Positions 1 through 64,000 of a stretch of DNA of 64,000 bases are shown piece after piece. Below the pieces are notes generated by a model. The model had not been told where the DNA came from. It was given only the letters and a program-made list of their open reading frames with translations, and made no database searches. This DNA is from Microvirga terricola (GTDB lineage Bacteria > Pseudomonadota > Alphaproteobacteria > Rhizobiales > Beijerinckiaceae). Position 1 is the stretch's first letter, and each line of letters begins with the position of its first letter. Location of the stretch: contig NZ_JAATJS010000002.1 in assembly GCF_011777495.1 (NCBI RefSeq), forward strand, positions 310,001-374,000, in the 5' to 3' direction. The position numbers and the translations under genes were made by a program.

Positions 1-1200
1 ACGGATGATGATCCAGCCGTAGATCTACCTCGCCTCAGGCAGCACGCGATGGACGTTCTCGCCACCCTCGCGCCCATGAACGCGACGGCCCGCTATACCG
101 CCATGGGCGTCGAGGTCATCCGAGCCGAGGCCCGGTTTCTGGATGCCTCCACGGTCCTTGCCGGAAAGAAGACCATCAAGGCGCGTCGTTTCGTTCTCGC
201 TACCGGGTCGCGGCCTGTCGTTCCGGATCTTCCGGGACTGGAGAACGTCGCCTGCCTCACCGACGAATCCCTCTTCGATCTCGCGGACAGGCCCGACCAT
301 CTCGTCGTGGTCGGCGGCAGTGCGAGCGGGGCGGAACTCGCGCAGGCCTATCGCCGCCTCGGCGTTCCGGTCACGCTCATCGAAGCGGGAGCGCGAATCC
401 TTCGCCATGAGGACCCCGAGCAAGCGGCGGTGATCGAGCGCGCCCTGCGCCGTGAGGGCGTTTGTCTCAAGACCAGTGCAGCTATTGAAAGAATCGAGCC
501 GCAGCCGACCGGCGGCCTCGTCGTCCACCTCGACGGCGGCAGCACGATTGCGGGCAGTCACCTTTTGGCTGCGACCGGTCGCCGGACGCGGACGGAAGGG
601 CTGGGGCTGGAGATGGCGGGAATCGAGACTGACTGGTCGGGAATTCTGGTCAATCGGGGCTTCAGGACGACGAATCCCCTCGTCTACGCGATCGGGAGCT
701 GTGCCAGTGGGCCTGTTGCCCATTCGGTGCAATACGAGGCGGGGCTGGTGATCCGCAATGCCCTGTTCAGAATGCCCGGCTGGCTCGGCCGGACACCCGT
801 TCCCCGCGTTGTCAGGACCGACCCAGAACTGGCTGCGATCGGCCTGACCGAGACGGAGGCGCGGGCGAAATATCGCTCCATCCGCATCCTGCGCTGGCCG
901 CTCTCCGCCATCGACCGGGCGCAGATCGAGGGGGCGACTGCGGGCCACGTGAAGGCTATTTTGACGCGTCGGGGGCGGGTTCTCGGCTGCTCCATCACGG
1001 CCCCCCACGCGGGCGAACTCATTATGCCGTGGGCTCTGGCCATGGTGCGGCAATTACCGGTTTCCGATCTCGCCCGTCTCGTCTACCCCTATCCGACTTT
1101 TTCGGAGGCCTCGAAGGGTGCAGCGATGGAATTTCGGAAGCGCTCCGCCCCAAATCCCTGGCTCAAGCGGCTGATCGGCTTGGTTCGCCGATGGGGATAG
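1..1200 (+). CDS. FAD/NAD(P)-dependent disulfide oxidoreductase (mercuric-reductase-like), 5' truncated by window edge
   Basis: The frame is open back to base 1 with no stop, so the N-terminal FAD-binding GxGxxG and redox CxxxxC segments lie outside the window. What remains has the class-I pyridine nucleotide-disulfide oxidoreductase order: an ATGSRP segment, an NAD(P)-binding Rossmann motif VVVGGSASGAELA, the ATGR segment, then the C-terminal dimerisation domain. The end reads YPYPTFSEASK where lipoamide dehydrogenases carry a catalytic His in HPTLSE, so this belongs to the mercuric-reductase-like group of unknown substrate. The second FAD contact, normally AIGD, reads AIGSCASG, so the usual Asp is Ser. 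It ends 7 bp before the kinase gene, with which it probably forms an operon. Confidence 0.85.
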   Translation, partial: TDDDPAVDLPRLRQHAMDVLATLAPMNATARYTAMGVEVIRAEARFLDASTVLAGKKTIKARRFVLATGSRPVVPDLPGLENVACLTDESLFDLADRPDHLVVVGGSASGAELAQAYRRLGVPVTLIEAGARILRHEDPEQAAVIERALRREGVCLKTSAAIERIEPQPTGGLVVHLDGGSTIAGSHLLAATGRRTRTEGLGLEMAGIETDWSGILVNRGFRTTNPLVYAIGSCASGPVAHSVQYEAGLVIRNALFRMPGWLGRTPVPRVVRTDPELAAIGLTETEARAKYRSIRILRWPLSAIDRAQIEGATAGHVKAILTRRGRVLGCSITAPHAGELIMPWALAMVRQLPVSDLARLVYPYPTFSEASKGAAMEFRKRSAPNPWLKRLIGLVRRWG

Positions 1201-1207
1201 GGCAGGC

Positions 1208-2668
1208 ATGAGTGTGACGCAGCCGCAACCGGCTCAAGGGCGTTGGGGGCATTTCGGGCTCTCGGCGCGCCTGCTCCTTTTGACGGTCCTGTTCGTCATG
1301 ATCGCGGAAGTGCTGATCTATGTGCCGTCCATTGCCGATTTCAGGCGGACTTGGCTGAGCGACCGGCTCGCCGCCGCGCGGGTCGCCGCGCTCGTTCTCG
1401 ACGCCGCGCCGGAAGAAAGGCTCTCCGAAGAGCTGGAAATGCGCCTCCTCAACGGGGTCGGCGCCAAGGCCATCGCCCTTCGGGCTGGCGGCAAGCGAAG
1501 CCTGCTCGCCACCGGCGACATGCCGCCCGAGGTCGGAAAGACCGTCGACCTGCGCTATGCCAGCCGGATCGATCTGGTGAGGGATGCGTTCGAGACCCTG
1601 CTCTTTCCCTCCGACAAGCCGATGCGGGTCGTCGGTTGGGGCATGGGCGTGGATTTCGTGGAGCTGATTCTCGACGAGCGGCCGTTGCGGGCTGCGATGC
1701 TGATCTTTTCCCGCAACATCCTGCTCCTCTCGCTCTTCATCTCGGCCATGACGGCGGGGCTGGTCTATCTCGCGCTACAATGGGTGATCGTGCGGCCCGT
1801 GCGGCGATTGACGGGCAACATCACCGACTTTGCCGAGCAACCCGAGGATGCCGCGCGAGTCATCCAGCCTTCGAATCGCGCCGACGAGATCGGGCACGCC
1901 GAGCAGGCGCTCGCGCGGATGGAGCACACGCTCGCGGACGAGCTGCGCCAGAAGCGTCGGCTGGCGCAGCTGGGCCTCGCGGTCAGCAAGATCAATCACG
2001 AACTGCGCAACATTCTCACCACGGCGCATCTGCTCACCGACAGGCTGGACCGGGTCAACGATGCGACCGTTCAGCGCGTCGCGCCGCGCCTTGTCGCCAC
2101 CCTCGATCGTGCCATCGCGTTTTGCGAATCGACCCTGGCCTACGGCCGGGCGACGGAGAGGCTGCCGCAACGCCAACTTATTCCGCTCAAGCCCCTCGTC
2201 GCTGATCTTGCCCACCTGACCGACCTCGCGCCCGAGGCCGGCATCGCGTTTAAAGCGCAGGTGCCCGACGATCTGATGGTCGATGCCGACCACGATCAGC
2301 TCTCCCGCGCGCTGGTGAATCTCGTCCGCAACGCCGTCCAGGCTCTGAGCCACGCGGGCGCGCCGGAGAAATGCCCCTCTATCGACATCACGGCGAAACG
2401 CGAGGGGAGGGAGGTTGTCATCCGGGTGCAGGATAACGGGCCGGGCGTGCCTGAGTGCCTCAAGGCCGATCTTTTCACGCCGTTCCAGAGTTCGGCCCGG
2501 GAGAATGGGACGGGCCTCGGCCTGACCATCGCGGCCGAACTCATCCAGCTTCACGGCGGCACGATCACCCTGGAAGACACGCCAACCGGCACCTGTTTCA
2601 AGCTCATCGTGCCGGATCGCCCAGGGGGGCGGGAGGGGAACGGAGAAGGGCGGGGGGCGCTTGTGTAA
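1208..2668 (+). CDS. Membrane sensor histidine kinase with HAMP domain
   Basis: The 486-residue protein has two membrane helices (about residues 21-43 and 168-190) around a periplasmic sensor of roughly 120 residues, then a HAMP linker (about 191-245). The transmitter has an H-box with SKINHELRNIL (His about 264), an N-box NLVRNAVQAL (about 371-380), a G1 box DNGPG (about 409) and a G2 box GTGLGLT (about 434). It should autophosphorylate and pass phosphate to a response regulator, but none is adjacent: the next gene is a tRNA and the preceding gene an oxidoreductase. The signal sensed is unknown. The start is placed 7 bp after the upstream stop. Confidence 0.9.
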   Translation: MSVTQPQPAQGRWGHFGLSARLLLLTVLFVMIAEVLIYVPSIADFRRTWLSDRLAAARVAALVLDAAPEERLSEELEMRLLNGVGAKAIALRAGGKRSLLATGDMPPEVGKTVDLRYASRIDLVRDAFETLLFPSDKPMRVVGWGMGVDFVELILDERPLRAAMLIFSRNILLLSLFISAMTAGLVYLALQWVIVRPVRRLTGNITDFAEQPEDAARVIQPSNRADEIGHAEQALARMEHTLADELRQKRRLAQLGLAVSKINHELRNILTTAHLLTDRLDRVNDATVQRVAPRLVATLDRAIAFCESTLAYGRATERLPQRQLIPLKPLVADLAHLTDLAPEAGIAFKAQVPDDLMVDADHDQLSRALVNLVRNAVQALSHAGAPEKCPSIDITAKREGREVVIRVQDNGPGVPECLKADLFTPFQSSARENGTGLGLTIAAELIQLHGGTITLEDTPTGTCFKLIVPDRPGGREGNGEGRGALV

Positions 2669-2762
2669 ATCTTCTTCACAATGAGGCTTGCCAACCGCGC
2701 CGGAACCCTTTAAGTCACCCGCCTCGGCAGATGACGCCTCGCGCAAATCACCGCCGACGCAA

Positions 2763-2839
2763 GCGCCCGTAGCTCAGCTGGATAGAGCACCAGACTACGA
2801 ATCTGGGGGTCAGAGGTTCGAATCCTTTCGGGCGCGCCA
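2763..2839 (+). tRNA. tRNA-Arg (anticodon ACG)
   Basis: This is a 77-base cloverleaf. The acceptor arms GCGCCCG and CGGGCGC pair perfectly, the D-arm contains AGCTCAGCTGGATAGAGC, and the anticodon stem CCAGA/TCTGG holds loop CTACGAA with anticodon ACG. The T-loop is GGTTCGAATCC and the 3' CCA is encoded. A34 would be deaminated to inosine to read CGN codons. No integrase or attachment-site repeat is visible next to it. Confidence 0.95.
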
Positions 2840-3047
2840 TTTTCTGCCGTAGGCCAACTTGCCTACGCCAGTAGCCGCAACGACTATGCGAAGCGGCGCA
2901 CCGATATCGTTCCCGTAGCAAGATAATCAGCGCGGCAGCCTGGGTGCCTTAGGCTGTGAAAGTCCGAATCGTTTCGGTAAGATCGAAGCCTTGCCGGATA
3001 TGCATCGGCATCAATTCACGTCGCTCGCGATGGACGGGAATCGGTGA

Positions 3048-3266
3048 TCATGAACGCTTTCCCTTGAGCAGCGCTACAATGGCCATGGCATGACCGTGAC
3101 CCAGTTCAAATTCGGATTTTAGCCACGCGACGATATTCCCCGCCTTTACACCTGGCTTCAGGGAGCCGTTCTCGGCAAAGCCCTTCTGTTTTGCCAGCGC
3201 GATAAACTCCTCGGGCGTCTTGCCGGTCTTCGCCTGGATGTTGTCGAGATAGGCCTGGAATGACAT
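3048..3266 (-). CDS. DUF4287 domain small protein
   Basis: The 72-residue protein is nearly all DUF4287: an opening FQAYLDNIQAKTGKTPEEF, a central KAGNIVAWLKSEFELGHGHAMAIV and a short basic tail. The family is widespread in soil bacteria and of unknown biochemical role. It sits 41 bp downstream of the DoxX-like gene on the same strand, so co-transcription is plausible. It has no signal peptide or membrane segment and is likely cytoplasmic. Confidence 0.8.
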   Translation of the reverse strand: MSFQAYLDNIQAKTGKTPEEFIALAKQKGFAENGSLKPGVKAGNIVAWLKSEFELGHGHAMAIVALLKGKRS

Positions 3267-3307
3267 TGCAGACTAGCCTTTCATTCGAATGATCGACGAT
3301 GCCGACT

Positions 3308-3715
3308 TCATGCCGCGTCGGGCGTCGCGCGCCGCCAGGGAAAGATCGCCCTGACCTGCGGATCCCGCAGCCAGAGGCCACCCCACATGAATAGCCCGAG
3401 GTAGACGCTGAAGAGAATGTGGCTGAAGAGAGGATTCCCCACCCTGATCTGCGCCGCCATCGCGCCGCCGAGCAAGCCCATGGTCAACACCGCGCCCAGG
3501 ATACTCGTACGTGGAATTAGATAAAGTACAACGCACGCCAGTTCGATAATGCCGATCATGAGCACATGATCGGCGGGCCAGCCAAGCCCGGTCATGGCCT
3601 CTGTCGCGACGCGCGCGCCAACCAGCTTTGGTGCGATTGAGGCCCCGAGCAAAAAGATCGCGAATATCCCGCTCATGATGCGCCCGATCAACACCATTGC
3701 CCGTTCACTTTTCAT
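3308..3715 (-). CDS. DoxX-like four-helix membrane protein
   Basis: The 135 residues form four hydrophobic helices: the N-terminal IMSGIFAIFLLGASIAPKL, two central helices around MIGIIELACVVLYLIP and ILGAVLTMGLLGGAMA, and a last one around ILFSVYLGLFMWGG. The pattern, with a conserved Pro/Lys after helix 1 and a GxxE-type turn, fits the DoxX-like (DUF6069/DoxX_3) group of inner-membrane proteins. Their role is unclear but often connected to redox or quinone processes. It precedes the DUF4287 gene on the same strand. Confidence 0.75.
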   Translation of the reverse strand: MKSERAMVLIGRIMSGIFAIFLLGASIAPKLVGARVATEAMTGLGWPADHVLMIGIIELACVVLYLIPRTSILGAVLTMGLLGGAMAAQIRVGNPLFSHILFSVYLGLFMWGGLWLRDPQVRAIFPWRRATPDAA

Positions 3716-3983
3716 GATAACACGCCTCCCTGGATGGAGCAGTCCAGCCGCCCTTCAATTGGTGGTTCACGGGCGGTTCGGCTGCGTTCCGTACGTTTGC
3801 GCCAAGCGGAATGACTGTCCTGACATCAAGATAAGACTAAATACCTTGACGTCAACATAACTCAAAGGACATCATCGGGCCTGCTGGATCATGGCGAAGC
3901 ACGGCGCGCGCACGGTCCAAGGAACCTATCGCGCTATCCTCTTCAGAAATTTGTGAAACTCATCTGCGCGGTCGATTGAGGTC

Positions 3984-4772
3984 TCAAGCAGGTTTCGACG
4001 CGACGACGGCGTAGCGGTGTTGCGTTTGGCGTTCGAGGGCTTTGAAGAACGGCAGATTGCGCGCCTGCTCGCGGTGGATGCGCGACAAGTTCTGATCGAT
4101 CTGGATGTTCGCGAATCCGGCATCGCGTAACAGATCGGCGACGTCCCCGGCTTTTGCTCCATTCGAGAAGTGCACCTGCTTGAGAATACGCTCATGCGTC
4201 TCACGCATCGCATTCGGCGTATGCGGAGTCGCCACGCTGCGTCCCGTCAGCCGCTCGATCAGTTGAATCATACGCTTGACCAGCGTGTTCGAAATGAAGT
4301 CGCCGTCGATGATGAGCACTTTTCCGCCTGGCTTGAGCAATGAATGCCATTCGCGAAAGGCCGTACGCGGGTCGACGAGAGTCCAAACGAGGTGGCGTGT
4401 GACGATCACGTCGTAGCTGCCGGGTTGCTCCAGCGTTTGTTCCGCATCGCCGATGACGAAGCGGATATTTGCGCCGCGCGCTCTCGCTTTCGCCTTCGCG
4501 CGGCTCAGCATCGCCTCCGACCAATCGAGGCCGGTAACTTCGAAGTCGAGACCGTCGAGCAGGTGAGAGATGACGCCTGTGCCAGCAGCGAGATCGAGCG
4601 CACGGCGTCCGTCACCCTGTCCGAGATGGCGCAGAAAAAGTTCGCGCCAGGCCTGCCGTTCTTCTTCGGAAAAAATTTCGTGCCCCGCCTGCTCGTCGAA
4701 GGTCGCTGCGCGCGCGGACCAATAGTCGCGAATTTCGTCGCGGATCGTGTAGTTCGTCATACTGTCGCTCAT
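3984..4772 (-). CDS. Class I SAM-dependent methyltransferase (metal-uptake neighbour)
   Basis: The 262-residue cytoplasmic protein has a Methyltransf_11/25 fold. Motif I is ALDLAAGTG (SAM-binding glycines), motif II is TGLDWSEAML, then IRFVIGDAEQ, and the post-motif is LLKPGGKVLIIDGDF. The substrate cannot be read from sequence. It is transcribed divergently from the metal-chelate ABC transporter across a 198 bp AT-rich spacer containing an inverted repeat. That suggests co-regulation and a role in making or modifying a metal ligand, which is inference only. A GGGAAA ribosome-binding sequence precedes the ATG. Confidence 0.75.
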   Translation of the reverse strand: MSDSMTNYTIRDEIRDYWSARAATFDEQAGHEIFSEEERQAWRELFLRHLGQGDGRRALDLAAGTGVISHLLDGLDFEVTGLDWSEAMLSRAKAKARARGANIRFVIGDAEQTLEQPGSYDVIVTRHLVWTLVDPRTAFREWHSLLKPGGKVLIIDGDFISNTLVKRMIQLIERLTGRSVATPHTPNAMRETHERILKQVHFSNGAKAGDVADLLRDAGFANIQIDQNLSRIHREQARNLPFFKALERQTQHRYAVVASKPA

Positions 4773-4838
4773 CGGTCGAGTTTCCCGGATTTGGGCGATG
4801 CTTTACTCGTCGATGTGGGTTCGGTCAAACTATAACTA

Positions 4839-4858
4839 TTCTAATATACAGTTTAGAA
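4839..4858. promoter_or_regulatory. Inverted repeat TTCTAA-N8-TTAGAA in divergent metal-uptake promoter region
   Basis: The AT-rich spacer between the methyltransferase and the ABC importer holds a perfect inverted repeat of 6-bp arms around 8 bp, and a third TTCTAA copy at 4898-4903. The half-sites TTAGAA/TTCTAA resemble those of the rhizobial Irr iron-control element, but the order of the halves is reversed relative to that element. It may be an operator for an iron- or metal-responsive regulator. The identity of the regulator is inference. Confidence 0.4.
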
Positions 4859-4970
4859 ATCATATAAACTTCGCAAATGCTTCGTAGCCTATAGTAATTC
4901 TAAAACATAATTGTTGCGATGGGGGTATTTCAACTCTACGAGGAAGCTGTCTTACGAGTTGGAAACGATC

Positions 4971-6110
4971 ATGAAGCTCCATCACTTCGCAGCCTACGCG
5001 GCTTTGTCGCTTTTGGCCCTGGTACCGTCGCTCTCACATGCAGCGGGCAGCACAATCACCGTCACCGATGTCATCGGCCGCAAGGTCGAGGTCAAAGCAC
5101 CGGTCGAGCGCGTCATCCTTGGCGAGGGCCGTCAGATCTATTTCGTCGCGGCCCTCGACACCGACGCGCCGTTCAAGCGCGTCGTCGGATGGCGCGACGA
5201 TTTCGAAAAGGCGGATCTCGACGGGTACAAGGACTATCTCGCGAAGTATCCGCACATTGCTAAGCTGCCGAGATTCGGCGGCTCGAAGGAAGGAACCTTC
5301 GATATCGAGCAGGCCATTTCGCTTGCTCCCGACGTCATGATTATGAATGTCGAGGCGAAGACCGCAACGGACGATTCCAAGCTGATCGAGAAACTCGCCA
5401 AGGTCGGCATTCCGGTGGTGTTCGTCGACTTCCGCGACAAGCCTTTCGAGAATACCGATCCGAGCATGCGGCTCATCGGCAAACTGTTCGGTAAGGAAGC
5501 GCGTGCGGAGGAATTCATCGCATTCCGCAACGAGCAGATCGACCTCGTCACCAAGCGACTGGCAGGCGCGAATCCGCCGAAGCCAGTGGTGATGATGGAG
5601 CGCGCAGCGGGTTATTCTGACGATTGCTGCATGTCGTTCGGCAACGAGAATTTCGGCAAGATGGTCGAGATCGCCGGCGGCATCAACATGGCGAACAAGA
5701 TCATTCCGGGCACATTCGGCGTCGTGAATCCGGAGCAAATCATCGCGGCCAATCCCGATCAGGTTATCGTCACCGGATCGAACTGGGAGCTTTATGTTCC
5801 TGGCGGGGCGTGGGTCGGCGTCGGCGCAGGAGCGGATGGTGCAGAAGCCCGCCGCAGGCTTGCCGCTCTCATGAAGCGGCCGGCATTCACGGGCGTGAAG
5901 GCCGTCAAGACCAATCAGGTTCACGCCATCTGGCACCAGTTCTACAACAGCCCGTATCAGTTCGTCGCCATTCAGGCGATGGCCAAGTGGCTGCATCCCG
6001 ATCTGTTCAAGGATCTCGATCCGCATCGCACCATGCGGACCCTGCACGAACGCTTCCTGCCGGTCGCCTACAAGCCCGGCTATTGGGTCTCACTCTCGGA
6101 CAAAGAGTAA
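4971..6110 (+). CDS. Periplasmic metal-chelate-binding protein of ABC importer (Peripla_BP_2)
   Basis: The predicted start is the ATG at 4971 with GGAAA 8 bp upstream. It gives a clear Sec signal peptide (MKLHHFAAYAALSLLALVPSLSHA), whereas an upstream TTG would put a hydrophilic stretch before it. The mature part has the FhuD/BtuF-type two-lobed fold: the early VTDVIGRKVEVKAPVERVI strand pair, IEQAISLAPDVMI, and the C-terminal lobe IIAANPDQVIVTGS. At about 379 residues it is longer than typical siderophore-binding proteins. A CC pair in SDDCCMSFG and several His near the C-terminus are possible ligand contacts. The ligand is unknown, perhaps a siderophore, haem or another metal complex. It leads a three-gene importer operon. 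Confidence 0.8.
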   Translation: MKLHHFAAYAALSLLALVPSLSHAAGSTITVTDVIGRKVEVKAPVERVILGEGRQIYFVAALDTDAPFKRVVGWRDDFEKADLDGYKDYLAKYPHIAKLPRFGGSKEGTFDIEQAISLAPDVMIMNVEAKTATDDSKLIEKLAKVGIPVVFVDFRDKPFENTDPSMRLIGKLFGKEARAEEFIAFRNEQIDLVTKRLAGANPPKPVVMMERAAGYSDDCCMSFGNENFGKMVEIAGGINMANKIIPGTFGVVNPEQIIAANPDQVIVTGSNWELYVPGGAWVGVGAGADGAEARRRLAALMKRPAFTGVKAVKTNQVHAIWHQFYNSPYQFVAIQAMAKWLHPDLFKDLDPHRTMRTLHERFLPVAYKPGYWVSLSDKE

Positions 6111-6115
6111 CGGCC

Positions 6116-7180
6116 TTGGCCAGTTCATCCTCACTTTCGCTACAGACAGGGCGCGGTGCATACCGCGCCCTCGTGAACCGCAAGAAGCTTGTGCTGCTTG
6201 CGCTCGTCATCGTCCTTCTTGTTTCGGTGGTCGCGGATCTGGGGATCGGACCTGCGCGCTATAGCATGAGTGAAGTCATCCTCGCCCTGATCGGGTCACC
6301 GGATGTATCGCACCAGATGAGTGTCGTGATCTGGGACATCCGCATGCCGACAGCCCTCATGGCTGTCATCGTCGGCGCGGCGCTGTCTGCCGCGGGCGCA
6401 CAGATGCAGACGATTCTCAACAATCCTCTCGCGAGCCCCTTCACGCTCGGCATCTCCGCCGCCGCGAGTTTCGGCGCGTCGCTCGCGCTCGTCTTCGGCA
6501 TCGGCCTTCTCCCGTGGGCCATCGAATATGTGGTGTCGCTCAACGCACTAATCATGGCGCTCGCCGCCGCGCTGTTCATTCACTTCATGAGCCAGCGTCG
6601 CGGCGTGACGGTGGAAACCATCGTGCTCCTGGGCATCACGCTTGTCTTCACCTTCAATGCCCTGCTGGCGCTGGTGCAGTATCTCGCCTCCGAGCAAGCG
6701 CTGGCGGCTGTGGTCTTCTGGACCATGGGATCGCTTACGCGTGCCACATGGCCCAAAGTTGTGATCACAAGCGTCGTGCTCCTCATCTGCCTCCCGATCT
6801 TCATGCGCCGAGCCTGGGGGCTGACGGCGCTTCGCCTCGGTGAGGACAAGGCCGCGAGCTTCGGCGTCAATGTGCGCTGGCTCCGGTTGGAGACGATGCT
6901 TGTCGTTAGCCTTCTCGCCGCCGTTCCCGTGGCTTTTGTCGGAACCATCGGCTTCATCGGCATCGTCGGTCCGCATATCGCGCGCATGCTGATCGGCGAG
7001 GATCAACGGTACTTTCTTCCGGCCTCGGTTCTGTCGGGGGCGGCGATCCTGTCGCTGACATCGGTCATCAGCAAATCGATCGTGCCGGGCACGATCTTTC
7101 CCATCGGAATCATCACGGCGCTCGTGGGTGTGCCGTTCCTCTTCAGTTTGATCATGAGCAACCGGAGGCGGTCATGGTAG
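6116..7180 (+). CDS. FecCD-type ABC importer permease
   Basis: This polytopic inner-membrane permease of the FecCD family has about 8-10 helices and an EAA-type coupling segment ALRLGEDKAASFGVNV near the C-terminal third. It also has the family hallmarks GAALSAAGAQMQTILNNPLASPFTLGIS and FVGTIGFIGIVGPHIARML. The start is uncertain: TTG at 6116 lies 6 bp after the upstream stop with a weak AAAGAG, and GTG at 6173 would also keep all helices. It overlaps the ATPase gene by 7 bp, so the two are translationally coupled. It should import the chelate delivered by the preceding binding protein. Confidence 0.88.
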   Translation: MASSSSLSLQTGRGAYRALVNRKKLVLLALVIVLLVSVVADLGIGPARYSMSEVILALIGSPDVSHQMSVVIWDIRMPTALMAVIVGAALSAAGAQMQTILNNPLASPFTLGISAAASFGASLALVFGIGLLPWAIEYVVSLNALIMALAAALFIHFMSQRRGVTVETIVLLGITLVFTFNALLALVQYLASEQALAAVVFWTMGSLTRATWPKVVITSVVLLICLPIFMRRAWGLTALRLGEDKAASFGVNVRWLRLETMLVVSLLAAVPVAFVGTIGFIGIVGPHIARMLIGEDQRYFLPASVLSGAAILSLTSVISKSIVPGTIFPIGIITALVGVPFLFSLIMSNRRRSW

Positions 7181-7929
7181 CATCACTCCAGCTTCACCAG
7201 GTCGGCGTGCGATACGGCAAGCAAAGCGTCCTCTCCGAGATCACCACGCCGCTCCTCAAAGGCGGCGAGGTGACGGCCGTGATCGGGCCGAACGCAGCCG
7301 GAAAGTCCAGCCTGTTTCGCCGGATCGCGGGACTTCTCGAGGGTCCGGGCCAAATCCAGGTCGATGTCGGTGTCTCTGGCGGGGTCTGTTACATGCCGCA
7401 AGACACGTCTGTGAACACAGTGCTGACGGTGTACGAGTCCATTCTCCTGGCGCGCAAGCAGGGGAGGGACCGTAAGGTAGGGGACGAGGATCTCGAAGTT
7501 GTCGATCATATCCTCTCGTCCCTTCGCATCGAGAACATTGCCTTCAAGGGATTGTGCGAGCTGAGCGGCGGCCAGCGGCAATTGGTTTCACTGGCGCAGA
7601 CGCTGGTCCGCGATCCGAAGATCCTGCTGCTTGACGAGCCGACGAGCGCTCTTGACCTGAACCGTCAAGTCGAGGTGCTCACGCTGATCCGCACGCTCGC
7701 CCGCGAGCGGGACATTTGCGTGATGCTGGCTATTCACGACCTGAATCAGGTGATGCGCGTGGCTGACCGTGTGCTCGTGATCGATGCGGGCACCATGATC
7801 ACGTGCGGCCCTGTCGAAGACGTGATCACGCCCGATCTTTTGCGGCGCGTCTATAAGGTAGACGGCCGCATCGAGCGGTGCTCACGCTTGTGCCCGCACG
7901 TGATGATCGACGGTCCTGCGACCCATTGA
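7174..7929 (+). CDS. ABC importer ATPase (FepC/BtuD-type)
   Basis: The 251-residue ATPase has Walker A GPNAAGKSS (about residue 38), signature LSGGQRQ (about 130), Walker B ILLLDEPTSALD (about 150) and H-loop AIHDLNQ (about 188). Organisation and length match the ATPases that energise FecCD-type siderophore, haem or cobalamin permeases. It completes the binding protein-permease-ATPase operon. No TonB-dependent receptor is adjacent, so the outer-membrane step must be encoded elsewhere; the convergent barrel gene next door is not TonB-like. Confidence 0.9.
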   Translation: MVASLQLHQVGVRYGKQSVLSEITTPLLKGGEVTAVIGPNAAGKSSLFRRIAGLLEGPGQIQVDVGVSGGVCYMPQDTSVNTVLTVYESILLARKQGRDRKVGDEDLEVVDHILSSLRIENIAFKGLCELSGGQRQLVSLAQTLVRDPKILLLDEPTSALDLNRQVEVLTLIRTLARERDICVMLAIHDLNQVMRVADRVLVIDAGTMITCGPVEDVITPDLLRRVYKVDGRIERCSRLCPHVMIDGPATH

Positions 7930-7960
7930 GGATGGGAGGGTGCCCGGCGAGGAATTGGCA

Positions 7961-8845
7961 TTACCACTTCATGCTGATCCCGAGGATGGGGCCGTGTTGG
8001 AGCATGTCGTATTCATAGCGTGTCCGGCCCTGGCCGCGGACATAATCGACAAAAAGCGCACGGTAGCCAATGATGCCGGAGAAGGTGACGCCTTTGTATA
8101 TAGCGAAGTCGACTCCATAGCCGCCGATGGCCTGCCATGAGAATTTGCTGCCGACATTGAAGCCGCCGATATCGCCGCGCAGAAAAAGTTCGTGACCGGG
8201 CGCAATGGTGTAGCGCAGCCGCGCGCCGACCATCGGATCGAGCCAGTCGATCGAACCTGACTTCGCGATGGCACGCCCATCGGCGATCCGAAGATCGCTG
8301 GTATCGACGGTGCCGGCGAGATCGAAGGAGAGATCGGCTTCCTGAAACCAGTATCGGCCACCGGCCACGACATCGATGGCAAGGCCGTTCAGGCGTGCGA
8401 TTTCATAAAAGGCGCCAAACTCGACGATGCCGAGCTGAGTGCTTGCCGCGACGGAGGCACCCAACGTGCCTGTGATGCCGGGTGCAAGGGAGCGCGTCCG
8501 CATGTGCTTTCCAGCAAAATCGACCTTGGTCCAGACCGCATTGGCATAAAGGGAAAAGGGGCCGTTGCGGGCTTCGAAATCGCCCATCAATCCCACGAGG
8601 GTGTCGGCCTTCTCAGCAACGTCGATGAAGCTCGCATTGATCTTCACGCTGCGCCCACGCACGGTCTGCGTGCCCCTAAGCCCTATCAGCCAGCCATAGG
8701 GAACGAAGCGGTAGGTCCAAGTGGGTATCTGCGGGGGAGGCTCGATGAGGGGGGGCGCGGTCAAGTCGGCTGATTGCGCGCTTCCGGTCGCGAGGCCAAG
8801 CGGCGCGAGGATGGCGAGAGCAAGCCAGGTCGTGCGGCGGTGCAT
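7961..8845 (-). CDS. Outer-membrane beta-barrel protein
   Basis: The start at 8845 has an AGGGG site 7 bp upstream and gives a signal peptide (MHRRTTWLALAILAPLGLATGSAQSAD). The mature protein alternates polar and aromatic residues in about 8-12 beta strands (for example FVPYGWLIGLRGTQTV, VVAGGRYWFQEADLSF, ELFLRGDIGGFNVGS) and ends in W preceded by SMK, consistent with a BAM-recognised C-terminal strand. It resembles the hypothetical barrel/porin-like proteins common in Rhizobiales, of unknown ligand. It is convergent with the importer, 31 bp apart. Confidence 0.75.
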   Translation of the reverse strand: MHRRTTWLALAILAPLGLATGSAQSADLTAPPLIEPPPQIPTWTYRFVPYGWLIGLRGTQTVRGRSVKINASFIDVAEKADTLVGLMGDFEARNGPFSLYANAVWTKVDFAGKHMRTRSLAPGITGTLGASVAASTQLGIVEFGAFYEIARLNGLAIDVVAGGRYWFQEADLSFDLAGTVDTSDLRIADGRAIAKSGSIDWLDPMVGARLRYTIAPGHELFLRGDIGGFNVGSKFSWQAIGGYGVDFAIYKGVTFSGIIGYRALFVDYVRGQGRTRYEYDMLQHGPILGISMKW

Positions 8846-8996
8846 CGAAATTCCCCTTTGCATCGCCCCTGTGATGCGGGACGACTGTCCAGTCCGGTCC
8901 TTGCGGGGAGATCGATGCCGCTCCACCTAATGGGTTTGGCGGAGTTCCACAGCCTCTCGTCCCCGGCCGAGGTTACAAATAGGCCGCGAAGGCGAG

Positions 8997-9347
8997 ATGA
9001 GGAGGTTGGCGATGATGATGCCGCTCGCAGCTTTATTTCTTTCATCCCAAATGGTCGTCGCGGTCGCGGATGGGCCGCCGAACCTGAAGTTCGAGCCGGG
9101 ATGCCGCCATCTGGCGCAGCTCGATCTGACCATTGACCCCAGCTACAAGAACTGCGTGCAGGAAGAAAAAAGTGCCCGCACGCAGCTCAGCCGTGAATGG
9201 GCAAAGTTTTCGGCCGCCGACCGGACGCGATGCGTGGCCGAGACCAACATGACCCCCGGCGTCGCCCCGAGCTATGTCGAGGTGCTGGAGTGCCTGAACA
9301 TGGCCCGTGACGTGGAGAATACCGCCGGGACCAACCGCAAGCGTTGA
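8997..9347 (+). CDS. Small secreted protein of unknown function
   Basis: The 116-residue protein has an N-terminal signal peptide (MRRLAMMMPLAALFLSSQMVVAVADG). The mature region of about 90 residues has three Cys (in GCRHL, NCVQEE and RCVAE) plus a fourth in ECLNMA, possibly two disulfides. Two starts compete. ATG 8997 supplies the positive n-region. ATG 9012 has a perfect AGGAGG six bases upstream but would lose both Arg. I do not recognise the family. Confidence 0.6.
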   Translation: MRRLAMMMPLAALFLSSQMVVAVADGPPNLKFEPGCRHLAQLDLTIDPSYKNCVQEEKSARTQLSREWAKFSAADRTRCVAETNMTPGVAPSYVEVLECLNMARDVENTAGTNRKR

Positions 9348-9401
9348 AGACCCCGCTATTCAATCGCTAAGATAGGCCGGTCACGTTTTTGGAGTGTGTG
9401 A

Positions 9402-10328
9402 ATGACCGGCCGCCTGCCGCCCCTGATCGCCCTGCGCGCTTTCGATGCGGTCGGCCGATGCGGCAGCGTGCGCGCGGCGGCCGAGGAGCTGTCTGTCAGC
9501 CACACGGTGATCTCCCGCCATATCCGCAACCTCGAGGCCCGGCTCGGCCGGGCGCTGTTCGTCGCCAAAGGGCGCGGGCTCGCGCTGACGGAGGATGGCG
9601 CGCGCTATCACGCCCAGATCCGGCAGGCTTTCGACCAGATTGCCAGAGCCACCGCCGAGCTGGGGCGCAGCCAGCGTCGCGTGCTGGAGATCTGGTGCAC
9701 CCCCGGCCTAGCGACCTTGCGGCTGATGCCGAACCTGCCTGACCTTGAGGCGGTTCTTCCCGACCGGGAGATCGTGCTTCAGCCGACCATCTCGCGGCCG
9801 CAACTGACGCGCGGCGAGGCGGATGTGGAGATCGTCTATCTCGACAATCCGCCCACCTCCGACGCTGTGCTGGCGGAGATGCTGGCCGCGCCGCGGGTAT
9901 TTCCCGTCGCCAGTCCCGCGCTTCTCGCCCGGCGCCCCATCGGCGACGATGTGGCGGCGCTTTTGAACCTGCCTCTGGTGCATGAGGAATCGACAGTGCA
10001 GTGGCGCGACTGGCTGCGGCGTGCAGGTCTGCGCCATGTGCCGGAGTTGCACGGGCCGCATCTGTGGCATGCTCATCTCACCATCGAGGCCGCGCGCCTC
10101 GGCCAGGGCGTGGCCATCGCCAACGAGGTGCTTGTCGCGGACGATCTTGCGTCGGGCCGCCTCATCGAAGTCGGCAAGACCGATATCGAGCTCGGCGCTT
10201 ATTATTTCGTCGCTCCGCGCGCCCGCTGGGACGACCCTGACATCGCTAAGCTGCGTGGCTGGGTGCACGGGCTTATGGCTCAGGCCCCGGCATTGGTGCA
10301 TCGGAGGCACCGATTGGGCGCAAAATAG
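9402..10328 (+). CDS. LysR-family transcriptional regulator
   Basis: The 308-residue protein has an N-terminal winged helix-turn-helix (residues about 6-65; AAEELSVSHTVISRHIRNLE is the recognition part) followed by a two-lobed effector domain of the GcvA-like subgroup. It is transcribed toward gabT, which begins 68 bp after its stop, so it may control that gene; this is inference from order. No T-N11-A operator stands out clearly upstream. Confidence 0.88.
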   Translation: MTGRLPPLIALRAFDAVGRCGSVRAAAEELSVSHTVISRHIRNLEARLGRALFVAKGRGLALTEDGARYHAQIRQAFDQIARATAELGRSQRRVLEIWCTPGLATLRLMPNLPDLEAVLPDREIVLQPTISRPQLTRGEADVEIVYLDNPPTSDAVLAEMLAAPRVFPVASPALLARRPIGDDVAALLNLPLVHEESTVQWRDWLRRAGLRHVPELHGPHLWHAHLTIEAARLGQGVAIANEVLVADDLASGRLIEVGKTDIELGAYYFVAPRARWDDPDIAKLRGWVHGLMAQAPALVHRRHRLGAK

Positions 10329-10396
10329 ATCGTTGTTCCTGATCGGTCCTTTGGGGAAGCTCGGCTTTCCCTGTGTTTCGCAACCGAGGCCGATCC

Positions 10397-11674
10397 ATGT
10401 CATCCAATGCCGATCTTTTCACGCGCCGCCAGGCTGCCATTCCCCGTGGTGTCGGCAATGCGACGCCTATCTCCGCCGCTCGCGCCGAGAATGCCGAGGT
10501 CTGGGACGTGGAGGGCCGGCGCTACGTCGATTTCGCGGGCGGCATCGCGGTCCTCAACACCGGACACCGCCATCCCGTCATCATGGAGGCCGTGAAGGCG
10601 CAGATGGAGCGCTTCACGCACACCTGCTTCCAGGTTCTGCTCTACGATTCCTACATCGAACTTGCTGAGCGGCTGAACGCGCTCGCGCCAATCCCTGAGC
10701 CCGCCAAGTCGATCCTGTTCACCACAGGCGCGGAGGCGACCGAGAACGCCATCAAGATCGCGCGCGCCGCCACCGGCCGCTCGGGCGTGATCGCGTTTAC
10801 CGGCGGCTTCCATGGCCGCACGATCATGGCCATGAACATGACCGGCAAGGTCGTGCCTTACAAGAAAGGTTTTGGCCCGGCGCAACCGGAGGTCTGGCAC
10901 GTCCCGTTCCCCGTCCCGCAACTTGGCGTCGATGTCGAGGATGCGCTGAAATACCTCAACTTCCTGTTCAAGGCGGACGTCGATCCCTCCCGCGTTGCTG
11001 CGATCATCATCGAGCCTGTGCAGGGCGAGGGCGGGTTCCATCAGGCTCCGCCGGAACTGATGCGCGCACTACGCCGCATCTGCGACGAGCACGGCATCGT
11101 CCTGGTAGCAGACGAAGTGCAGACCGGGTTCGGCCGCACGGGTCGCATGTTCGCGATGGAGCATTATGACGTCGCCCCCGATCTGATCTGCGTTGCGAAA
11201 AGCTTGGCGGGCGGCTTCCCGCTCTCCGGCATCATCGGGCGTGCTGCAATCATGGATGCGGTCGAGCCGGGTGGGCTCGGTGGAACCTATGCCGGCAACC
11301 CGCTTGCCTGCGCAGCGGCGCTTGCGGTGCTCGACGTGTTCGAGAAAGAGAAGCTCATCGAGCGCGCGAACGCCATCGGCGAGCGCCTGAAAGGACGTCT
11401 CGAAGCTTTGCGGCGTCGGAACGATCTCGCGCCCATCGCTGCCGTGCGCGGCCCCGGCGCGATGGTGGCCTTCGACATCGTCAAGGAGCCCGGAACCGAT
11501 CTGCCGGATGCGGAAGCAACGAAGCGGGTCGTGGCCCGCGCCAGCGAGAAAGGGCTGATCCTTCTCTCCTGCGGCGTTTATGCCAACACCATCCGCATTC
11601 TCGTTCCGCTCACCGCGAATGATGCGCTCATCGACGAGGGCCTCGATATTCTCGAGGAAGCGCTCGCCGCTTAG
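10397..11674 (+). CDS. gabT: 4-aminobutyrate--2-oxoglutarate transaminase
   Basis: The class-III PLP aminotransferase has 425 residues from the ATG at 10397; a GTG 24 bp upstream is less likely. Features: TTGAEATENAIKIAR (cofactor phosphate contact), FTGGFHGRT, ADEVQTGFGRTGR with the PLP-nitrogen Asp, and VAKSLAGGFPL with the Schiff-base Lys about residue 268. It converts GABA and 2-oxoglutarate to succinate semialdehyde and glutamate in the cytoplasm. Length and motifs fit GabT over other omega-transaminases, though 5-aminovalerate may also be used. No gabD is adjacent. An intrinsic terminator follows. Confidence 0.9.
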   Translation: MSSNADLFTRRQAAIPRGVGNATPISAARAENAEVWDVEGRRYVDFAGGIAVLNTGHRHPVIMEAVKAQMERFTHTCFQVLLYDSYIELAERLNALAPIPEPAKSILFTTGAEATENAIKIARAATGRSGVIAFTGGFHGRTIMAMNMTGKVVPYKKGFGPAQPEVWHVPFPVPQLGVDVEDALKYLNFLFKADVDPSRVAAIIIEPVQGEGGFHQAPPELMRALRRICDEHGIVLVADEVQTGFGRTGRMFAMEHYDVAPDLICVAKSLAGGFPLSGIIGRAAIMDAVEPGGLGGTYAGNPLACAAALAVLDVFEKEKLIERANAIGERLKGRLEALRRRNDLAPIAAVRGPGAMVAFDIVKEPGTDLPDAEATKRVVARASEKGLILLSCGVYANTIRILVPLTANDALIDEGLDILEEALAA

Positions 11675-11711
11675 CTTCGGGAACAAGCGATCACAAGCCG
11701 GATTGTCCCTG

Positions 11712-11738
11712 AACCGCCCTCGTCAGACGAGGGCGGTT
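11712..11738 (+). terminator. Intrinsic terminator after gabT
   Basis: A perfect 13-bp stem (AACCGCCCTCGTC with its complement) around a one-base nominal loop begins 38 bp after the gabT stop and is followed by a short T run. The U-tract is brief, so termination may be partial. Confidence 0.75.
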
Positions 11739-11830
11739 TGACGCGTCGGTGGCCAAATGTTCCAGTGGGCGCAACCTTAGCCACTTCTCATGCGTTCCCT
11801 GTTGAGCCACCAGACATAAGGGATCATGTC

Positions 11831-12097
11831 ATGAGCTTCATTTGGACCATCATCATCGGTTTCGTTGCCGGCGTGATTGCCAAGATGATCATGCCGGGTG
11901 AGAAGGAGCCGTCGGGCTTCATCCTCACCACCATCCTCGGCATCGTCGGCGCCTTCGTCGCGACCTATCTCGGCCAGGCGATCGGTTGGTACCGGGCTGA
12001 CGAGGGGGCTGGCTTCATCGGCGCCATCGTCGGAGCCGTGGTCGTGCTCTTCGTCTATGGGCTGATCGCGGGCCGCGGCCGCACGACGAGCTACTGA
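11831..12097 (+). CDS. GlsB/YeaQ/YmgE-family stress-response membrane protein
   Basis: The 88-residue protein has three predicted helices and Gly-rich packing: FIWTIIIGFVAGVIAKMIMPG, then FILTTILGIVGAFVATYLG, then GFIGAIVGAVVVLFVYGL. This is the transglycosylase-associated (GlsB/YeaQ) pattern of small envelope proteins induced by stress. The ATG at 11831 was chosen over an upstream GC-rich extension because homologues begin at this MSFIWTI-like motif. It opens a run of stress and envelope genes. No consensus sigma-EcfG promoter was found directly before it. Confidence 0.88.
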   Translation: MSFIWTIIIGFVAGVIAKMIMPGEKEPSGFILTTILGIVGAFVATYLGQAIGWYRADEGAGFIGAIVGAVVVLFVYGLIAGRGRTTSY

Positions 12098-12160
12098 AGC
12101 CGATCCTGCTTCTTGAAGTGATCCTTGCGGGCTGCGCGCTCTCGCGGTCCGCAATGCAGC

Positions 12161-12400
12161 TCAGTTTTGCCGTGCGAGCGACGCGGAGCCGATCAGCGCG
12201 GCCTTCACCGGACAATGGCCGAGATAGCCTCTCCAGGCGAGGAAGGACCCGCCGAGGAGCGCCAGCGCACTTAGAAAAGTGTTGGGGCGCGGACGCAGGC
12301 TCGTGGCGGCGAGACCAAGGCCGGCGACGATGTAAACCGCGCGCTCCGCCGCGGTCAGGTTCTGCTCTCCGTTGACTGGGATCTCTGGCGCGTTCTCCAC
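12161..12400 (-). CDS. DUF2892 (YgaP-like) inner-membrane protein
   Basis: The 79-residue protein has two membrane helices (about residues 20-37 and 42-60) and the DUF2892 signature: Asn-Leu near the start, the AAERAVYIVAGLGL helix, and GYLGHCPVKAALIG with the conserved Cys-Pro. Its function is unknown; homologues are small inner-membrane proteins linked to sulfur or stress metabolism. A sequence matching GGAAC-N17-CGTT lies on its strand 28 bp upstream of the ATG, which suggests general-stress control. Confidence 0.85.
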   Translation of the reverse strand: MENAPEIPVNGEQNLTAAERAVYIVAGLGLAATSLRPRPNTFLSALALLGGSFLAWRGYLGHCPVKAALIGSASLARQN

Positions 12401-12428
12401 GGCGCATCTCCGTTGCTTCGATGGGTCG

Positions 12429-12454
12429 AACGCCAGGCGCGGCGCCGTTGTTCC
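12429..12454 (-). promoter_or_regulatory. Candidate sigma-EcfG promoter for DUF2892 gene
   Basis: Read on the minus strand, GGAAC (12454-12450) and CGTT (12432-12429) are separated by exactly 17 bases, matching the alphaproteobacterial general-stress sigma factor consensus GGAAC-N16/17-CGTT. The -10 element ends 28 bp before the start codon. Confidence 0.7.
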
Positions 12455-12481
12455 GCGGTGAAGGCGGCGCCTGCGATCTCA

Positions 12482-12506
12482 GGAACATCCCATTTTGAGC
12501 GCCGTT
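12482..12506 (+). promoter_or_regulatory. Candidate sigma-EcfG promoter for YciE-like gene
   Basis: GGAAC (12482-12486), a 16-base spacer, and CGTT (12503-12506) lie 32 bp before the ATG at 12539. This is an exact match to GGAAC-N16/17-CGTT and is divergent from the similar promoter for the DUF2892 gene. Confidence 0.75.
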
Positions 12507-12538
12507 GAGCACACTCTGATGTTAAAGGAGACCCTGCG

Positions 12539-13033
12539 ATGGCCGCGAAGGGCAAGACACTCAACGACCTGTTCCTTCATACCTTGAAGGACATCTATTA
12601 CGCCGAGAAGCAGATCGTCAAAGCTTTGCCGAAGATGGCGAAGGCTGCCGAGACGAAGGAGCTGAAAGAGGCGTTTGCAACCCATCTTACCGAAACCGAA
12701 GGGCAGATCGAGCGTCTGGAGGAGATCTTCAGAATCCTCGGCAAGGAAGCGCGCGGTGTGCAATGCGAGGCGATGGCCGGAATCATCGAAGAGGGCCGCG
12801 AGGTCATGGAGGACTTCGCTGACAGCGTCGCTCTCGATGCCGGTATTCTTGCTGCCGCTCAAGCTGTCGAGCACTACGAAATCACGCGCTACGGCACACT
12901 CAAGACCTGGGCGTCGGAGTTGGGAATGAACGACGTTGCAGCCCTTCTCGACAAGACGCTGCAGGAGGAAAAGAAGACGGACAAGCTTCTAACCCAGATG
13001 GCCGAAGCGCGCGTGAACATGAAGGCGGCCTAG
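12539..13033 (+). CDS. YciE/YciF-like ferritin-like protein (DUF892)
   Basis: The 164-residue all-helical protein is of the DUF892 family: opening LNDLFLHTLKDIYYAEKQI, then paired Glu/His residues (HLTETEGQIERLEEIF, VEHYEITRYGTLKTWA) that in the family line a ferritin-like four-helix bundle and can bind a di-metal centre. Physiological activity is unproven in the family, but expression is stress-linked. AAAGGAGA ten bases upstream is a strong ribosome site. The candidate sigma-EcfG promoter upstream supports general-stress induction. Confidence 0.9.
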   Translation: MAAKGKTLNDLFLHTLKDIYYAEKQIVKALPKMAKAAETKELKEAFATHLTETEGQIERLEEIFRILGKEARGVQCEAMAGIIEEGREVMEDFADSVALDAGILAAAQAVEHYEITRYGTLKTWASELGMNDVAALLDKTLQEEKKTDKLLTQMAEARVNMKAA

Positions 13034-13081
13034 CCGGAACGGCGTCTCACGTTGGAACGTCAGGCGCTTCCGCTCCCGCGC

Positions 13082-13106
13082 GGAACTCGCTGCTTGTGCA
13101 GCGGTT
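13082..13106 (+). promoter_or_regulatory. Near-consensus sigma-EcfG promoter
   Basis: GGAAC (13082-13086), 16 bases, then GGTT (13103-13106) instead of CGTT, 27 bp before the ATG at 13134. There is one mismatch in the -10 element. It would drive the four-gene envelope block that follows. Confidence 0.5.
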
Positions 13107-13133
13107 TTCCCTGAGTTTCGGGAAAGGTCGGCG

Positions 13134-13604
13134 ATGGTTGGGAAAGAGCAAAGCCGCGGCGCGCGGCAGAGCGAGTCTGCAAGTGAGGAATGGGATGCGC
13201 TGAAGGGCGATTTCGACGACATGGCTGACGCGGCCATCAGCCGTGGCCGGCACTTCACCGAGATCGCACGCATGCAGGTCGCGGACTTCGCAAACCGCCG
13301 CAAGGATGGTGCAGCGCAGTCGGTCGCCGATGTAGCTACATCCCTGCGGGAGGCGACGCACTCGTTCGACGACCGGCCCGACATTCGCGCCGTTGTCGAT
13401 ACGGCCGCCGAGGGCCTCGAGCAATTCGCCGATAGCATTCGCAGCCGCAGCCTCAACGATATGCTCGCGGATCTCGAAGATATCGCGCAGCGGCATCCGA
13501 CAATGACGGCGGTTCTGTCGGTCACCGCTGGTTTCATGGCCGCCCGATTCATCAAGAGTACGAGTGTGGAGCGCCGGCGAAGCGCGCCGATCCCTTCGCC
13601 TTGA
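13134..13604 (+). CDS. Conserved protein with C-terminal membrane anchor, unknown function
   Basis: The 156-residue, strongly helical, charged protein (residues about 15-125, likely coiled coil) ends in a short hydrophobic stretch MTAVLSVTAGFMAARF before a basic tail. That architecture recalls ElaB/YqjD/DUF883 proteins, which anchor to the inner membrane by a C-terminal helix. It heads a tightly packed block (12 bp to the next gene) with holin-like, DUF3618 and DUF883-like products, and has a near-consensus sigma-EcfG promoter. A role at the envelope under stress is inferred from these neighbours. Confidence 0.7.
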   Translation: MVGKEQSRGARQSESASEEWDALKGDFDDMADAAISRGRHFTEIARMQVADFANRRKDGAAQSVADVATSLREATHSFDDRPDIRAVVDTAAEGLEQFADSIRSRSLNDMLADLEDIAQRHPTMTAVLSVTAGFMAARFIKSTSVERRRSAPIPSP

Positions 13605-13616
13605 CGGAGAGCGATC

Positions 13617-14012
13617 ATGCCGGATCACGGCCATCAGACCATCCGGGAGCTGGCGGGCGAGGCCCTGCGAGATACGAGCGATCTGGCACAGAAGGAACTC
13701 GCGCTTTTTCTGCTTGAAGTAAGCGAGCAGGTTCGCGCCGCTTCGTTCGGCGTGGCACTCATCATCGCCGCGGCGGTTTTCGCGATAGGGGCGATTGTCC
13801 TGTGGACACAGGCGCTGGTCGACTGGCTGGCGACCGTTCTCGGCTCAGCGCCGCTGGCGGCCTTGGTCGTCGGCGGTGTCATGGCGCTCATCGCCACTGC
13901 GCTTGCGCTTTACGGCCGTCGTGTCATGGCGGGATTCTCGCTTGCGCCGCGCCGGACCATGCGGTCTCTCCAACGCGATGCGGCGGTCTTATCCGAGAGA
14001 GTGACGGGATGA
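13617..14012 (+). CDS. Phage-holin-3_6 (DUF1469) family membrane protein
   Basis: The 131 residues carry an amphipathic N-terminus (IRELAGEALRDTSDLAQKELALF) followed by two long helices (about 42-66 and 77-101). This is the order seen in Actinobacterial-holin/DUF1469 proteins. In non-phage genomes these are YqjE-like stress membrane proteins rather than lysis proteins, and no phage genes are present here. The stop overlaps the start of the next gene (ATGA), so translation is coupled. Confidence 0.82.
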   Translation: MPDHGHQTIRELAGEALRDTSDLAQKELALFLLEVSEQVRAASFGVALIIAAAVFAIGAIVLWTQALVDWLATVLGSAPLAALVVGGVMALIATALALYGRRVMAGFSLAPRRTMRSLQRDAAVLSERVTG

Positions 14013-14410
14013 CACGCAACCCTGACGATCTCGAAAAGGATATCGAGCGGACGCGTGCGAAGCTCGACACGACGATCGAGCGCCTGCAAGACAGGATCAC
14101 CTTGTCGGGAATTGTCGACGATCTTCTGGGCTCGGCGCGGAAGGGACGATACGCGACGCTTTTCGAAAACGTCCTCGACACGATCAAGCGCCACCCCATT
14201 CCAGTGCTGCTCGTCGCCGCCGGTGTCGGGTATCTCGTTCGACACGCCCGACACAGGCCGCCCGCGCAGCATCGAAGCACACGACTGATGGATGAAGAGG
14301 ACGTCATGGGAGAGCCGGAAGACTTTCGTCTTTACGGCTCCGGCGCATCACCATTCCAGCCACCGGAAGAGGCGTTGGAGCGCCGGCGGGTCACGACGTC
14401 TCGCATCTGA
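14009..14410 (+). CDS. DUF3618 domain protein
   Basis: The 133-residue protein starts with the DUF3618 signature: NPDDLEKDIERTRAKLDTTI and ERLQDRITLSGIVDDLL, an amphipathic helix pair. A hydrophobic stretch IPVLLVAAGVGYLV (about 71-84) anchors it to the membrane. The C-terminal 45 residues are polar and probably disordered. It overlaps the holin-like gene by 4 bp. The family is typically found with YqjD/YqjE-type envelope proteins, as here. Function is unknown. Confidence 0.85.
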   Translation: MTRNPDDLEKDIERTRAKLDTTIERLQDRITLSGIVDDLLGSARKGRYATLFENVLDTIKRHPIPVLLVAAGVGYLVRHARHRPPAQHRSTRLMDEEDVMGEPEDFRLYGSGASPFQPPEEALERRRVTTSRI

Positions 14411-14432
14411 AACGCTGACACAGGAGCGTTCC

Positions 14433-15071
14433 ATGGCCGACAGCAAGCGTGAGTCCGAAGCGTCTTCGAGCGAAAGACAGGGCAATTCCGAAAAGGGCGT
14501 CCGCTCAAGGGTCTCCGCGGGGACGTCGGTCGGCGACATCGGGCACTCGCCGATGCCGCATGCCCAGGAGGTGACCGAGACGAAAGGGCGGGCGCAGGAA
14601 ACAGCTGAGCGTGTTCGCGAGGTCGCCGAGGAGGCGCGACGGCGGGCTTCCGAAACTTACGAGGATGCGACGGAATGGGCGCACGACACCTATGATCGCG
14701 TCTCGGATTGGGCCTCCGACGCCTATCGGCATCGCGGCGAAAAGATGCATCACCTGCGCGAGCGCTCGTCCAAGCGCTTTTCCGAGGCGCGTAGCGGCAT
14801 CCAGCACTATGCCGCAGACAACCCTCTGGTGGTGGGGCTCGTCGGATTTGCCGTCGGACTTCTCATTGGCGCCCTGCTGCCGCGCACGCGCCGCGAGAAC
14901 GAGCTGTTCGGCGGCTGGTCGGATGCGGCGCGCAGCCAGGGACTGCGCTATGCCCGCGAGGCCGCACGCACGGGACGCGAATATGTCGAGGACATGCTCG
15001 ACGCGGAGGATCCGCGCTTGAGAGAAGCAGGCAACGAGTTGCGGCGAAAGCGCCCAAGAGCGCCGGATTAG
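14433..15071 (+). CDS. DUF883/YqjD-like membrane-anchored helical protein
   Basis: The ATG at 14433 follows CAGGAGCG and gives 212 residues. A disordered Ser/Glu-rich N-terminus is followed by a long charged helix (about 45-125, rich in A-E-R repeats such as TAERVREVAEEARRRASE). Next come the YqjD/ElaB hallmark NPLVVGLVGFAVGLLIGALLP (about 130-150) and a charged tail. It is probably an inner-membrane-anchored protein that associates with ribosomes or the envelope in stationary phase, by analogy to YqjD. It is the last gene of the block. Confidence 0.8.
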   Translation: MADSKRESEASSSERQGNSEKGVRSRVSAGTSVGDIGHSPMPHAQEVTETKGRAQETAERVREVAEEARRRASETYEDATEWAHDTYDRVSDWASDAYRHRGEKMHHLRERSSKRFSEARSGIQHYAADNPLVVGLVGFAVGLLIGALLPRTRRENELFGGWSDAARSQGLRYAREAARTGREYVEDMLDAEDPRLREAGNELRRKRPRAPD

Positions 15072-15149
15072 CCCGAATGCGGTACCCTTCCGGATTAGAA
15101 TTGCGCCGATATTTGAAGGGTTTCGCCGAAATTGCCACTGTGCTGGACC

Positions 15150-15174
15150 GGAACTTCCTGGCGCGCAGCCCGTT
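15150..15174 (+). promoter_or_regulatory. Candidate sigma-EcfG promoter for receiver gene
   Basis: GGAAC (15150-15154), 16 bases, CGTT (15171-15174) is an exact consensus match. It lies 76 bp upstream of the GTG at 15251 and inside the non-conserved 5' part of the longer open frame, supporting the shorter gene model. Confidence 0.72.
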
Positions 15175-15250
15175 TCCTGCCTCGTACAGAGTTGCATCCG
15201 GGCAGGGGCTACGGGTCATCAAAATGTGGGTGGGCCGGTGGAGGCGTGGC

Positions 15251-15595
15251 GTGCGTGTTTTGATCTTGGAGGACGACCCTCTGATCGCTCTCGATCTGCA
15301 GGCGATCCTGGAGAACGATGGTCATGAGGTCGTAAGCGTCTGCGACTCGCTTGCCGAGGCGCGGGGGCATCTGGAAGACGGGTTCGATTGCGCGTTGCTC
15401 GATATCGATCTCGTTGATGGCAAAAGCTTTGGCGTTGCGACCGTTCTCATGGAGCGGCACATCCCTTTTGCGTTCGTGTCGGCGTCGCACCCGGGCGAGG
15501 TTCCGGACACGCTGCGGGTGGCTTCCTTCATAGCCAAGCCCTTTGAAGAAGAGGCAATTCTTCGCTCCCTCGAGGAAGTTGTTCCGGGGGGATGA
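15251..15595 (+). CDS. Single-domain response regulator (receiver only)
   Basis: A GTG start at 15251, six bases after GGAGG, gives 114 residues beginning directly with the receiver strand VRVLILEDDPLIALD. The frame stays open upstream to 15077, but that part lacks receiver homology and contains the promoter. Acidic pair EDD, phospho-acceptor Asp in LLDIDLVDG, Thr/Ser position VSA, and Lys in AKPF are all present. There is no output domain, so it likely acts by protein contact or as a phosphate sink. Together with the next receiver gene and its promoter it looks like a general-stress signalling component. Confidence 0.8.
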   Translation: MRVLILEDDPLIALDLQAILENDGHEVVSVCDSLAEARGHLEDGFDCALLDIDLVDGKSFGVATVLMERHIPFAFVSASHPGEVPDTLRVASFIAKPFEEEAILRSLEEVVPGG

Positions 15596-15651
15596 GTGTT
15601 GCGTCCTAGCAACTGCGCCGAAAGTCGTAGAAACTGGTTCCTAAATGGTAT

Positions 15652-15676
15652 GGAACTCAGCTGTCACGAGGACGTT
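15652..15676 (+). promoter_or_regulatory. Candidate sigma-EcfG promoter for second receiver gene
   Basis: GGAAC (15652-15656), 16 bases, CGTT (15673-15676) is an exact match to the consensus. The -10 element ends 30 bp before the ATG at 15707. Confidence 0.75.
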
Positions 15677-15706
15677 AACCGGCAACGTTTGGCGAGCTGA
15701 GAGACC

Positions 15707-16093
15707 ATGGCGAAAGACCAATCCACAATTCTTTTGGTTGAGGACGAACCCCTCATTCGCCTTTTCCTCGTGGACCTTCTCGAAGAAGCTGGTTTCAGGG
15801 TGATCGAGACCGCGAATGCTGCCGAGGCGCTCGTGGCCCTGGAGTCGGGATTACGGGTCAACGTGCTTCTGACCGATGTCGATATGCCAGCCGGTTGCGA
15901 CGGTTTCGAACTCGCCCGCAAAGTGCATAAGTCGTGGCCGGAAACGGAGATTTTGATCATGTCGGGCCGGCATTGGCCGGATCCGGCGGACCTCCCTCCG
16001 GGGGCCGCGTTCTTGGCCAAGCCGTTTCCGAACGAGGCGATCGTCTCGCAAGTTCACTACGCGGTGGCGCGGAGGCGACGCGCCTATTCTTGA
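15707..16093 (+). CDS. Single-domain response regulator
   Basis: The 128-residue receiver domain has an acidic pocket VEDEP, phospho-acceptor Asp in LLTDVDMP, the Ser of IMSGR and the Lys of LAKPFPNE. There is no effector domain. It resembles the CheY-like receivers that accompany HWE/HRXXN-type kinases in Rhizobiales. No partner kinase is adjacent. It has its own sigma-EcfG-type promoter and is separated by 111 bp from the other stand-alone receiver, so the pair seem to be independently expressed members of the same stress regulon. Confidence 0.88.
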   Translation: MAKDQSTILLVEDEPLIRLFLVDLLEEAGFRVIETANAAEALVALESGLRVNVLLTDVDMPAGCDGFELARKVHKSWPETEILIMSGRHWPDPADLPPGAAFLAKPFPNEAIVSQVHYAVARRRRAYS

Positions 16094-16338
16094 GCCGTCG
16101 CGCGCCCTGCTTCCCCGGATTTTTCAGGACACTTTTCCTTGGTTTGTAGCGCCGCACGGCGCAAGTCCGGCTTGCTGACGGCGCGGACCAGACATAAGCT
16201 CCGCCCATGTTGACCACCTGGTTGGGGCCAGGGATGCATGGGAACATGCTCCTACGCTCGGCTTGGTGCCGGTCAATGAGCTTTTCACGGCCGAACGTGT
16301 GCCGTCGAAGGGCGTTTCATCCACTTTCGGAGGAATCC

Positions 16339-16662
16339 ATGCCGACCAAGACGACAGCCGGAAAAGCCAGTGCGAAGAAGCCGGCGGCCAAGGCGCCTGC
16401 CGCCAAGAAGGCCGGGGCCAAGCCCAACGCTCTCCAGCAGCCCCTGCAGCCCTCCAAGGAGCTGGCGGCTATCGTCGGTTCCAGCCCGCTCGCTCGTGGC
16501 GAGGTCGTGAGCAAGATGTGGGAGTACATCAAGAAGCACAACCTCCAGAATCCCGAGAACAAGCGCGAGATCCTGGCGGACGACAAGCTTGAGCCGATCT
16601 TCGGCAAGAAGAAGGTCACGATGTTCGAGATGAACAAGCATCTCGCCCAGCACCTGAAATAA
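16339..16662 (+). CDS. SWIB/MDM2 domain protein with histone-like N-terminal tail
   Basis: The 107-residue protein has residues 1-30 rich in Lys/Ala/Pro (KASAKKPAAKAPAAKKAG), like histone H1 tails. It is followed by a complete SWIB domain: LAAIVGSSPLARGEVVSKMW, EYIKKHNLQNPENKREIL, LEPIFGKKKVTMFEM, then NKHLAQHL. SWIB proteins in bacteria are small and probably chromatin- or DNA-associated; their role is not defined. GGAGGA eight bases upstream fixes the ATG. It lies at the end of the stress island. A GGAAC at 16241 lacks a matching CGTT. Confidence 0.9.
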   Translation: MPTKTTAGKASAKKPAAKAPAAKKAGAKPNALQQPLQPSKELAAIVGSSPLARGEVVSKMWEYIKKHNLQNPENKREILADDKLEPIFGKKKVTMFEMNKHLAQHLK

Positions 16663-16677
16663 TCTCGCTGCTGTAAT

Positions 16678-17295
16678 TCAGGAATCCTGCCGCCATTGGC
16701 TGAGCGGCAGGATATCCGGCCACTGGCCGGGAGCCTTCGTCCACGGATCGACCGCCCATTCGCGCCCGGTCCGCTTTTCCGCGATGATCGCGGTGACGTG
16801 CGGATAGCGCCCATCGATGAACAGGCCGCGTGACTGGGGACGCTCCACGATATGGTGCGCCAGCAGGCCTTGCCCCTCCAACACCAGAAGCAGGCTCGTC
16901 GTGTTGGCGGTTTCGTCCACGCAGTCCATCTGTCCATTTTGCCCTGAGAGCTGCGGCGGCGAACGCGGCGCATCGGGCGCGCCGCCGAACTGACGCGCCA
17001 GATAGGCCGTGTAGGCCCTCACCACCTCGCCGATGGCCCGCCTTTCCGCTTCCGGGGAGCCGTGCGCGCTACTCATCATCGTCCGTGCGCGACTGAGCCA
17101 CGCCCCATCGATGTCCAGAACTGCACGCCTCGAGCAGCCATAGCCGTGGCACGCAACGATCATCGTCGCGCTCGGTGGAACGAAGCCCTGGTCCCCGAAC
17201 CAGGACTGGGCCGAGGGCGCGGCTGAAGCAGGAGAGAGAGCAGAGAGCGCGAGAGCGGACAGCAGCGTCGAAAGGAAAGCTGGCGCGCATTTCAT
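16678..17295 (-). CDS. Conserved periplasmic protein, unknown function
   Basis: The ATG at 17295 gives 205 residues with a signal peptide (MKCAPAFLSTLLSALALSALSPASAA); a GTG 21 bp upstream is less likely. The mature protein has a Cys pair CHGYGC and a third Cys in MDCVDETANT, which recalls transglutaminase-like or cysteine-protease folds. A His-containing segment YPHVTAII and the WAVDPWTKAPGQWPDILPL end follow. Such Cys/His/Asp-rich proteins are conserved in Rhizobiales without assigned function. Catalysis is speculation. Confidence 0.65.
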   Translation of the reverse strand: MKCAPAFLSTLLSALALSALSPASAAPSAQSWFGDQGFVPPSATMIVACHGYGCSRRAVLDIDGAWLSRARTMMSSAHGSPEAERRAIGEVVRAYTAYLARQFGGAPDAPRSPPQLSGQNGQMDCVDETANTTSLLLVLEGQGLLAHHIVERPQSRGLFIDGRYPHVTAIIAEKRTGREWAVDPWTKAPGQWPDILPLSQWRQDS

Positions 17296-17390
17296 GATCC
17301 GGATACCTCTGGTCACTAGACTGCCCCGCGCCCTTGGCGGTCTTCGCCGACCAAGGCCAAGGTTAATCGACTCGCCGCACCGGAGTTCCC

Positions 17391-18254
17391 ATGTCCCGCA
17401 TTGTTTTCCTGAATGGCTCCTTCCTTCCCATCGAAGAGGCCAAAGTGTCCTTCATGGATCGTGGGTTCCTGTTTGGGGACGGCGTCTATGAAGGCGTCGG
17501 GGTGCTGGGCGGGCGTCTCATCGATAACGAGGCGCATCTGACGCGGCTTGAACGGTCTTTGCGTGAGATCCGCATTTCGAACCCCTACACGCGAGAGGAA
17601 TGGACCCGCCTTCAGGAAGAGTTGGCCCGCCGCAACGGCATGACCGAAGGCTTTATCTATTTCCAAGTCACGCGCGGTGTGGCGGAGCGGGATTTCGTTT
17701 TTCCCGAGGGCGCCGCGCCCACCGTCGCGATGTTCACGCAGGCCAAGTCAATCGCGAACGCGCCTGCCGCCGAGACTGGCATTGCAGTGATCACCGTTCC
17801 CGACCTGCGGTGGGAGCGGCGCGACATCAAGTCGATTTCGCTTCTCGCGCAGGTTCTCGCCAAGCAGGCGGCGAAGGAGGCTGGTGCGCAGGAGGCGTGG
17901 ATGGTCGAGGACGGCTACGTGACCGAAGGCGGCTCTTCGAGCGCCTTTATCATCACGAAAAGCGGCAGCATCGTCGTGCGGCCGCTCTCTAACGCGATCC
18001 TGCCGGGCGTGACGCGCCGTTCGCTGCTGCAGTTGTCGCGCGAGAAAGGCATCGTTCTCGACGAGCGTCGTTTTACCGTCGAAGAGGCCTATGATGCCGC
18101 CGAGGCCTTTCTGACCAGCGCGTCGAACTTCGTGCTGCCCATCGTGACCATCGACGGTCGTTCCATAGGCGATGGAAAGCCTGGCCCGCTGACCAAGAGG
18201 CTCCGGCAGCTTTATCTCGAAATGGCGCTCTCGCCCGCGGCGGGCGTGGCGTAA
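17391..18254 (+). CDS. dat: D-amino-acid transaminase (class IV PLP aminotransferase)
   Basis: The 287 residues are of fold-type IV. The SFMDRGFLFGDGVYEG opening is typical of D-alanine aminotransferase and BCAT-like enzymes. The Schiff-base Lys is in RDIKSISLLAQV (about residue 147), and the cofactor loop EGGSSSAFII and LPGVTRRSLL follow. The Dat-type RDIKS motif favours D-amino-acid transaminase over branched-chain transaminase or aminodeoxychorismate lyase. It interconverts D-alanine plus 2-oxoglutarate with pyruvate plus D-glutamate, linking to peptidoglycan precursors. Confidence 0.85.
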   Translation: MSRIVFLNGSFLPIEEAKVSFMDRGFLFGDGVYEGVGVLGGRLIDNEAHLTRLERSLREIRISNPYTREEWTRLQEELARRNGMTEGFIYFQVTRGVAERDFVFPEGAAPTVAMFTQAKSIANAPAAETGIAVITVPDLRWERRDIKSISLLAQVLAKQAAKEAGAQEAWMVEDGYVTEGGSSSAFIITKSGSIVVRPLSNAILPGVTRRSLLQLSREKGIVLDERRFTVEEAYDAAEAFLTSASNFVLPIVTIDGRSIGDGKPGPLTKRLRQLYLEMALSPAAGVA

Positions 18255-18257
18255 GGC

Positions 18258-19196
18258 TCACTCGCCCGCTGTCGCGGGCGGCGCTTGGGGCGCGTCCTTC
18301 TCCACCCGCATGATTTCGTTCGCGACTTCGGTGATGTGGCGGCGTAGAGCGGCGCGGCGGGTTTCCAGATCGCCATCGGGCTCAGGTGCGGCATCGTGAA
18401 GGTGCTCTTCGAGCGCCAGCACGCGCACCTGCTCAGCGGTGAGGTTGGCGGCCAGTTCCGTGATCTGCCGACGCAGGTCGACAAGTTCGTTCTGGCGCTC
18501 TTTGAGCATGCGCTCGTAATCGTCGCCGCGGGAGGTCTGCGTCATCAGGCGGGTTTCCAGATCCGAAATCACGATGCGTTTGACATCGACTTCCTTCAAA
18601 ACCGTATTCAGCCGCTTGTCGAGATCGTTTGAGGCGGCTTTGCTCTTTTCAAGACTTTGCTGCGATTGCTCCAGTTCGCGTTTGGCTTTCGCGAGATCCG
18701 CCTTCACCAGCTTCAGTTCGGTGCGCAGGTCGGCCAGTTCCTCGGGAGCCACGACGGAGGCGACGTCAACGACGGGTGTTTCCGCGCTCGCGGCCAGGGC
18801 CGCTTTGGCCCGCTCGAATTCCTGGGATGTCGCGGCGAGGTGCTGGCGGGCGCCGTCCAGTTCAGTTCGGAGCGCCGCGATAATCTCGTCGCGCTCCGCC
18901 AGGGTGTTGTCGAGGGCGGTGATCCGCATGGCCTGACGGCCGAGCTCTTCCATGCTTTGGCGCTTGGCCTCAAAAGCCTTCTCGGCCTTGCGTTCGATCC
19001 GCCTCTGCAGCACGGCGAACTCAGCGCGCAGGTGATCCTTCTCGGCGGTCATTTCGGAGATCGAGAGCGGAAAGAGCGCCTCGGCCCGGCGTCGCGCCAG
19101 ACGTTCTGCGCGGGCGTTGATGGCCGGGATGACGAGAAGCGCGATGAGGGCTGCCGCGAGGAAGCCCAACGCGAAGATCATGACCGTTTCGACCAC
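18258..19196 (-). CDS. Membrane-anchored coiled-coil protein
   Basis: The 312 residues have one N-terminal membrane helix (VMIFALGFLAAALIALLVIPAI) followed by about 250 residues of nearly uninterrupted coiled coil rich in E/L/A/K heptads (residues about 45-275) and a short Pro/Ala tail. The topology is N-in with a cytoplasmic coil, or the reverse; it is not decidable here. Similar proteins are common and poorly studied in Rhizobiales. It is convergent with dat, ending 4 bp away. Confidence 0.72.
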   Translation of the reverse strand: MVETVMIFALGFLAAALIALLVIPAINARAERLARRRAEALFPLSISEMTAEKDHLRAEFAVLQRRIERKAEKAFEAKRQSMEELGRQAMRITALDNTLAERDEIIAALRTELDGARQHLAATSQEFERAKAALAASAETPVVDVASVVAPEELADLRTELKLVKADLAKAKRELEQSQQSLEKSKAASNDLDKRLNTVLKEVDVKRIVISDLETRLMTQTSRGDDYERMLKERQNELVDLRRQITELAANLTAEQVRVLALEEHLHDAAPEPDGDLETRRAALRRHITEVANEIMRVEKDAPQAPPATAGE

Positions 19197-19304
19197 GCGG
19201 ACGCAAACTCCAGGCGCTTGACCGAAAAGGGCTCAAGCACCGTGCCTCGTGCCTGCGCGGCCTCCCGGAGCAGAGTTGCCCCAGAAAACCGGATTTAGCG
19301 CGGC

Positions 19305-19907
19305 CTAGAAGGGATTCCAGGTCGGGTCGGGAGTGAACTTCAGGTAGCCCATGTTGACGCCGAGGCGGGCGCCGACCCCGGTGCGGATTGGGACGACCAC
19401 CATGTCGTCGGCCTTCGCGGCGGTCACGCCGAAGCCGCCGATGAGATAGGCCGAGCCGTCGATGCCGACAAAACGCCGATAGAGGGCGTCCCTATGCGGC
19501 AGGTTGTAGACCAGCATCATGGTGCGCGCGCCTTCGCCGCCCACATCGAAGCCGAGCGAGGGCCCCTGCCAGAAGATGCGGTGCTCGCCCGCATTGCGGG
19601 TGAAGAGCTTGCCCTCGCCATAGCGGAGTCCGCCGAAGAACGCGCCGGAGGCCTCCTGGCCGAGAATGTAGCCGTTGGGCTCGCCCCAGCGGCGTACGGC
19701 CTCCTGAAGTGCCAGAGCCAACCCGCGCGAGGCGGAACCGAAGAATTGATGGCCCGATTCGACGAGGTCGTTCGAGCTGTAGGAATTCGGATCACCCGGG
19801 TTCTGCGCATAGGTGCGTTGGACGCCCTGAGCGGACGCTTCCATCGGAAGCGTGCCAAGAAGGGCGGCGAAGGCCGCCCCGAGAAGCGAAAAATGGCGCG
19901 AGCGCAT
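19305..19907 (-). CDS. eipA: Envelope integrity protein EipA (DUF1134)
   Basis: The 200-residue periplasmic protein has a signal peptide (MRSRHFSLLGAAFAALLGTLPMEASAQ) and the DUF1134 core: VESGHQFFGSASRGLALALQ, GYILGQEASGAFFGGLRYG, FWQGPSLGFDVGGEGARTMM and YLIGGFGVTAAK. In Brucella abortus the homologue EipA is a soluble small beta-barrel protein needed for envelope stress resistance, and its gene is activated by CtrA. Here ctrA lies 4 kb away. A perfect inverted repeat TTAGGGT-N5-ACCCTAA sits about 100 bp upstream. Confidence 0.9.
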   Translation of the reverse strand: MRSRHFSLLGAAFAALLGTLPMEASAQGVQRTYAQNPGDPNSYSSNDLVESGHQFFGSASRGLALALQEAVRRWGEPNGYILGQEASGAFFGGLRYGEGKLFTRNAGEHRIFWQGPSLGFDVGGEGARTMMLVYNLPHRDALYRRFVGIDGSAYLIGGFGVTAAKADDMVVVPIRTGVGARLGVNMGYLKFTPDPTWNPF

Positions 19908-20006
19908 GGGCTATCTCCTCGCACGAGACGCCGGAAAAACGGCTCCGGCATGAAGCAGGGGGAGGGCTCTCAGGCGAATCCGGGAGCCTCTCGACGAAGC
20001 CCAAGC

Positions 20007-20025
20007 TTAGGGTCATCAACCCTAA
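20007..20025. repeat. Perfect inverted repeat TTAGGGT-N5-ACCCTAA between cysQ and eipA
   Basis: The repeat has 7-bp arms around CATCA. It lies 36 bp after the cysQ stop and 99 bp before the eipA start on the same strand. It has no T run, so it is a weak terminator candidate and could instead be an operator for eipA. The arms contain the CtrA-like half-site TTAG, but the spacing does not fit a CtrA box. Confidence 0.5.
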
Positions 20026-20061
20026 CAATCTCTGTACGGAGGGTTGTCTCTTGCCGGCGCG

Positions 20062-20916
20062 TCAGCGACCGAATGCCACATGCTTGGCCGTATCGCAGGC
20101 CACCGGCAGGGCGAGGCGCGGTGCGAGCGCGATGTCGCCCAGCGCGGCGAAGGGGCCATTGAGATAGCCCCGATCTTCATGACCGTAGGTGAGGCTCGAT
20201 CCGCCGGGACCGATCACACAGCCGCCGGCTCGGGAGAGAATATGGTCGCCCGCTGCCGTGTCCCATTCCATCGTCGGGCCGCATCGAACGTAGACATCCG
20301 CTTCCCCCGACGCGATGAGGCAGAATTTGAGGGCCGAGGAGGTCATGCGGCGCGTGCCGATGGAGAGGGTCGACAGGCAGGCTTCGGTCGCGTCATCGCC
20401 ATGGCGGCGGCTGACGAGAGCGATGAGTCCTTGTTCGGGAGCGACGCGGGCGCCGACCTTGCGCCAAGTGATGTCGCCGTCTGCGTCTTCAGGGATTGCG
20501 CCGACGAGGGCACCGTTTCCGGCAATCCAAATCGAGCCCAGGGCCGGGGCCGAGACCACGGCGGCGACGGGGCGGTGGTTGCGCACCAGCGCAATGTTGA
20601 CGCTGTATTCGCCCGTTCCGTTGATGTAGTCGCCCGTGCCGTCGAGCGGATCGACAAGGAAGAACTCGCTGTTCGGAGCGGCGGTGCTGGCGGTTTCTTC
20701 GGCGACGATGGGGACGCCCGGCCAATCCTCGTTGAGGCGCCTGATGATCAGTAGCTCCGCGGCGAGATCGGCCGCCGTCGTGGGAGTGCCGTCATCCTTG
20801 ATGTGCTTCTCAAGAGCCTCGCATTCCATCCGGCGCAGGACGCGTCCCGCCTCCACCGCGATCTGGGCGAGCTTGAGGGCAACGTCGTCTGCATTCTGAT
20901 CTTCGAGGCGCATCAT
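20062..20916 (-). CDS. cysQ: 3'(2'),5'-bisphosphate nucleotidase CysQ
   Basis: The 284-residue inositol-monophosphatase-fold enzyme has metal-binding motifs EE at VAEETAST, DPLDGTGDYINGTGEYSVN (the Li-sensitive phosphatase signature) and WDTAAGDHIL in the C-terminal half. It hydrolyses PAP (3'-phosphoadenosine 5'-phosphate) and PAPS in sulfur assimilation, relieving PAP accumulation. Length and the YINGTGEYSVNIAL form fit CysQ rather than SuhB. It is followed by eipA on the same strand but separated by 154 bp containing a perfect inverted repeat. Confidence 0.88.
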   Translation of the reverse strand: MMRLEDQNADDVALKLAQIAVEAGRVLRRMECEALEKHIKDDGTPTTAADLAAELLIIRRLNEDWPGVPIVAEETASTAAPNSEFFLVDPLDGTGDYINGTGEYSVNIALVRNHRPVAAVVSAPALGSIWIAGNGALVGAIPEDADGDITWRKVGARVAPEQGLIALVSRRHGDDATEACLSTLSIGTRRMTSSALKFCLIASGEADVYVRCGPTMEWDTAAGDHILSRAGGCVIGPGGSSLTYGHEDRGYLNGPFAALGDIALAPRLALPVACDTAKHVAFGR

Positions 20917-21089
20917 AGCTTTTTGCCCGGTTGTACGCGGGCTGTCGATCCCTCTGACCCGCTTTTCAAAGAACTCATTGCCGGGTATCCGGGTTCACCT
21001 TCTCTTTCCAGTTCCGATGTACTGATGCGGTCGGAAGCCCAGCTTCCACGAAAAGACATCGCTGAACCTGCCGCCATTCCGGAGCCCTT

Positions 21090-21731
21090 ATGGCCACGAT
21101 TTCCCTGGACTCGCTCGACCTCGCCGCTCTTCTTTGCTCCCGCGTCTGCCATGACGTGATTTCGCCGGTCGGCGCGATCGTGAACGGCCTCGAGGTGCTC
21201 GAGGATGACAACGACGCCTCCATGCGGGATTTCGCCCTGGACCTGATCGGCAAGAGCGCCCGGCAGGCCTCGGCCCGGCTGCAATTCGCTCGTCTAGCCT
21301 TCGGCGCGGCGGGTTCCGCCGGCGCCTCCATCGATCTGGGCGACGCTGAGCAAGTAGCGCGGGGCCTGTTTCAGGACGACAAGATCTCGTTTGCGTGGAG
21401 CGGGCCGCGCCTGCTTGTCCCGAAGAACCGCGTGAAGCTGCTGCTCAACCTCATCATGATCGCGATAACGGCGATCCCGCGTGGCGGCCAGATTTCTGTA
21501 ACCGTTTCGGGCGATGCCGAGGCTTGCGAGTTCGCCATCATCTCGAAGGGCCTCAACGCCCGCATTCCGGCGCATTCGGAGGCGCTGCTTGCCGGCGATT
21601 CCGAATCCGGCACGGTCGATGCCCACGGCATCCAGATCTACTACGCCGGCATGGTGGCTCGGGCTGCGGGTATGACGGTCGCCTTCAGCATCGAGGGTGA
21701 CGAGGTCACAATCCGCGCGACGGCGGCGTAG
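21090..21731 (+). CDS. chpT: Histidine phosphotransferase ChpT
   Basis: The 213-residue protein has an N-terminal four-helix phosphotransfer segment, LLCSRVCHDVISPVGAIVNG, with the phospho-acceptor His about residue 21. It is followed by a degenerate ATPase-like domain without kinase G-boxes. ChpT relays phosphate from the hybrid kinase CckA to CtrA and CpdR in the alphaproteobacterial cell cycle. ctrA is only 2.4 kb away. Its last 26 bp overlap the 3' end of the convergent LysR gene. Confidence 0.92.
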   Translation: MATISLDSLDLAALLCSRVCHDVISPVGAIVNGLEVLEDDNDASMRDFALDLIGKSARQASARLQFARLAFGAAGSAGASIDLGDAEQVARGLFQDDKISFAWSGPRLLVPKNRVKLLLNLIMIAITAIPRGGQISVTVSGDAEACEFAIISKGLNARIPAHSEALLAGDSESGTVDAHGIQIYYAGMVARAAGMTVAFSIEGDEVTIRATAA

Positions 21732-22611
21732 GCGTCCTCTCGGCTTCTTGCGCCAGCCACGCGCAGAAAACCTCGGCCTTGCGGTTACGGCGCGGGCGGC
21801 GGGCGGCGATGTAGTCCATGCCGCTCGGCACGAAGCCGAACGGCGCGACAAGCCGACCTGCGCGGATGTCATCGATCACGAGCTGCCAGGGCGCGATGCA
21901 GATTCCGAGCCCGCCGGTCGCTGCTTCGAGCATGTAGTAAAAATGCTCGTATTCGGTGCCCGGAAGGTGCGCCCCCTGCCAGTCGGCGGCGCGAGCCGCC
22001 CAATCCTCCCAGGCATATCGGCGCGTGATGGTGTGCAGAAGCGGCGCGCGTGCCAAGTCCTTTGGCCGCTTGAGCGACAAGCGCGCCGCGAGCGCCGGGG
22101 AGAGAACCGGGCCGACGGACTCCGCAAACAGAACCGTGACCGGAGCGTTCGGCTGCGATGCGTGATCGAGCGAGCGGATGGCGACCTCGTAGCGCTCGCG
22201 CGCAAAATCCACGGGTGCGTAGGACGCGGACAGCCTGACCTCGATGCCGGGATGAAGCTCCTGAAATCGGTAGAGACGAGGGATCAGCCAGCGCATACTG
22301 AAGGTGCCGTTGCACGAGACATCGAGCGCGCCTTCCTCCTCATCCGCAACGGCGCGGACTCCGGCCTCGATGCGGTCGAGTCCGGTGGTCAGATGCGAGA
22401 GAAGCGTCTGCCCCGCTTCCGTCAGCCGCAGCGCGTTCTTCGGCCCCTCGAACAGGCGGATCCCTAAAACCTCCTCAAGATGGCGGACATGCCGGCTGAC
22501 GGCCCCATGAGTGACCGCCAGTTCGTCCGCCGCGAGCGTCATGCGGCCCAGGCGAGCCGATGCCTCGAAGGCGACAAGGGCGTTGAGCGAAGGAAGGCGG
22601 CGTCTGGCCAT
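21706..22611 (-). CDS. LysR-family regulator (GcvA-like)
   Basis: The ATG at 22611 gives 301 residues: a winged helix-turn-helix (residues about 5-65, ADELAVTHGAVSRHVRHLEE), then an effector domain with GTFSMRWLIPRLYRF, the GcvA-type feature. The upstream open frame into 22836 has no homology and overlaps the divergent transporter. It is divergent from the EamA transporter gene, 131 bp apart, which is a typical LysR-target arrangement. The target is inferred, not shown. Confidence 0.85.
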   Translation of the reverse strand: MARRRLPSLNALVAFEASARLGRMTLAADELAVTHGAVSRHVRHLEEVLGIRLFEGPKNALRLTEAGQTLLSHLTTGLDRIEAGVRAVADEEEGALDVSCNGTFSMRWLIPRLYRFQELHPGIEVRLSASYAPVDFARERYEVAIRSLDHASQPNAPVTVLFAESVGPVLSPALAARLSLKRPKDLARAPLLHTITRRYAWEDWAARAADWQGAHLPGTEYEHFYYMLEAATGGLGICIAPWQLVIDDIRAGRLVAPFGFVPSGMDYIAARRPRRNRKAEVFCAWLAQEAERTPTPPSRGL

Positions 22612-22742
22612 GTGAGGAAAGTGCACATTCTCTGTCAGATGATCTCGATTATCAGCCGGCTCAATGAGTGACACAAGAGCACATAGAAAGGCGGGTGGAC
22701 GGGTCTGTCGCGTACCACATCGCTGCCGGATTGGGGGACGTC

Positions 22743-23582
22743 TTGGAGCCGTTCGTTTTTGTCGCCGTTCTCGCGGCGGCGTCGCTGCATGCGAGCTGGA
22801 ATGCGATGGTGAAGGTCGGGCTCGACCGGTTTTCATCCATTGTTCTGCTGGCGCTGTCGGGACTGGGCATCAGCCTCGTGCTGCTCCCTTTCTTTCCGCT
22901 TCCCGCGCCAGCGGCGTGGCCGTTCGTTATCGCCTCGGCCCTCATCCACGTCTGCTACAAGCTCTCGCTCGTCAAAGCCTACGAGCATGGGGACCTCTCG
23001 CAGGTCTATCCGTTGGCGCGCGGCGCGGCTCCGCTGGTCGTTGCGATTGTCAGCGCGGTTTTCCTCGGTGAGGTGACGACGCTGACAAAGGTTTTGGCGA
23101 TCCTCTCCATCGGGCTTGGCGTCTGCCTCATGTCGGTGAAGGGCGGGGCGATGGGGCGGATGCCGCCGAAGGCGCTGGGTTTCGCGCTCATCACGGCGGC
23201 CTGCACCGCGTCCTACACGCTGGTCGATGGCATGGGCGCGCGGCTCTCCGAATCCGCATCCGGCTTCATCATCATGCTCACCATTGTCGATGGGCTCTTT
23301 ACGACCACCTATGCCTTCGCCACGCGCGGCAAGACGGTTTTCGCACGCCTTGCTCCCGCATGGCGCAGTGGCGTGGCGGCGGGGGCAATGTCGCTCGCGT
23401 CGTATTGGATCGCGGTGTGGGCCTTCACACAGGCGCCTATCGCGCTCGTCGCGGCCTTGCGCGAAACGAGCGTTCTGTTCGCCATGCTGATTGCGGTGCT
23501 GTTCCTGAAAGAAAGGGCAGGGGTGGCGCGCATCGCCGCCGCATCGCTGATCGCCGGCGGCGTCGTGTTGATGCGGATCTAG
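22743..23582 (+). CDS. EamA/DMT-family transporter (two EamA repeats)
   Basis: The TTG at 22743, with GGGGGA upstream, begins an LEPFVFVAVLAAASLHASW start as in homologues; a GTG at 22668 is the alternative. There are about ten membrane helices in two EamA repeats (residues about 5-135 and 145-275), including the conserved HASWNAMVK and ETSVLFAMLIAVLFLKE. It is an inner-membrane drug/metabolite exporter of unknown substrate. It is divergent from a LysR gene that may control it. Its TAG stop shares bases CTAG (23579-23582) with the stop of the opposite gene. Confidence 0.8.
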   Translation: MEPFVFVAVLAAASLHASWNAMVKVGLDRFSSIVLLALSGLGISLVLLPFFPLPAPAAWPFVIASALIHVCYKLSLVKAYEHGDLSQVYPLARGAAPLVVAIVSAVFLGEVTTLTKVLAILSIGLGVCLMSVKGGAMGRMPPKALGFALITAACTASYTLVDGMGARLSESASGFIIMLTIVDGLFTTTYAFATRGKTVFARLAPAWRSGVAAGAMSLASYWIAVWAFTQAPIALVAALRETSVLFAMLIAVLFLKERAGVARIAAASLIAGGVVLMRI

Positions 23583-24013
23583 CGAAAGGCCACCAGCACT
23601 GCGCCTGCCGCGATGAGGGCGATGCCGACCCAGTTCATGCCCGACAGGCGCTCGCCCAGGAAGATGCCGCCGAATATGGCGACGAGCACGACGCTGAGCT
23701 TGTCGATGGGAGCAACGCGGGCCGCATCGCCGAGTTTCAAGGCGCGGAAATAGCACAGCCACGACGCGCCGGTGGCAAGGCCAGACAGCAGCAGGAAGAG
23801 GTAAGTCCGGCCCGGAATCGTGTCGAGCGGTTGCCATTGCCGCGTGCCGACGAGGAGCGCGCCGAGCACCAGCACAATGACGATGGTGCGGATGAAGGTG
23901 GCGAAATCGGAATTCACCTGCTCGACGCCGACCTTGGCGAAGATGGCGGTGAGCGCCGCAAACGAGGCCGAGGAGAGGGCCCAGAACTGCCACGACAGCA
24001 AGACGGATTTCAT
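23579..24013 (-). CDS. Single-repeat EamA family membrane protein
   Basis: The 144 residues make about five helices, forming one EamA unit: FWALSSASFAALTAIFAKVG, then LFLLLSGLATGASWLCYFRALKLG, then VVLVAIFGGIFLGERLSG and WVGIALIAAGAVLV. Half-length EamA proteins must dimerise to make a transporter. Its stop is formed by the same four bases (CTAG) that end the convergent two-repeat paralogue. The substrate is unknown. Confidence 0.78.
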   Translation of the reverse strand: MKSVLLSWQFWALSSASFAALTAIFAKVGVEQVNSDFATFIRTIVIVLVLGALLVGTRQWQPLDTIPGRTYLFLLLSGLATGASWLCYFRALKLGDAARVAPIDKLSVVLVAIFGGIFLGERLSGMNWVGIALIAAGAVLVAFR

Positions 24014-24049
24014 GGGCGGCTCCCTTCGGTTGGCGCGGGGGAGGATAAC

Positions 24050-24078
24050 AAAAAAGCCCGGTTCTCACCGGGCTTTTT
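24050..24078 (-). terminator. Bidirectional intrinsic terminator after ctrA
   Basis: A 12-bp stem (AAAAAGCCCGGT and its complement) around TCTC, with an A run on one side and a T run on the other. It terminates ctrA 21 bp after its stop on the minus strand and can act on the plus strand too. Confidence 0.85.
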
Positions 24079-24099
24079 CTTGAACTGTCGGCGATGCGA

Positions 24100-24801
24100 T
24101 CAGACCGCGATGCGCTCGTCCGCCTCGCTCGGCTCGCGCAGCACGTAGCCGCGGCCCCAAACGGTTTCAATGTAATTTTTGCCCTGCGAGGCGTTGGCGA
24201 GCTTCTTGCGGAGCTTGCAGATGAAGACGTCGATGATCTTCAATTCCGGCTCGTCCATGCCGCCATAGAGATGATTGAGGAACATCTCCTTGGTCAGCGT
24301 CGTGCCCTTGCGGAGCGAAAGCAGCTCCAGCATCTGGTATTCCTTGCCCGTCAGGTGGACGCGGGCGGTGCTGACTTCGACGGTCTTGGTGTCGAGGTTG
24401 ACGATGAGATCGCCGGTCGTGATGACCGATTGCGCATGGCCCTTCGAGCGACGCACGATGGCGTGGATGCGCGCCACCAGCTCGTCCTTGTGGAACGGCT
24501 TCGTCAGGTAGTCGTCGGCTCCGAAGCCCAGACCCTTCACCTTGTCCTCGGTGCCGGCCATGCCGGAGAGGATCAGGATCGGCGTCTTGACCTTCGCGAC
24601 GCGCAAGGTGCGCAGAACCTCGTAACCCGACATGTCGGGCAGGTTCAGGTCGAGAAGGATGATGTCGTAATCGTACAGTTTGCCGAGGTCGACGCCTTCT
24701 TCCCCGAGATCCGTCGCATAGACGTTGAAATTCTCGGATTTGAGCATCAGCTCGATGCTTTGCGCAGTGGCGCCGTCATCTTCGATCAGAAGTACGCGCA
24801 T
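24100..24801 (-). CDS. ctrA: Cell cycle response regulator CtrA
   Basis: The 233-residue OmpR/PhoB-class regulator has a receiver with acidic pair EDD, phospho-Asp 51 in ILLDLNLPD and Lys in TKPFHKDEL. The winged-helix output domain (about 125-225) contains [17 protein letters not shown] and [23 protein letters not shown], the near-invariant CtrA DNA-binding part. It is the master regulator of replication, division and motility genes. The C-terminus ends in hydrophobic AV, compatible with the ClpXP-dependent degradation known for CtrA. The promoter region carries GANTC and CtrA half-sites. chpT and sciP flank it in the window. Confidence 0.97.
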
Positions 24802-25389
24802 AGTTTATTCCCCAGCCTTTGCCCTTGAGCCACCGAGTAGCGGAGAGCTACCCACTCGCCACAGGGCTTGTGGCGGATGCCCTTTTGAACTGATTCGCAA
24901 CGCTAATACGGAATGGTTAACAAACCCTGATTCGCAGATGCAAGCGATTAACGACATGTCGTCAACAAGATGTCGTTCAAGGCCGCCGTCATGGTGATTC
25001 AGGTCTGTCATTCCGAACCGCGCTGCATTCCCTGAAAAGCTTTGTTTGCAAGGTCTTTTGCCTGCAACGGGCTTCCACCCATAAGGCCGGAAGCTGTCGC
25101 GAGGCCAGTGTTAACGAAACCGGTAAATGAAAGGTTGACGGGGCTCGACCGGCCCTCCGGCCATGCGGGCTCGCCGCCGACCCGCCCGCATTTTTCGGTG
25201 TCGGCGGTAAGGAAGAGTCAACTTCCATGGACGATGGTGGCGAGTGTCAGGCGGGTAACTGAGCGATCCGCGGGGCGCATTTCGAGCAGGGTCCGGCAAG
25301 CCCCCATTGGCGGGCCGTGCTCAAGCAATGGTATGGGGCAAGGCGCGCATGCGCTCGGCTCCAGCAGCGACGTGTGGAGTTCAATCAAG
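24802..25389. promoter_or_regulatory. Divergent ctrA/fliJ regulatory region with GANTC sites
   Basis: This is 588 bp with no gene supported. Facing ctrA it contains three GATTC sites (24892-24896, 24929-24933, 24996-25000). The first two are embedded in a repeated TGATTCGCA (24891 and 24928), and a fourth GANTC (GAGTC) is at 25215-25219. TTAAC half-sites at 24917 and 24948 are 31 bp apart. A 12-bp perfect palindrome ACGACATGTCGT (24951-24962) follows. GANTC is the CcrM methylation target that tunes ctrA transcription in Caulobacter. Function here is inferred. Confidence 0.6.
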
Positions 25390-25794
25390 ATGAAGTCGCG
25401 GGACACGCTCATCCGCCTCAAGCGCTTTCAGGTCGACGACAAGCGTCGGCGCGTGGCGCAGATCGAGATGATGATCGCCGAGTTCGACCGCATGGCGGCC
25501 GACCTTAATCGGGAGATCGCAGCGGAAGAGCATAAGGCCGGTATCTCCGATCCGAACCATTTCGCCTATCCGACCTATGCGCGCGCCGCCGCGGCGCGGC
25601 GCGACAACCTTCTTCAGTCGATCGGGAATCTTCATACCCAGCTCGACGATGCGAAGGCCGAACTGGGCGAGGCGTTCGAGGACTTGAAGCGGGCCGAGAG
25701 CCTGGAAGATCGCGAGCGGTCCGTCGAGCGGACGCTGGAGCAAGCCGCCATCGGACAGATGGGACACAGCCGCGCGCTGCGTGCCACGGCGTAA
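25390..25794 (+). CDS. fliJ: Flagellar export protein FliJ
   Basis: The ATG at 25390 gives 134 residues. The protein is almost wholly alpha-helical coiled coil, opening MKSRDTLIRLKRFQVDDKRR with further charged helices to RALRATA, as in Rhizobiales FliJ. FliJ is a stalk-like chaperone-escort that contacts the FliI ATPase and FlhA in flagellar type III export. fliI is not in the window. The upstream open frame to 25042 is low-complexity and unlikely to be translated. An intrinsic terminator lies 25 bp after the stop. Confidence 0.82.
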   Translation: MKSRDTLIRLKRFQVDDKRRRVAQIEMMIAEFDRMAADLNREIAAEEHKAGISDPNHFAYPTYARAAAARRDNLLQSIGNLHTQLDDAKAELGEAFEDLKRAESLEDRERSVERTLEQAAIGQMGHSRALRATA

Positions 25795-25818
25795 GACAAG
25801 CAGCTTTTGAGTTTCGAG

Positions 25819-25846
25819 AACGCGCCGGTTTCCGGCGCGTTTTTTG
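25819..25846 (+). terminator. Intrinsic terminator after fliJ
   Basis: A 10-bp GC-rich stem AACGCGCCGG/CCGGCGCGTT with loop TTT is followed by six T. Its end is 5 bp from the stop of the convergent GNAT gene. Confidence 0.88.
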
Positions 25847-25851
25847 TTGGC

Positions 25852-26448
25852 TTAGTCGAAAAGCGGAATCTGCGGCGCGGCCTCGCGCGGCAGCGCGCCC
25901 GTCACGCGCGGATCGTCATCCACCTCGATGGCGAACTTGTAAGGAACGAAGCCCGAGCGGCGGTAGAAGTCGAGCGCTGAGGGGTGATCGTAGTTGCAGG
26001 TGTGAACGAAAAAACGGCCGATGGGCCGGGCGAAGGCGCGGGTGATGGCCTCGTTCATCAGGAAGCGGCCCGCCCCCTTGCCGATGGTTCCGGGCACAAG
26101 GCCGAGAAAGCCCAATTCGGCTTCGCCCGCGACGCGGAAATCGAGTTCGAGCAGCCCGACATCGGCGGTACCGTCGTGTAATGCATAGGCCTCGACCTTC
26201 GGATCGTCGAGGATCGCCGCCAGTTCCTCATCCGAAATCGTGATCCGGCTGAACCACAGCCATGGCTCGCCCACACGCCGGAACAGGGCGCGATAGCGGT
26301 CACGGTCGCCTGTCAGCCGTTGAAGCGACCACCCGTCGGGCAAGGTCGCCGGCGACAGGGCGGGCGCCTCGCGCATCTCCAGATAGGTGACGATCGACGC
26401 GATCTTGCCGGGTGGCAGATCGGTATAGCCGGAGAGGTTCAGTTCCAC
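25852..26448 (-). CDS. GNAT-family N-acetyltransferase
   Basis: The GTG at 26448 is the likeliest start (198 residues); a TTG 60 bp further out is possible. The GNAT fold shows GEAELGFLGLVPGTIGKGAGRFLM, whose GxGxG-like acetyl-CoA loop and following helix are diagnostic. HTCNYDHPSALDFYRRSGFVPYK is motif B. The N-terminal 60 residues contain MELNLSGYTDLPPGKIASI, a helical cap seen in a Rhizobiales group of unknown substrate. It acts on an amine substrate in the cytoplasm. Confidence 0.85.
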   Translation of the reverse strand: MELNLSGYTDLPPGKIASIVTYLEMREAPALSPATLPDGWSLQRLTGDRDRYRALFRRVGEPWLWFSRITISDEELAAILDDPKVEAYALHDGTADVGLLELDFRVAGEAELGFLGLVPGTIGKGAGRFLMNEAITRAFARPIGRFFVHTCNYDHPSALDFYRRSGFVPYKFAIEVDDDPRVTGALPREAAPQIPLFD

Positions 26449-26655
26449 GGGGAGGCCTCGTCGGGTGGGAAGATCAGCCGATGTCTCATGGGGCGGTGAC
26501 GAGCGCAAGCATGGTGGAGCGGGGCCCCCTCCTGCTCTTCCGAATGACCTCTGTCGAGCCGACCGGGTGGCCGCTCGTCGCGGGACGCAATCCCCCCCTT
26601 GCGGAATATAGGGGGGTGGGGCACAGAGAAGGGAACCAGGAGCCGGGCCGCCTCA

Positions 26656-27651
26656 ATGAAGAATGTGCGTGAGTTCATTTGGCCTGTGATCGGGCTTGTG
26701 GCGGTTGTCGTCTCCGGTTGGCTTCTCTATCGCGAGCTTCGTGGCCTCTCCCTGGAGGCCGTGTGGGACAGTCTGAAGGCGGTTCCGACACACCGTTACG
26801 CCTTGGCCGGACTCTCCACGCTCGTCGCCTATGCCGCGCTCGCCTGGTACGACCGCATCGCGCTTCTGCATCTGGGCGTGCGGCACATCTCCTGGTTCTT
26901 CGTCTCGATGACATCGTTCACCACCTACGCGCTGTCACACAATATTGGCGCGTCGGTGTTTTCCGGCGCGCTCGTGCGCTACCGGGCCTATACGTCCAAG
27001 GGCTTGAACGCGGCGCAGATCGCCGTCCTCGTGGCGCTGTGTTCCTTCACCTTCGGTCTCGGCACCATTCTTCTTGGCGGTATCGTCCTGACGGTGGACC
27101 CGACGCTGCTGCACCGCCTCGAAGAACTGTTGCCCTCGGCCCTGACGAACCCGGCGACCGCGCGCATCGTCGGCGTCCTGCTGCTCGGCTTCGTCCTGCT
27201 CTACGCGGCGGGTTCCATCCTGCGTCTGCCGCCTCTCGCCATCCGCAAGGCGAGGCTCGAATATCCGCGCCCGTCGATCATGTGGCGGCAGTTGGTCGCC
27301 GCGCCGCTCGAATTGCTCGGGGCCGCGGGCATCATCTATTTCGTCCTTCCCGCCCATCTCGAACCCAGCTTCCTGGTGGTGCTCGCGGTGTTCCTGGCCT
27401 CATTCTCAGCGGCCCTCGTCAGCCACGCGCCGGGCGGGCTCGGCGTTTTTGAAATCGTGTTCTTGACCGCGATGCCTGACATTCCGAAGGCGGATGTGCT
27501 GGCGGCGCTCATCGTGTTCCGCCTGTTCTACCTGCTCATCCCGTTTGCGCTGTCGATCGTCGTCGTGCTGCTCTTCGAGCGCGCGCGGCTGGCCCAGGCC
27601 CTGCGTCGCCGGATGGGGGGAGAAGTCGACCCGCCCCCGCCGGCGGCCTGA
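26656..27651 (+). CDS. Lysylphosphatidylglycerol-synthase-like transmembrane protein (UPF0104)
   Basis: The ATG at 26656 gives 331 residues with eight or so membrane helices of the LPG_synthase_TM/YbhN family. It has the conserved SHNIGASVFSGALVRYRAYTS loop and ALVSHAPGGLGVFEIVFL. It lacks the cytosolic aminoacyl-transferase domain of MprF, so it is either a flippase-like subunit or a stand-alone membrane protein of unknown function. It runs into a SAM methyltransferase gene 8 bp downstream, probably co-transcribed. Confidence 0.82.
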   Translation: MKNVREFIWPVIGLVAVVVSGWLLYRELRGLSLEAVWDSLKAVPTHRYALAGLSTLVAYAALAWYDRIALLHLGVRHISWFFVSMTSFTTYALSHNIGASVFSGALVRYRAYTSKGLNAAQIAVLVALCSFTFGLGTILLGGIVLTVDPTLLHRLEELLPSALTNPATARIVGVLLLGFVLLYAAGSILRLPPLAIRKARLEYPRPSIMWRQLVAAPLELLGAAGIIYFVLPAHLEPSFLVVLAVFLASFSAALVSHAPGGLGVFEIVFLTAMPDIPKADVLAALIVFRLFYLLIPFALSIVVVLLFERARLAQALRRRMGGEVDPPPPAA

Positions 27652-27659
27652 GAGGCGTC

Positions 27660-28487
27660 ATGACGGTCTTCTTTCGAAGGCTGCGCTTCGGTCTCTCGAC
27701 GCTTTTCGGAATCAAGCCCCTCGGCTTTTTCATTCCTTACCGCTATGCCGCCGGCGTCGAGGCCAGCGACTATCCCGCGTTGCGTCCGCTCTTCGAGGCG
27801 TCGCTGGCGAGTTTCCAAAGCGTGCTCGATGCCATCGAAAGCCATGCCGAGGAGCTTCGCCGGATCAGGGACGGCGAAGGGCCGGCGCGTTTCGATCAGG
27901 ATTGGTTTCCCCGTCTCGATGCAGCAGCGGCCTATGCCAGCGTCCGGCGGGAAAAGCCCGCGCGCATCGTGGAGATCGGCTCCGGGCATTCCACGCGCTT
28001 CATGGCCCAGGCGGTCAAGGATGGAGGGCTTGCAACCCGCATCACCTGCATCGACCCGGCCCCGCGCGCCGCGTTGACGCGGTTAGGGGTGGAGCATCAG
28101 CCGGTTTTGCTGAAGGACGCCGACCCGGCCGTGTTCGAAGGCCTGAGGGCGGGGGACATTCTCTTCATCGATTCCAGCCACATCGCCATGCCGGGCACGG
28201 ATGTGGACCGGCTGTTTCTGGACGTCCTGCCGCGCCTTGCTTCCGGCGCGCTCGTCCACATCCACGACATCACGCTGCCCGAGGCCTATCCGGAGGCCTG
28301 GAGCTGGCGGTCCTACAACGAGCAGATCCCGGTCGGAACGCTGCTGCAAGGCGGCGGCTATGAGATCGATTTTGCCAGCCATTTCGTCGCGCGGCACATC
28401 CTGCCGGGCCGGGAGGGTGGCATTCTTGCAGAGTTGCCGCTGCCGGTCGGTGCGTTCGAGACGAGTCTCTGGCTCAGAAAACGGTGA
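27660..28487 (+). CDS. Class I SAM-dependent methyltransferase (Methyltransf_24)
   Basis: The 275-residue soluble protein has SAM-binding motif RIVEIGSGHSTRFMAQ, acidic loop TRITCIDPAP, GDILFIDSSHIAM and a C-terminal HIHDITLPEAYPEAW. The DSSH motif and IHDI are typical of Methyltransf_24/cephalosporin-hydroxylase-like families that modify sugars or polyketides. The partner substrate is unknown. The gene follows the membrane protein with 8 bp spacing and ends 3 bp from the convergent Fis-domain gene. Confidence 0.78.
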   Translation: MTVFFRRLRFGLSTLFGIKPLGFFIPYRYAAGVEASDYPALRPLFEASLASFQSVLDAIESHAEELRRIRDGEGPARFDQDWFPRLDAAAAYASVRREKPARIVEIGSGHSTRFMAQAVKDGGLATRITCIDPAPRAALTRLGVEHQPVLLKDADPAVFEGLRAGDILFIDSSHIAMPGTDVDRLFLDVLPRLASGALVHIHDITLPEAYPEAWSWRSYNEQIPVGTLLQGGGYEIDFASHFVARHILPGREGGILAELPLPVGAFETSLWLRKR

Positions 28488-28490
28488 GGG

Positions 28491-28787
28491 TTAGGCGGCC
28501 TGGCGCCGCTGCCCCGGCTCCGGCACCAGGATGCCCGCTTCCATATATTCGTTCAGCTTGTTGCGCAGGGTCCGGATCGAGATTCCGAGGATCTTGGCCG
28601 CATGGGTGCGGTTGCCCACACAATAGTCCAAGGTATCGAGAATGAGATGCCGCTCCACATCGGCCACGGTCCGGCCGATCATGACCCAGCGGGCCGTTTC
28701 CGGGCCCGGAGCGGGGGAGGGGGACGCTGAAAGGGGCTGTTCCGACAAATCGCGATCTCTTGCAAGCTTTTGGCAAGAGCGATTCAT
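28491..28787 (-). CDS. Stand-alone Fis-type HTH protein resembling the FlbD C-terminus
   Basis: The 98-residue protein has residues about 38-82 (GRTVADVERHLILDTLD, GNRTHAAKILGISIRTLRNKL) forming the Fis/HTH_8 domain found at the C-terminus of sigma-54 activators, closest in wording to FlbD. There is no receiver and no AAA+ domain. The first 35 residues are Pro/Ser rich. A CtrA-box-like site (28801-28815) ends only 13 bp before this ATG, and an internal ATG at 28682 would give just the Fis domain, so the start is uncertain. It is a candidate flagellar or cell-cycle DNA-binding protein. Confidence 0.8.
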   Translation of the reverse strand: MNRSCQKLARDRDLSEQPLSASPSPAPGPETARWVMIGRTVADVERHLILDTLDYCVGNRTHAAKILGISIRTLRNKLNEYMEAGILVPEPGQRRQAA

Positions 28788-28800
28788 GCCCGAAACATGG

Positions 28801-28815
28801 TTAGTGAACCCTTAA
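28801..28815. promoter_or_regulatory. CtrA-box-like site upstream of Fis-domain gene
   Basis: TTAG-N7-TTAA is one mismatch from TTAA-N7-TTAA. It lies 13 bp upstream of the annotated ATG. A GATTC (GANTC) site is at 28781-28785. The proximity would suit either repression of this start or activation of a promoter serving the internal ATG at 28682. Confidence 0.5.
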
Positions 28816-28840
28816 TGGGCGGGCAAAAGTCCACCAAAGG

Positions 28841-28868
28841 AAAAGGCGCCGCCTGGAAGGCAGCGCCT
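28841..28868 (-). terminator. Intrinsic terminator after sciP
   Basis: An 11-bp stem with one wobble pair (28844-28854 with 28858-28868) and loop of three, followed on the minus strand by four T. It starts 28 bp after the sciP stop. Confidence 0.7.
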
Positions 28869-28896
28869 CGTCCCTTGGAGGTCAGGGGGAAAGGTT

Positions 28897-29172
28897 TTAC
28901 TGGCGGTATTGCTGGATGCGCGTGGTGCGCAGGCCGGCCAGGCCATGCTGATCGATGGAAAGCTGCCAGCTCAGGAATTCTTCCGTGGTCAGCGTGTAAC
29001 GCTGGCAGGCTTCCTCAAGGCTCAAGAGGCCCCCGCGGACGGCGGCAACGACCTCAGCCTTGCGGCGGATGACCCATCGACGCGTGGAAGATGGGGGAAG
29101 ATCGGCAATCGTCAGGGGACTGCCGTCAGGCCCAATGACATACTTGGCCCTTGGGCGGTGGGGTTCGGTCAT
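28897..29172 (-). CDS. sciP: CtrA inhibitor SciP (DUF1153)
   Basis: The ATG at 29172 gives 91 residues of the DUF1153 family: KYVIGPDGSPLTIADLPP, RRWVIRRKAEVVAAVRGG, LLSLEEACQRYTLTTEEFLS and LRTTRIQQYR. This is nearly the Caulobacter SciP sequence. SciP is a small helix-turn-helix protein that binds CtrA and DNA and prevents CtrA from activating transcription in G1 cells. CtrA-like boxes upstream suggest CtrA activates its own inhibitor gene here, as in Caulobacter. It is 4 kb from ctrA. Confidence 0.93.
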   Translation of the reverse strand: MTEPHRPRAKYVIGPDGSPLTIADLPPSSTRRWVIRRKAEVVAAVRGGLLSLEEACQRYTLTTEEFLSWQLSIDQHGLAGLRTTRIQQYRQ

Positions 29173-29229
29173 GATACGCTCACACAAAAATTCAACGACC
29201 TCGTTGAGCCTGAAACTACGCGACGGGGT

Positions 29230-29244
29230 TTAATGTTTTCCTAA
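29230..29244. promoter_or_regulatory. CtrA-box-like site before sciP (proximal)
   Basis: TTAA-N7-CTAA is seven of eight consensus bases. It ends 57 bp before the sciP ATG, so a box centred near -35 would leave about a 30-base leader. Confidence 0.6.
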
Positions 29245-29290
29245 GCGCGCAAAAGACGTTGCGGGGCGTGCCTCGATTTGGCCCTAATGG

Positions 29291-29305
29291 TTAAAGCGCC
29301 CTTAT
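29291..29305. promoter_or_regulatory. CtrA-box-like site between sciP and mnmA (distal)
   Basis: TTAA-N7-TTAT matches seven of eight consensus bases. It lies 118 bp from sciP and 100 bp from the mnmA start. It may serve sciP as a second site, or mnmA; the direction is undetermined. Confidence 0.5.
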
Positions 29306-29405
29306 TTCGGTGCTCCGTCACTGGAACATTGGAACCGCAATCGCTATAGAAGGCCTTTGGCCCCCCTCCCGTGCGCCGCCTTGAACGGCGCCTCTGGACG
29401 GAACG

Positions 29406-30557
29406 ATGCTCAACTCACTCGATCTTCCCAAGGACCCGTCAAAGACCCGCGTCGTCGTCGCGATGTCGGGCGGCGTGGATTCCTCCGTCGTCGCAGCCCT
29501 TCTCAAGCGGGAAGGCTATGACGTGCTCGGCATTACGCTTCAGCTTTACGATCACGGCGAGGCCGCGCATCGCAAAGGCGCCTGCTGCGCGGGACAGGAC
29601 ATCTATGATGCCCGCCGCGTCGCCGAAGCCATCGGCATTCCCCATTACGTGCTCGATTACGAAGCCCGCTTCCGCGAGGCGGTGATCGACCGCTTCACCC
29701 AGAGCTATCTCGCCGGCGAAACGCCTATTCCGTGCGTGGAATGTAACCGCTCCATCAAGTTCCGCGACCTGTTGGAGACGGCGAAGGAGCTGGGCGCGGA
29801 TATTCTGGCGACCGGGCATTATGTGGCCAGCCGGGCCCTGCCCGATGGCCGCCGCGCGCTGCACCGCGCCGCCGATCCGGACCGGGACCAGAGCTATTTC
29901 CTTTATGCCACGACGCCCGAGCAGCTGAGCCTGCTGCGCTTCCCCTTGGGCGAATTGCCGAAGGACGAAACCCGGGCACTCGCCCGTGAGTTCGGCCTGA
30001 CGGTCGCCGAGAAGGCCGACAGCCAGGATATCTGCTTCGTCACCCAGGGGCGCTACAGCGACGTCATCGAGCGCCTGAAGCCGGGAGCCGTCCAGGGCGG
30101 CGAGATCGTCCATGTGGACGGCCGGGTGCTGGGACGTCACGAAGGCATCATCCATTATACGGTCGGGCAGAGGAGGGGGCTTGGCCTCTCCACGGGCGAG
30201 CCGCTTTATGTGGTTCGTCTCGACGCCAAGGAGGCGCGCGTCATCGTCGGCCCCCGCGAGGCGCTGGCGACCCGGCTCATCCGCATCGACGAGGTGAACT
30301 GGCTCGGCGACCAGCCGCTCGAGAGCCTGGGCGAGGAGGGGCTGGAGGTGGCCGTGCGCGTCCGCTCCACCCGCGAGCCGCGCCCGGCGATCCTGCGCTA
30401 TGGCGTGGATGGCGCGACGGTGGAGCTTTTGGCAGCGGAAGATGGGGTGTCTCCCGGTCAAGCTTGTGTCATCTATGAGAGCGATACTCCCCGGGCCCGC
30501 GTGCTCGGCGGGGGCACCATCGTTCGCACCGTTGCCGAAGCCGCCGCCGCGGCCTGA
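29406..30557 (+). CDS. mnmA: tRNA-specific 2-thiouridylase MnmA
   Basis: The 383-residue enzyme makes 2-thiouridine at position 34 of tRNA for Lys, Glu and Gln. It has PP-loop ATP site [10 protein letters not shown] (about residues 19-28), nucleophile/thiol Cys in [11 protein letters not shown] (about 110) and catalytic Cys in ADSQDICFV (about 210). The GHYVAS segment and a C-terminal beta-barrel with [11 protein letters not shown] are also present. It accepts sulfur from the IscS/Tus relay in the cytoplasm. It is followed by the PmtA-like gene after 21 bp. Confidence 0.95.
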
Positions 30558-30578
30558 GGCCTCATTTAAGGGACCCGC

Positions 30579-31220
30579 ATGACGGAAGGACCGACCACGG
30601 CCCTGATGCGCAAGGCTTATGCGCGCTGGGCGCCGATCTATGACCTTATCTATGACAAGCTGACCGAGCCGGCGGCTCGGGCCGCCGTCAACGCGACCGT
30701 TGCCTGCGGTCCGCGGGTTCTGGAAGCGGGCGTCGGCACCGGCCTGTCGCTTGGTTACTATCCAAAGACCGCCGAGGTTTATGGGGTCGATCTGTCCGAG
30801 GACATGCTCAAGCGGGCGCAGGAGAAGGTCGAGAAACGCGGCCTGACCCATGTCAAAAGCCTGCAGGTCATGGACGTGACCCATCTCGCTTTCGCCGACG
30901 AGATGTTCGATGCGGTCACCGCGCAGTTCATCATCACCCTCGTGCCCGACCCGGAAAAGGCGCTCTCGGAATTCGCCCGCGTGCTGAAACCCGGCGGTGA
31001 GATCGTGCTCGCCAACCATTTCGGCCAGCCCTCCGGCCCCATTGCGACGCTTGAGGAAATCGCCGCGCCGCTTGCCAAGGCCATCGGCTGGAGCTCGTCC
31101 TTCAAGGCTACGCGGGTCGAGGAATGGGCGCGCAGCACCGGCTGCATGGAGGTCGTGGAGCTGCGCTCGCTCTTCCCAGCGGGCTTCTTCAAGCTCATGC
31201 GGATTAGGAAACGCGCTTAA
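30579..31220 (+). CDS. Class I SAM methyltransferase, PmtA-like (phosphatidylethanolamine N-methyltransferase type)
   Basis: The 213 residues have motif I VLEAGVGTGLSLGYY, motif II VYGVDLSEDML, FDAVTAQFIITLV and LKPGGEIVLANHF. The length, the YARWAPIYDLIYDK opening and the YGVDLSEDMLKRAQEKVEKRGL wording resemble the Rhodobacter-type PmtA, which methylates phosphatidylethanolamine to phosphatidylcholine. A ubiquinone/menaquinone-type methyltransferase remains possible. The gene follows mnmA, an unrelated function. Confidence 0.72.
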   Translation: MTEGPTTALMRKAYARWAPIYDLIYDKLTEPAARAAVNATVACGPRVLEAGVGTGLSLGYYPKTAEVYGVDLSEDMLKRAQEKVEKRGLTHVKSLQVMDVTHLAFADEMFDAVTAQFIITLVPDPEKALSEFARVLKPGGEIVLANHFGQPSGPIATLEEIAAPLAKAIGWSSSFKATRVEEWARSTGCMEVVELRSLFPAGFFKLMRIRKRA

Positions 31221-31302
31221 AGCCCCTCTCGACTGACTTTCGGCGGCCAAGCCCTATCTATTTGAAGAGCGACGCGGGTTCCTCAGGACGGAGGATGCTC
31301 CC

Positions 31303-31521
31303 ATGCGTATTTTCATGTTCTCCTCGCAGAGCAGGGACGATCTTCATGCTTTCGCGGGCGACGAGGCAGGCAGCAAGCTGCCGACCAAATACGGCCCCTG
31401 GGGCCTGACCGGCACCCTCCATTCCCGCGAAGCCCCGCCCCACAACTTCGCCCGCCGCGCCATCGAAAAATCGATTGCAGCCGAGGGGTTCCAGCTTTGG
31501 CGCACGAAGCCGAAGGGGTGA
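31303..31521 (+). CDS. Small conserved protein of unknown function
   Basis: The 72-residue hydrophilic protein begins MRIFMFSSQSRDDLHAFAGD and ends FARRAIEKSIAAEGFQLWRTK. GGAGG eight bases upstream is a strong ribosome site. No transmembrane helix or signal peptide is seen. It looks like the short conserved protein found in many Rhizobiales, but I cannot name a family. Confidence 0.6.
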   Translation: MRIFMFSSQSRDDLHAFAGDEAGSKLPTKYGPWGLTGTLHSREAPPHNFARRAIEKSIAAEGFQLWRTKPKG

Positions 31522-31647
31522 GGTTGAAAAGGTGTGGCACCTAATTCGCGACAAATCCGCAGCGTAGCCGCGGGTCTTCCTTGACACCGGGCCAGAACCT
31601 TTTCTATATCGCCCTCACTTGACCTCGGGGCCTGCCCCGGTGCCTGT

Positions 31648-31724
31648 GGCGGAGTAGCTCAGTTGGTCAGAGCAGAGGAATCATAATCCTTGTGTCGGGA
31701 GTTCAAATCTCTCCTCCGCTACCA
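31648..31724 (+). tRNA. tRNA-Met elongator (anticodon CAT)
   Basis: This is a 77-base cloverleaf. The acceptor is GGCGGAG with CTCCGCT and a G-U first pair, the D-arm contains AGCTCAGTTGGTCAGAGC, and the anticodon stem AGGAA/TCCTT has loop ATCATAA. The T-loop is GTTCAAAT and the terminal ACCA is encoded. The first acceptor pair and anticodon arm favour elongator tRNA-Met over initiator or tRNA-Ile2. Confidence 0.9.
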
Positions 31725-31732
31725 CTCTCTAA

Positions 31733-31767
31733 AGACCTGCATTTCTCAGTAAAATACTGAAAGGTCT
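31733..31767 (+). terminator. Imperfect hairpin downstream of tRNA-Met (weak)
   Basis: AGACCT pairs with AGGTCT, and internally TCAGTA with TACTGA around AAA, with a bulge on the 5' side. There is no strong T run, so termination is only a possibility. Processing of the tRNA 3' end is an alternative. Confidence 0.3.
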
Positions 31768-31831
31768 CACGAAATTGCGGCTCTCGTTTCGGCGGCCTGT
31801 TGCGCCGCATGTTTGCGTGCGAAGTGATTGC

Positions 31832-32209
31832 CTAGAACGGATACGGTTCACACGCGATTCCGTCACGGTCTCGGTCAAGGCTTTCTCTGTATCCCGCGAA
31901 GCCCTTGTACAGGGGCGTGACACCGATCAGCCGAGCAGATGCGCAATCGGGAATGTAGCGGGCCTGAAGCAGCGCTTGGTTCGACGGCCAGAGGTTGGAA
32001 TTCCAAACCCAAGCGTAGAGAAGATAGGCCGCGATAGCGAACAGCGCGGCGAGAATCATGGCGCTGTTCGAGGACCAGCGCTTCTTGCGAAAATTCCGTT
32101 TCTTGAAACTCGCCTCCGAAACAGCCTGAAACCGGCGCTTGAGCTTCTGCGCTTCTTGCCCGGGGTCACGGCCCGTGTGAACGGACCAACCTTTTGCTTT
32201 GCCCTTCAT
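31832..32209 (-). CDS. Membrane-anchored excalibur-domain protein
   Basis: The ATG at 32209, preceded by GGGGGAAAG, gives 125 residues: a basic N-terminal half, one membrane helix (SAMILAALFAIAAYLLYAWVW) and a C-terminal domain of about 45 residues ending DRDRDGIACEPYPF. That end is the excalibur signature, a Ca-binding loop DxDxDGxxCE with a Cys pairing to the earlier PDCASA. Excalibur domains occur on extracytoplasmic proteins, including nucleases. Here there is no nuclease domain. Function is unknown. Confidence 0.75.
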   Translation of the reverse strand: MKGKAKGWSVHTGRDPGQEAQKLKRRFQAVSEASFKKRNFRKKRWSSNSAMILAALFAIAAYLLYAWVWNSNLWPSNQALLQARYIPDCASARLIGVTPLYKGFAGYRESLDRDRDGIACEPYPF

Positions 32210-32366
32210 CTTTCCCCCAGTAATGCGCAATGAGACCGTTCTGGCCAGCATTCAGTTGTCGAGGGGTTCTGCACTCGAAGGTTAGCTTATTGGCCTCGTT
32301 GGCACAGCCGACGGTCGTTCAGTCTTTCGGAGTAGAGAAGGCTTCAGCTCGATCTGACGGAAGTGC

Positions 32367-32390
32367 GAGAGGGCGCTGTCGCGCCCTCTC
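32367..32390 (-). terminator. GC-rich hairpin downstream of chemoreceptor
   Basis: A perfect 10-bp stem GAGAGGGCGC/GCGCCCTCTC with TGTC loop lies 45 bp after the chemoreceptor stop. It lacks a T run, so it may be a Rho-assisted or attenuating structure. Confidence 0.45.
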
Positions 32391-32435
32391 TTGAAATGAG
32401 TTCGAAGCGCGGCTCATCGTGGAACCGCCCTCGCT

Positions 32436-34106
32436 CTACGCCACCCGGACGCCTTGGAGGAAGTTTTCGACCTCGTCGCTGAGCGTTGATGAGTTGTGCG
32501 CAAGTTCTCCGGCCGCTGACAGCACTTGCGAGGCGGCTGAACCCGAGTGGGTTGCCGCCCCCTGAACCTGGACGATGTTTTCTGTCACCTCCTGCGTGCC
32601 GCGCGCCGCCTCGCTGACATTGCGGGCGATTTCCTGTGTGGCCGCTTGCTGTTCTTCGACAGCGGCGGCAACGCTCAGCGCAACTTGGTGCACCTCCTCG
32701 ATCGCGAGGCTGATCTCCTGAATCGCCTCGACCATGTCTTTGGTCTCGTCCTGAATCCGGGTGATTTGAGTTGTGATTTCCTCAGTGGCCTTTGAGGTTT
32801 GGTTCGCGAGTTCCTTGACTTCGGAAGCAACGACGGCAAACCCCTTGCCGGCCTCGCCAGCACGCGCCGCCTCAATGGTTGCGTTCAACGCCAGAAGGTT
32901 CGTCTGACTTGCAATGGTGTTGATGAGCGCAACAACATCGCCTATCTTCTGCGCCCCGTCCGCCAGAACCGCGACGCGGCTGTTCGTTTTACGCGAGCTC
33001 TCAACGGCTTTCGCCGCGGCCTTCGACGTTTGAGTCACCTGAGAACCGATCTCGTTCGACGACGCAGCCAATTCCTCCGTAGCCGAGGCGACGGCCTGGA
33101 CGTTTGTTGAGGTTTGCTCCGCAGCCGCTGCAACCGAGTTGGCCTGCTGATGGGTTTGCTCCGCAGTGGATGACATCGTGCGCGCCGTTGCCTCCATCTG
33201 CTGGGCAGCGACCGACAGATGCTGAGCCAAAGCGCCAACACTCCCCTCGAATTTCCGCGCGAGGGTCATCATGTCCGCCTTGCGCTGCTCAGCCATCTGC
33301 ATTTCCGTATTGGCCTGTGCGTGACGAAGCCGGTCTGCATCCCGCATCGCATTGGCGAAAACCTGAGTTGCTTTCCAGATGTCGCCGATCTCGTCCCTGC
33401 TGTGCCTGATTTGCGGCAGGTTGTAGTCGCCCGAAGCAAGTCTCTGGATTGCTTGCGTGACGCCTTGAAGCGGTCGAGCGATTTGCCGGTGGCCGACGAG
33501 CCACCCGATCAGGAGTGCGACAACAGTGCCGCCGAGCGCAATCGACACGAGCTGTTTCAGGCGCTGGCCATAAAGCGCCTGCGCTCCCGCCTCGACGGTC
33601 GTAACCTGCTCGCTGCCGCGTTTGGTCAGAGTATCGATGCTAGTCTGGAATGCCTTCCGGTTTGCACGGTTGGCATCGTTGTTACCTTGTGCATTGGCGG
33701 CCTCCGGTGAAACCTCAGCCCCGAGGCGAACCGTCTCGCTCCTGAACACTTTGAATTCCGCCGCATCGCGGACCACCGCATCGAACAATGCGCGGTCATC
33801 GCTCGGAACCAGAGGTTCCCATTCCTTCAGGAGGGCGTCGATATCCTTGAGGGCAGACACGAGACCGTCGCCGAACTTCCGAGCCTCCTTTGTGTCCTTG
33901 GAGGCATATATGCCGCGTGCTTCCATGACGACATGCGTCACTAGTCTGTTGAGGCGCTCGCCATAAAGCGCGCGGGTCGCCGCAACCTTCACGTCCTCAA
34001 CAGCTTGGTTATAGGCGCGTAAGGTGCTGACGCCGACGCCGGCGATGAGAATGGCGACCAAGCTGAGTGCTGCTACAAGCGCAATGATCTTTGTTCGTAT
34101 CTTCAT
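32436..34106 (-). CDS. Methyl-accepting chemotaxis protein
   Basis: The ATG at 34106 with GGGGGGAAATG gives 556 residues. TM1 is [21 protein letters not shown], followed by a periplasmic helical sensor of about 150 residues (residues about 35-185), TM2 ([19 protein letters not shown]) and HAMP. The signalling domain has hairpin tip [25 protein letters not shown] and methylation-helix repeats. Ligand and pathway are unknown; no che operon is nearby. The class length fits the 38- or 40-helix receptors of alphaproteobacteria. It is divergent from the Rieske gene by 189 bp. Confidence 0.92.
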
Positions 34107-34295
34107 TACATTTCCCCCCAAGGCCCGAGACGCGACGGGCCAGATGCTAACAAAGAGGCATGTCATTACTGCGTGGTTAAGGGGACGAGCGTTTTCATCG
34201 GAACCGTCATATGGCGACGGCGTTTCGCCCGATGAGCGAATATACTTACGCTTTCACCGCGTCGTGTTTTCGCCATGTCGGAAGGGAGACGCGCC

Positions 34296-34946
34296 ATGTC
34301 CGAAGCGTCTGACGTCGGAGAGGCGACGGAGAGCTCCGCCACGCGGCGCGATGTCCTGTTCATCGCCACCGGTGCTTTTGTCACGATTGGCACTGGGGCA
34401 TTCATCTGGCCGTTTGTTTCCTCGATGCTGCCATCTGCCGACGTGCTCGCTGCCGGCGAGCCGGTGACGATTGATGTCTCGCAGCTTCAACCGGGGCAGC
34501 AGATCTCGGTGACGTGGCAGGGAAAGCCGATTTTCATTCTGCATCGGACCGAACAGGCGCTGACCGAGCTGAAGAACAAGGATCTTTTGGCAAGGCTTAG
34601 CGATCCGGATTCGCAGGTGCTTCAGCAGCCGGGCTATGCGAGGAACTGGTCCCGCTCAAGCCGGCCCGAGTTTCTGGTCATCGTCGCGATCTGCACGCAT
34701 CTCGGCTGCATTCCCTATGTCAAGGAACAACCGGGAGACACCACCATCGACGCGTCGTGGCCGGGCGGATACTTTTGTCCGTGCCACGGATCGAAATATG
34801 ACCTCGCTGGGCGCGTGTTCAGGGGTGTGCCGGCGCCTTACAATCTGCCAGTGCCGCCTTACCGCTTTGTCGACGACAAGACGCTTGTGGTTGGCGAGAA
34901 CCCGCCCGGCGAGAACTTCTCGCTGTCGTCGGTCGTACAGCTCTAA
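34296..34946 (+). CDS. petA: Rieske iron-sulfur protein of cytochrome bc1-type complex, without adjacent cyt b or c1
   Basis: The ATG at 34296 follows GGAAGGGAGA and gives 216 residues. A twin-arginine-type N-terminus ([14 protein letters not shown]) is followed by the membrane anchor [14 protein letters not shown]. The 2Fe-2S site is CTHLGCIP and CPCHGSKYD; both Cys/His pairs and the disulfide-forming outer Cys are present. This is a ubiquinol-cytochrome c reductase Rieske subunit. petB and petC normally follow, but here the next gene is a convergent phosphoribosyltransferase whose stop overlaps this stop. It may be a duplicate; the symbol is by homology. Confidence 0.87.
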
Positions 34947-35629
34947 GTGTCCGTCCAGCCACCTTGGTCGGTGCGCCGCAGCAGCGGCGTGCGCAACACA
35001 CCGATAACATGCTCATCCCATCTCGCGTTGATGGCGGCGAGGCGGCTGCGCCATCTGTCGGTCTGAAGCATGGCCGTGCCGATGGCGATGGGGGTGATGT
35101 CGCAGAGCGTCAGGAGTTCGAGTGCGGCGACGATGGAGGTCCCGCTGCTGATCACGTCATCGACCAGGAGCACGCGCCTGTTCTCAAGCAGAGCCAGCAT
35201 GCGCGGGTCGACATAAAGCCGCTTCGCGTGACCGGGGCTTGTGATCGACGTCAGTGGGACGGAAAGCTCCTCACGATACCAGAACTTGCGCGATGTGCCG
35301 AGCGGAACATAGCGGGCGTGGCCGAGCGCCGCCGCGGTGCCGCGTGCAAGTGTGAGGCCGAGCGTCGGCAGGCCGACCACGACATCCGGTTCATAGGTGC
35401 GAACTTTCTCCGCAAGATCAGCGCAGAGCGCAGCTTCCACCGCGAAGCTTGCCTGGTTGATGATGAGCGAGGCAAGGGCATGTTCGCCGTCCGACAATTC
35501 GCGGATGGGCAGGCGCAACTGCCGCCCGTCGTCGAAGTTGGCTGGGAAGAAGGTGCGATGCCCCTCCGCCGGATGACGCGCGAAAGTCGCGGGCGGGTGG
35601 ATCCCCTGCCAAAAGTCATGTGGCTGCAT
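34943..35629 (-). CDS. Phosphoribosyltransferase-family protein (purine salvage?)
   Basis: The 228 residues have a type-I PRTase core: a hydrophobic strand then PRPP-binding loop [19 protein letters not shown] (about 145-165) and [16 protein letters not shown] 95-residue N-terminal extension contains the [18 protein letters not shown] segment. In a catabolic operon with nucleoside hydrolase and adenine deaminase it would convert a base plus PRPP to a nucleotide, for example hypoxanthine to IMP. Base specificity is not readable. Its ATG overlaps the upstream TGA (TGATG), so it is co-translated. Confidence 0.78.
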
Positions 35630-36792
35630 CAGGCTAGTTCCTGCTCGACGAGCGTCGCCCAAAAAGCAACGCCAGTCGGAATGGCATCGTCGTTGAAGTC
35701 ATACGCCGTATTGTGGTGCAACGCGCCGTCAACGGCGGGGCCGTTGCCGAGCCACACATAGGCGCCCGGCGTGGCCTCACCGAAAAAGGCGAAGTCGTCG
35801 CCCGCGGTCGAGGGCGGGAAGTCGGTGACGACGTTTTCGCCGCACACGGCGCGCGCTGCGTTCAGCGCTCGCGCGGTTGCATCGGGATCGTTCACGACCG
35901 GCGGAATGCGGCGGATGAAATCGTAAGTGACGTCGATGCCGAACATCGCGGCCACACCGCGCGCCAGACGCCCGATCTCAGTTTCCAGCTGATCCCTGAC
36001 ATGGCTCGAATAAGCACGCGCGGTGCCGCCGATCTCAACAATGTCGGGAATGACGTTGAGCGCCTTTAGGTCGCCTGCATGGACGGAGCACGCGCTCACG
36101 ACCGCCGGCTGAAGTGGGTCGACGACACGACCAACGATGGTCTGGAGCGAGGACAGGAAATGCGCGCTTGCCGTGATCGGATCCTTGCCAAGATGCGGCT
36201 TCGCGCCATGGGTACCGACACCTTTGAAGGTCACGAGCCAGCTGTCGGAGGAGGCAAGTTGCGGTCCGGCGACGACAGCCATCTGGTTGGTGGCGAGACC
36301 CGGCATGTTGTGAAGGCCATAGACGGCATCGCATGGAAAGAGGCTGAAGAGCCCATCTTCGACCATCTTCTTTGCGCCGCCGCGCCCTTCCTCCGCCGGC
36401 TGGAAAATGAAGTGCACCTTGCCGGAAAAGTTACGCGTGCGCGCGAGATAGCGCGCCGCGCCAAGCAGCAGCGTTGTGTGCCCGTCATGACCACAAGCGT
36501 GCATCTTGCCCGGAACGGTGGACTTGTAGAGGCGATCCGCCATCTCAGGCATGGCGAGCGCATCCATGTCCGCACGCAGGCCGACGCTGCGCGTTCCGTC
36601 GCCGATCTGCAGCGTGCCGACGACGCCCGTCTTGCCGAGGCCGCGATGCACTTGAAGTCCTGCTTCCGTCAGCAGAGACGCCACGATGTCGCTTGTGCGC
36701 TCCTCCTCGAAGCCGAGCTCAGGATGCGCGTGCAGGTCCCGGCGCAGATCGCGCAGAAATGTCAGGTCGTCGAGGATCTGGCGCGGAATCAA
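35629..36792 (-). CDS. M20 peptidase-family amidohydrolase (hippurate-hydrolase-like)
   Basis: The 387-residue metalloenzyme has HAHPELGFEEERTS with the metal-binding region, RADMDAL (metal-bridging Asp), MHACGHDGHTT (metal-binding His pair), FQPAEEGRGGA (catalytic Glu) and the C-terminal ALHHNTAYDFND with the last His ligand. It belongs to the HipO/AbgB-like aminoacylase group, which hydrolyses N-acyl or amide bonds. Its substrate in a purine operon is unclear; a ureide or N-substituted purine-derived amide is possible. It overlaps the deaminase by 4 bp. Confidence 0.82.
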   Translation of the reverse strand: MIPRQILDDLTFLRDLRRDLHAHPELGFEEERTSDIVASLLTEAGLQVHRGLGKTGVVGTLQIGDGTRSVGLRADMDALAMPEMADRLYKSTVPGKMHACGHDGHTTLLLGAARYLARTRNFSGKVHFIFQPAEEGRGGAKKMVEDGLFSLFPCDAVYGLHNMPGLATNQMAVVAGPQLASSDSWLVTFKGVGTHGAKPHLGKDPITASAHFLSSLQTIVGRVVDPLQPAVVSACSVHAGDLKALNVIPDIVEIGGTARAYSSHVRDQLETEIGRLARGVAAMFGIDVTYDFIRRIPPVVNDPDATARALNAARAVCGENVVTDFPPSTAGDDFAFFGEATPGAYVWLGNGPAVDGALHHNTAYDFNDDAIPTGVAFWATLVEQELA

Positions 36793-38567
36793 TCCAAAAT
36801 CTCCAGAACAGGGCTTTCGAGAACCGCATTCGTCGCCACATCGGCAATGCCGCGATCCGTCTGGTGCGGACCGGCGTTGCAGGCGAGCGTTGCGCCGAAG
36901 CAGGCCTTGAACACGAGATAGGGCGGCTGCCAGGGTGCGATGCGGTCGACCGCCGTGCGAATGGCGCGGAAACCTTCGGCGACATCGCGCATGGAGGCTT
37001 CGGAGACGAGGCCGCCGACGGGCAATTCCAGAAGCGCATCGAGCTTGCCGTTGGACGCCACCGCCATGCCGCCGCCCGCCGCGATCACCGCGTTTGCCGC
37101 AATCATCATGTCACGCGGATTGCCGCCGAAGACCGTGAGGTTGTGGCTGTCGTGCGAGACGCTGGTGCAGAACGCGCCGGTCCATTGACCCCACGACGTC
37201 AGAAGGCCGACGCGTGGGCGGCTATCCACTTTGCCATGACGATGAACGACGGCGATTAACGCTGCATCGTCCGGCGGTACGATGAAGCCGTCGCGGATCT
37301 CTGCAGTTCGCTCGCCCCATTGCGTGAAGCGAGGCCTGTCGATGGTGGCAACGCGCGCTTTCCTGCCGCGCGCGGGAATCATAAAATCCGCCTCGCTCAA
37401 CGACTCGAGCTTCATCGTGTCGCGAAGCGATGCGGGCGGGAGCGGCGCCGTCACTCGCCCATTGACTGCAATGCGCTCCCCATTGGCGAGGACGTGGCGC
37501 GCTTTGAAATCGGTCAGATCTTCGAAGATGACGATATCGGCCCGACGTCCGGTGGCGATGAGGCCGAGATCGGCACGGCCCAGGCGGGTCGCGGCGTTCA
37601 GGGTTGCCGCGCGCAAAGCCCATTCGGGGCGTAGGCCATAGCGAACGAGGCGGCGCACCACATCGTCAAGGCCGCCGCCTTCATCGAGATCGTCCGGGAA
37701 GACATCGTCAGTACATAAAGTCACTGTCTGCGGCAAATGGCCAAGCGCATTCAGCGCTGCGACGAACTCGGGCAATAGGTGATCGTGCGAGCCGCGCAGT
37801 TCGATGGTGAGACCTGCCCGCAACTTCGCCATCAGATCGGCGGCGGAAATCAATTCATGGTCGGAACTCACGCCCGCTGCCATGAAGGCATTCAGGTCGC
37901 ATCCATGCAACCCGCGGGCATGACCGCAGACGAGCTTGCCGGAGGCAAGCCCCGCCTGCACGATGCCGGTCATGCGTGGATCGCGGTCGATCACGCCGCG
38001 CATATTCATGACTTCGGCGAGCCCGCCGATCTCCGGCCATGAGAGAAGCTCTTCCAACTCTGCCGGGCCGAAATCCGCGCCCGCCATTTCAAGACCTGGC
38101 TCGGAGGGAACGCAGGAGGGCGCGAGCGTGATGACGCGCAGCGGCAGATCGCGGGACGCGTCAATCGCCCACCGCACACCAGCAAGGCCGCTGACATTGC
38201 CGAATTCATGCGGGTCCCACACGATGGTGGTGACGCCGCGCGGCAGTACGGCTTCGGCATAGGTCGCGGGCGTGACCATCGAGCTCTCGATATGCATATG
38301 CGTATCGATCAGCCCCGGCGCGATGAAGGCGCCGGCGGCGTCGACAGTTTCGCTTGCCCTGTTCAACGTGCCCGGCTCATGCACGCTTGCGATCAACGGG
38401 CCGACGAGGCCGACATCGGCAAGGCGCAACTCTCCGGTCACCATATCGACCACGGTGCCGCCGGTAATCAGCACATCGAAGGGCGCATCGCCACGCGCCG
38501 CCATAACAGCCCGGTTGCGCAGATCGCGCTGGTTCAAATCCGTAGGCTCTTCCATGCGGGCGCTCAT
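36789..38567 (-). CDS. ade: Adenine deaminase
   Basis: The 592-residue amidohydrolase-superfamily protein is in the AdeC group. Metal ligands appear in GLIDTHMHIESSMVTP (HxH), CGHARGL and SSDHELIS, with the GSHDHLL segment and TDDVFPDD (the Asp that activates water). The C-terminal domain includes GRRADIVIFEDLTDFKA. It deaminates adenine to hypoxanthine with ammonia release. It overlaps neighbours on both sides by 4 bp, consistent with a tightly coupled operon that first releases adenine from nucleosides. Confidence 0.9.
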   Translation of the reverse strand: MSARMEEPTDLNQRDLRNRAVMAARGDAPFDVLITGGTVVDMVTGELRLADVGLVGPLIASVHEPGTLNRASETVDAAGAFIAPGLIDTHMHIESSMVTPATYAEAVLPRGVTTIVWDPHEFGNVSGLAGVRWAIDASRDLPLRVITLAPSCVPSEPGLEMAGADFGPAELEELLSWPEIGGLAEVMNMRGVIDRDPRMTGIVQAGLASGKLVCGHARGLHGCDLNAFMAAGVSSDHELISAADLMAKLRAGLTIELRGSHDHLLPEFVAALNALGHLPQTVTLCTDDVFPDDLDEGGGLDDVVRRLVRYGLRPEWALRAATLNAATRLGRADLGLIATGRRADIVIFEDLTDFKARHVLANGERIAVNGRVTAPLPPASLRDTMKLESLSEADFMIPARGRKARVATIDRPRFTQWGERTAEIRDGFIVPPDDAALIAVVHRHGKVDSRPRVGLLTSWGQWTGAFCTSVSHDSHNLTVFGGNPRDMMIAANAVIAAGGGMAVASNGKLDALLELPVGGLVSEASMRDVAEGFRAIRTAVDRIAPWQPPYLVFKACFGATLACNAGPHQTDRGIADVATNAVLESPVLEILD

Positions 38568-39490
38568 CGTGCGGCCTCCCGGCGCAGTGCTTCCAGCGTC
38601 ATCGTGCGGGCACGCTCCACGCCAATGGTGTTCGCAACTTCAGCGTTGAAGGCGGCGCTCGGGCGGCTGTCGACAACGGTGCGTCCGCGCGTCAGAAGAC
38701 CGCCAAGTTCCACCTCGATCTGCGCGGGACGGAAGCGCACCACGTCGGGTGTCGTGAAGGCGATGGCCGCGATGGGATCGTAAATCGCCATCGCCGGCCG
38801 GTTGCGCTTGATGGCGATGTCGACGAAACCTGCGAGCATGTCGGCCAGCGCTGCGGCGTGCCGGCCCTTCTCTGCACGGATGGGAAGAGCGGCGGATGGT
38901 TCGACCAGAACCTTTCGGCAAATGTCGAGATCGACCATGCGAAGCGGGATGCCGCTTGCGAGCACGATGGCGAGCGCTTCCGGATCCGCATAGGCGTTGA
39001 ACTCGGCGGACGGCGTGTGGTTGCCGCTGGTGACGCCGCCGCCCATCCAGGTGAGGTCGCTGATCCTCCGCGCGAGGTCGGGCCGTGCGAGAGCGAGGGC
39101 GGCGATGTTGGTGAGGGGGCCGAGGGCGAGAATGCGTCGCGTTTCACCCTCCGGCGTCTCCTCCAGCCAACGGCTCAGCGCCGTGAAGGCATCGCTGTGC
39201 GGCAGCGGCTTTGCCTCTGGCAGGGTGCCCCCTGTGGTCGGGATGCCGTTCTCGCCCAAAATGCGCTGCGCGGTCTCGATCTTGCCGAGGGTCGAGCGTG
39301 CGCGGCCTGCGTGAACCGGAAAGGACCAGCCGAAGGCCGCGACCGCGCGGGCGGCGTTGTCTTTCACGAATTCGAGTGGCGCGTTGCCGAAAACAAGCGA
39401 GACGCCGTCGATGACGAGATCCGACTGACTGACGATGGCGACCGCCAGCATGTCGTCGAACCCCATATCGGTGTCGATCCAGACTCCCAT
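38564..39490 (-). CDS. Nucleoside hydrolase (IunH/RihA-like)
   Basis: The 308-residue protein from ATG 39490 (GTG 39505 is possible and overlaps the previous stop) carries the Ca-binding cluster DTDMGFDDMLA, the LALGPLTNIAALAL signature, a TWMGGG segment and AIYDPIAAIAFT with the terminal Asp ligand. It cleaves the N-glycosidic bond of ribonucleosides to ribose plus base. Ribose would feed the ribokinase upstream, and adenine the deaminase that follows it in the operon. Confidence 0.9.
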   Translation of the reverse strand: MGVWIDTDMGFDDMLAVAIVSQSDLVIDGVSLVFGNAPLEFVKDNAARAVAAFGWSFPVHAGRARSTLGKIETAQRILGENGIPTTGGTLPEAKPLPHSDAFTALSRWLEETPEGETRRILALGPLTNIAALALARPDLARRISDLTWMGGGVTSGNHTPSAEFNAYADPEALAIVLASGIPLRMVDLDICRKVLVEPSAALPIRAEKGRHAAALADMLAGFVDIAIKRNRPAMAIYDPIAAIAFTTPDVVRFRPAQIEVELGGLLTRGRTVVDSRPSAAFNAEVANTIGVERARTMTLEALRREAAR

Positions 39491-39501
39491 TTTTTCCGAC
39501 C

Positions 39502-40530
39502 TCACGCAAACCGCGCGAGTGGCGCGGCGTCCTGAACGGGCAGGTCGAAGGAGAGCGTGGTGCCGGGCGCGTGGCCGGGAACGCTCGCATCGATTTCCGC
39601 CTTGATGGGACCGAGCGGCGTATCGAGAAGATATTCGCGCGTGCGTCCGGCGAAGGACGTGCCGAGCACCGTGCCCGAATAGGGGCCTTGGTCGAGCTTT
39701 ACGGTGTTGGGGCGCCAGGCGAGGCCGGCCACGGCTGCTGGCGCGGGGCTCGAAAGAGAAATTGGGCCGCGCGGCGTCTTGAGCTGTCCGTCTTCCAGCG
39801 CAAACACGTTCTCGAAGCCGACGAAATCGGCGACGAAGGATGAGGTGGGGCGGTTGTAGATGTCTTCCGGTGTGCCGATCTGCTCGATCAACCCGTCGCG
39901 CATGACGACGATGCGGTCGGCAAGCGCGAGCGCCTCGACCTGATCGTGCGTCACGAAGATCATCGTGATGCCGCTTTCCTTCTGCACGCGCTGCAATTCC
40001 GTGCGCATCTCCAGCCGCAAGCGGGCATCGAGGTTGGAGAGCGGCTCGTCGAGCAGCAGCACCTTCGGCTCCATGACCATGGAACGCGCCAGCGCGACAC
40101 GCTGCTGCTGGCCGCCGGAGAGTTCGGCGGGCTTGCGCGCCGCGAACTTGCTCAGACCCACCGACTTCAGGCCGCTTTCGACGCGGCTCTCAAGTTCATG
40201 CTTCGGTACCTTCTTGAGACGCAGGCCAAAGGCCACGTTCTCGAACACCGAGAGATGAGGGAAGAGCGCGTAGGACTGGAACACCAAGCCGACCGCGCGC
40301 TTGTTGGCGGGAACGCGGGTGATATCGGCGCCGTCGAGACGGATCGCGCCCGATTTCGGCTGCAGAAGCCCGGCGATGGAGCGCATGGTCGTGGTCTTGC
40401 CGCAGCCGGAAGGACCGAGCAGGGCGACCAATTCGCCGCGCTTGATGCCAAGGTCGAGATCCTTGACCGCGATGGTGTCGCCATAGGCGAGGGTCAGCCG
40501 CTCGAGGGACAGAAAGGAAGCATCAGACAT
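39502..40530 (-). CDS. PotA-like ABC importer ATPase
   Basis: The ATG at 40530 overlaps the permease gene by 8 bp. The 342-residue ATPase has Walker [12 protein letters not shown], signature [15 protein letters not shown], Walker [16 protein letters not shown]-loop THDQVEAL and a C-terminal TOBE domain (about 270-340). It is the PotA/FbpC class, which powers polyamine, iron or thiamine-type importers. The operon context suggests a purine nucleoside or base substrate here. Confidence 0.88.
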
Positions 40531-41302
40531 AACGAGAGAATCCCAAAAAGCGTTCGGCGAGAAACACGATGCCGATGGACATGAATGCGAGAAGCGCCGA
40601 CAGCGCCGCGACGGACGGATCGTAGGTGGTTTCGAGATAGGCAAGCATGTCGATAGGCAGAGTTCGCACGCCGGGGCCGGAGAGGAACAGTGAGACGGGG
40701 ACCTGATTGAAGCTCGTCACGAAGCCGAGGATGAAGGCCGCGAGAATGCCGCCGCGAATGCTGGGCATGACGACACGGGAAAAGGCCCCGAGGCGCGAGC
40801 AGCCGAGAAGCACGGCTGCCTCCTCGATGTCGCCGCGCAGGTTCACCATGCTGGCCGAGACCACGCGCACCGCGTAAGGCAGCACCAGCGCCGTGTGCGC
40901 CATGAACAGCGCGAACGAGATGTTGAAGCCGAGTGGAATGACGAGGTAACGCAGGAGCGCCAGGCCGACGATGATGCCCGGGACAATGATCGGCGCGGAT
41001 ACGATGGTCCGCACAGTTTCTCCGAACGGCATCTTGTAGCGCGCGAGCGCATATGACACCGGAATGCCGATGGCGAGCGCTGCGAGCGTCCCGAGGATCG
41101 CGAGCATCATCGACATGGCGAAGCTCGCCCTGAAGCTTTCGATCTCGAAAACTTTCAGCACCCATTTGAAGGAGAGCCCTTGCGGCGGAAAGGCGAGGTT
41201 GTCGCCTGCCGACAGAGATGCCGCGACGATGATCAGAAACGGTCCGATCAGGAAGAGCATGACGATCGAGAGAACGAACGCCGACAGAAAGCGGGATGTC
41301 AT
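40523..41302 (-). CDS. PotC-like ABC importer permease
   Basis: The 259 residues form six helices and carry the BPD_transp_1 EAA loop [22 protein letters not shown]. It is the second permease of the importer and overlaps the first by 4 bp (ATGA) and the ATPase by 8 bp. It should form a heterodimer channel with the preceding permease. Confidence 0.85.
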
Positions 41303-42126
41303 CGCTTGGTCCTCGCGGTTGCGAGCCGCTTCAGCAAAAGGTTCGCCGCGAAGCTCATGACGATGAGGATCATCGCGATCACGCTCGCGGAGGCGAAATC
41401 ATTGGCGACGGTCACGCGCTGGTAGAGCAGCGTTTCCAGCATGAGAACCTTCGATCCGCCCAGGATGGCGGGGGTGATATAGGCCGTGAGCGACCCGGTG
41501 AAGACGAGCGTTCCACCGATGACGAGCCCTTCCTTGGTGAGGGGAAGAATGACCTTCCAGAACACCTGGAGCCAGTTCGCGCCCAGCACCCGTGCGGCGG
41601 GAATGGCATCGCGCGGCATGTTCTCGAGCGCGCTGATGAGCGCGATGATCATGAGAGGAAGAAAGAGCTGCAGCAGGCCGATGAAGACGGCGGTTTCGGA
41701 AAACAGAATGCGGATCGGGCCATCGGTCAGGCCAAGCGCGGTCAGCGCCTGGTTGACGAAGCCGGTGCGGCCCAGAATGACGATCCACGCATAGGTGCGC
41801 GCCACGGGGGAAATCATGAGCGGCAGAACCACCAACCCCACCATGCGCCCGCGACCCTTCGGCGGCAGGTTCACGATGCACAAAGCTGTCGCATAACCGA
41901 TGATGGCGGCGGCCACCGTCACCATTGCGCCGAGCTTGAGGGTGCGGATGAAGACCGTGAGATTGAGCGGCGTCGTGAAGAAAGTGATGTAGGACGCTAG
42001 CGACCAGCCTTCGGAATTGCGCAAGCCTTCCGAGAGAAGGATGACGACAGGCGCAATGAAGACCAGCGCCGCGAACAACGCGGCGGGAAGCGCAAGAGCC
42101 AGGGATTCGGCTCGGTTCTGGAACAT
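41299..42126 (-). CDS. PotB-like ABC importer permease
   Basis: The 275-residue, six-helix permease has the EAA-type loop PAARVLGANWLQVFWKVILPLTK and is of the PotB/ModB-type family. The N-terminal cytoplasmic segment is short. It lies 68 bp after the binding-protein gene; the gap contains an imperfect hairpin (arms 42153-42159 and 42180-42186) that could raise binding-protein abundance over permease. Confidence 0.85.
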   Translation of the reverse strand: MFQNRAESLALALPAALFAALVFIAPVVILLSEGLRNSEGWSLASYITFFTTPLNLTVFIRTLKLGAMVTVAAAIIGYATALCIVNLPPKGRGRMVGLVVLPLMISPVARTYAWIVILGRTGFVNQALTALGLTDGPIRILFSETAVFIGLLQLFLPLMIIALISALENMPRDAIPAARVLGANWLQVFWKVILPLTKEGLVIGGTLVFTGSLTAYITPAILGGSKVLMLETLLYQRVTVANDFASASVIAMILIVMSFAANLLLKRLATARTKR

Positions 42127-42194
42127 GAGGGATCAGCCCGATGTGATTGGGGCGCGACGGCTCTCGTGGAAGCGAAAGTCGTCGCGGCTTGTTG

Positions 42195-43217
42195 TTATTG
42201 GCCGACCTTGGCGTTCCACTGGGCGAGCCAGTTGTCGCGATTGTCGAGGATCGATTCAGCCGATTGCAGATCGAGCGCCTTCACGAGGTCTTCGCCGTAG
42301 GTCAGGTTGTCGGCAATCGCCGGGGGAAGCTTCACTTCCTTGTTCGCCGGGCTGTCGATGAGGCGCTCGGCGAGTTTGGTCTGGATTTCGGTGGAGAGCC
42401 AGTAATCCATGAATTGCAGCGCCAGATCCTTGTTCTTTGCACCCTTGACCAGCACCATCACGTTCATGCCGCCGGTCTGACCTTCCTTGGGCGAGGCCCA
42501 CTTGATGGGGAAGTTCATCTTGGCGAAGCCTTCCCAGGCGAAGCGGCCGATGGGCGCCGCCCAGATTTCTTCCTGCTGCATCAGTTGCACGAGCTGCGAG
42601 GAGCGGACATAGAAGGTGGTGAAGTCATCCTTGTGCTCCGCAACCTTGGCGATGGACGCCTTCAGGTCAGGCGTGTTCTGACCCATGGCCTTGCCGATCA
42701 TGTAGAGCGTTGGCGGGCCCTGGTTGGTGGTGACATTCGGGAACGCGACGCGACCAGCCAGCTCCTTCGAGAACAGGTCGTTCCACGAATTGATGGTGAC
42801 CTTGTCGGCGCGGTAGACGATGGACGTGGCATAGAAGGTGTAACCGACGCTGAGATTGCCGCCGATTGGGTCCTTCGCGATGTCGTAGAGCTTGTCGTAA
42901 TTCGAGAGCTTCGACGTATCGATGCGCTCGATCAGGCCCGCGCGGGAAGCGGCGAGAGCGTCCGGCGTAGAGACGACGGCCATGTCGATGACCGGGTTGT
43001 TCTTGTTGGCTTCGAGCTTCGCGAGGCGCTCGACGCTGTTGCCGGATTCAACCACGACCTTGCAGCCGCATTTCGCCTCGAAGGGATCGTAGAGGATGGT
43101 CTTGAAGGCGTCCTGCGCGAAGCCATAAACGGAAATGACGAGCTTGCGCTCTTGGGCCTGAGCCGCATGTGTCAAGAGCATCAAGGCTGCGCCAGATGCC
43201 AGAAGTGCCTTTTTCAT
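42195..43217 (-). CDS. Extracellular solute-binding protein (PotD-like)
   Basis: The 340-residue protein has a signal peptide (MKKALLASGAALMLLTHAAQAQ) and a type-2 periplasmic-binding fold: KLVISVYGFAQDAF, CGCKVVVESGNSVERLAK, MAVVSTPDALAA, VGYTFYATSIVYR and IKWASPKEG. It captures the solute for the importer. The ligand is not polyamine-specific by sequence alone; given nucleoside hydrolase and adenine deaminase downstream, a purine nucleoside or base is likely. It overlaps the LacI gene by 4 bp. Confidence 0.85.
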   Translation of the reverse strand: MKKALLASGAALMLLTHAAQAQERKLVISVYGFAQDAFKTILYDPFEAKCGCKVVVESGNSVERLAKLEANKNNPVIDMAVVSTPDALAASRAGLIERIDTSKLSNYDKLYDIAKDPIGGNLSVGYTFYATSIVYRADKVTINSWNDLFSKELAGRVAFPNVTTNQGPPTLYMIGKAMGQNTPDLKASIAKVAEHKDDFTTFYVRSSQLVQLMQQEEIWAAPIGRFAWEGFAKMNFPIKWASPKEGQTGGMNVMVLVKGAKNKDLALQFMDYWLSTEIQTKLAERLIDSPANKEVKLPPAIADNLTYGEDLVKALDLQSAESILDNRDNWLAQWNAKVGQ

Positions 43218-44269
43218 AGGACCGCTACTCCTCCAGAGGTTGAAAGTCGGCGAACGGGTGCCGGGCCGCTCGATTGACGGATCACGAGCTGCATGGGGAC
43301 GCTTGAAATGTGTGGCTCCGGCTTCTCACTCGGAGACTTTGCACCACCTTCGGCCTCAATGGCCTCAAGCAGGCGCGCGACGGCGATGTCGGCGATGGTC
43401 GCCATGTCCATGCGCATGGTGGTGAGAGACGGTGTGACGACTGGCGACCAGATGAGATCGTCGAAGCCGGTGACACTCGCGGCCTTCGGCACGTCGATGC
43501 CGCCGCGTTGCAGTTCCATCAGCGCGCGCAAGGCGTGAAGATCGGACACCGCGCAGAAGACCGTCGCGCCCTCGCGGGCCTTCGCGACGAGGCCAAGATC
43601 GCAGCCCTTGCCGTTCTTGCTCTCAATATCCTCGATCCAGATCACTTCACTCGTCGCATCCGCAGGCAGCGACGAGCGGATGCCGCCGACGCGGTCGTTC
43701 TGCACGTTCGAGGTGGCGCTTCCACCAATGATGACGAAATGGCGATGGCCTTGAGAGAGAAGGTACTGCCCAATCTGCTGCCCGCCATTCCAGTGATCGG
43801 CCGCAACAGTGTTTCTGGGAGTCGAAGGGCTGTCGATCACCACTACGGGTCGGCCGATATCGCCGACGCGTGTGCCCCTGCGCGGCACAACGACGAGACC
43901 GTCCGCTCCGCGCTCCAGAAGCCGGTTGATCGCTCCCGTCTGCGTTGCGATGTCACCGCGCGAGTCGGCGATGAGAACGCCGTATCCGCAATTCGCGGCA
44001 GCGAATTCGACGGCTTGCGCAATCTGCGGGAAGAGGGGATGGGCGATATCGGCCAGCACAAGGCCGAGCACGCCGCTTCGCCCCGTGCGCAGGGCCTTGG
44101 CCGGCAGCGAGGGGATATAGCCGGATTCAGCCGCCGTTTTCCGGATTTTCTCGATCAGTTCGGGCGAGACGCGTCCCTTGCCCGACAGGGCGTTGGAGAC
44201 AGTCGCCGCAGACACACCGAGCGCCGCGGCGAGGTCGCTCAAATTGGGGCGCGGGCGCGGATTGGACAT
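43214..44269 (-). CDS. LacI-family regulator of the purine-nucleoside operon
   Basis: The 351 residues carry an N-terminal LacI helix-turn-helix (NLSDLAAALGVSAATVSNALSGKGRVS, residues about 9-33) and hinge (YIPSLPAKALR). The periplasmic-binding-like effector domain follows (VLGLVLADIAHPLFPQIAQAV through SVTGFDDLIWSPVVTPSLTT). It is the first gene of the operon and is translationally coupled to the binding protein. A 16-bp palindrome with central CG lies 16 bp before its start, so it likely represses itself and the operon. The inducer is probably a nucleoside or base. Confidence 0.88.
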   Translation of the reverse strand: MSNPRPRPNLSDLAAALGVSAATVSNALSGKGRVSPELIEKIRKTAAESGYIPSLPAKALRTGRSGVLGLVLADIAHPLFPQIAQAVEFAAANCGYGVLIADSRGDIATQTGAINRLLERGADGLVVVPRRGTRVGDIGRPVVVIDSPSTPRNTVAADHWNGGQQIGQYLLSQGHRHFVIIGGSATSNVQNDRVGGIRSSLPADATSEVIWIEDIESKNGKGCDLGLVAKAREGATVFCAVSDLHALRALMELQRGGIDVPKAASVTGFDDLIWSPVVTPSLTTMRMDMATIADIAVARLLEAIEAEGGAKSPSEKPEPHISSVPMQLVIRQSSGPAPVRRLSTSGGVAVL

Positions 44270-44285
44270 GAATCGAGGAGGGTTT

Positions 44286-44301
44286 GATTAAGCGTTTAAT
44301 C
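44286..44301. promoter_or_regulatory. Putative LacI-type operator
   Basis: GATTAAGCGTTTAATC is a near-perfect palindrome with the central CG typical of LacI-family operators. Fifteen of sixteen positions are symmetric if one central pair is relaxed. It lies immediately upstream of the lacI-like gene. No other copy was found upstream of the ribokinase. Confidence 0.6.
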
Positions 44302-44341
44302 ACCTTACTTTACTTGGCAGAAATGTCGAATCCTAATTTGG

Positions 44342-45301
44342 CTACGGGACGCGCTTCGCCGCGGGAGCGACCTTTTGGGCCAGAGCGCGCTCGATCTCGT
44401 CCCGCCCCGGCATGCCGGCCTGGGCTCCCAGTTTCAGGCAGGAGAGGGAAGCGGCAGCGCAGGCTCGCTCCATCGCCGGTGCGAGGTCGAGCCCTTCACC
44501 GAGGGCGGCGGCCATGACGCCGACAAAAGTGTCTCCCGCGCCGGTCGTGTCTGCTGCTGTGACCGGAAGAGCGGCCGCGTGAAGCCGAGTGCCGTCGGGC
44601 AGTACCGCCTGAGCGCCGCGCGATCCACGTGTGACGACGCAAGTGAGGCCGAAGGACTTCGCGAGGTAAGAGGCCGCTTGCTGTTCGTCTCCACTCTTCG
44701 CCGCGCCCAAAAGAGCTGCGGTGGCGATGGCCTCATGCTCGTTCACGACGAGGATATCGGTGACAGCGAGCAGGTCGGGAATAAGATGCTGGTGTTCCTC
44801 GCCGGGTGTAGGCGCGAAATTCCAGATGACTTTGCAACCGTGTTCACGCGCACGCCGCGCGGCCGCGAGGCTTTCCTCGACTGGCACTTCCATTTGCAGA
44901 ACGAGCACGGATGTTTTGGCGAGAAGAGCATCATCGAGGAACGCGGCGCGGACGGCCAGATTGGCGCCACTGGCCACGGTGATGGCGTTTTCGCCGCTTT
45001 CATCGACGGTGATGAAGGCGCAGCCGGTGGGCTCGGCAACGGCCTTGAGGCCTACGGCATCGACGCCGTTATCTCGCAGGTTCATGAGGCACGCCTGACC
45101 AAACGGGTCGTCGCCGACCGCGCCCACCATCGCGACATCGAGAGCGCCGCGCGCGGCGCGCGCTGCGGCGACTGCCTGGTTCGCGCCCTTGCCGCCGAAG
45201 AAGCTGTCGGCACGGCGCGAGAGAACCGTCTCGCCCGGTCGCGCGATGGCGCTCACGCGTGCAACAAGATCCATGTTGATCGAGCCGAATATCGAGATCA
45301 T
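44342..45301 (-). CDS. rbsK: Ribokinase (PfkB family)
   Basis: The ATG at 45301 follows GGGG and gives 319 residues; an ATG 12 bp upstream is the alternative. PfkB motifs: FGGKGANQAVAAARA (signature 1) and DTTGAGDTFVGVMAAAL (signature 2 with catalytic Asp). FGSINMDLVARV at the start fits ribokinase. It phosphorylates ribose released by the nucleoside hydrolase to ribose 5-phosphate. It is upstream of the LacI operon with its own leader and no shared operator, so regulation may differ. Confidence 0.85.
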   Translation of the reverse strand: MISIFGSINMDLVARVSAIARPGETVLSRRADSFFGGKGANQAVAAARAARGALDVAMVGAVGDDPFGQACLMNLRDNGVDAVGLKAVAEPTGCAFITVDESGENAITVASGANLAVRAAFLDDALLAKTSVLVLQMEVPVEESLAAARRAREHGCKVIWNFAPTPGEEHQHLIPDLLAVTDILVVNEHEAIATAALLGAAKSGDEQQAASYLAKSFGLTCVVTRGSRGAQAVLPDGTRLHAAALPVTAADTTGAGDTFVGVMAAALGEGLDLAPAMERACAAASLSCLKLGAQAGMPGRDEIERALAQKVAPAAKRVP

Positions 45302-45399
45302 GCCGTGCCCCATCCGATTGCGGCTGTCGACCTGCCGCTAAGGGCGGTTTAGTCCCAAAGTCGGGCTGCGGTCAAAGCGCGTTTGAGCACTGAGAAATG

Positions 45400-45430
45400 A
45401 AAAAAGGGCGCATCGGCTTGCGATGCGCCC
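45400..45430 (-). terminator. Intrinsic terminator after ggt operon
   Basis: A 10-bp perfect stem GGGCGCATCG/CGATGCGCCC with loop GCTTG is followed on the minus strand by six T. It lies 22 bp after the ggt stop. Confidence 0.9.
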
Positions 45431-45452
45431 CGTCCTTTTTCGTCAACCTCTG

Positions 45453-47246
45453 TTAGCGGCCGACTGCGTAGGCCTGCATAAGCCGCGGGGTCGCCGCGCC
45501 GTGGAGCAGGCCATCGGCATCGCGGCTCGCTGCGACGAGGCGGCCGACGGTCCAGGCCGGAACGGCTTCGACCTCGTGGCCGCGTGCACGCAACTCGTCG
45601 AGAACCTCCGTGCCGAAGGATTCCTCCGCCGCCAGATGGCCGGGCTTCTGCTCGCGCGGATAGAACGAGGAGGGGAAGTGCGCCGTGTGCGCCATGGGCT
45701 GGTCGATCGCTTCCTGCAGGTTGAGCCCGTGATGCGCGTGGCGCAGGAAAAGCAACAGCTGCCACTGCTCCTGCTGGTCGCCGCCGGGCGAGCCGAACAC
45801 CATGTAGGGCTTGCCGTCCTTCTCCGCGAGGGTGGGGGTGAGCGTCGTGCGCGGGCGTTTGCCCGGTTCCAAGCTCGCAGGCAGTCCGTGCTCCAGCCAG
45901 AACATCTGCGCACGCGAGTTGAGCATGAAGCCGAGCTCCGGAATCACCGGCGAGGACTGCAACCAGCCGCCGGAGGGCATGGCAGCGATCATGTTGCCGA
46001 AACGGTCGACGACGTCCACATGTACCGTGTCGCCGCGCCGTGCGGAGCGCATGGAGGCAAGCGTCGGCTCGCCGCCTGTCACCTTGCGGTCGGTGGTGGA
46101 GAGATCGCGCAAAGCCTTCATGGCGCGCTCGACCTGCAACTCGTAACCCTCGACATGGCCGGGGCGCAGTTCGAGCGAGGCGCGATCGCCGATCAGCTTG
46201 CGGCGCTCGTCGTTGTAAGCGTCCGATAGAAGCGTTTCCATCGGCACCTTCACGAAGTTCGGATCGCCATAATAGGCCTCGCGATCCGCGAAGGCGAGCT
46301 TCATGGCTTCGACCACCGTGTGTAGGAAGGGCGCGCTAGAGTGGCCCATCGACGCGAGGTCAAAGCCTTTGAGAAGCGCCAGCGTCTGCAGGAAGACCGG
46401 GCCTTGCCCCCACGGGCGGATCTTGTTCACGCGGTAATTGTGATAGTCATACGTCTGCGGCGCATCATAGGTCGCGGACCAGGAGGCCAGGTCATCGGCC
46501 GTCAGCACGCCGCGATGGCGTGAGCCGCTCTGGTCCATCACCTCGGTCTTGCGGACGAACGCATCGATGGCCTCGGCCACGAAGCCCTTATAAAAGGCTT
46601 CACGCGCGGCTTCGATTTCACCTTCGCGATTGCGGCCCTTGGCTTCCGCCTCGCGCAGAACGCGCTTCCATGTGTCAGCAAGAGGCACGTTGCGGAAGAT
46701 CTGGCGCGGAGCCGGCGCGTTGCCGCCGGGCAGGAACAGCGCGGCGGAGGTCGGCCACTCGGTTTCGAAGAAACCCTTCAGCCCTTTGATGGTGTCCGCG
46801 ACGCGCGGCAACAGCGGGTGGCCCTGCTCGGCATAATAGATGGCGGGCTCCAGCACATCGCGCAGGCGCAGGGTGCCGTGGTCTCGCAGCAGCAGCATCC
46901 AGGCATCGAAGGCGCCGGGAATGACGGTGGCGAGCAGGCCGTTGCCGGGGATCAGGGACAGGTCCTCATTGCGATAGTGCTCGATGGTCGCGCCCTTTGG
47001 CGCGGTGCCCTGACCGCAGAGCACTTCCACCTTGCCGGTCTTCGCCGAATAGAAGACAGCGGGAACTTCGCCCGCCGGACCGACGAGATGCGGCTCGACC
47101 ACCTGCAGAACGAAGCCCGACGCGACGCAGGCGTCGAAGGCATTGCCGCCCTTCTCCAGCATCGCCATGCCGGAGGCGGAAGCGAGCCAATGGGTCGAGG
47201 TGACGACACCGAAGGTGCCGAGAATTTCAGGCCGTGTTGTGAACAT
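45453..47246 (-). CDS. ggt: Gamma-glutamyltransferase family protein (cytoplasmic)
   Basis: The 597-residue Ntn-hydrolase proenzyme has autoprocessing nucleophile Thr about residue 407 in RRGDTVHVDVVDRFGNM and the product-binding PSGGWLQSSPVI. The N-terminal GPAGEVPAVFYSA and GGNAFDACVA segments are family hallmarks. It has no signal peptide, unlike secreted Ggt, which suggests cytoplasmic hydrolysis of imported gamma-glutamyl compounds. It is the last gene of the peptide-importer operon and is followed by the terminator. The specific substrate, possibly glutathione, is inference. Confidence 0.85.
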   Translation of the reverse strand: MFTTRPEILGTFGVVTSTHWLASASGMAMLEKGGNAFDACVASGFVLQVVEPHLVGPAGEVPAVFYSAKTGKVEVLCGQGTAPKGATIEHYRNEDLSLIPGNGLLATVIPGAFDAWMLLLRDHGTLRLRDVLEPAIYYAEQGHPLLPRVADTIKGLKGFFETEWPTSAALFLPGGNAPAPRQIFRNVPLADTWKRVLREAEAKGRNREGEIEAAREAFYKGFVAEAIDAFVRKTEVMDQSGSRHRGVLTADDLASWSATYDAPQTYDYHNYRVNKIRPWGQGPVFLQTLALLKGFDLASMGHSSAPFLHTVVEAMKLAFADREAYYGDPNFVKVPMETLLSDAYNDERRKLIGDRASLELRPGHVEGYELQVERAMKALRDLSTTDRKVTGGEPTLASMRSARRGDTVHVDVVDRFGNMIAAMPSGGWLQSSPVIPELGFMLNSRAQMFWLEHGLPASLEPGKRPRTTLTPTLAEKDGKPYMVFGSPGGDQQEQWQLLLFLRHAHHGLNLQEAIDQPMAHTAHFPSSFYPREQKPGHLAAEESFGTEVLDELRARGHEVEAVPAWTVGRLVAASRDADGLLHGAATPRLMQAYAVGR

Positions 47247-47269
47247 GAAACTGATCCGAGCTGACGAGA

Positions 47270-48139
47270 CTAGTTTTCGCGGGGGTCGAGGGCATCGCGC
47301 AGGCCGTCACCCATCAGGTTGAAGCCGAGCACGATGAGGAAGATGGCGGAGCCGGGGAAGAATGACATCCACGGCGCCTGGCTCATGAAGTTCTTTGCCG
47401 TGTTCAGCATAGAACCCCACGACGGGTTCGGCGGCTGCTGGCCGAGCCCGAGGAAGGAGAGGCTGGCCTCCGCAATGATCGCCGAGGCGATGGTCAGCGT
47501 CGCTTGCACCAGGATGGGCGGCAGCGCATTCGGCAGGATGTATCGGGCAATGATCCAGAAATCCGGCAGGCCGATGGCGCGTGCGCCTTCCACATAATCC
47601 TCCGCGCGGACGGACAGAACCTGTCCGCGCGTCAGGCGGATGAAGATGGGCATGGCGGACAAGCCGATGGCGATCATCGCATTCGTCAGGCTCGGGCCGA
47701 GGAAAGCGGCGAGCGCGATGGCGAGGATGAGGAAGGGGATGGACAGCAAAGCGTCTGTCGCACGCGAGATCGAGGCGTCGAGCCATCCGCCGAAATAGCC
47801 GGAGATCAGGCCGAAGGGCACGCCGAGAAGTATGGCGATGCCAACCGAAATGACGCCCGCGCTGAGTGACGCACGGGTTCCGAGCAGCATGCGCGAGAAC
47901 ACATCGCGCCCAAGCTCATCTGTGCCGAACCAGTAGAGCGCGGAGGGCGCCTTGCGGATCGTCGAGAAACTCGGCTTGATCGGATCGAACGGCGCGATGA
48001 GCGGCGCAATCAGCGCGATCAGGACAAAGAACAGCACGACCCCAGCCCCAAAGACCGCAGCACGGTTCTTCAGGAATTTGGCAAGGATGCGGTTGCGCTT
48101 CTTCGGAAGGGCGATTTCGTCGGTAATGGCGAGAGTCAT
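47270..48139 (-). CDS. Peptide ABC importer permease (DppC/OppC-like)
   Basis: The ATG at 48139 overlaps the upstream stop by 4 bp. The 289 residues form six helices with the N-terminal OppC_N region (RILAKFLKNRAAVFG) and the EAA loop EGARAIGLPDFWIIARYILPNALPP. It pairs with the DppB-like permease. Confidence 0.88.
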   Translation of the reverse strand: MTLAITDEIALPKKRNRILAKFLKNRAAVFGAGVVLFFVLIALIAPLIAPFDPIKPSFSTIRKAPSALYWFGTDELGRDVFSRMLLGTRASLSAGVISVGIAILLGVPFGLISGYFGGWLDASISRATDALLSIPFLILAIALAAFLGPSLTNAMIAIGLSAMPIFIRLTRGQVLSVRAEDYVEGARAIGLPDFWIIARYILPNALPPILVQATLTIASAIIAEASLSFLGLGQQPPNPSWGSMLNTAKNFMSQAPWMSFFPGSAIFLIVLGFNLMGDGLRDALDPREN

Positions 48140-49083
48140 CGGGCGTGCCTCAGGCGAGGATTGACGAGGACATAGAGAACGTCCGCAAGAAGATTCATGA
48201 AGATGAAGCCGACAGCGGTGCACAGCACGACACCTTGCACCACCGCGTAGTCACGGTTGAAGACCGCGTCGACCACGAGCTTGCCGAAGCCTGGAATGGT
48301 GAAGATCTGCTCCGTCAGCACCGCACCGGCCAAGAGCTCGCCGAAGAGCAGGGTGGCGAGCGTGATGATGGGCATCAGCGCGTTGCGCAGGGCATGTTTC
48401 CAGATCACGACCGGTGCCAGCAGGCCCTTGGCGCGCGCGGTGCGGATATAGTCTGAGCGCAGCACGCCGAGCATGGCGCTGCGGGTGTGGCGCATCAGGC
48501 TCGCGGCAAGACCAGTGCCAAGCACGAAGGAAGGCATGATCATGGTCTTGATATTGAGCCACAGATCCTCGCTCGGCGGCACGAAGCCGGAAGCGGGCAG
48601 AAGCTGCCACTGTACCGAAACCAGCATGATGAGAAGAATGCCGAGCCAGAAATTCGGAATGGAGAGGCCGGACAAAGCCACGACGTTCGTGGCGTAGTCG
48701 ATGGCCTTGCCCTTCTTGACGGCGGAGATGATGCCGGCGGGGATGCCGATGGCAAGCGCGATGATCATCGCGAAAATCGCAAGCTCGATCGTCACCGGCA
48801 GCTTGGTGAGGATGAGCTTCAGAACGGGAATGTCGGTGCGCAGCGAGATGCCGAGATTGCCCTGAATGACCTGGGTGAGCCAGGCGAAATACTGCACCGG
48901 AATCGGATCGTCGAGGCGATACTTTTCACGCAGGAAGGCCAGCACCTGCGGGTCGCGCTCTTCGCCCGCCATGGTCAAAACGGGATCGCCTGGCAGAAGC
49001 TGTTGCAAGGCAAAGACCAAAACCGACACCAGAAGAATGGTCGGAAGGGCGATCAGAAGGCGTCGAGCGATATAGCGGAGCAT
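48136..49083 (-). CDS. Peptide ABC importer permease (DppB/OppB-like)
   Basis: The 315 residues open with the OppB-type LRYIARRLLIALPTILLVSV helix, include GDPVLTMAGEERDPQVLAFL, and carry the EAA loop TARAKGLLAPVVIWKHALRNAL. It forms the transmembrane channel with DppC. It lies 76 bp after the binding-protein gene; a strong hairpin in the gap may give polarity. Confidence 0.9.
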   Translation of the reverse strand: MLRYIARRLLIALPTILLVSVLVFALQQLLPGDPVLTMAGEERDPQVLAFLREKYRLDDPIPVQYFAWLTQVIQGNLGISLRTDIPVLKLILTKLPVTIELAIFAMIIALAIGIPAGIISAVKKGKAIDYATNVVALSGLSIPNFWLGILLIMLVSVQWQLLPASGFVPPSEDLWLNIKTMIMPSFVLGTGLAASLMRHTRSAMLGVLRSDYIRTARAKGLLAPVVIWKHALRNALMPIITLATLLFGELLAGAVLTEQIFTIPGFGKLVVDAVFNRDYAVVQGVVLCTAVGFIFMNLLADVLYVLVNPRLRHAR

Positions 49084-49120
49084 GAGGCTCTGTCATCTGC
49101 TGTGAGAGGGAAGGCGGGGG

Positions 49121-49146
49121 CGTGCCCGGCTCAATCGCCGGGCACG
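49121..49146 (-). repeat. Intercistronic hairpin between dppA-like and dppB-like genes
   Basis: A perfect 10-bp inverted repeat CGTGCCCGGC/GCCGGGCACG has a 6-base loop and no T run. Such structures after binding-protein genes protect the upstream mRNA 3' end and attenuate the permease genes, raising binding-protein stoichiometry. Confidence 0.6.
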
Positions 49147-49159
49147 CGATTCATGATCG

Positions 49160-50653
49160 TCAGGAAGCGAACTTCACGTCCTTCAGACGGATGAGGCCAT
49201 CCGGGTAGGGCTTGAAGCCAGTCACCTTCTTCGACAGTGCGAAGGGCCAGGGCTGGTAGTAGGTGTAGATGATCGGCAGTTCGTCGAGCAGGACGGCCTG
49301 CGCCGCATCATACAGCGCCTTGCGCTTGCCTTCGTCGGTGATCGAGCGGGCTTCGTTGAGGATCTTGTCGATCTCCGGGTTGCAATACCGGCCGTCATTG
49401 AGAGCGCCCTTGCAGGTGGCGAAGGCGTGGATATTGCCGTCGGGGTCGACGCGACCGGACCAGCCGATCACGTTCACATCGAAGTTACCGGCTGCGGCCT
49501 CCTTCTGCATGGCCGCGAATTCGGTCGGACGAAGGGTGATCTCGAAGCCGGCCTCGGCGGCCATCGCCTGGATCATTTCCGAGATCTGCTGCGCGGTCGT
49601 GCTGGTGCCGTAGGTCAGCTCGAACTTGACGCGCTCTTGCCCCGCTGCCTTCAGAAGAGCTTTGGCCTTCGCGACGTCGCGCTTGCGCTTGTCATACTTC
49701 GGATCGTGATAGGGGCTGGCGAGCGGGAAGGGCTGCGTCGCCGGGGGATAGATGCCTTGTCCGACGACCTCGTTGATCACATCCATGTCGATAGACAGCT
49801 CAAGTGCCTGACGGATGCGCTTGTCCTGCCCGAGCGGCGTCTTGGAGCGATCGCCGTTGTTGGTGTTGATCGTCAGGCCCTGATAGCCGATGCCGTTGAC
49901 CGGCGCGAAGATGAGCTTTGCATCGCCCTTCACGCTCGGCGTGTCGCTCGGGGCGAGACGTTCAAGCATGTCGATGTTGCCCGCCTTCAGGTTGGCGAGC
50001 TTCACGGTGGTGTCCGTGATCGGCGTGAAGACGACGCGGTCGAAGTTGTATGCCTTGGCGTTCCAGTGCTCCTTGAAGCGCTCGAGAACGATGCGGTCGT
50101 TCTGCACGCGCTCGACGAACTTGAACGGGCCGGAGCAGACGGGCTTCTGGGCGAAATCGCCGAAGGCTTTCGGCGACAGCATCATGCCGGCGCGGTCGGA
50201 GAGCTGCGACAGCAGCGTGCCGTCCGGCCGGGCGAGCTTGATGGCGACAGTCAGATCGTCAACGACCTCGACGCTCTCGACTGAGCTAAGTTCGCTCTTG
50301 CGGAGGCTGTCCTGAAGGGTACGCGCACGGTCGAGGTTCGCCTTCACCGCTGCCGCGTCGATCTTCTCGCCGTCGTGGAAGGTTGCGCCGGAGCGCAGCT
50401 TGAAGGTCAGCGTCTTGCCGTCCTCGCCCCACTTCCATTCTGTGGCGAGTTCGGGTGTGAATTTCAGGTCGGGCGTGATGTCGATGAGCTTGTCGCAGAG
50501 CGACGCGAACACGATGCGGCCTGTGAACGTGCGCGCGCGGTGCGGATCGAGCACGTCCGGGTCGTCGTTGAGGGCGATCTTCAGGGTCTGGGCCGAGACG
50601 GCGGTGCTCATCAAGAGCCCGACGGCCATGGCCATCATAGAAATAGGTTTCAT
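49160..50653 (-). CDS. Peptide-binding periplasmic protein (SBP_bac_5, DppA-like)
   Basis: The 497-residue protein has a signal peptide (MKPISMMAMAVGLLMSTAVSAQ) and a family-5 solute-binding fold: PDVLDPHRARTFTGRIVF, DLKFTPELATEWKW, LTFKLRSGATFHDGEKIDAA, and the C-terminal NVIGWSGRVDPDGN and YTYYQPWPFAL. Family-5 proteins bind di- and oligopeptides, nickel or glutathione. The gamma-glutamyltransferase at the operon end suggests a gamma-glutamyl peptide. Confidence 0.88.
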   Translation of the reverse strand: MKPISMMAMAVGLLMSTAVSAQTLKIALNDDPDVLDPHRARTFTGRIVFASLCDKLIDITPDLKFTPELATEWKWGEDGKTLTFKLRSGATFHDGEKIDAAAVKANLDRARTLQDSLRKSELSSVESVEVVDDLTVAIKLARPDGTLLSQLSDRAGMMLSPKAFGDFAQKPVCSGPFKFVERVQNDRIVLERFKEHWNAKAYNFDRVVFTPITDTTVKLANLKAGNIDMLERLAPSDTPSVKGDAKLIFAPVNGIGYQGLTINTNNGDRSKTPLGQDKRIRQALELSIDMDVINEVVGQGIYPPATQPFPLASPYHDPKYDKRKRDVAKAKALLKAAGQERVKFELTYGTSTTAQQISEMIQAMAAEAGFEITLRPTEFAAMQKEAAAGNFDVNVIGWSGRVDPDGNIHAFATCKGALNDGRYCNPEIDKILNEARSITDEGKRKALYDAAQAVLLDELPIIYTYYQPWPFALSKKVTGFKPYPDGLIRLKDVKFAS

Positions 50654-50670
50654 GGATTTTCTCCTCTGGT

Positions 50671-51761
50671 TTAGCGGCCCGGCGCGCCGGCCTTGTCCTG
50701 CCGGTCACGCCAAGTTCTGTAGAGTTCGAGACGTTTGGTGAGTGCGGGGCTTGCGGGCGGTGCAGCCAGAGCACCCGCGCCCGCATTCTGGATGTCGCGC
50801 CAGAAATGGCAGGCGACCTTGCGTCCGCCTTCAGCGGTTTCGAGTTTCGGATGCTGCTCCTTGCACAGCGCCTTGGCGTGCGGGCAGCGCGTGTGAAAAC
50901 GGCAGCCCGGCGGCGGCGCGGTCGGGCTCGGCACGTCGCCTTGCAGCAGCGGCTTGGGTGAGCGATTGACCGGGCTCGGAACCGGGATCGCGGTCATGAG
51001 CGCCTGCGTGTAGGGATGAAGCGGATTGTCGAAAAGATCGTCCGTCTCGCTCAGCTCGACGGCCTCGCCGAGATACATCACCGCGATGCGATCGCTCATG
51101 TGACGAATGACGGCAAGATCGTGCGCGACGATCACGAGAGTGAGCCCGAACTTTTCCTTCAGATCTTCAAGCAAGTTGATGATCTGCGCCTGGATCGACA
51201 CGTCGAGCGCCGAGACGGGCTCGTCGCCGATGATGAGCTTCGGCTCGCCGGCCAGCGCGCGGGCGATGCCGATGCGCTGACGCTGGCCGCCGGAGAATTC
51301 ATGCGGATAGCGATCCGCATGCGCCGGAAGGAGGCCGACGGTCCGGAGAAGTTCGTCCACGCGCTTGCGCCGTTCCTCTCCGTGAGCGAGCCCATGCAGG
51401 GCGATGGGCTCGGCGATGATGTCCCGCACGGTCATGCGCGGGTTGAGCGATGCGAACGGGTCCTGGAAGATGATCTGCAATTCGCGGCGGAGGCGGCGCA
51501 TGTCGCGTTGGTTCAGCGCGCGGATAGAGCGCCCTTCATAGAGCACGTCGCCTGCGGTCGCTTCGATCAAGCGTAAAAGAAGGCGGCCGAGCGTGGACTT
51601 GCCGCAGCCGGATTCGCCGACGATGGCAAATGTCTCACCGCGCTTGACCTGAAGCGAAACGCCGTCGACCGCGCGCACGACGGTCGGGGAGGAGAGAAGA
51701 CCGCCGCCGCCGAAATGTTTGACGAGGCCAATGCCCTCAAGAATGATGTTGTTCGTGGTCG

Positions 51762-51765
<4 letters not shown>
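50671..51765 (-). CDS. Peptide ABC importer ATPase (DppF/OppF-like)
   Basis: The GTG at 51765 overlaps the upstream TGA (GTGA) and has GGGGAGCGG before it, giving 364 residues. Walker [13 protein letters not shown], signature [15 protein letters not shown], Walker [14 protein letters not shown] and the C-terminal oligopeptide-transport domain with [14 protein letters not shown] (a Cys cluster typical of OppF/DppF, binding a 4Fe-4S cluster in some members). It pairs with DppD. Confidence 0.9.
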
Positions 51766-52813
<1,048 letters not shown>

Positions 52814-52817
<4 letters not shown>

Positions 52818-53587
52818 GCCGCAGGTCTTCCTTGGTCATTGGATGGTTGCCCGTTTGCGGTTTGAATGTCGTAATTGTCTTGCGCAGGCTTCGTCATGAT
52901 TTTGACGAGGCTCTCACGGACGGCTTCCAGATGTTCGCGCATGGCTTGTTCGGCACCGCGGCCGTCCCGGGCCGCAATGGCTGCGACGATCCGATGATGG
53001 TAATGCACGTAAGTCCGCTCGCCTGCAGGGCTGCGGGCCTGTTCACGCAGCCGCCGCCATGTCGGGTCCTGGCGGATCTGGTTGATCATGTCCATGAACG
53101 CGAAGAGCAGACTGTTGCCCGCAGCTTCGGCGATGGCGCGGTGGAACGCGCCGTCCCAGAGTTCGCGATTGTCCGTATCGGTTGCGGCGGAAGTACCCGT
53201 CTTGTGGGCGAGATGCTCCAGGCGCTCGATGTCTCCGTTCGAGGCGCGCAGGGCTGCTAGGCGCGCGAGCATGGGCTCGATGCCGAGGCGCGCTTCCATG
53301 ACCTCAAGCGGGTTGGTGCGGCTGGAAAGCTCCTCCACGCTCGTATCCGCCCGCGCCGGGCGGGGGCCGAGAAAGGTGCCTTTGCCCTGGTGGCGCCAGA
53401 GCCGACCTTCAGCCTCCAACACGTCGAGTGCGCGCCGCAGCGTCCGCCGGCCGACACTCAATTGGAGGGCGAGGGCGCGTTCCGGCGGCAACTGCTTGTC
53501 ATCGCCCGCCGCCCGGGAATCGAGCAGGGCGCGCAGCTGCCGGAGGGCAAAATCCGAGCTGTCCGAGGGGCGTTCATCCTTGGTCAT
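52814..53587 (-). CDS. GntR-family (FadR-subfamily) regulator of the peptide/ggt operon
   Basis: The ATG at 53587 with AGGAAA upstream gives 257 residues. The N-terminal winged helix (residues about 10-80, LPPERALALQLSVGRRTLRRALDVLEAEG) precedes an all-helical FCD effector domain (about 95-235) with Asp/His metal-ligand-like positions (DGAFHRAIAEA, HYHHRIVAAI). It heads the operon, so it probably senses a catabolic intermediate. Two perfect inverted repeats upstream are candidate operators. Confidence 0.88.
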
Positions 53588-53605
53588 CCGGATTTCCTGG
53601 AATGA

Positions 53606-53623
53606 ACCAATGTTATCATTGGT
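53606..53623. promoter_or_regulatory. Putative GntR operator 1
   Basis: A perfect inverted repeat ACCAATG-TTAT-CATTGGT lies 18 bp upstream of the gntR ATG. Position close to the start suggests repression. The arm core ACCAAT/ATTGGT recurs in operator 2. Confidence 0.7.
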
Positions 53624-53689
53624 GCTGTCCCGACTTGCCTGTTCTTGCCAAAATGATCGACTGTTTGAAATGAAGCTAAGCTGATTGCG

Positions 53690-53708
53690 AACCAATTGGC
53701 AATTGGTT
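53690..53708. promoter_or_regulatory. Putative GntR operator 2
   Basis: A perfect inverted repeat AACCAATT-GGC-AATTGGTT with 8-bp arms lies 84 bp further upstream. It shares the ACCAAT/ATTGGT core with operator 1. Paired sites suit cooperative or looping repression. Confidence 0.65.
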
Positions 53709-54337
53709 TCATGGTCGAAGCTGTGCAACGCGTGCCGCTTTCGCGTGCATGTTGCCGTCTGAATCGGCCGGACGGCAGAGGGGCGGGGAAAAGGTTCCTC
53801 TTGGGCGTCTTGGTCTAACTGCCCGTTCACCCACTCTCGCGCCGTCAGACTTTGGTCTCGGCGAAGAGAATAGAAAAACTTAAGTATTCATCTGCATCAT
53901 TCCGCCCCGTGATGGCATGTCGAGCGCCGGGAGGATGCAAAGATGAGCCGTTTTTGTGAGGTATATTGTCTTTTTATGGAATCCTAGAAGCCTCTCTTTA
54001 TTCAGAAGAAGTGGGGCGCAGCAAGGCCCCGATTCCTGGGATTTTTGGCCTCCCGACCGATCGGCCGATCTCCATTCCGTTACGCTTTTTCAGCCTACAC
54101 CAACGGTGGAAAGCTTATGGATAAGCCGTTGCTCTCCAATGGCATAATAGTGTTTCATTTCAGGCTATATCTCTATGTGATCATGTTCAAAGAAAGGTAT
54201 AACTTTCCCGCCCATGTATTTCCTGTCTCTCAATCGCGTAATTTGAATTTATAGAGCACTTTTTCCTAAAACAACGAATTCCATAAGGACAAATAAAGCT
54301 GACCAAAGAATTATACTTTGGAAGCATGGGGTATTAA
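53709..54337. promoter_or_regulatory. Long AT-richer intergenic region before secreted GH16 gene
   Basis: This is 629 bp without a supportable gene; short frames inside it lack codon bias. It becomes markedly AT-rich toward the GH16 gene. A perfect inverted repeat CCAAAG-N7-CTTTGG (54303-54321) ends 16 bp before the ATG, where a GGGG may serve as ribosome site. AT-rich regions before exopolysaccharide genes are typical MucR/Ros targets in rhizobia, but no direct site is identified. Confidence 0.5.
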
Positions 54338-55876
54338 ATGGCAATCGATCCAAAGAATCTTGCCGGGACGGCAACATTGACGTTTGGCGATGAGTTCAAT
54401 TCGTTCAGCTATTGGAACGGAAAGTCTGGCACGTGGGACACCGGCTATCCCTGGACCGCAGCGAATGGCGGTACCAACGCGGGCAACAATGAGGAGCAGT
54501 GGTACATCAACGCCAACTATGCACCGACGCAGGGGCTGGGAACCTACTCCGCAAGCAATGGCATCATGAACATCAACGCCGCGCCTGCTTCCGCGGCGAC
54601 GAAGTCCTTGATCAACGGCTACAACTACACCTCGGGCATGATCACTACGGCCCACTCGTTCAGCCAGACCTACGGCTACTTCGAGATGCGCGCCAAGCTT
54701 CCTGCGGGGCAGGGCCTGTGGCCGGCCTTTTGGCTGTTACCGACCGACGGCTCGTGGCCGCCGGAAATCGACATCATGGAGGTGATCGGCAGCTCGCCGA
54801 ACCAGCTCGAGACCACTGTGCATTCTAATTCCGGCGGCTATCAGATGAACAACAAGTCGACGACTGTTCAGGGAATGACCACCGGCTTCCACACCTACGG
54901 CGTGGACTGGGAAAAGGACAAGATCGCCTGGTACCACGACGGTGTGAAGATCTATGAGACCGCCACTCCTGCCGACATGAACAAACCCATGTACATGCTG
55001 GCCAATCTGGCGGTCGGCGGCGATTGGCCGGGAAGCCCGAACAGCAGCACGCACTTCCCCGCAACCATGCAGATCGACTACATCCGCGCCTACAGGGCCG
55101 GCGCGACCCCAGGCGGCTCGACTCCAGGCGGCAGCACGGATCAGCCGACGCCTGCGCCTACGCCGAATCCTATTCCGACTGGCCAGAAACTCTTCAGTTT
55201 GCCGGGCAGCGCCGCGACGACGAAAACGATCATCGGCACGTCGGCTGCAGACTACCTCAAAGGGTCGTCCAAGCATAACGCGATCAACGGCAAGGCCGGC
55301 GCGGACGCCATGTTGGGCGGCTCGGGAGACGACACGTATTACGTCGACCACAAGGCGGACAAAGTCATCGAGAGCGCGGGGAAGGGCATCGACACGGTCA
55401 AGACCGCTCTTGCCTCCTACAAATTGTCGGCGAATGTTGAAAACCTCACCTTGTCCGGCAAGACCAGCCAGACCGGCGTCGGCAACGAGCTGAGCAACCG
55501 GCTCATTTCGAACGGTGTTGCCGCCAATAAGCTTTCCGGTGGTGCAGGCAACGACATCCTGTACGTCGGCAAGTATGCCGACATCCTGACGGGTGGTTCG
55601 GGACGCGATCAGTTCGTCTTTAAGAGCGCACCAGTGAAGGCGGGCCACATCACCGACTTCACGGTCGGCGTTGACGTCCTCGACCTGCGTGGCCTGTTCG
55701 TCGGCTACAAGGGAACGAACCCAGTTTCCGATGGCCGCCTGAGCTTCGTGGACACCGGCGCCGGCGACACGATCGTCAAGTACAAGTCGGCGGCCGGAAC
55801 TGTGTCGACAGTCACGACACTCGACCACGTCACCGCGAGCCAGCTGCACGCGAAGGCAGACTACTTCTGGGCGTAA
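54338..55876 (+). CDS. Secreted GH16 endoglycanase with RTX repeats (ExsH-like)
   Basis: The 512-residue protein has no Sec signal. The GH16 domain (residues about 14-255) contains catalytic motif PPEIDIMEV (nucleophile and acid/base Glu at about 143 and 148) and the aromatic-rich cleft GQGLWPAFWLLP. A Pro/Gly/Thr linker (about 255-283) precedes a C-terminal Ca-binding RTX region with GGSGDDTY-type nonapeptides (about 320-340 and 403-430), which marks type I secretion. This layout matches S. meliloti ExsH, which depolymerises succinoglycan. It is not in the same operon as the biosynthetic genes. Confidence 0.85.
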   Translation: MAIDPKNLAGTATLTFGDEFNSFSYWNGKSGTWDTGYPWTAANGGTNAGNNEEQWYINANYAPTQGLGTYSASNGIMNINAAPASAATKSLINGYNYTSGMITTAHSFSQTYGYFEMRAKLPAGQGLWPAFWLLPTDGSWPPEIDIMEVIGSSPNQLETTVHSNSGGYQMNNKSTTVQGMTTGFHTYGVDWEKDKIAWYHDGVKIYETATPADMNKPMYMLANLAVGGDWPGSPNSSTHFPATMQIDYIRAYRAGATPGGSTPGGSTDQPTPAPTPNPIPTGQKLFSLPGSAATTKTIIGTSAADYLKGSSKHNAINGKAGADAMLGGSGDDTYYVDHKADKVIESAGKGIDTVKTALASYKLSANVENLTLSGKTSQTGVGNELSNRLISNGVAANKLSGGAGNDILYVGKYADILTGGSGRDQFVFKSAPVKAGHITDFTVGVDVLDLRGLFVGYKGTNPVSDGRLSFVDTGAGDTIVKYKSAAGTVSTVTTLDHVTASQLHAKADYFWA

Positions 55877-55930
55877 GTGTTCACACCTCTCACCCCTCGT
55901 TCGTCGAGGGGAAGACCTGCAATTGAGAAA

Positions 55931-55962
55931 AGCCCCATCGCTTGTCTCGATGGGGCCTTTTT
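55931..55962 (+). terminator. Intrinsic terminator after GH16-RTX gene
   Basis: A 9-bp stem GCCCCATCG/CGATGGGGC with a 7-base loop is followed by five T. It begins 55 bp after the stop. Confidence 0.88.
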
Positions 55963-55999
55963 CAGTGGTGTCGAGGTCCGGATCGCTTTTTGCGCGGCT

Positions 56000-56233
56000 T
56001 CAAGACGTCAGGTCCGTCCGTGCCTCGGTGACGTTGCCGAGAGCGTCGCGGCCTGACGCATTGGGGGTTTGTGTCGGGTGCGTGGATTGGCGGTACAGAT
56101 AAAGGGCCGTCAGCCCCGCAACAAGGCTTGCACCAAATGGCGCGCCCATCAGAGCGAGGAGAGGCCCGACGGGCCACAGCAGCGCGAAGGTTATCGCTCC
56201 TCCGGCGACAACAGCACAAAGCAGCACGATCAC
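56000..56233 (-). CDS. Small two-helix membrane protein, unknown function
   Basis: The GTG at 56233 has AGGAGA six bases upstream and gives 77 residues with two membrane helices (IVLLCAVVAGGAITFALLW and LMGAPFGASLVAGLTALYL) and a polar C-terminal tail. It has a good ribosome site and hydrophobic pattern but no recognisable family. It is on the minus strand downstream of the polysaccharide deacetylase gene, with a 212 bp gap containing nothing notable. Confidence 0.6.
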   Translation of the reverse strand: MIVLLCAVVAGGAITFALLWPVGPLLALMGAPFGASLVAGLTALYLYRQSTHPTQTPNASGRDALGNVTEARTDLTS

Positions 56234-56445
56234 AACAAATCTCCTGCCGGCTGGACTCCCGTGATGCGTGACTGTCCGTCCCGTGCATCAGAAAGCCTCT
56301 GTCTTGCGCATGATTCTGGAACAGTGATGCGAACGCTCTACGCTGCAAGCGTTTTCTCTCAGCCGGCAAGGTCGCATAGGACCGTGGCGGCTACTCTAGC
56401 GTGGCATGATGATTGTGGCATCTTGAAGGTGCGTAGAAAGGTTGC

Positions 56446-57504
56446 CTAGGCACTTAGGCTGCGATGCTTGACGAGATCCAGGGCCATGAAAGGGACGCCG
56501 GAGAGAAGCGCCCGAAGGGCCGCTTCGTTCTGGTGCAGACCGTTGATCGAGACGCGGGGGAGGGCGGTGGGGTGGGCGAGATGCCTTGTGAAAATGTGGC
56601 CGGGACGTGTCGTGACCGCGGCTTCATATCCGCTTTGTTGAGCGAGCCCGAATTCTCGCTCTCCGGCCGAGCTAGGATCGCCGTGCGGATAGGCGATATG
56701 ACGAACGCGCCGGCCAAGTTGGCTCTCGATGAGGAGCTTGCTTCTCGAGATCTCCGCCGCGGAGAATTTGGCGTCGTGCCGGGCTAGGATCGGGTGGCTC
56801 AGCGTGTGCGATCCGATGGTGACGTCGGGGTCCCTCGCGAGCAATCGCACCTCGTCCCAGCTTGCGCAAAGTTTTTTGACGAGGCTATCGGGATCGAGGT
56901 CGATCTGTCGTGAAAGATCGCCGATGACGGCGAGCAAGTGCTCCTCAGGTCCCGCTTTCAGGCGACGGCGTAGCAGCCCGAACGCCTCCGACTTCTGCGC
57001 TGTCGTGCCAGTCGTCAGCACAAGTCTTTCCTCATGCAGCGTGACTTCAATATGATCGAGCTGCGCGATCGCCATTTCTAGCTCGAGCCACCAGAGGCGA
57101 CCGTGTCCGCTCGCGAAGTCATTGACCACGAACATCGTCCACGGCGCCTTCAGCCGTTTCAGGATTGGCCACCCATATTCGATGTTGTCGCGATAACCGT
57201 CGTCGAAGGTCAGGACGGCGAAGGGAGGATGAGAGCGCGTCGAGCGTAGTCGGTCGGGGACTTCGTCCAGGGAGATGATTTCGAAGCCGTCCTTCCTCAG
57301 CGTGGCGACGGTCTTTGCAAGAAACTCGGGCGTGATTTCGAGGAAGCGGTTCGGTGTGAAGGGCTTCTCGTGCCAGGGCCTCACATGGTGAAACATCAGA
57401 ATAACGCCCGCGCCCCTGGCAAGAGGGCGAAGCCAAATATCGGCCCGCGTCGCCGAGATGGCGGAAAAGCCGGTTGCGAAAAGGTGATGCCGCCAGGATG
57501 GCAC
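56446..57504 (-). CDS. Polysaccharide deacetylase
   Basis: The GTG at 57504 has GAGGAG five bases upstream and gives 352 residues. The NodB homology domain shows ILMFHHVRPW, catalytic base motif LTFDDGYRDNIEYG (Asp pair) and the metal-binding SHTLSHPIL His motif, then AYPHGDPSSAG. It removes N- or O-acetyl groups from polysaccharide. There is no signal peptide or anchor, so cytoplasmic action or non-classical localisation is possible. It is the last gene of the exopolysaccharide operon. Confidence 0.83.
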   Translation of the reverse strand: MPSWRHHLFATGFSAISATRADIWLRPLARGAGVILMFHHVRPWHEKPFTPNRFLEITPEFLAKTVATLRKDGFEIISLDEVPDRLRSTRSHPPFAVLTFDDGYRDNIEYGWPILKRLKAPWTMFVVNDFASGHGRLWWLELEMAIAQLDHIEVTLHEERLVLTTGTTAQKSEAFGLLRRRLKAGPEEHLLAVIGDLSRQIDLDPDSLVKKLCASWDEVRLLARDPDVTIGSHTLSHPILARHDAKFSAAEISRSKLLIESQLGRRVRHIAYPHGDPSSAGEREFGLAQQSGYEAAVTTRPGHIFTRHLAHPTALPRVSINGLHQNEAALRALLSGVPFMALDLVKHRSLSA

Positions 57505-57515
57505 TTCTGCTCCTC

Positions 57516-59729
57516 TCAAAGCTTTGCCGTTCTTGCCGCACTTGGTGGAAGAAAGACGCGAATGCGATCAATGCGCAGGTCTGCTGGAAACGGCGTCGTG
57601 GTGTCGGGTGCGCCTGGCCAGGATCCACCGACGGCAAGGTTGACGATGAGATACATCGGCCCGTGCATGTCGGGAGGCGTCGGCAAGTTGCTGACCGCGC
57701 GCCCATCGAAATACCAGACGATTTCCTCCGGGGTCCATTTGACGCCGTAAATATGAAAGGCCTCCGCGAGGTCAGGTGTCGGGATTCGAATTTGCGACCG
57801 GGAAGCGAAGCCGAGGAAGCCCCTCGTGTGGGCAGTCACGACATTGGTGCGCGTGTCATGCCCAAGCACTTCCATGACGTCGATCTCGGGCGGCCAGGTC
57901 TGATCCGCGGGTGCAAGCCAGAAGGCGCTCCAGAGACCGCGGCCGCGCGGCACGCGGGCACGGATTTCGGCATAGCCGTAAGTGAACGAAAAACTCTTGG
58001 CCGTTGTCAGGAGGCCTGACGTGTAGCGTAGGCCGGTTTGCCAGGCCTGATCCGCCTTCCGCGTCGCGCGTGCCCGAATGACGAGAGAGCCGCCCTCGAT
58101 TGAGAACGGACTTGGTTCGCCCGCCGCCCCCGTGTTCACGCCCAACCGCGGGTCGATATAATATTGAAGCTCGCCATTGGAGGCGTTCGTGCGTCCGCCC
58201 CATGGATAGTGCGGCTCCCAGATACCCGATGCGCCGTCATTCCACAGGCGAAGGCCTTTGCCGAAGCTATCCTCGAAGGCCAGCTTCCATCCGCTCGGTG
58301 GCACGCTGTCTCCCACGCGGGTCGTGTGGATGGCCGCCACGACCTTTTGGGAGGGGCCGGGCAGAAAGGCGATGACCGTCAGCGCAATCACCAGCAATAC
58401 CTGAACGGCATAAATCCGCGCGGCGGACCGCCGGTTGAGGACTCCGAGCCAGAACATGCGCAACACGAGGCCGCCAAACAGGAAAAGCCCGGCGGCGACG
58501 CAGCCCCATGCCTGCCCTTCGATGCCGGCGAGGCGGCTACCCAGAGTCATCGCACCAACGAGCACGAAAAATCCGGGAACGAACATGAATGCTGAATCCC
58601 GTTTCGGGCTGGACGACAAGGCGATGACGACCGGGATGAGCCACGCGATCACGCCAAGGGAGATGCATGAGACGGCAAGCGCAATGGTCGAGGCCGTTGC
58701 CGCCTCGAAATGGGGGAAGACGAGCGTGATCAGGCGGTGTGTCGCGAAATGCGCAATGACGGCGATCAGTGCAAGTCCCGGGCCGAGAATGAGCGCATGG
58801 CGCTCGACCAACCCCGAGCATGTACCGGGGGATGCGCGCGCAACGTGGCCAAGGAGCTTGGGATAGTAGACCTGGGCGATCGTCGAGATCATTCCGAGTC
58901 CGACGAAGGCAAGATTAGCTCCGAACGCGAACAGGCCGAGATCGTCCGGCGAGGAAAGGGAGGCCGCGATCCAGCGATTGGCGCTCAAATAAACAAACCA
59001 GAGCGCGTTGAAGATGAAGAGCGGCAGCGCCGAACGAACCAGCGGCCAGATGCGAGCCGGACGCGTCGATGCGTGTAAGCCGGTGCGCGCAAAGAACATC
59101 GCGAAACCGCCATACCACAACAGCAAAACGGCGAAGCAGCCCGTGATCCCGCCAAAGACGAGGCCGGCGAGGCGTGGTGCCGTCATGCCGACCTGCAGGG
59201 TCAAAGCCACAGCCGTGAATTCCCACACCTGCGCACCGGCTCTGAAAATGGTGACGGGCGCGTTGGCCACCATTCCGAGTCCGCCACCGGCAATCGCAAG
59301 AGCGGTATCAAATGGCGAGAGCCCGCCGCTGATGGCCGCCGCGAGCGAGGCGAGCGGCATGATGACCAGGAGGACGATTCCGCCGATGGCCCAATTGGCC
59401 CGGAGAATATCAGCGCCGCGCTCGATGGCAGGTGCGCCTTCTCTCGTCAGGTCACGATCGGCGAGTTGCGACAGGCCGAGATCGAACTTGCTCGCGAACT
59501 GGAACAGGCTCGTTAGCAGAGCGAAAGCGCCGAAGGCCGCTGGTCCAAGGAGAGAGGGCGCTACGAGCGATGTGCCGATGCTCAGAAAGCTCGTGACCGC
59601 GGTGCCGATGGTGTAGACGAGAGGGTGACCGAGCCACGCCAGGCTGCGTGACGCACGGATCGACTGAACGGCCCCCGGCAGCGGGAACGATTGCTCCGCG
59701 CCGACATCCGGATTCAGAGTCGGCGTCAT
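57516..59729 (-). CDS. Fusion of Wzx-type polysaccharide flippase and GH16 glycanase
   Basis: One uninterrupted 737-codon frame. Residues about 1-456 form a polytopic MVF/Polysacc_synt-like flippase (about 12 helices, for example LVYTIGTAVTSFLSIGTS, FDLGLSQLADRDLTREGAP, FIFNALWFVYLSANRWIAASL). After the last helix, a short linker leads to a GH16 domain (about 483-727) with catalytic PPEIDVMEV (Glu about 615 and 620). The GH16 part shares GLWSAFWLAPAD-type cleft sequence with the secreted ExsH-like enzyme. Placement predicts a periplasmic glycanase tethered to the exporter. S. meliloti uses separate ExoT and ExoK proteins. It overlaps the glycosyltransferase gene by 4 bp. Confidence 0.85.
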   Translation of the reverse strand: MTPTLNPDVGAEQSFPLPGAVQSIRASRSLAWLGHPLVYTIGTAVTSFLSIGTSLVAPSLLGPAAFGAFALLTSLFQFASKFDLGLSQLADRDLTREGAPAIERGADILRANWAIGGIVLLVIMPLASLAAAISGGLSPFDTALAIAGGGLGMVANAPVTIFRAGAQVWEFTAVALTLQVGMTAPRLAGLVFGGITGCFAVLLLWYGGFAMFFARTGLHASTRPARIWPLVRSALPLFIFNALWFVYLSANRWIAASLSSPDDLGLFAFGANLAFVGLGMISTIAQVYYPKLLGHVARASPGTCSGLVERHALILGPGLALIAVIAHFATHRLITLVFPHFEAATASTIALAVSCISLGVIAWLIPVVIALSSSPKRDSAFMFVPGFFVLVGAMTLGSRLAGIEGQAWGCVAAGLFLFGGLVLRMFWLGVLNRRSAARIYAVQVLLVIALTVIAFLPGPSQKVVAAIHTTRVGDSVPPSGWKLAFEDSFGKGLRLWNDGASGIWEPHYPWGGRTNASNGELQYYIDPRLGVNTGAAGEPSPFSIEGGSLVIRARATRKADQAWQTGLRYTSGLLTTAKSFSFTYGYAEIRARVPRGRGLWSAFWLAPADQTWPPEIDVMEVLGHDTRTNVVTAHTRGFLGFASRSQIRIPTPDLAEAFHIYGVKWTPEEIVWYFDGRAVSNLPTPPDMHGPMYLIVNLAVGGSWPGAPDTTTPFPADLRIDRIRVFLPPSAARTAKL

Positions 59730-60904
59730 ATGTGGCTCCGCCTAGGGAACGGGATTGCCTCGCCAAAGCTGACGACGTCATTGTCAGTTTCATCCAGTTG
59801 CGTCGCGTCACAGCAACTTGCCGGAACATTTCCATTCTTGCGGGATCGCCGTGCGGCGAACGCATCGAACCGGGGCGAGCTTTTCATGATGCCCAGTCTC
59901 TCCAGCTCATCGTTCGAGCGATAGTTTTCGCTTCCCTCAAAGAACAGCGTTGTCGCAGGTTCGTCGGTGAGTAGAGACGCGTATCGGACGTATTCCGCGC
60001 CGCCGTCCCAGTGCTGTTTGCGTGTCGCCTCGGTGATCGCGCGGTTGTGGAAGTCGGCGAAGAACTTGAAGTGCAGCAGCGCGCCTCTCACCTCGGCGAG
60101 TTTGAGCGGAGTGGTCCGGTGGTTCGACACCCAGTGGCGACCCGCGCGCCCCTTGATGAGGGGGATTTTGGTGAGATCCGGCGGCAGGGCACTGCCCCAT
60201 TTCGTCCGCCGCAGACCCAGCGCCGAGCCGAGGGGATGGCGCCTCAGCTTGCGGAGCGCGCGGTGCAGAGCCATCTGCCAGACGCCGGCATGAAGGAACT
60301 CGGGATAAAATTTCCGAAGTCGCGGACCGCCGACCGCCTCGACTTCCGCAAAAGTACGTTTGACGGACTTCAGCCCGACCTTGCGTCTGATGTGGTAACT
60401 CTTGTCGAAGTGCGGGCAGGTTTCCAGGAAGGGGGTTCCCGGCGCATAGACCGCATCCGCGATGGGGCCGCGGTTGTACATGTCGAGCAAGAGTGCAAAG
60501 GCACCCTCGTTGCCGGTCTGATCGAGAAAGCGGCAGAAATCGGGAAGGGAGAGTTCGTCTGCGTGCGGGAAGGTGAAAAGCTCGTCGGCGTCGAGAAAAA
60601 GGCACCAGCTGCCGATACCAAAACGCTCGACGAGAAGGTTTATCCAATGCATGCCGTAATTCGCTTCGCCAAACGACGCGAATGTTTGAAAGACATGGCA
60701 ATCGGGCTGTGAGAGCAGGAAATCGACGGTGCCGTCCTCAGACCCGTTGTCGACAAAGAAAAATCGATCGACCCCCAAAGTCCGATGATAGGCAAGATGG
60801 TAGGGAAGTCGGGAGACTTCGTTGCGGACCACCAAGAACGCGCCATGGCTTCCTGCGCTGCTGCTGATCGGGCGCGTATCCAGGCGTGAAAGATCGGCGC
60901 TCAC
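59726..60904 (-). CDS. Glycosyltransferase family 2 (Glyco_tranf_2_4-type)
   Basis: The 392-residue protein begins FLVVRNEVSRLPYHLAYH and contains GVDRFFFVDNGSEDGT with metal-binding DADE in WCLFLDADELFTF. This is the GT2/GT92-like fold (Glyco_tranf_2_4) that transfers sugars to growing glycans. It is basic and cytoplasmic, with no membrane helices. It overlaps the fusion gene and the upstream polymerase gene by 4 bp each, so translation is coupled across the operon. Confidence 0.85.
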   Translation of the reverse strand: MSADLSRLDTRPISSSAGSHGAFLVVRNEVSRLPYHLAYHRTLGVDRFFFVDNGSEDGTVDFLLSQPDCHVFQTFASFGEANYGMHWINLLVERFGIGSWCLFLDADELFTFPHADELSLPDFCRFLDQTGNEGAFALLLDMYNRGPIADAVYAPGTPFLETCPHFDKSYHIRRKVGLKSVKRTFAEVEAVGGPRLRKFYPEFLHAGVWQMALHRALRKLRRHPLGSALGLRRTKWGSALPPDLTKIPLIKGRAGRHWVSNHRTTPLKLAEVRGALLHFKFFADFHNRAITEATRKQHWDGGAEYVRYASLLTDEPATTLFFEGSENYRSNDELERLGIMKSSPRFDAFAARRSRKNGNVPASCCDATQLDETDNDVVSFGEAIPFPRRSHI

Positions 60905-62334
60905 GGATGGGCTCCTTCCGGTGCGATTACGAGGGTCTTTCCGGCGTTGTCGGACGAAGCCAGTCGACGAGCGCTGCCCCCGCTCGCGTCCCGCGCGAGG
61001 AAGAAGAAGACGGCCAGCGTCAGAAGAACCGGGCTCGCGAAAATCTCGACCTCACCCAGGCCGACAATGAGCATGAAGACGGCGAACTGATCCCGGGCCG
61101 GATCGGGAGACAGAAAGAAACGCGCTATCAATAGGGCGATGGAGCCGAAACCGGGCAGGGATCCGAGGATCCCGATGGACAGCAGGCTTTGCAGAAACAT
61201 GTTGTGCGCGTTCACAGCTGACCCGACGAAGGAGGCGCTCACGTTGTTGGAGAGCAGTCCCTCAGTTCCGTTGAATCCCCACCCCAACAGCGGCTTCTGG
61301 AGAAAAAAACGCCAGACGAGATCCCAGACTTCAGTCCGCCCGGTCAGCGTGAAGATTTCGCTCGTTGTTCCGGTGCGGCTGAGGCCTTGAAGGAGACTGC
61401 CGACATCGGCCATTCCTACGACCGCGGAAACGAGGAGCAGGATCGCGACTCCTCCCAGCATGGCAAAGGTCAGCGGAGCGCCATAGCCTCGCTCACGGAC
61501 GGCTATGAAACTCCATGCAATGGCGACGGCAATTAGTGTCGTCCTGCTGCCGGTGGCGAGTAGCGCCATAAACCCCAAGGTCAGGAACGCCAGATAGGTG
61601 AGACGCTGTAGACATCTGAGACGGCGGGCGATGATGGCGAGAGTGATGAAGACGCCGATTTGTTGGCCGAACACATTAGGATGCCCGGCAAGACCCTGAA
61701 GGCGATAAACGTTTTCCTCGACGGAGGGTGGAAGCCATGCCGCCTCAGGCGCGACCACTCCTGCCACAACGCCGACGAGGAGATAGACCGCAAGCGTCCA
61801 GACCATGACGCGAAGCGCGTTGTTCGCGCCGAGATCGATGATCGCGATGCAGGACAACGCGATATAAGCGAAGATGCCGATGGCGCTCGCGCCCGTATAG
61901 GCGGGAACAATGGACCACGCCGAGGAGGCGAGGGAGACACATCCGTAGGCGAAGGCAAGGCCGAGAATCGGTTCCCTGATCAGAAAAGCGATCTGGCGCC
62001 ATCTGGCGAGCGCGATCGCGATCAAAGCCAGCCACGTCGCAAACTTCAGGCCGCTCTGGAAGTCGAGGCCGGTGACGCCGATTTCCCGTTGGCGAAAATT
62101 GAGATTGAGAGCAAGAACGACGAATGCCAGCAAGCACGCCGTCGCGTAACCACGTCCCTGCATGGCGTGCAGCAGTGCGATTCCCGCAAGACCGGAAATG
62201 ATGACGACGAGCGGGGCTGCGTAGGCAACCTCTCCCAGGCTAGCGGACGTGGCGAGTATCGTTGCCCATCCGACAGCGGCACAAAGGAGGATGCCGACTG
62301 AAATCGCCCGGTCGGAGGAAGATGCGAGCGTCAT
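60901..62334 (-). CDS. O-antigen ligase/Wzy-like polysaccharide polymerase
   Basis: The 477-residue inner-membrane protein has about 12 helices and a Wzy_C/WaaL-type region with LATGSRTTLIAVAIAW, then a large periplasmic loop carrying RTEVWDLVW, GWGFNGTEG and the conserved His of NAHNMFLQSLLSIGILG. In an exopolysaccharide operon without lipid A genes it is more likely the Wzy-type polymerase (ExoQ role) than a lipopolysaccharide ligase. It is flanked by the co-polymerase 17 bp upstream. Confidence 0.83.
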   Translation of the reverse strand: MTLASSSDRAISVGILLCAAVGWATILATSASLGEVAYAAPLVVIISGLAGIALLHAMQGRGYATACLLAFVVLALNLNFRQREIGVTGLDFQSGLKFATWLALIAIALARWRQIAFLIREPILGLAFAYGCVSLASSAWSIVPAYTGASAIGIFAYIALSCIAIIDLGANNALRVMVWTLAVYLLVGVVAGVVAPEAAWLPPSVEENVYRLQGLAGHPNVFGQQIGVFITLAIIARRLRCLQRLTYLAFLTLGFMALLATGSRTTLIAVAIAWSFIAVRERGYGAPLTFAMLGGVAILLLVSAVVGMADVGSLLQGLSRTGTTSEIFTLTGRTEVWDLVWRFFLQKPLLGWGFNGTEGLLSNNVSASFVGSAVNAHNMFLQSLLSIGILGSLPGFGSIALLIARFFLSPDPARDQFAVFMLIVGLGEVEIFASPVLLTLAVFFFLARDASGGSARRLASSDNAGKTLVIAPEGAHP

Positions 62335-62351
62335 ATCCGGCCGCTCCGGTT

Positions 62352-63737
62352 TCAGTGAGCCGCCAACAATTGACGAGCTTTCACCGACAGAGGACGCCAG
62401 ACCATGGCCGCTCCCGCCGCGATTCCGGCGAGCAGTGTTCCTAAAAACGCCAGCACGGGATCGGGGAAGGTGGGGCGCGCTGGAATCTCAGCATGTGCCA
62501 GGATTTCGACGTCCGGTCCGAGCGAAGCCAAGCGGGCTGATTGCTCCTTGAGACGCACCAGCGCCGCATCGAGGACGCTCTTGTCGGTCGCTGCGTCCTG
62601 GCGAAGCTCATCCAGTTTCAGCTCTGCCCGATGCCGCTCGGCGAGTTCTTCTCGAATGGCTTTCATAGCCTTGCGCAAAACCTCTTCTCTCGCCGCCCAA
62701 GCCTTTGCCGTGGCGTCCATGTTCATGATTTGAACGGGCGAGCCGAAGCCAAGCTTGTTGTCTAGTAGCCATGTCACGGGTCGAGAGGTGTCGGGCAGGG
62801 CAGCATCTTTTGAATCCGCCTCGAAGGAAGGCGCCAGGATTTCCAACGCTCCGCCGATGGTCCGGCTCCTTTGCAGTTCTGCCTGCATCGTCGCGTTGAT
62901 GTACCGCTCCCGCGCGTCGGCAGCCTCCTTGCTCAATGCCGTCAGTTGATTTTCCAGGGAGGTCCGCGTTGCGCTGTCCACGAGGTCCGACTCGACCGTG
63001 AAATCACTGACCGCGCGCTCAGAGCGTTCCTGCCTGGCGCGCAGGTCGGCGACGCGCTTGGACAGGCTGTCGGAAAAGCTCTCTGCCAGCTTCCGTTTGC
63101 GTGCCTCCTGGTCGTCCAGATAGGCCCGGAGCAAGCTCTCCGTCATCGCGACGGCTTTGGTTGGGTCCGATGACCAGTAGCCGAACTTGATCGTATACGA
63201 CCGGCGGTCACGAGAAATGCTCAGCCGCTTCTGAAGGCGATAGCGCAGGTCGGCGGTGGAGATCGTGGGAGCTTTCTTGGGCGAACCGAGGAGCGATGGC
63301 AGTGTTTCGTGCGCCCAATCGCTGAGATGCGCTCTCCAGCTCGTCGGGCCCGATCCGAATTCCGGATCGGTGGCCAGGTGGTTTTGTGCGATGACAACCG
63401 ATGCGATGGCGGGTGACGCCATCAGGTCCATCTCCGACTGAATGGCATTTTCATCAAGCGGCTGGCGGAGAGATTCGCTCCGATCAAGCTGCCCATTCTC
63501 ATTTGTCGGACGCATGATCACAGAAGCGGTCGCTTCGTAGCGACGTGGCAGCAGCGGCCAAGTCGCAGCGGCTGCAACGGCGACCACCGCGAAGCCGGCA
63601 ACAAAGCGCCGAACATAAGGAGATTTCAGGAAGCCGCGGTTCATCTTCGCTGTCGCGGGCGGTGCCATATGAAGCTTCTCACTTTTGAGGGTTGACCGCT
63701 TCGCGAGAGAAAGATTCTCGAAGGCCGTGTCATTCAT
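62352..63737 (-). CDS. Wzz/GumC-like chain-length co-polymerase (no kinase domain)
   Basis: The 461-residue protein has a cytoplasmic N-terminus, one helix (FVAGFAVVAVAAAATWPLL), the Wzz N-domain YEATASVIMRP, a long periplasmic coiled-coil region (about 185-420) and a C-terminal helix (FLGTLLAGIAAGAAMVW). There is no Walker A or C-terminal Tyr cluster, so it lacks the tyrosine autokinase domain of ExoP/Wzc. It should set polymer length with the Wzy protein. A separate kinase may be encoded outside the window. Confidence 0.83.
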   Translation of the reverse strand: MNDTAFENLSLAKRSTLKSEKLHMAPPATAKMNRGFLKSPYVRRFVAGFAVVAVAAAATWPLLPRRYEATASVIMRPTNENGQLDRSESLRQPLDENAIQSEMDLMASPAIASVVIAQNHLATDPEFGSGPTSWRAHLSDWAHETLPSLLGSPKKAPTISTADLRYRLQKRLSISRDRRSYTIKFGYWSSDPTKAVAMTESLLRAYLDDQEARKRKLAESFSDSLSKRVADLRARQERSERAVSDFTVESDLVDSATRTSLENQLTALSKEAADARERYINATMQAELQRSRTIGGALEILAPSFEADSKDAALPDTSRPVTWLLDNKLGFGSPVQIMNMDATAKAWAAREEVLRKAMKAIREELAERHRAELKLDELRQDAATDKSVLDAALVRLKEQSARLASLGPDVEILAHAEIPARPTFPDPVLAFLGTLLAGIAAGAAMVWRPLSVKARQLLAAH

Positions 63738-63795
63738 GGCGGCGGGTCTCTCTTACGGTTGAGCGTCTCGCCGAGGGCATCGGCCTCGCGAGATC

Positions 63796-64000
63796 TTAAG
63801 TACGAACGAGCGAATAGAGGCGCCGCCGGAGCTGGCCCGAAACGAGGCGGAAGGTCGTGTACATCGCCGTAACCATGACGAGCTGGCGCACATTCAGAAA
63901 TCCCGATCGGAAGCAGTCGATCCGGAATCGAATTTCCTTGATGCAATAAGCCAGGCCACCGCGGCGAATGCGCTGCTCCGTGCCGGAACGAACGCGGACA
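63796..64000 (-). CDS. C-terminal part of a probable glycosyltransferase (5' end beyond window)
   Basis: The frame is open to the window edge and ends at TAA 63796-63798, giving the last 67 residues. It ends RGGLAYCIKEIRFRIDCFR followed by GFLNVRQLVMVTAMYTTFR and RRRLYSLVRT, a basic, Arg-rich C-terminus like those of GT2 exopolysaccharide glycosyltransferases. The gap of 58 bp to the Wzz gene suggests the same operon. The alternative minus-strand frame here (63734-63946) reads as low-quality sequence. Confidence 0.5.
   Translation of the reverse strand, partial: VRVRSGTEQRIRRGGLAYCIKEIRFRIDCFRSGFLNVRQLVMVTAMYTTFRLVSGQLRRRLYSLVRT

Follow-up and report, generated by a model that had tools for sequence, protein, structure and literature searches.

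A Wzx-type flippase and a GH16 glycanase domain share one reading frame in an exopolysaccharide gene cluster of Microvirga terricola

The window analysed here is a stretch of 64,000 nucleotides from Microvirga terricola (contig NZ_JAATJS010000002.1, positions 310,001 to 374,000). Its last part carries a set of exopolysaccharide (EPS) genes, in the middle of which lies a single gene encoding both a flippase and a glycoside hydrolase family 16 (GH16) domain. The genes, and the parts of the fused gene, are as follows.

54338..55876, plus strand: another GH16 gene, next to the cluster; RTX repeats, type I secretion target domain
56446..57519, minus strand: polysaccharide deacetylase; its start overlaps the stop of the fused gene (TTGA)
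57516..59729, minus strand: fused flippase-GH16 gene, 737 aa, ATG start, TGA stop
57540..58289, minus strand: GH16 catalytic domain of the fused protein, residues 481-730, laminarinase-like
57870..57887, minus strand: catalytic EIDVME motif (E615, D617, E620)
58290..58364, minus strand: linker, residues 456-480, with low pLDDT in 459-473
Within the linker, minus strand: candidate signal peptidase site after VVA (466-468)
58365..58433, minus strand: 13th transmembrane helix, residues 433-455, predicted to run from cytoplasm to periplasm, extending past the WzxE match
58428..59627, minus strand: Wzx-type flippase core, residues 35-434, 12 helices
59726..60904, minus strand: GT2-type glycosyltransferase (Glyco_tranf_2_4); its stop overlaps the start of the fused gene (ATGA)
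60901..62334, minus strand: Wzy-type polymerase (Wzy_C), overlapping the glycosyltransferase gene 59726..60904 (GTGA)
62352..63737, minus strand: Wzz-type co-polymerase, 461 aa, without a matched kinase domain, upstream of Wzy
63796..64000, minus strand: end of a GT2 glycosyltransferase gene that continues past the window

The 737 codons of the fused gene run without interruption from ATG to TGA, with no stop in the linker between flippase and GH16, and GC content by codon position is even over the whole length. A single-chain fusion, as put forward in the original prediction, is borne out by this open frame and by its conservation in 19 genomes. Three junctions of the cluster are four-base overlaps (ATGA, TTGA and GTGA), and past the window end a Bac_transf priming transferase adjoins the GT2 gene, so that a priming transferase, glycosyltransferases, Wzx, Wzy and Wzz lie together in a Wzx/Wzy-dependent EPS cluster. 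The company foreseen for the fusion, namely a kinase-less Wzz, a Wzy and a deacetylase, is confirmed by Pfam and NCBIfam matches. For a PCP-2a-type kinase, no Pfam kinase model matched the Wzz and an NCBIfam transport-family model matched its N-terminal part only; likewise, eight Wzz frames from related clusters gave no Pfam kinase match (E up to 0.01). No outer-membrane exporter (Poly_export) was found in the window's cluster; the genome encodes two elsewhere, on contigs C13 and C1 and not on C9, the contig of the window, and other flippases lie on both C13 and C1. Judged by gene content, the cluster product should be a short-repeat EPS with a deacetylated sugar.

In the GH16 half, Pfam GH16 (PF00722) matches residues 568-712 with 89.5 bits against a cut-off of 22, and the predicted structure of this half is a beta-jelly-roll. 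Its closest solved structures are laminarinase-type GH16s, mostly hydrolysing laminarinases together with other endo-glucanases. The catalytic residues were predicted to be intact, and E615, D617 and E620 of the ExDxxE motif, along with eight other tested positions, are indeed invariant in all 19 fused proteins. This conservation argues for an active enzyme. An ExoK orthologue is rejected, with 33.9 bits to NCBIfam NF052392 against a cut-off of 350, and the EglC model NF052454 (230.8 bits) also falls far under its cut-off of 700. The laminarinase-type GH16s of Thermotoga (3azx) and Pyrococcus (2vy0) are degradative enzymes and differ from the protein described here in having no flippase fused to them.

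In the flippase half, Pfam Polysacc_synt (PF01943) matches residues 38-290 with 25.8 bits, just below the cut-off of 28.2; with neighbouring pieces in frame the score is 37.5 bits, and it is 37.1 bits for a split homologue. The predicted AF2 structure has the 12-helix, two-bundle Wzx/MOP fold and aligned to WzxE over residues 35-434, with 14% identity in the structural alignment. This match came through VIA-align, the best 50 Foldseek rows being GH16 folds only. WzxE is described as having 12 helices and an Arg tail that lies close to the entrance on the cytoplasmic side (PMC11706664), and the fused protein differs from it and from other Wzx/MOP flippases by the added helix 13 and the GH16 domain. 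The N-terminal part most likely flips lipid-linked repeat units.

The count of 13 helices is a reading of the hydropathy scan, which merged some helices and gave two stray peaks, combined with the AF2 helices, of which 168-217 and 375-427 were each counted as two. Most K/R residues sit in loops that the predicted topology places inside, and helix 13 (433-455) is predicted to turn the GH16 domain toward the periplasm. We infer a periplasmic GH16 domain from this model, as originally proposed; a cytoplasmic placement is not predicted. The flippases of unfused relatives also finish with helix 13, and therefore this helix is probably older than the fusion. The protein looks like a flippase with an outward C-terminus that has accepted a periplasmic enzyme.

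The 19 genomes with the fusion fall into eight genera, seven of them in the family of M. terricola and the eighth in a different family. Full-length fused matches occur in 5 of 48 genomes of the genus and fused genes in 18 of 397 of the family, own genome included in both counts, with one of the latter interrupted by a contig end. A search of 397 genomes of the order added one more, G709, from another family in which it is the sole fused genome among 101. Among 385 genomes of the class only the own genome matches at E 1e-60, and a profile search of 329 genomes of the phylum recovered fused proteins in the own genome and G709 only. A pattern scan across a collection of 84,980 species recovered 25 loci, of which 4 are full-length. 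These counts describe genome samples in which few candidates were scored per genome. No fusion was seen on plasmids, where 285 of 72,556 records match but none over more than 80% of the query; the best 20 of the 285 cover only residues 453-736, and the flippase part alone has no match among these records. The fusion is rare and largely limited to one family, which fits descent with occasional transfer.

Homologues are not always two genes, with 19 fused against 2 split. Searched alone, the flippase part is present in 21 of 328 family genomes, of which 17 are fused, 2 split and 2 showing no adjoining GH16 in short contigs. The split pair, G331 and G152 (genus g9), carries separate flippase and GH16 genes in the same cluster, the order in G331 being RTX-GH16, priming transferase, GT2, Wzz, GT2-type, flippase, exporter, Wzy and GH16. 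Such separate genes in one cluster tie the functions of flippase and GH16 together independently of the fusion. Both separate GH16s, that of G152 with a start chosen by hand inside a longer frame, begin with a basic stretch followed by a hydrophobic core, and these signal-peptide-like N-termini, expected under the modelled topology, suggest that the GH16 belongs outside the cytoplasm. In the other two relatives, G246 and G265, the contigs that carry the flippase span 4.3 and 5.6 kb and show no GH16 beside it; G246 does encode a GH16, on a different contig. Since two relatives are split and two show no adjoining GH16 in these short contigs, the physical link between flippase and GH16 is not indispensable.

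Phylogenies bear on how these arrangements arose. In the GH16 tree, fused and split proteins form one group against 18 other GH16s (99/99) in which the split pair is nested among the fused proteins, but the test did not reject monophyly of the fused GH16s (p 0.35). The flippase tree rejects an arrangement in which one branch separates all fused rows from the others (p 4.2e-5); the split and GH16-less pairs lie apart, and the GH16-less pair groups with fused rows of g30 (100/99). When the remote G882 served as outgroup (end branch 4.07), a position outside the rest was not rejected for the split pair by itself (p 0.22) or for the GH16-less pair by itself (p 0.14). The flippases of the own genome were set aside as an outgroup because they are too distant to align, and one looks like MurJ. 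The simplest reading, with modest support, would be one old fusion that was later split in g9, with a later loss in part of g30.

Our best explanation, which we hold with moderate confidence, is that the fused gene encodes an EPS Wzx/Wzy-pathway protein that flips repeat units and whose tethered GH16 cuts the polymer and sets its chain length. The N-terminal 12 helices would flip undecaprenyl-linked repeat units across the inner membrane, and helix 13 would bring the C-terminus into the periplasm. There, a retaining GH16 endo-glycanase, attached through some 25 linker residues, would cut the polymer coming from the neighbouring Wzy, before or during export. Such cutting would determine how long the chains become and remove stalled ones beside the Wzx-Wzy-Wzz complex. 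The substrate is most likely the cluster's own EPS, cut in the periplasm. This explanation takes flipping, a lasting tether and polymer cutting together, and in it we infer the tether, the substrate and the trimming.

The proposal that fusion puts the hydrolase next to the emerging polymer needs amending. As worded it is not supported, because Wzx moves single repeat units and the polymer forms at Wzy; it stands only if Wzx is in a complex with Wzy/Wzz, and the nearness of GH16 to the polymer depends on that complex. A review cites two-hybrid data for contact between a rhizobial co-polymerase and the flippase PssL, whose 12 helices were confirmed with PhoA/LacZ (PMC5748678). The fused GH16 may serve chain trimming or length control. 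More tentatively, helix 13 could deliver a glycan cutter, within one chain, to the assembly site for length control in a pathway with a kinase-less Wzz, and in some lineages this helix could also be a cleavable internal signal peptide, making the protein a bacterial polyprotein. If the tethered arrangement holds, the polymer is edited by the same machine that supplies its building blocks. Ideas on how periplasmic EPS glycanases gain access to nascent chains come mostly from mutants, and the natural fused, split and apparently GH16-less relatives provide a comparison for asking whether flippase, polymerase and glycanase act as a single complex and whether cutting determines chain length.

A cut after helix 13 may undo the tether. 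In the corresponding alternative, which we consider doubtful, the product is a polyprotein in which helix 13 serves as an internal signal peptide and signal peptidase I frees a periplasmic GH16, leaving a normal flippase; the fusion would then fix dose and export route, not position. Of the 19 fused proteins, 14 have an AxA site 2-14 residues past the core of helix 13, compared with none of 5 unfused flippases; in one of these five, G265, the rule took an earlier helix, and by eye its tail is without a site. Shuffled tails gave a mean of 8.65, and 18 of 2000 trials reached 14. Several sites in genera g29 and g31 look textbook, and the Bradyrhizobium cytochrome b/c1 precursor is cut in this polyprotein manner. 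However, the signal is weak, as other predicted periplasmic exits pass the AxA rule in 46 of 113 cases and one exit does so in 14 of 19. In addition, the site is absent in M. antarctica, P. lubricantis, G093, G234 and G114, the 19 fused rows are relatives and not independent, and the rule misses the separate GH16s of both G331 and G152 even though these look exported. Release by signal peptidase is thus possible, most clearly in g29 and g31.

The remaining alternatives fare less well. An improbable one gives the GH16 domain a transglycosylase or binding role, in which chains would be joined or passed on at the flippase and not hydrolysed. GH16 is a retaining family with transglycosylases among its members, and the domain gives a weak Pfam SKN1_KRE6 match (30.6 bits against a cut-off of 30), but the predominance of hydrolysing laminarinases and endo-glucanases among its nearest solved structures speaks against this role. 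We consider it very unlikely that an internal start yields an additional, separately secreted GH16 with helix 13 as its ordinary signal peptide: all 19 genes have an in-frame ATG, GTG or TTG before or within helix 13, yet the best match to AGGAGG is 4/6 and 11 of the 19 lack any candidate reaching 4. Finally, an open frame produced by an assembly or annotation artefact is ruled out by the same fusion in 18 other genomes, the fused family members among them having flippase parts with 38-70% identity to that of the window.

The tethered flippase-glycanase can be set beside EPS systems with the same components. ExoT is the flippase of the Sinorhizobium meliloti succinoglycan pathway, and S. meliloti ExoT, ExoK and ExsH are encoded by separate genes, in contrast to the one chain found here. 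That pathway is likewise of the Wzx/Wzy type with two GH16 glycanases, and the two GH16s of the window, one of them with RTX repeats plus a type I secretion target domain, are reminiscent of the ExoK/ExsH pair. When both ExoK and ExsH are mutated, S. meliloti is reported to make only high-molecular-weight succinoglycan (PMC4916376). The promonan cluster of Sphingomonas also combines a GH16 (PrmQ) and a Wzx (PrmI) in one EPS cluster, but as two genes; deletion of the separate PrmQ gave rugose colonies, and its authors predicted that it cuts the polymer during secretion (PMC11340318). Deletion phenotypes are known for the promonan cluster, and the fused flippase-GH16 is described here from sequence and predicted structure. 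Both halves and the pathway are already known; what would be new is the covalent join of Wzx and GH16. The accessible parts of the literature searched, consisting of openly licensed PMC papers only, yielded no description of a flippase-GH16 fusion.

Several further observations concern the surroundings of the fusion. In other genera, a GT4-type transferase (L070:4008-5351, L071:11157-12356) replaces the GT2-type transferase before the fusion, and therefore the sugar repeat probably differs between genera while the fusion stays. Several clusters in other genera have an exporter-like frame beside the fusion, Pfam-tested in G331 only. Relatives of the RTX-GH16 (54338-55876) sit at the corresponding position in the four other Microvirga clusters and at the opposite end in the split clusters of G331 and G152. 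The own genome encodes a third GH16 of 370 aa (L087:8756-9865, plus strand), with no EPS cluster genes within the surrounding 19 kb. The cluster is also flanked, beyond the end of the window, by two LuxR-type regulators (L084:13021-13800 and 14802-15608, plus strand), which are related to each other and have relatives in the clusters of G003, M. brassicacearum and M. antarctica. Another joined frame occurs in two genomes of genus g31, where a GT2 transferase and a Wzz-like protein share one gene encoding 815 and 819 aa:

L077:11488-13932, minus strand: GT2/Wzz-like one-frame gene, genus g31
L078:4286-6742, plus strand: GT2/Wzz-like one-frame gene, genus g31
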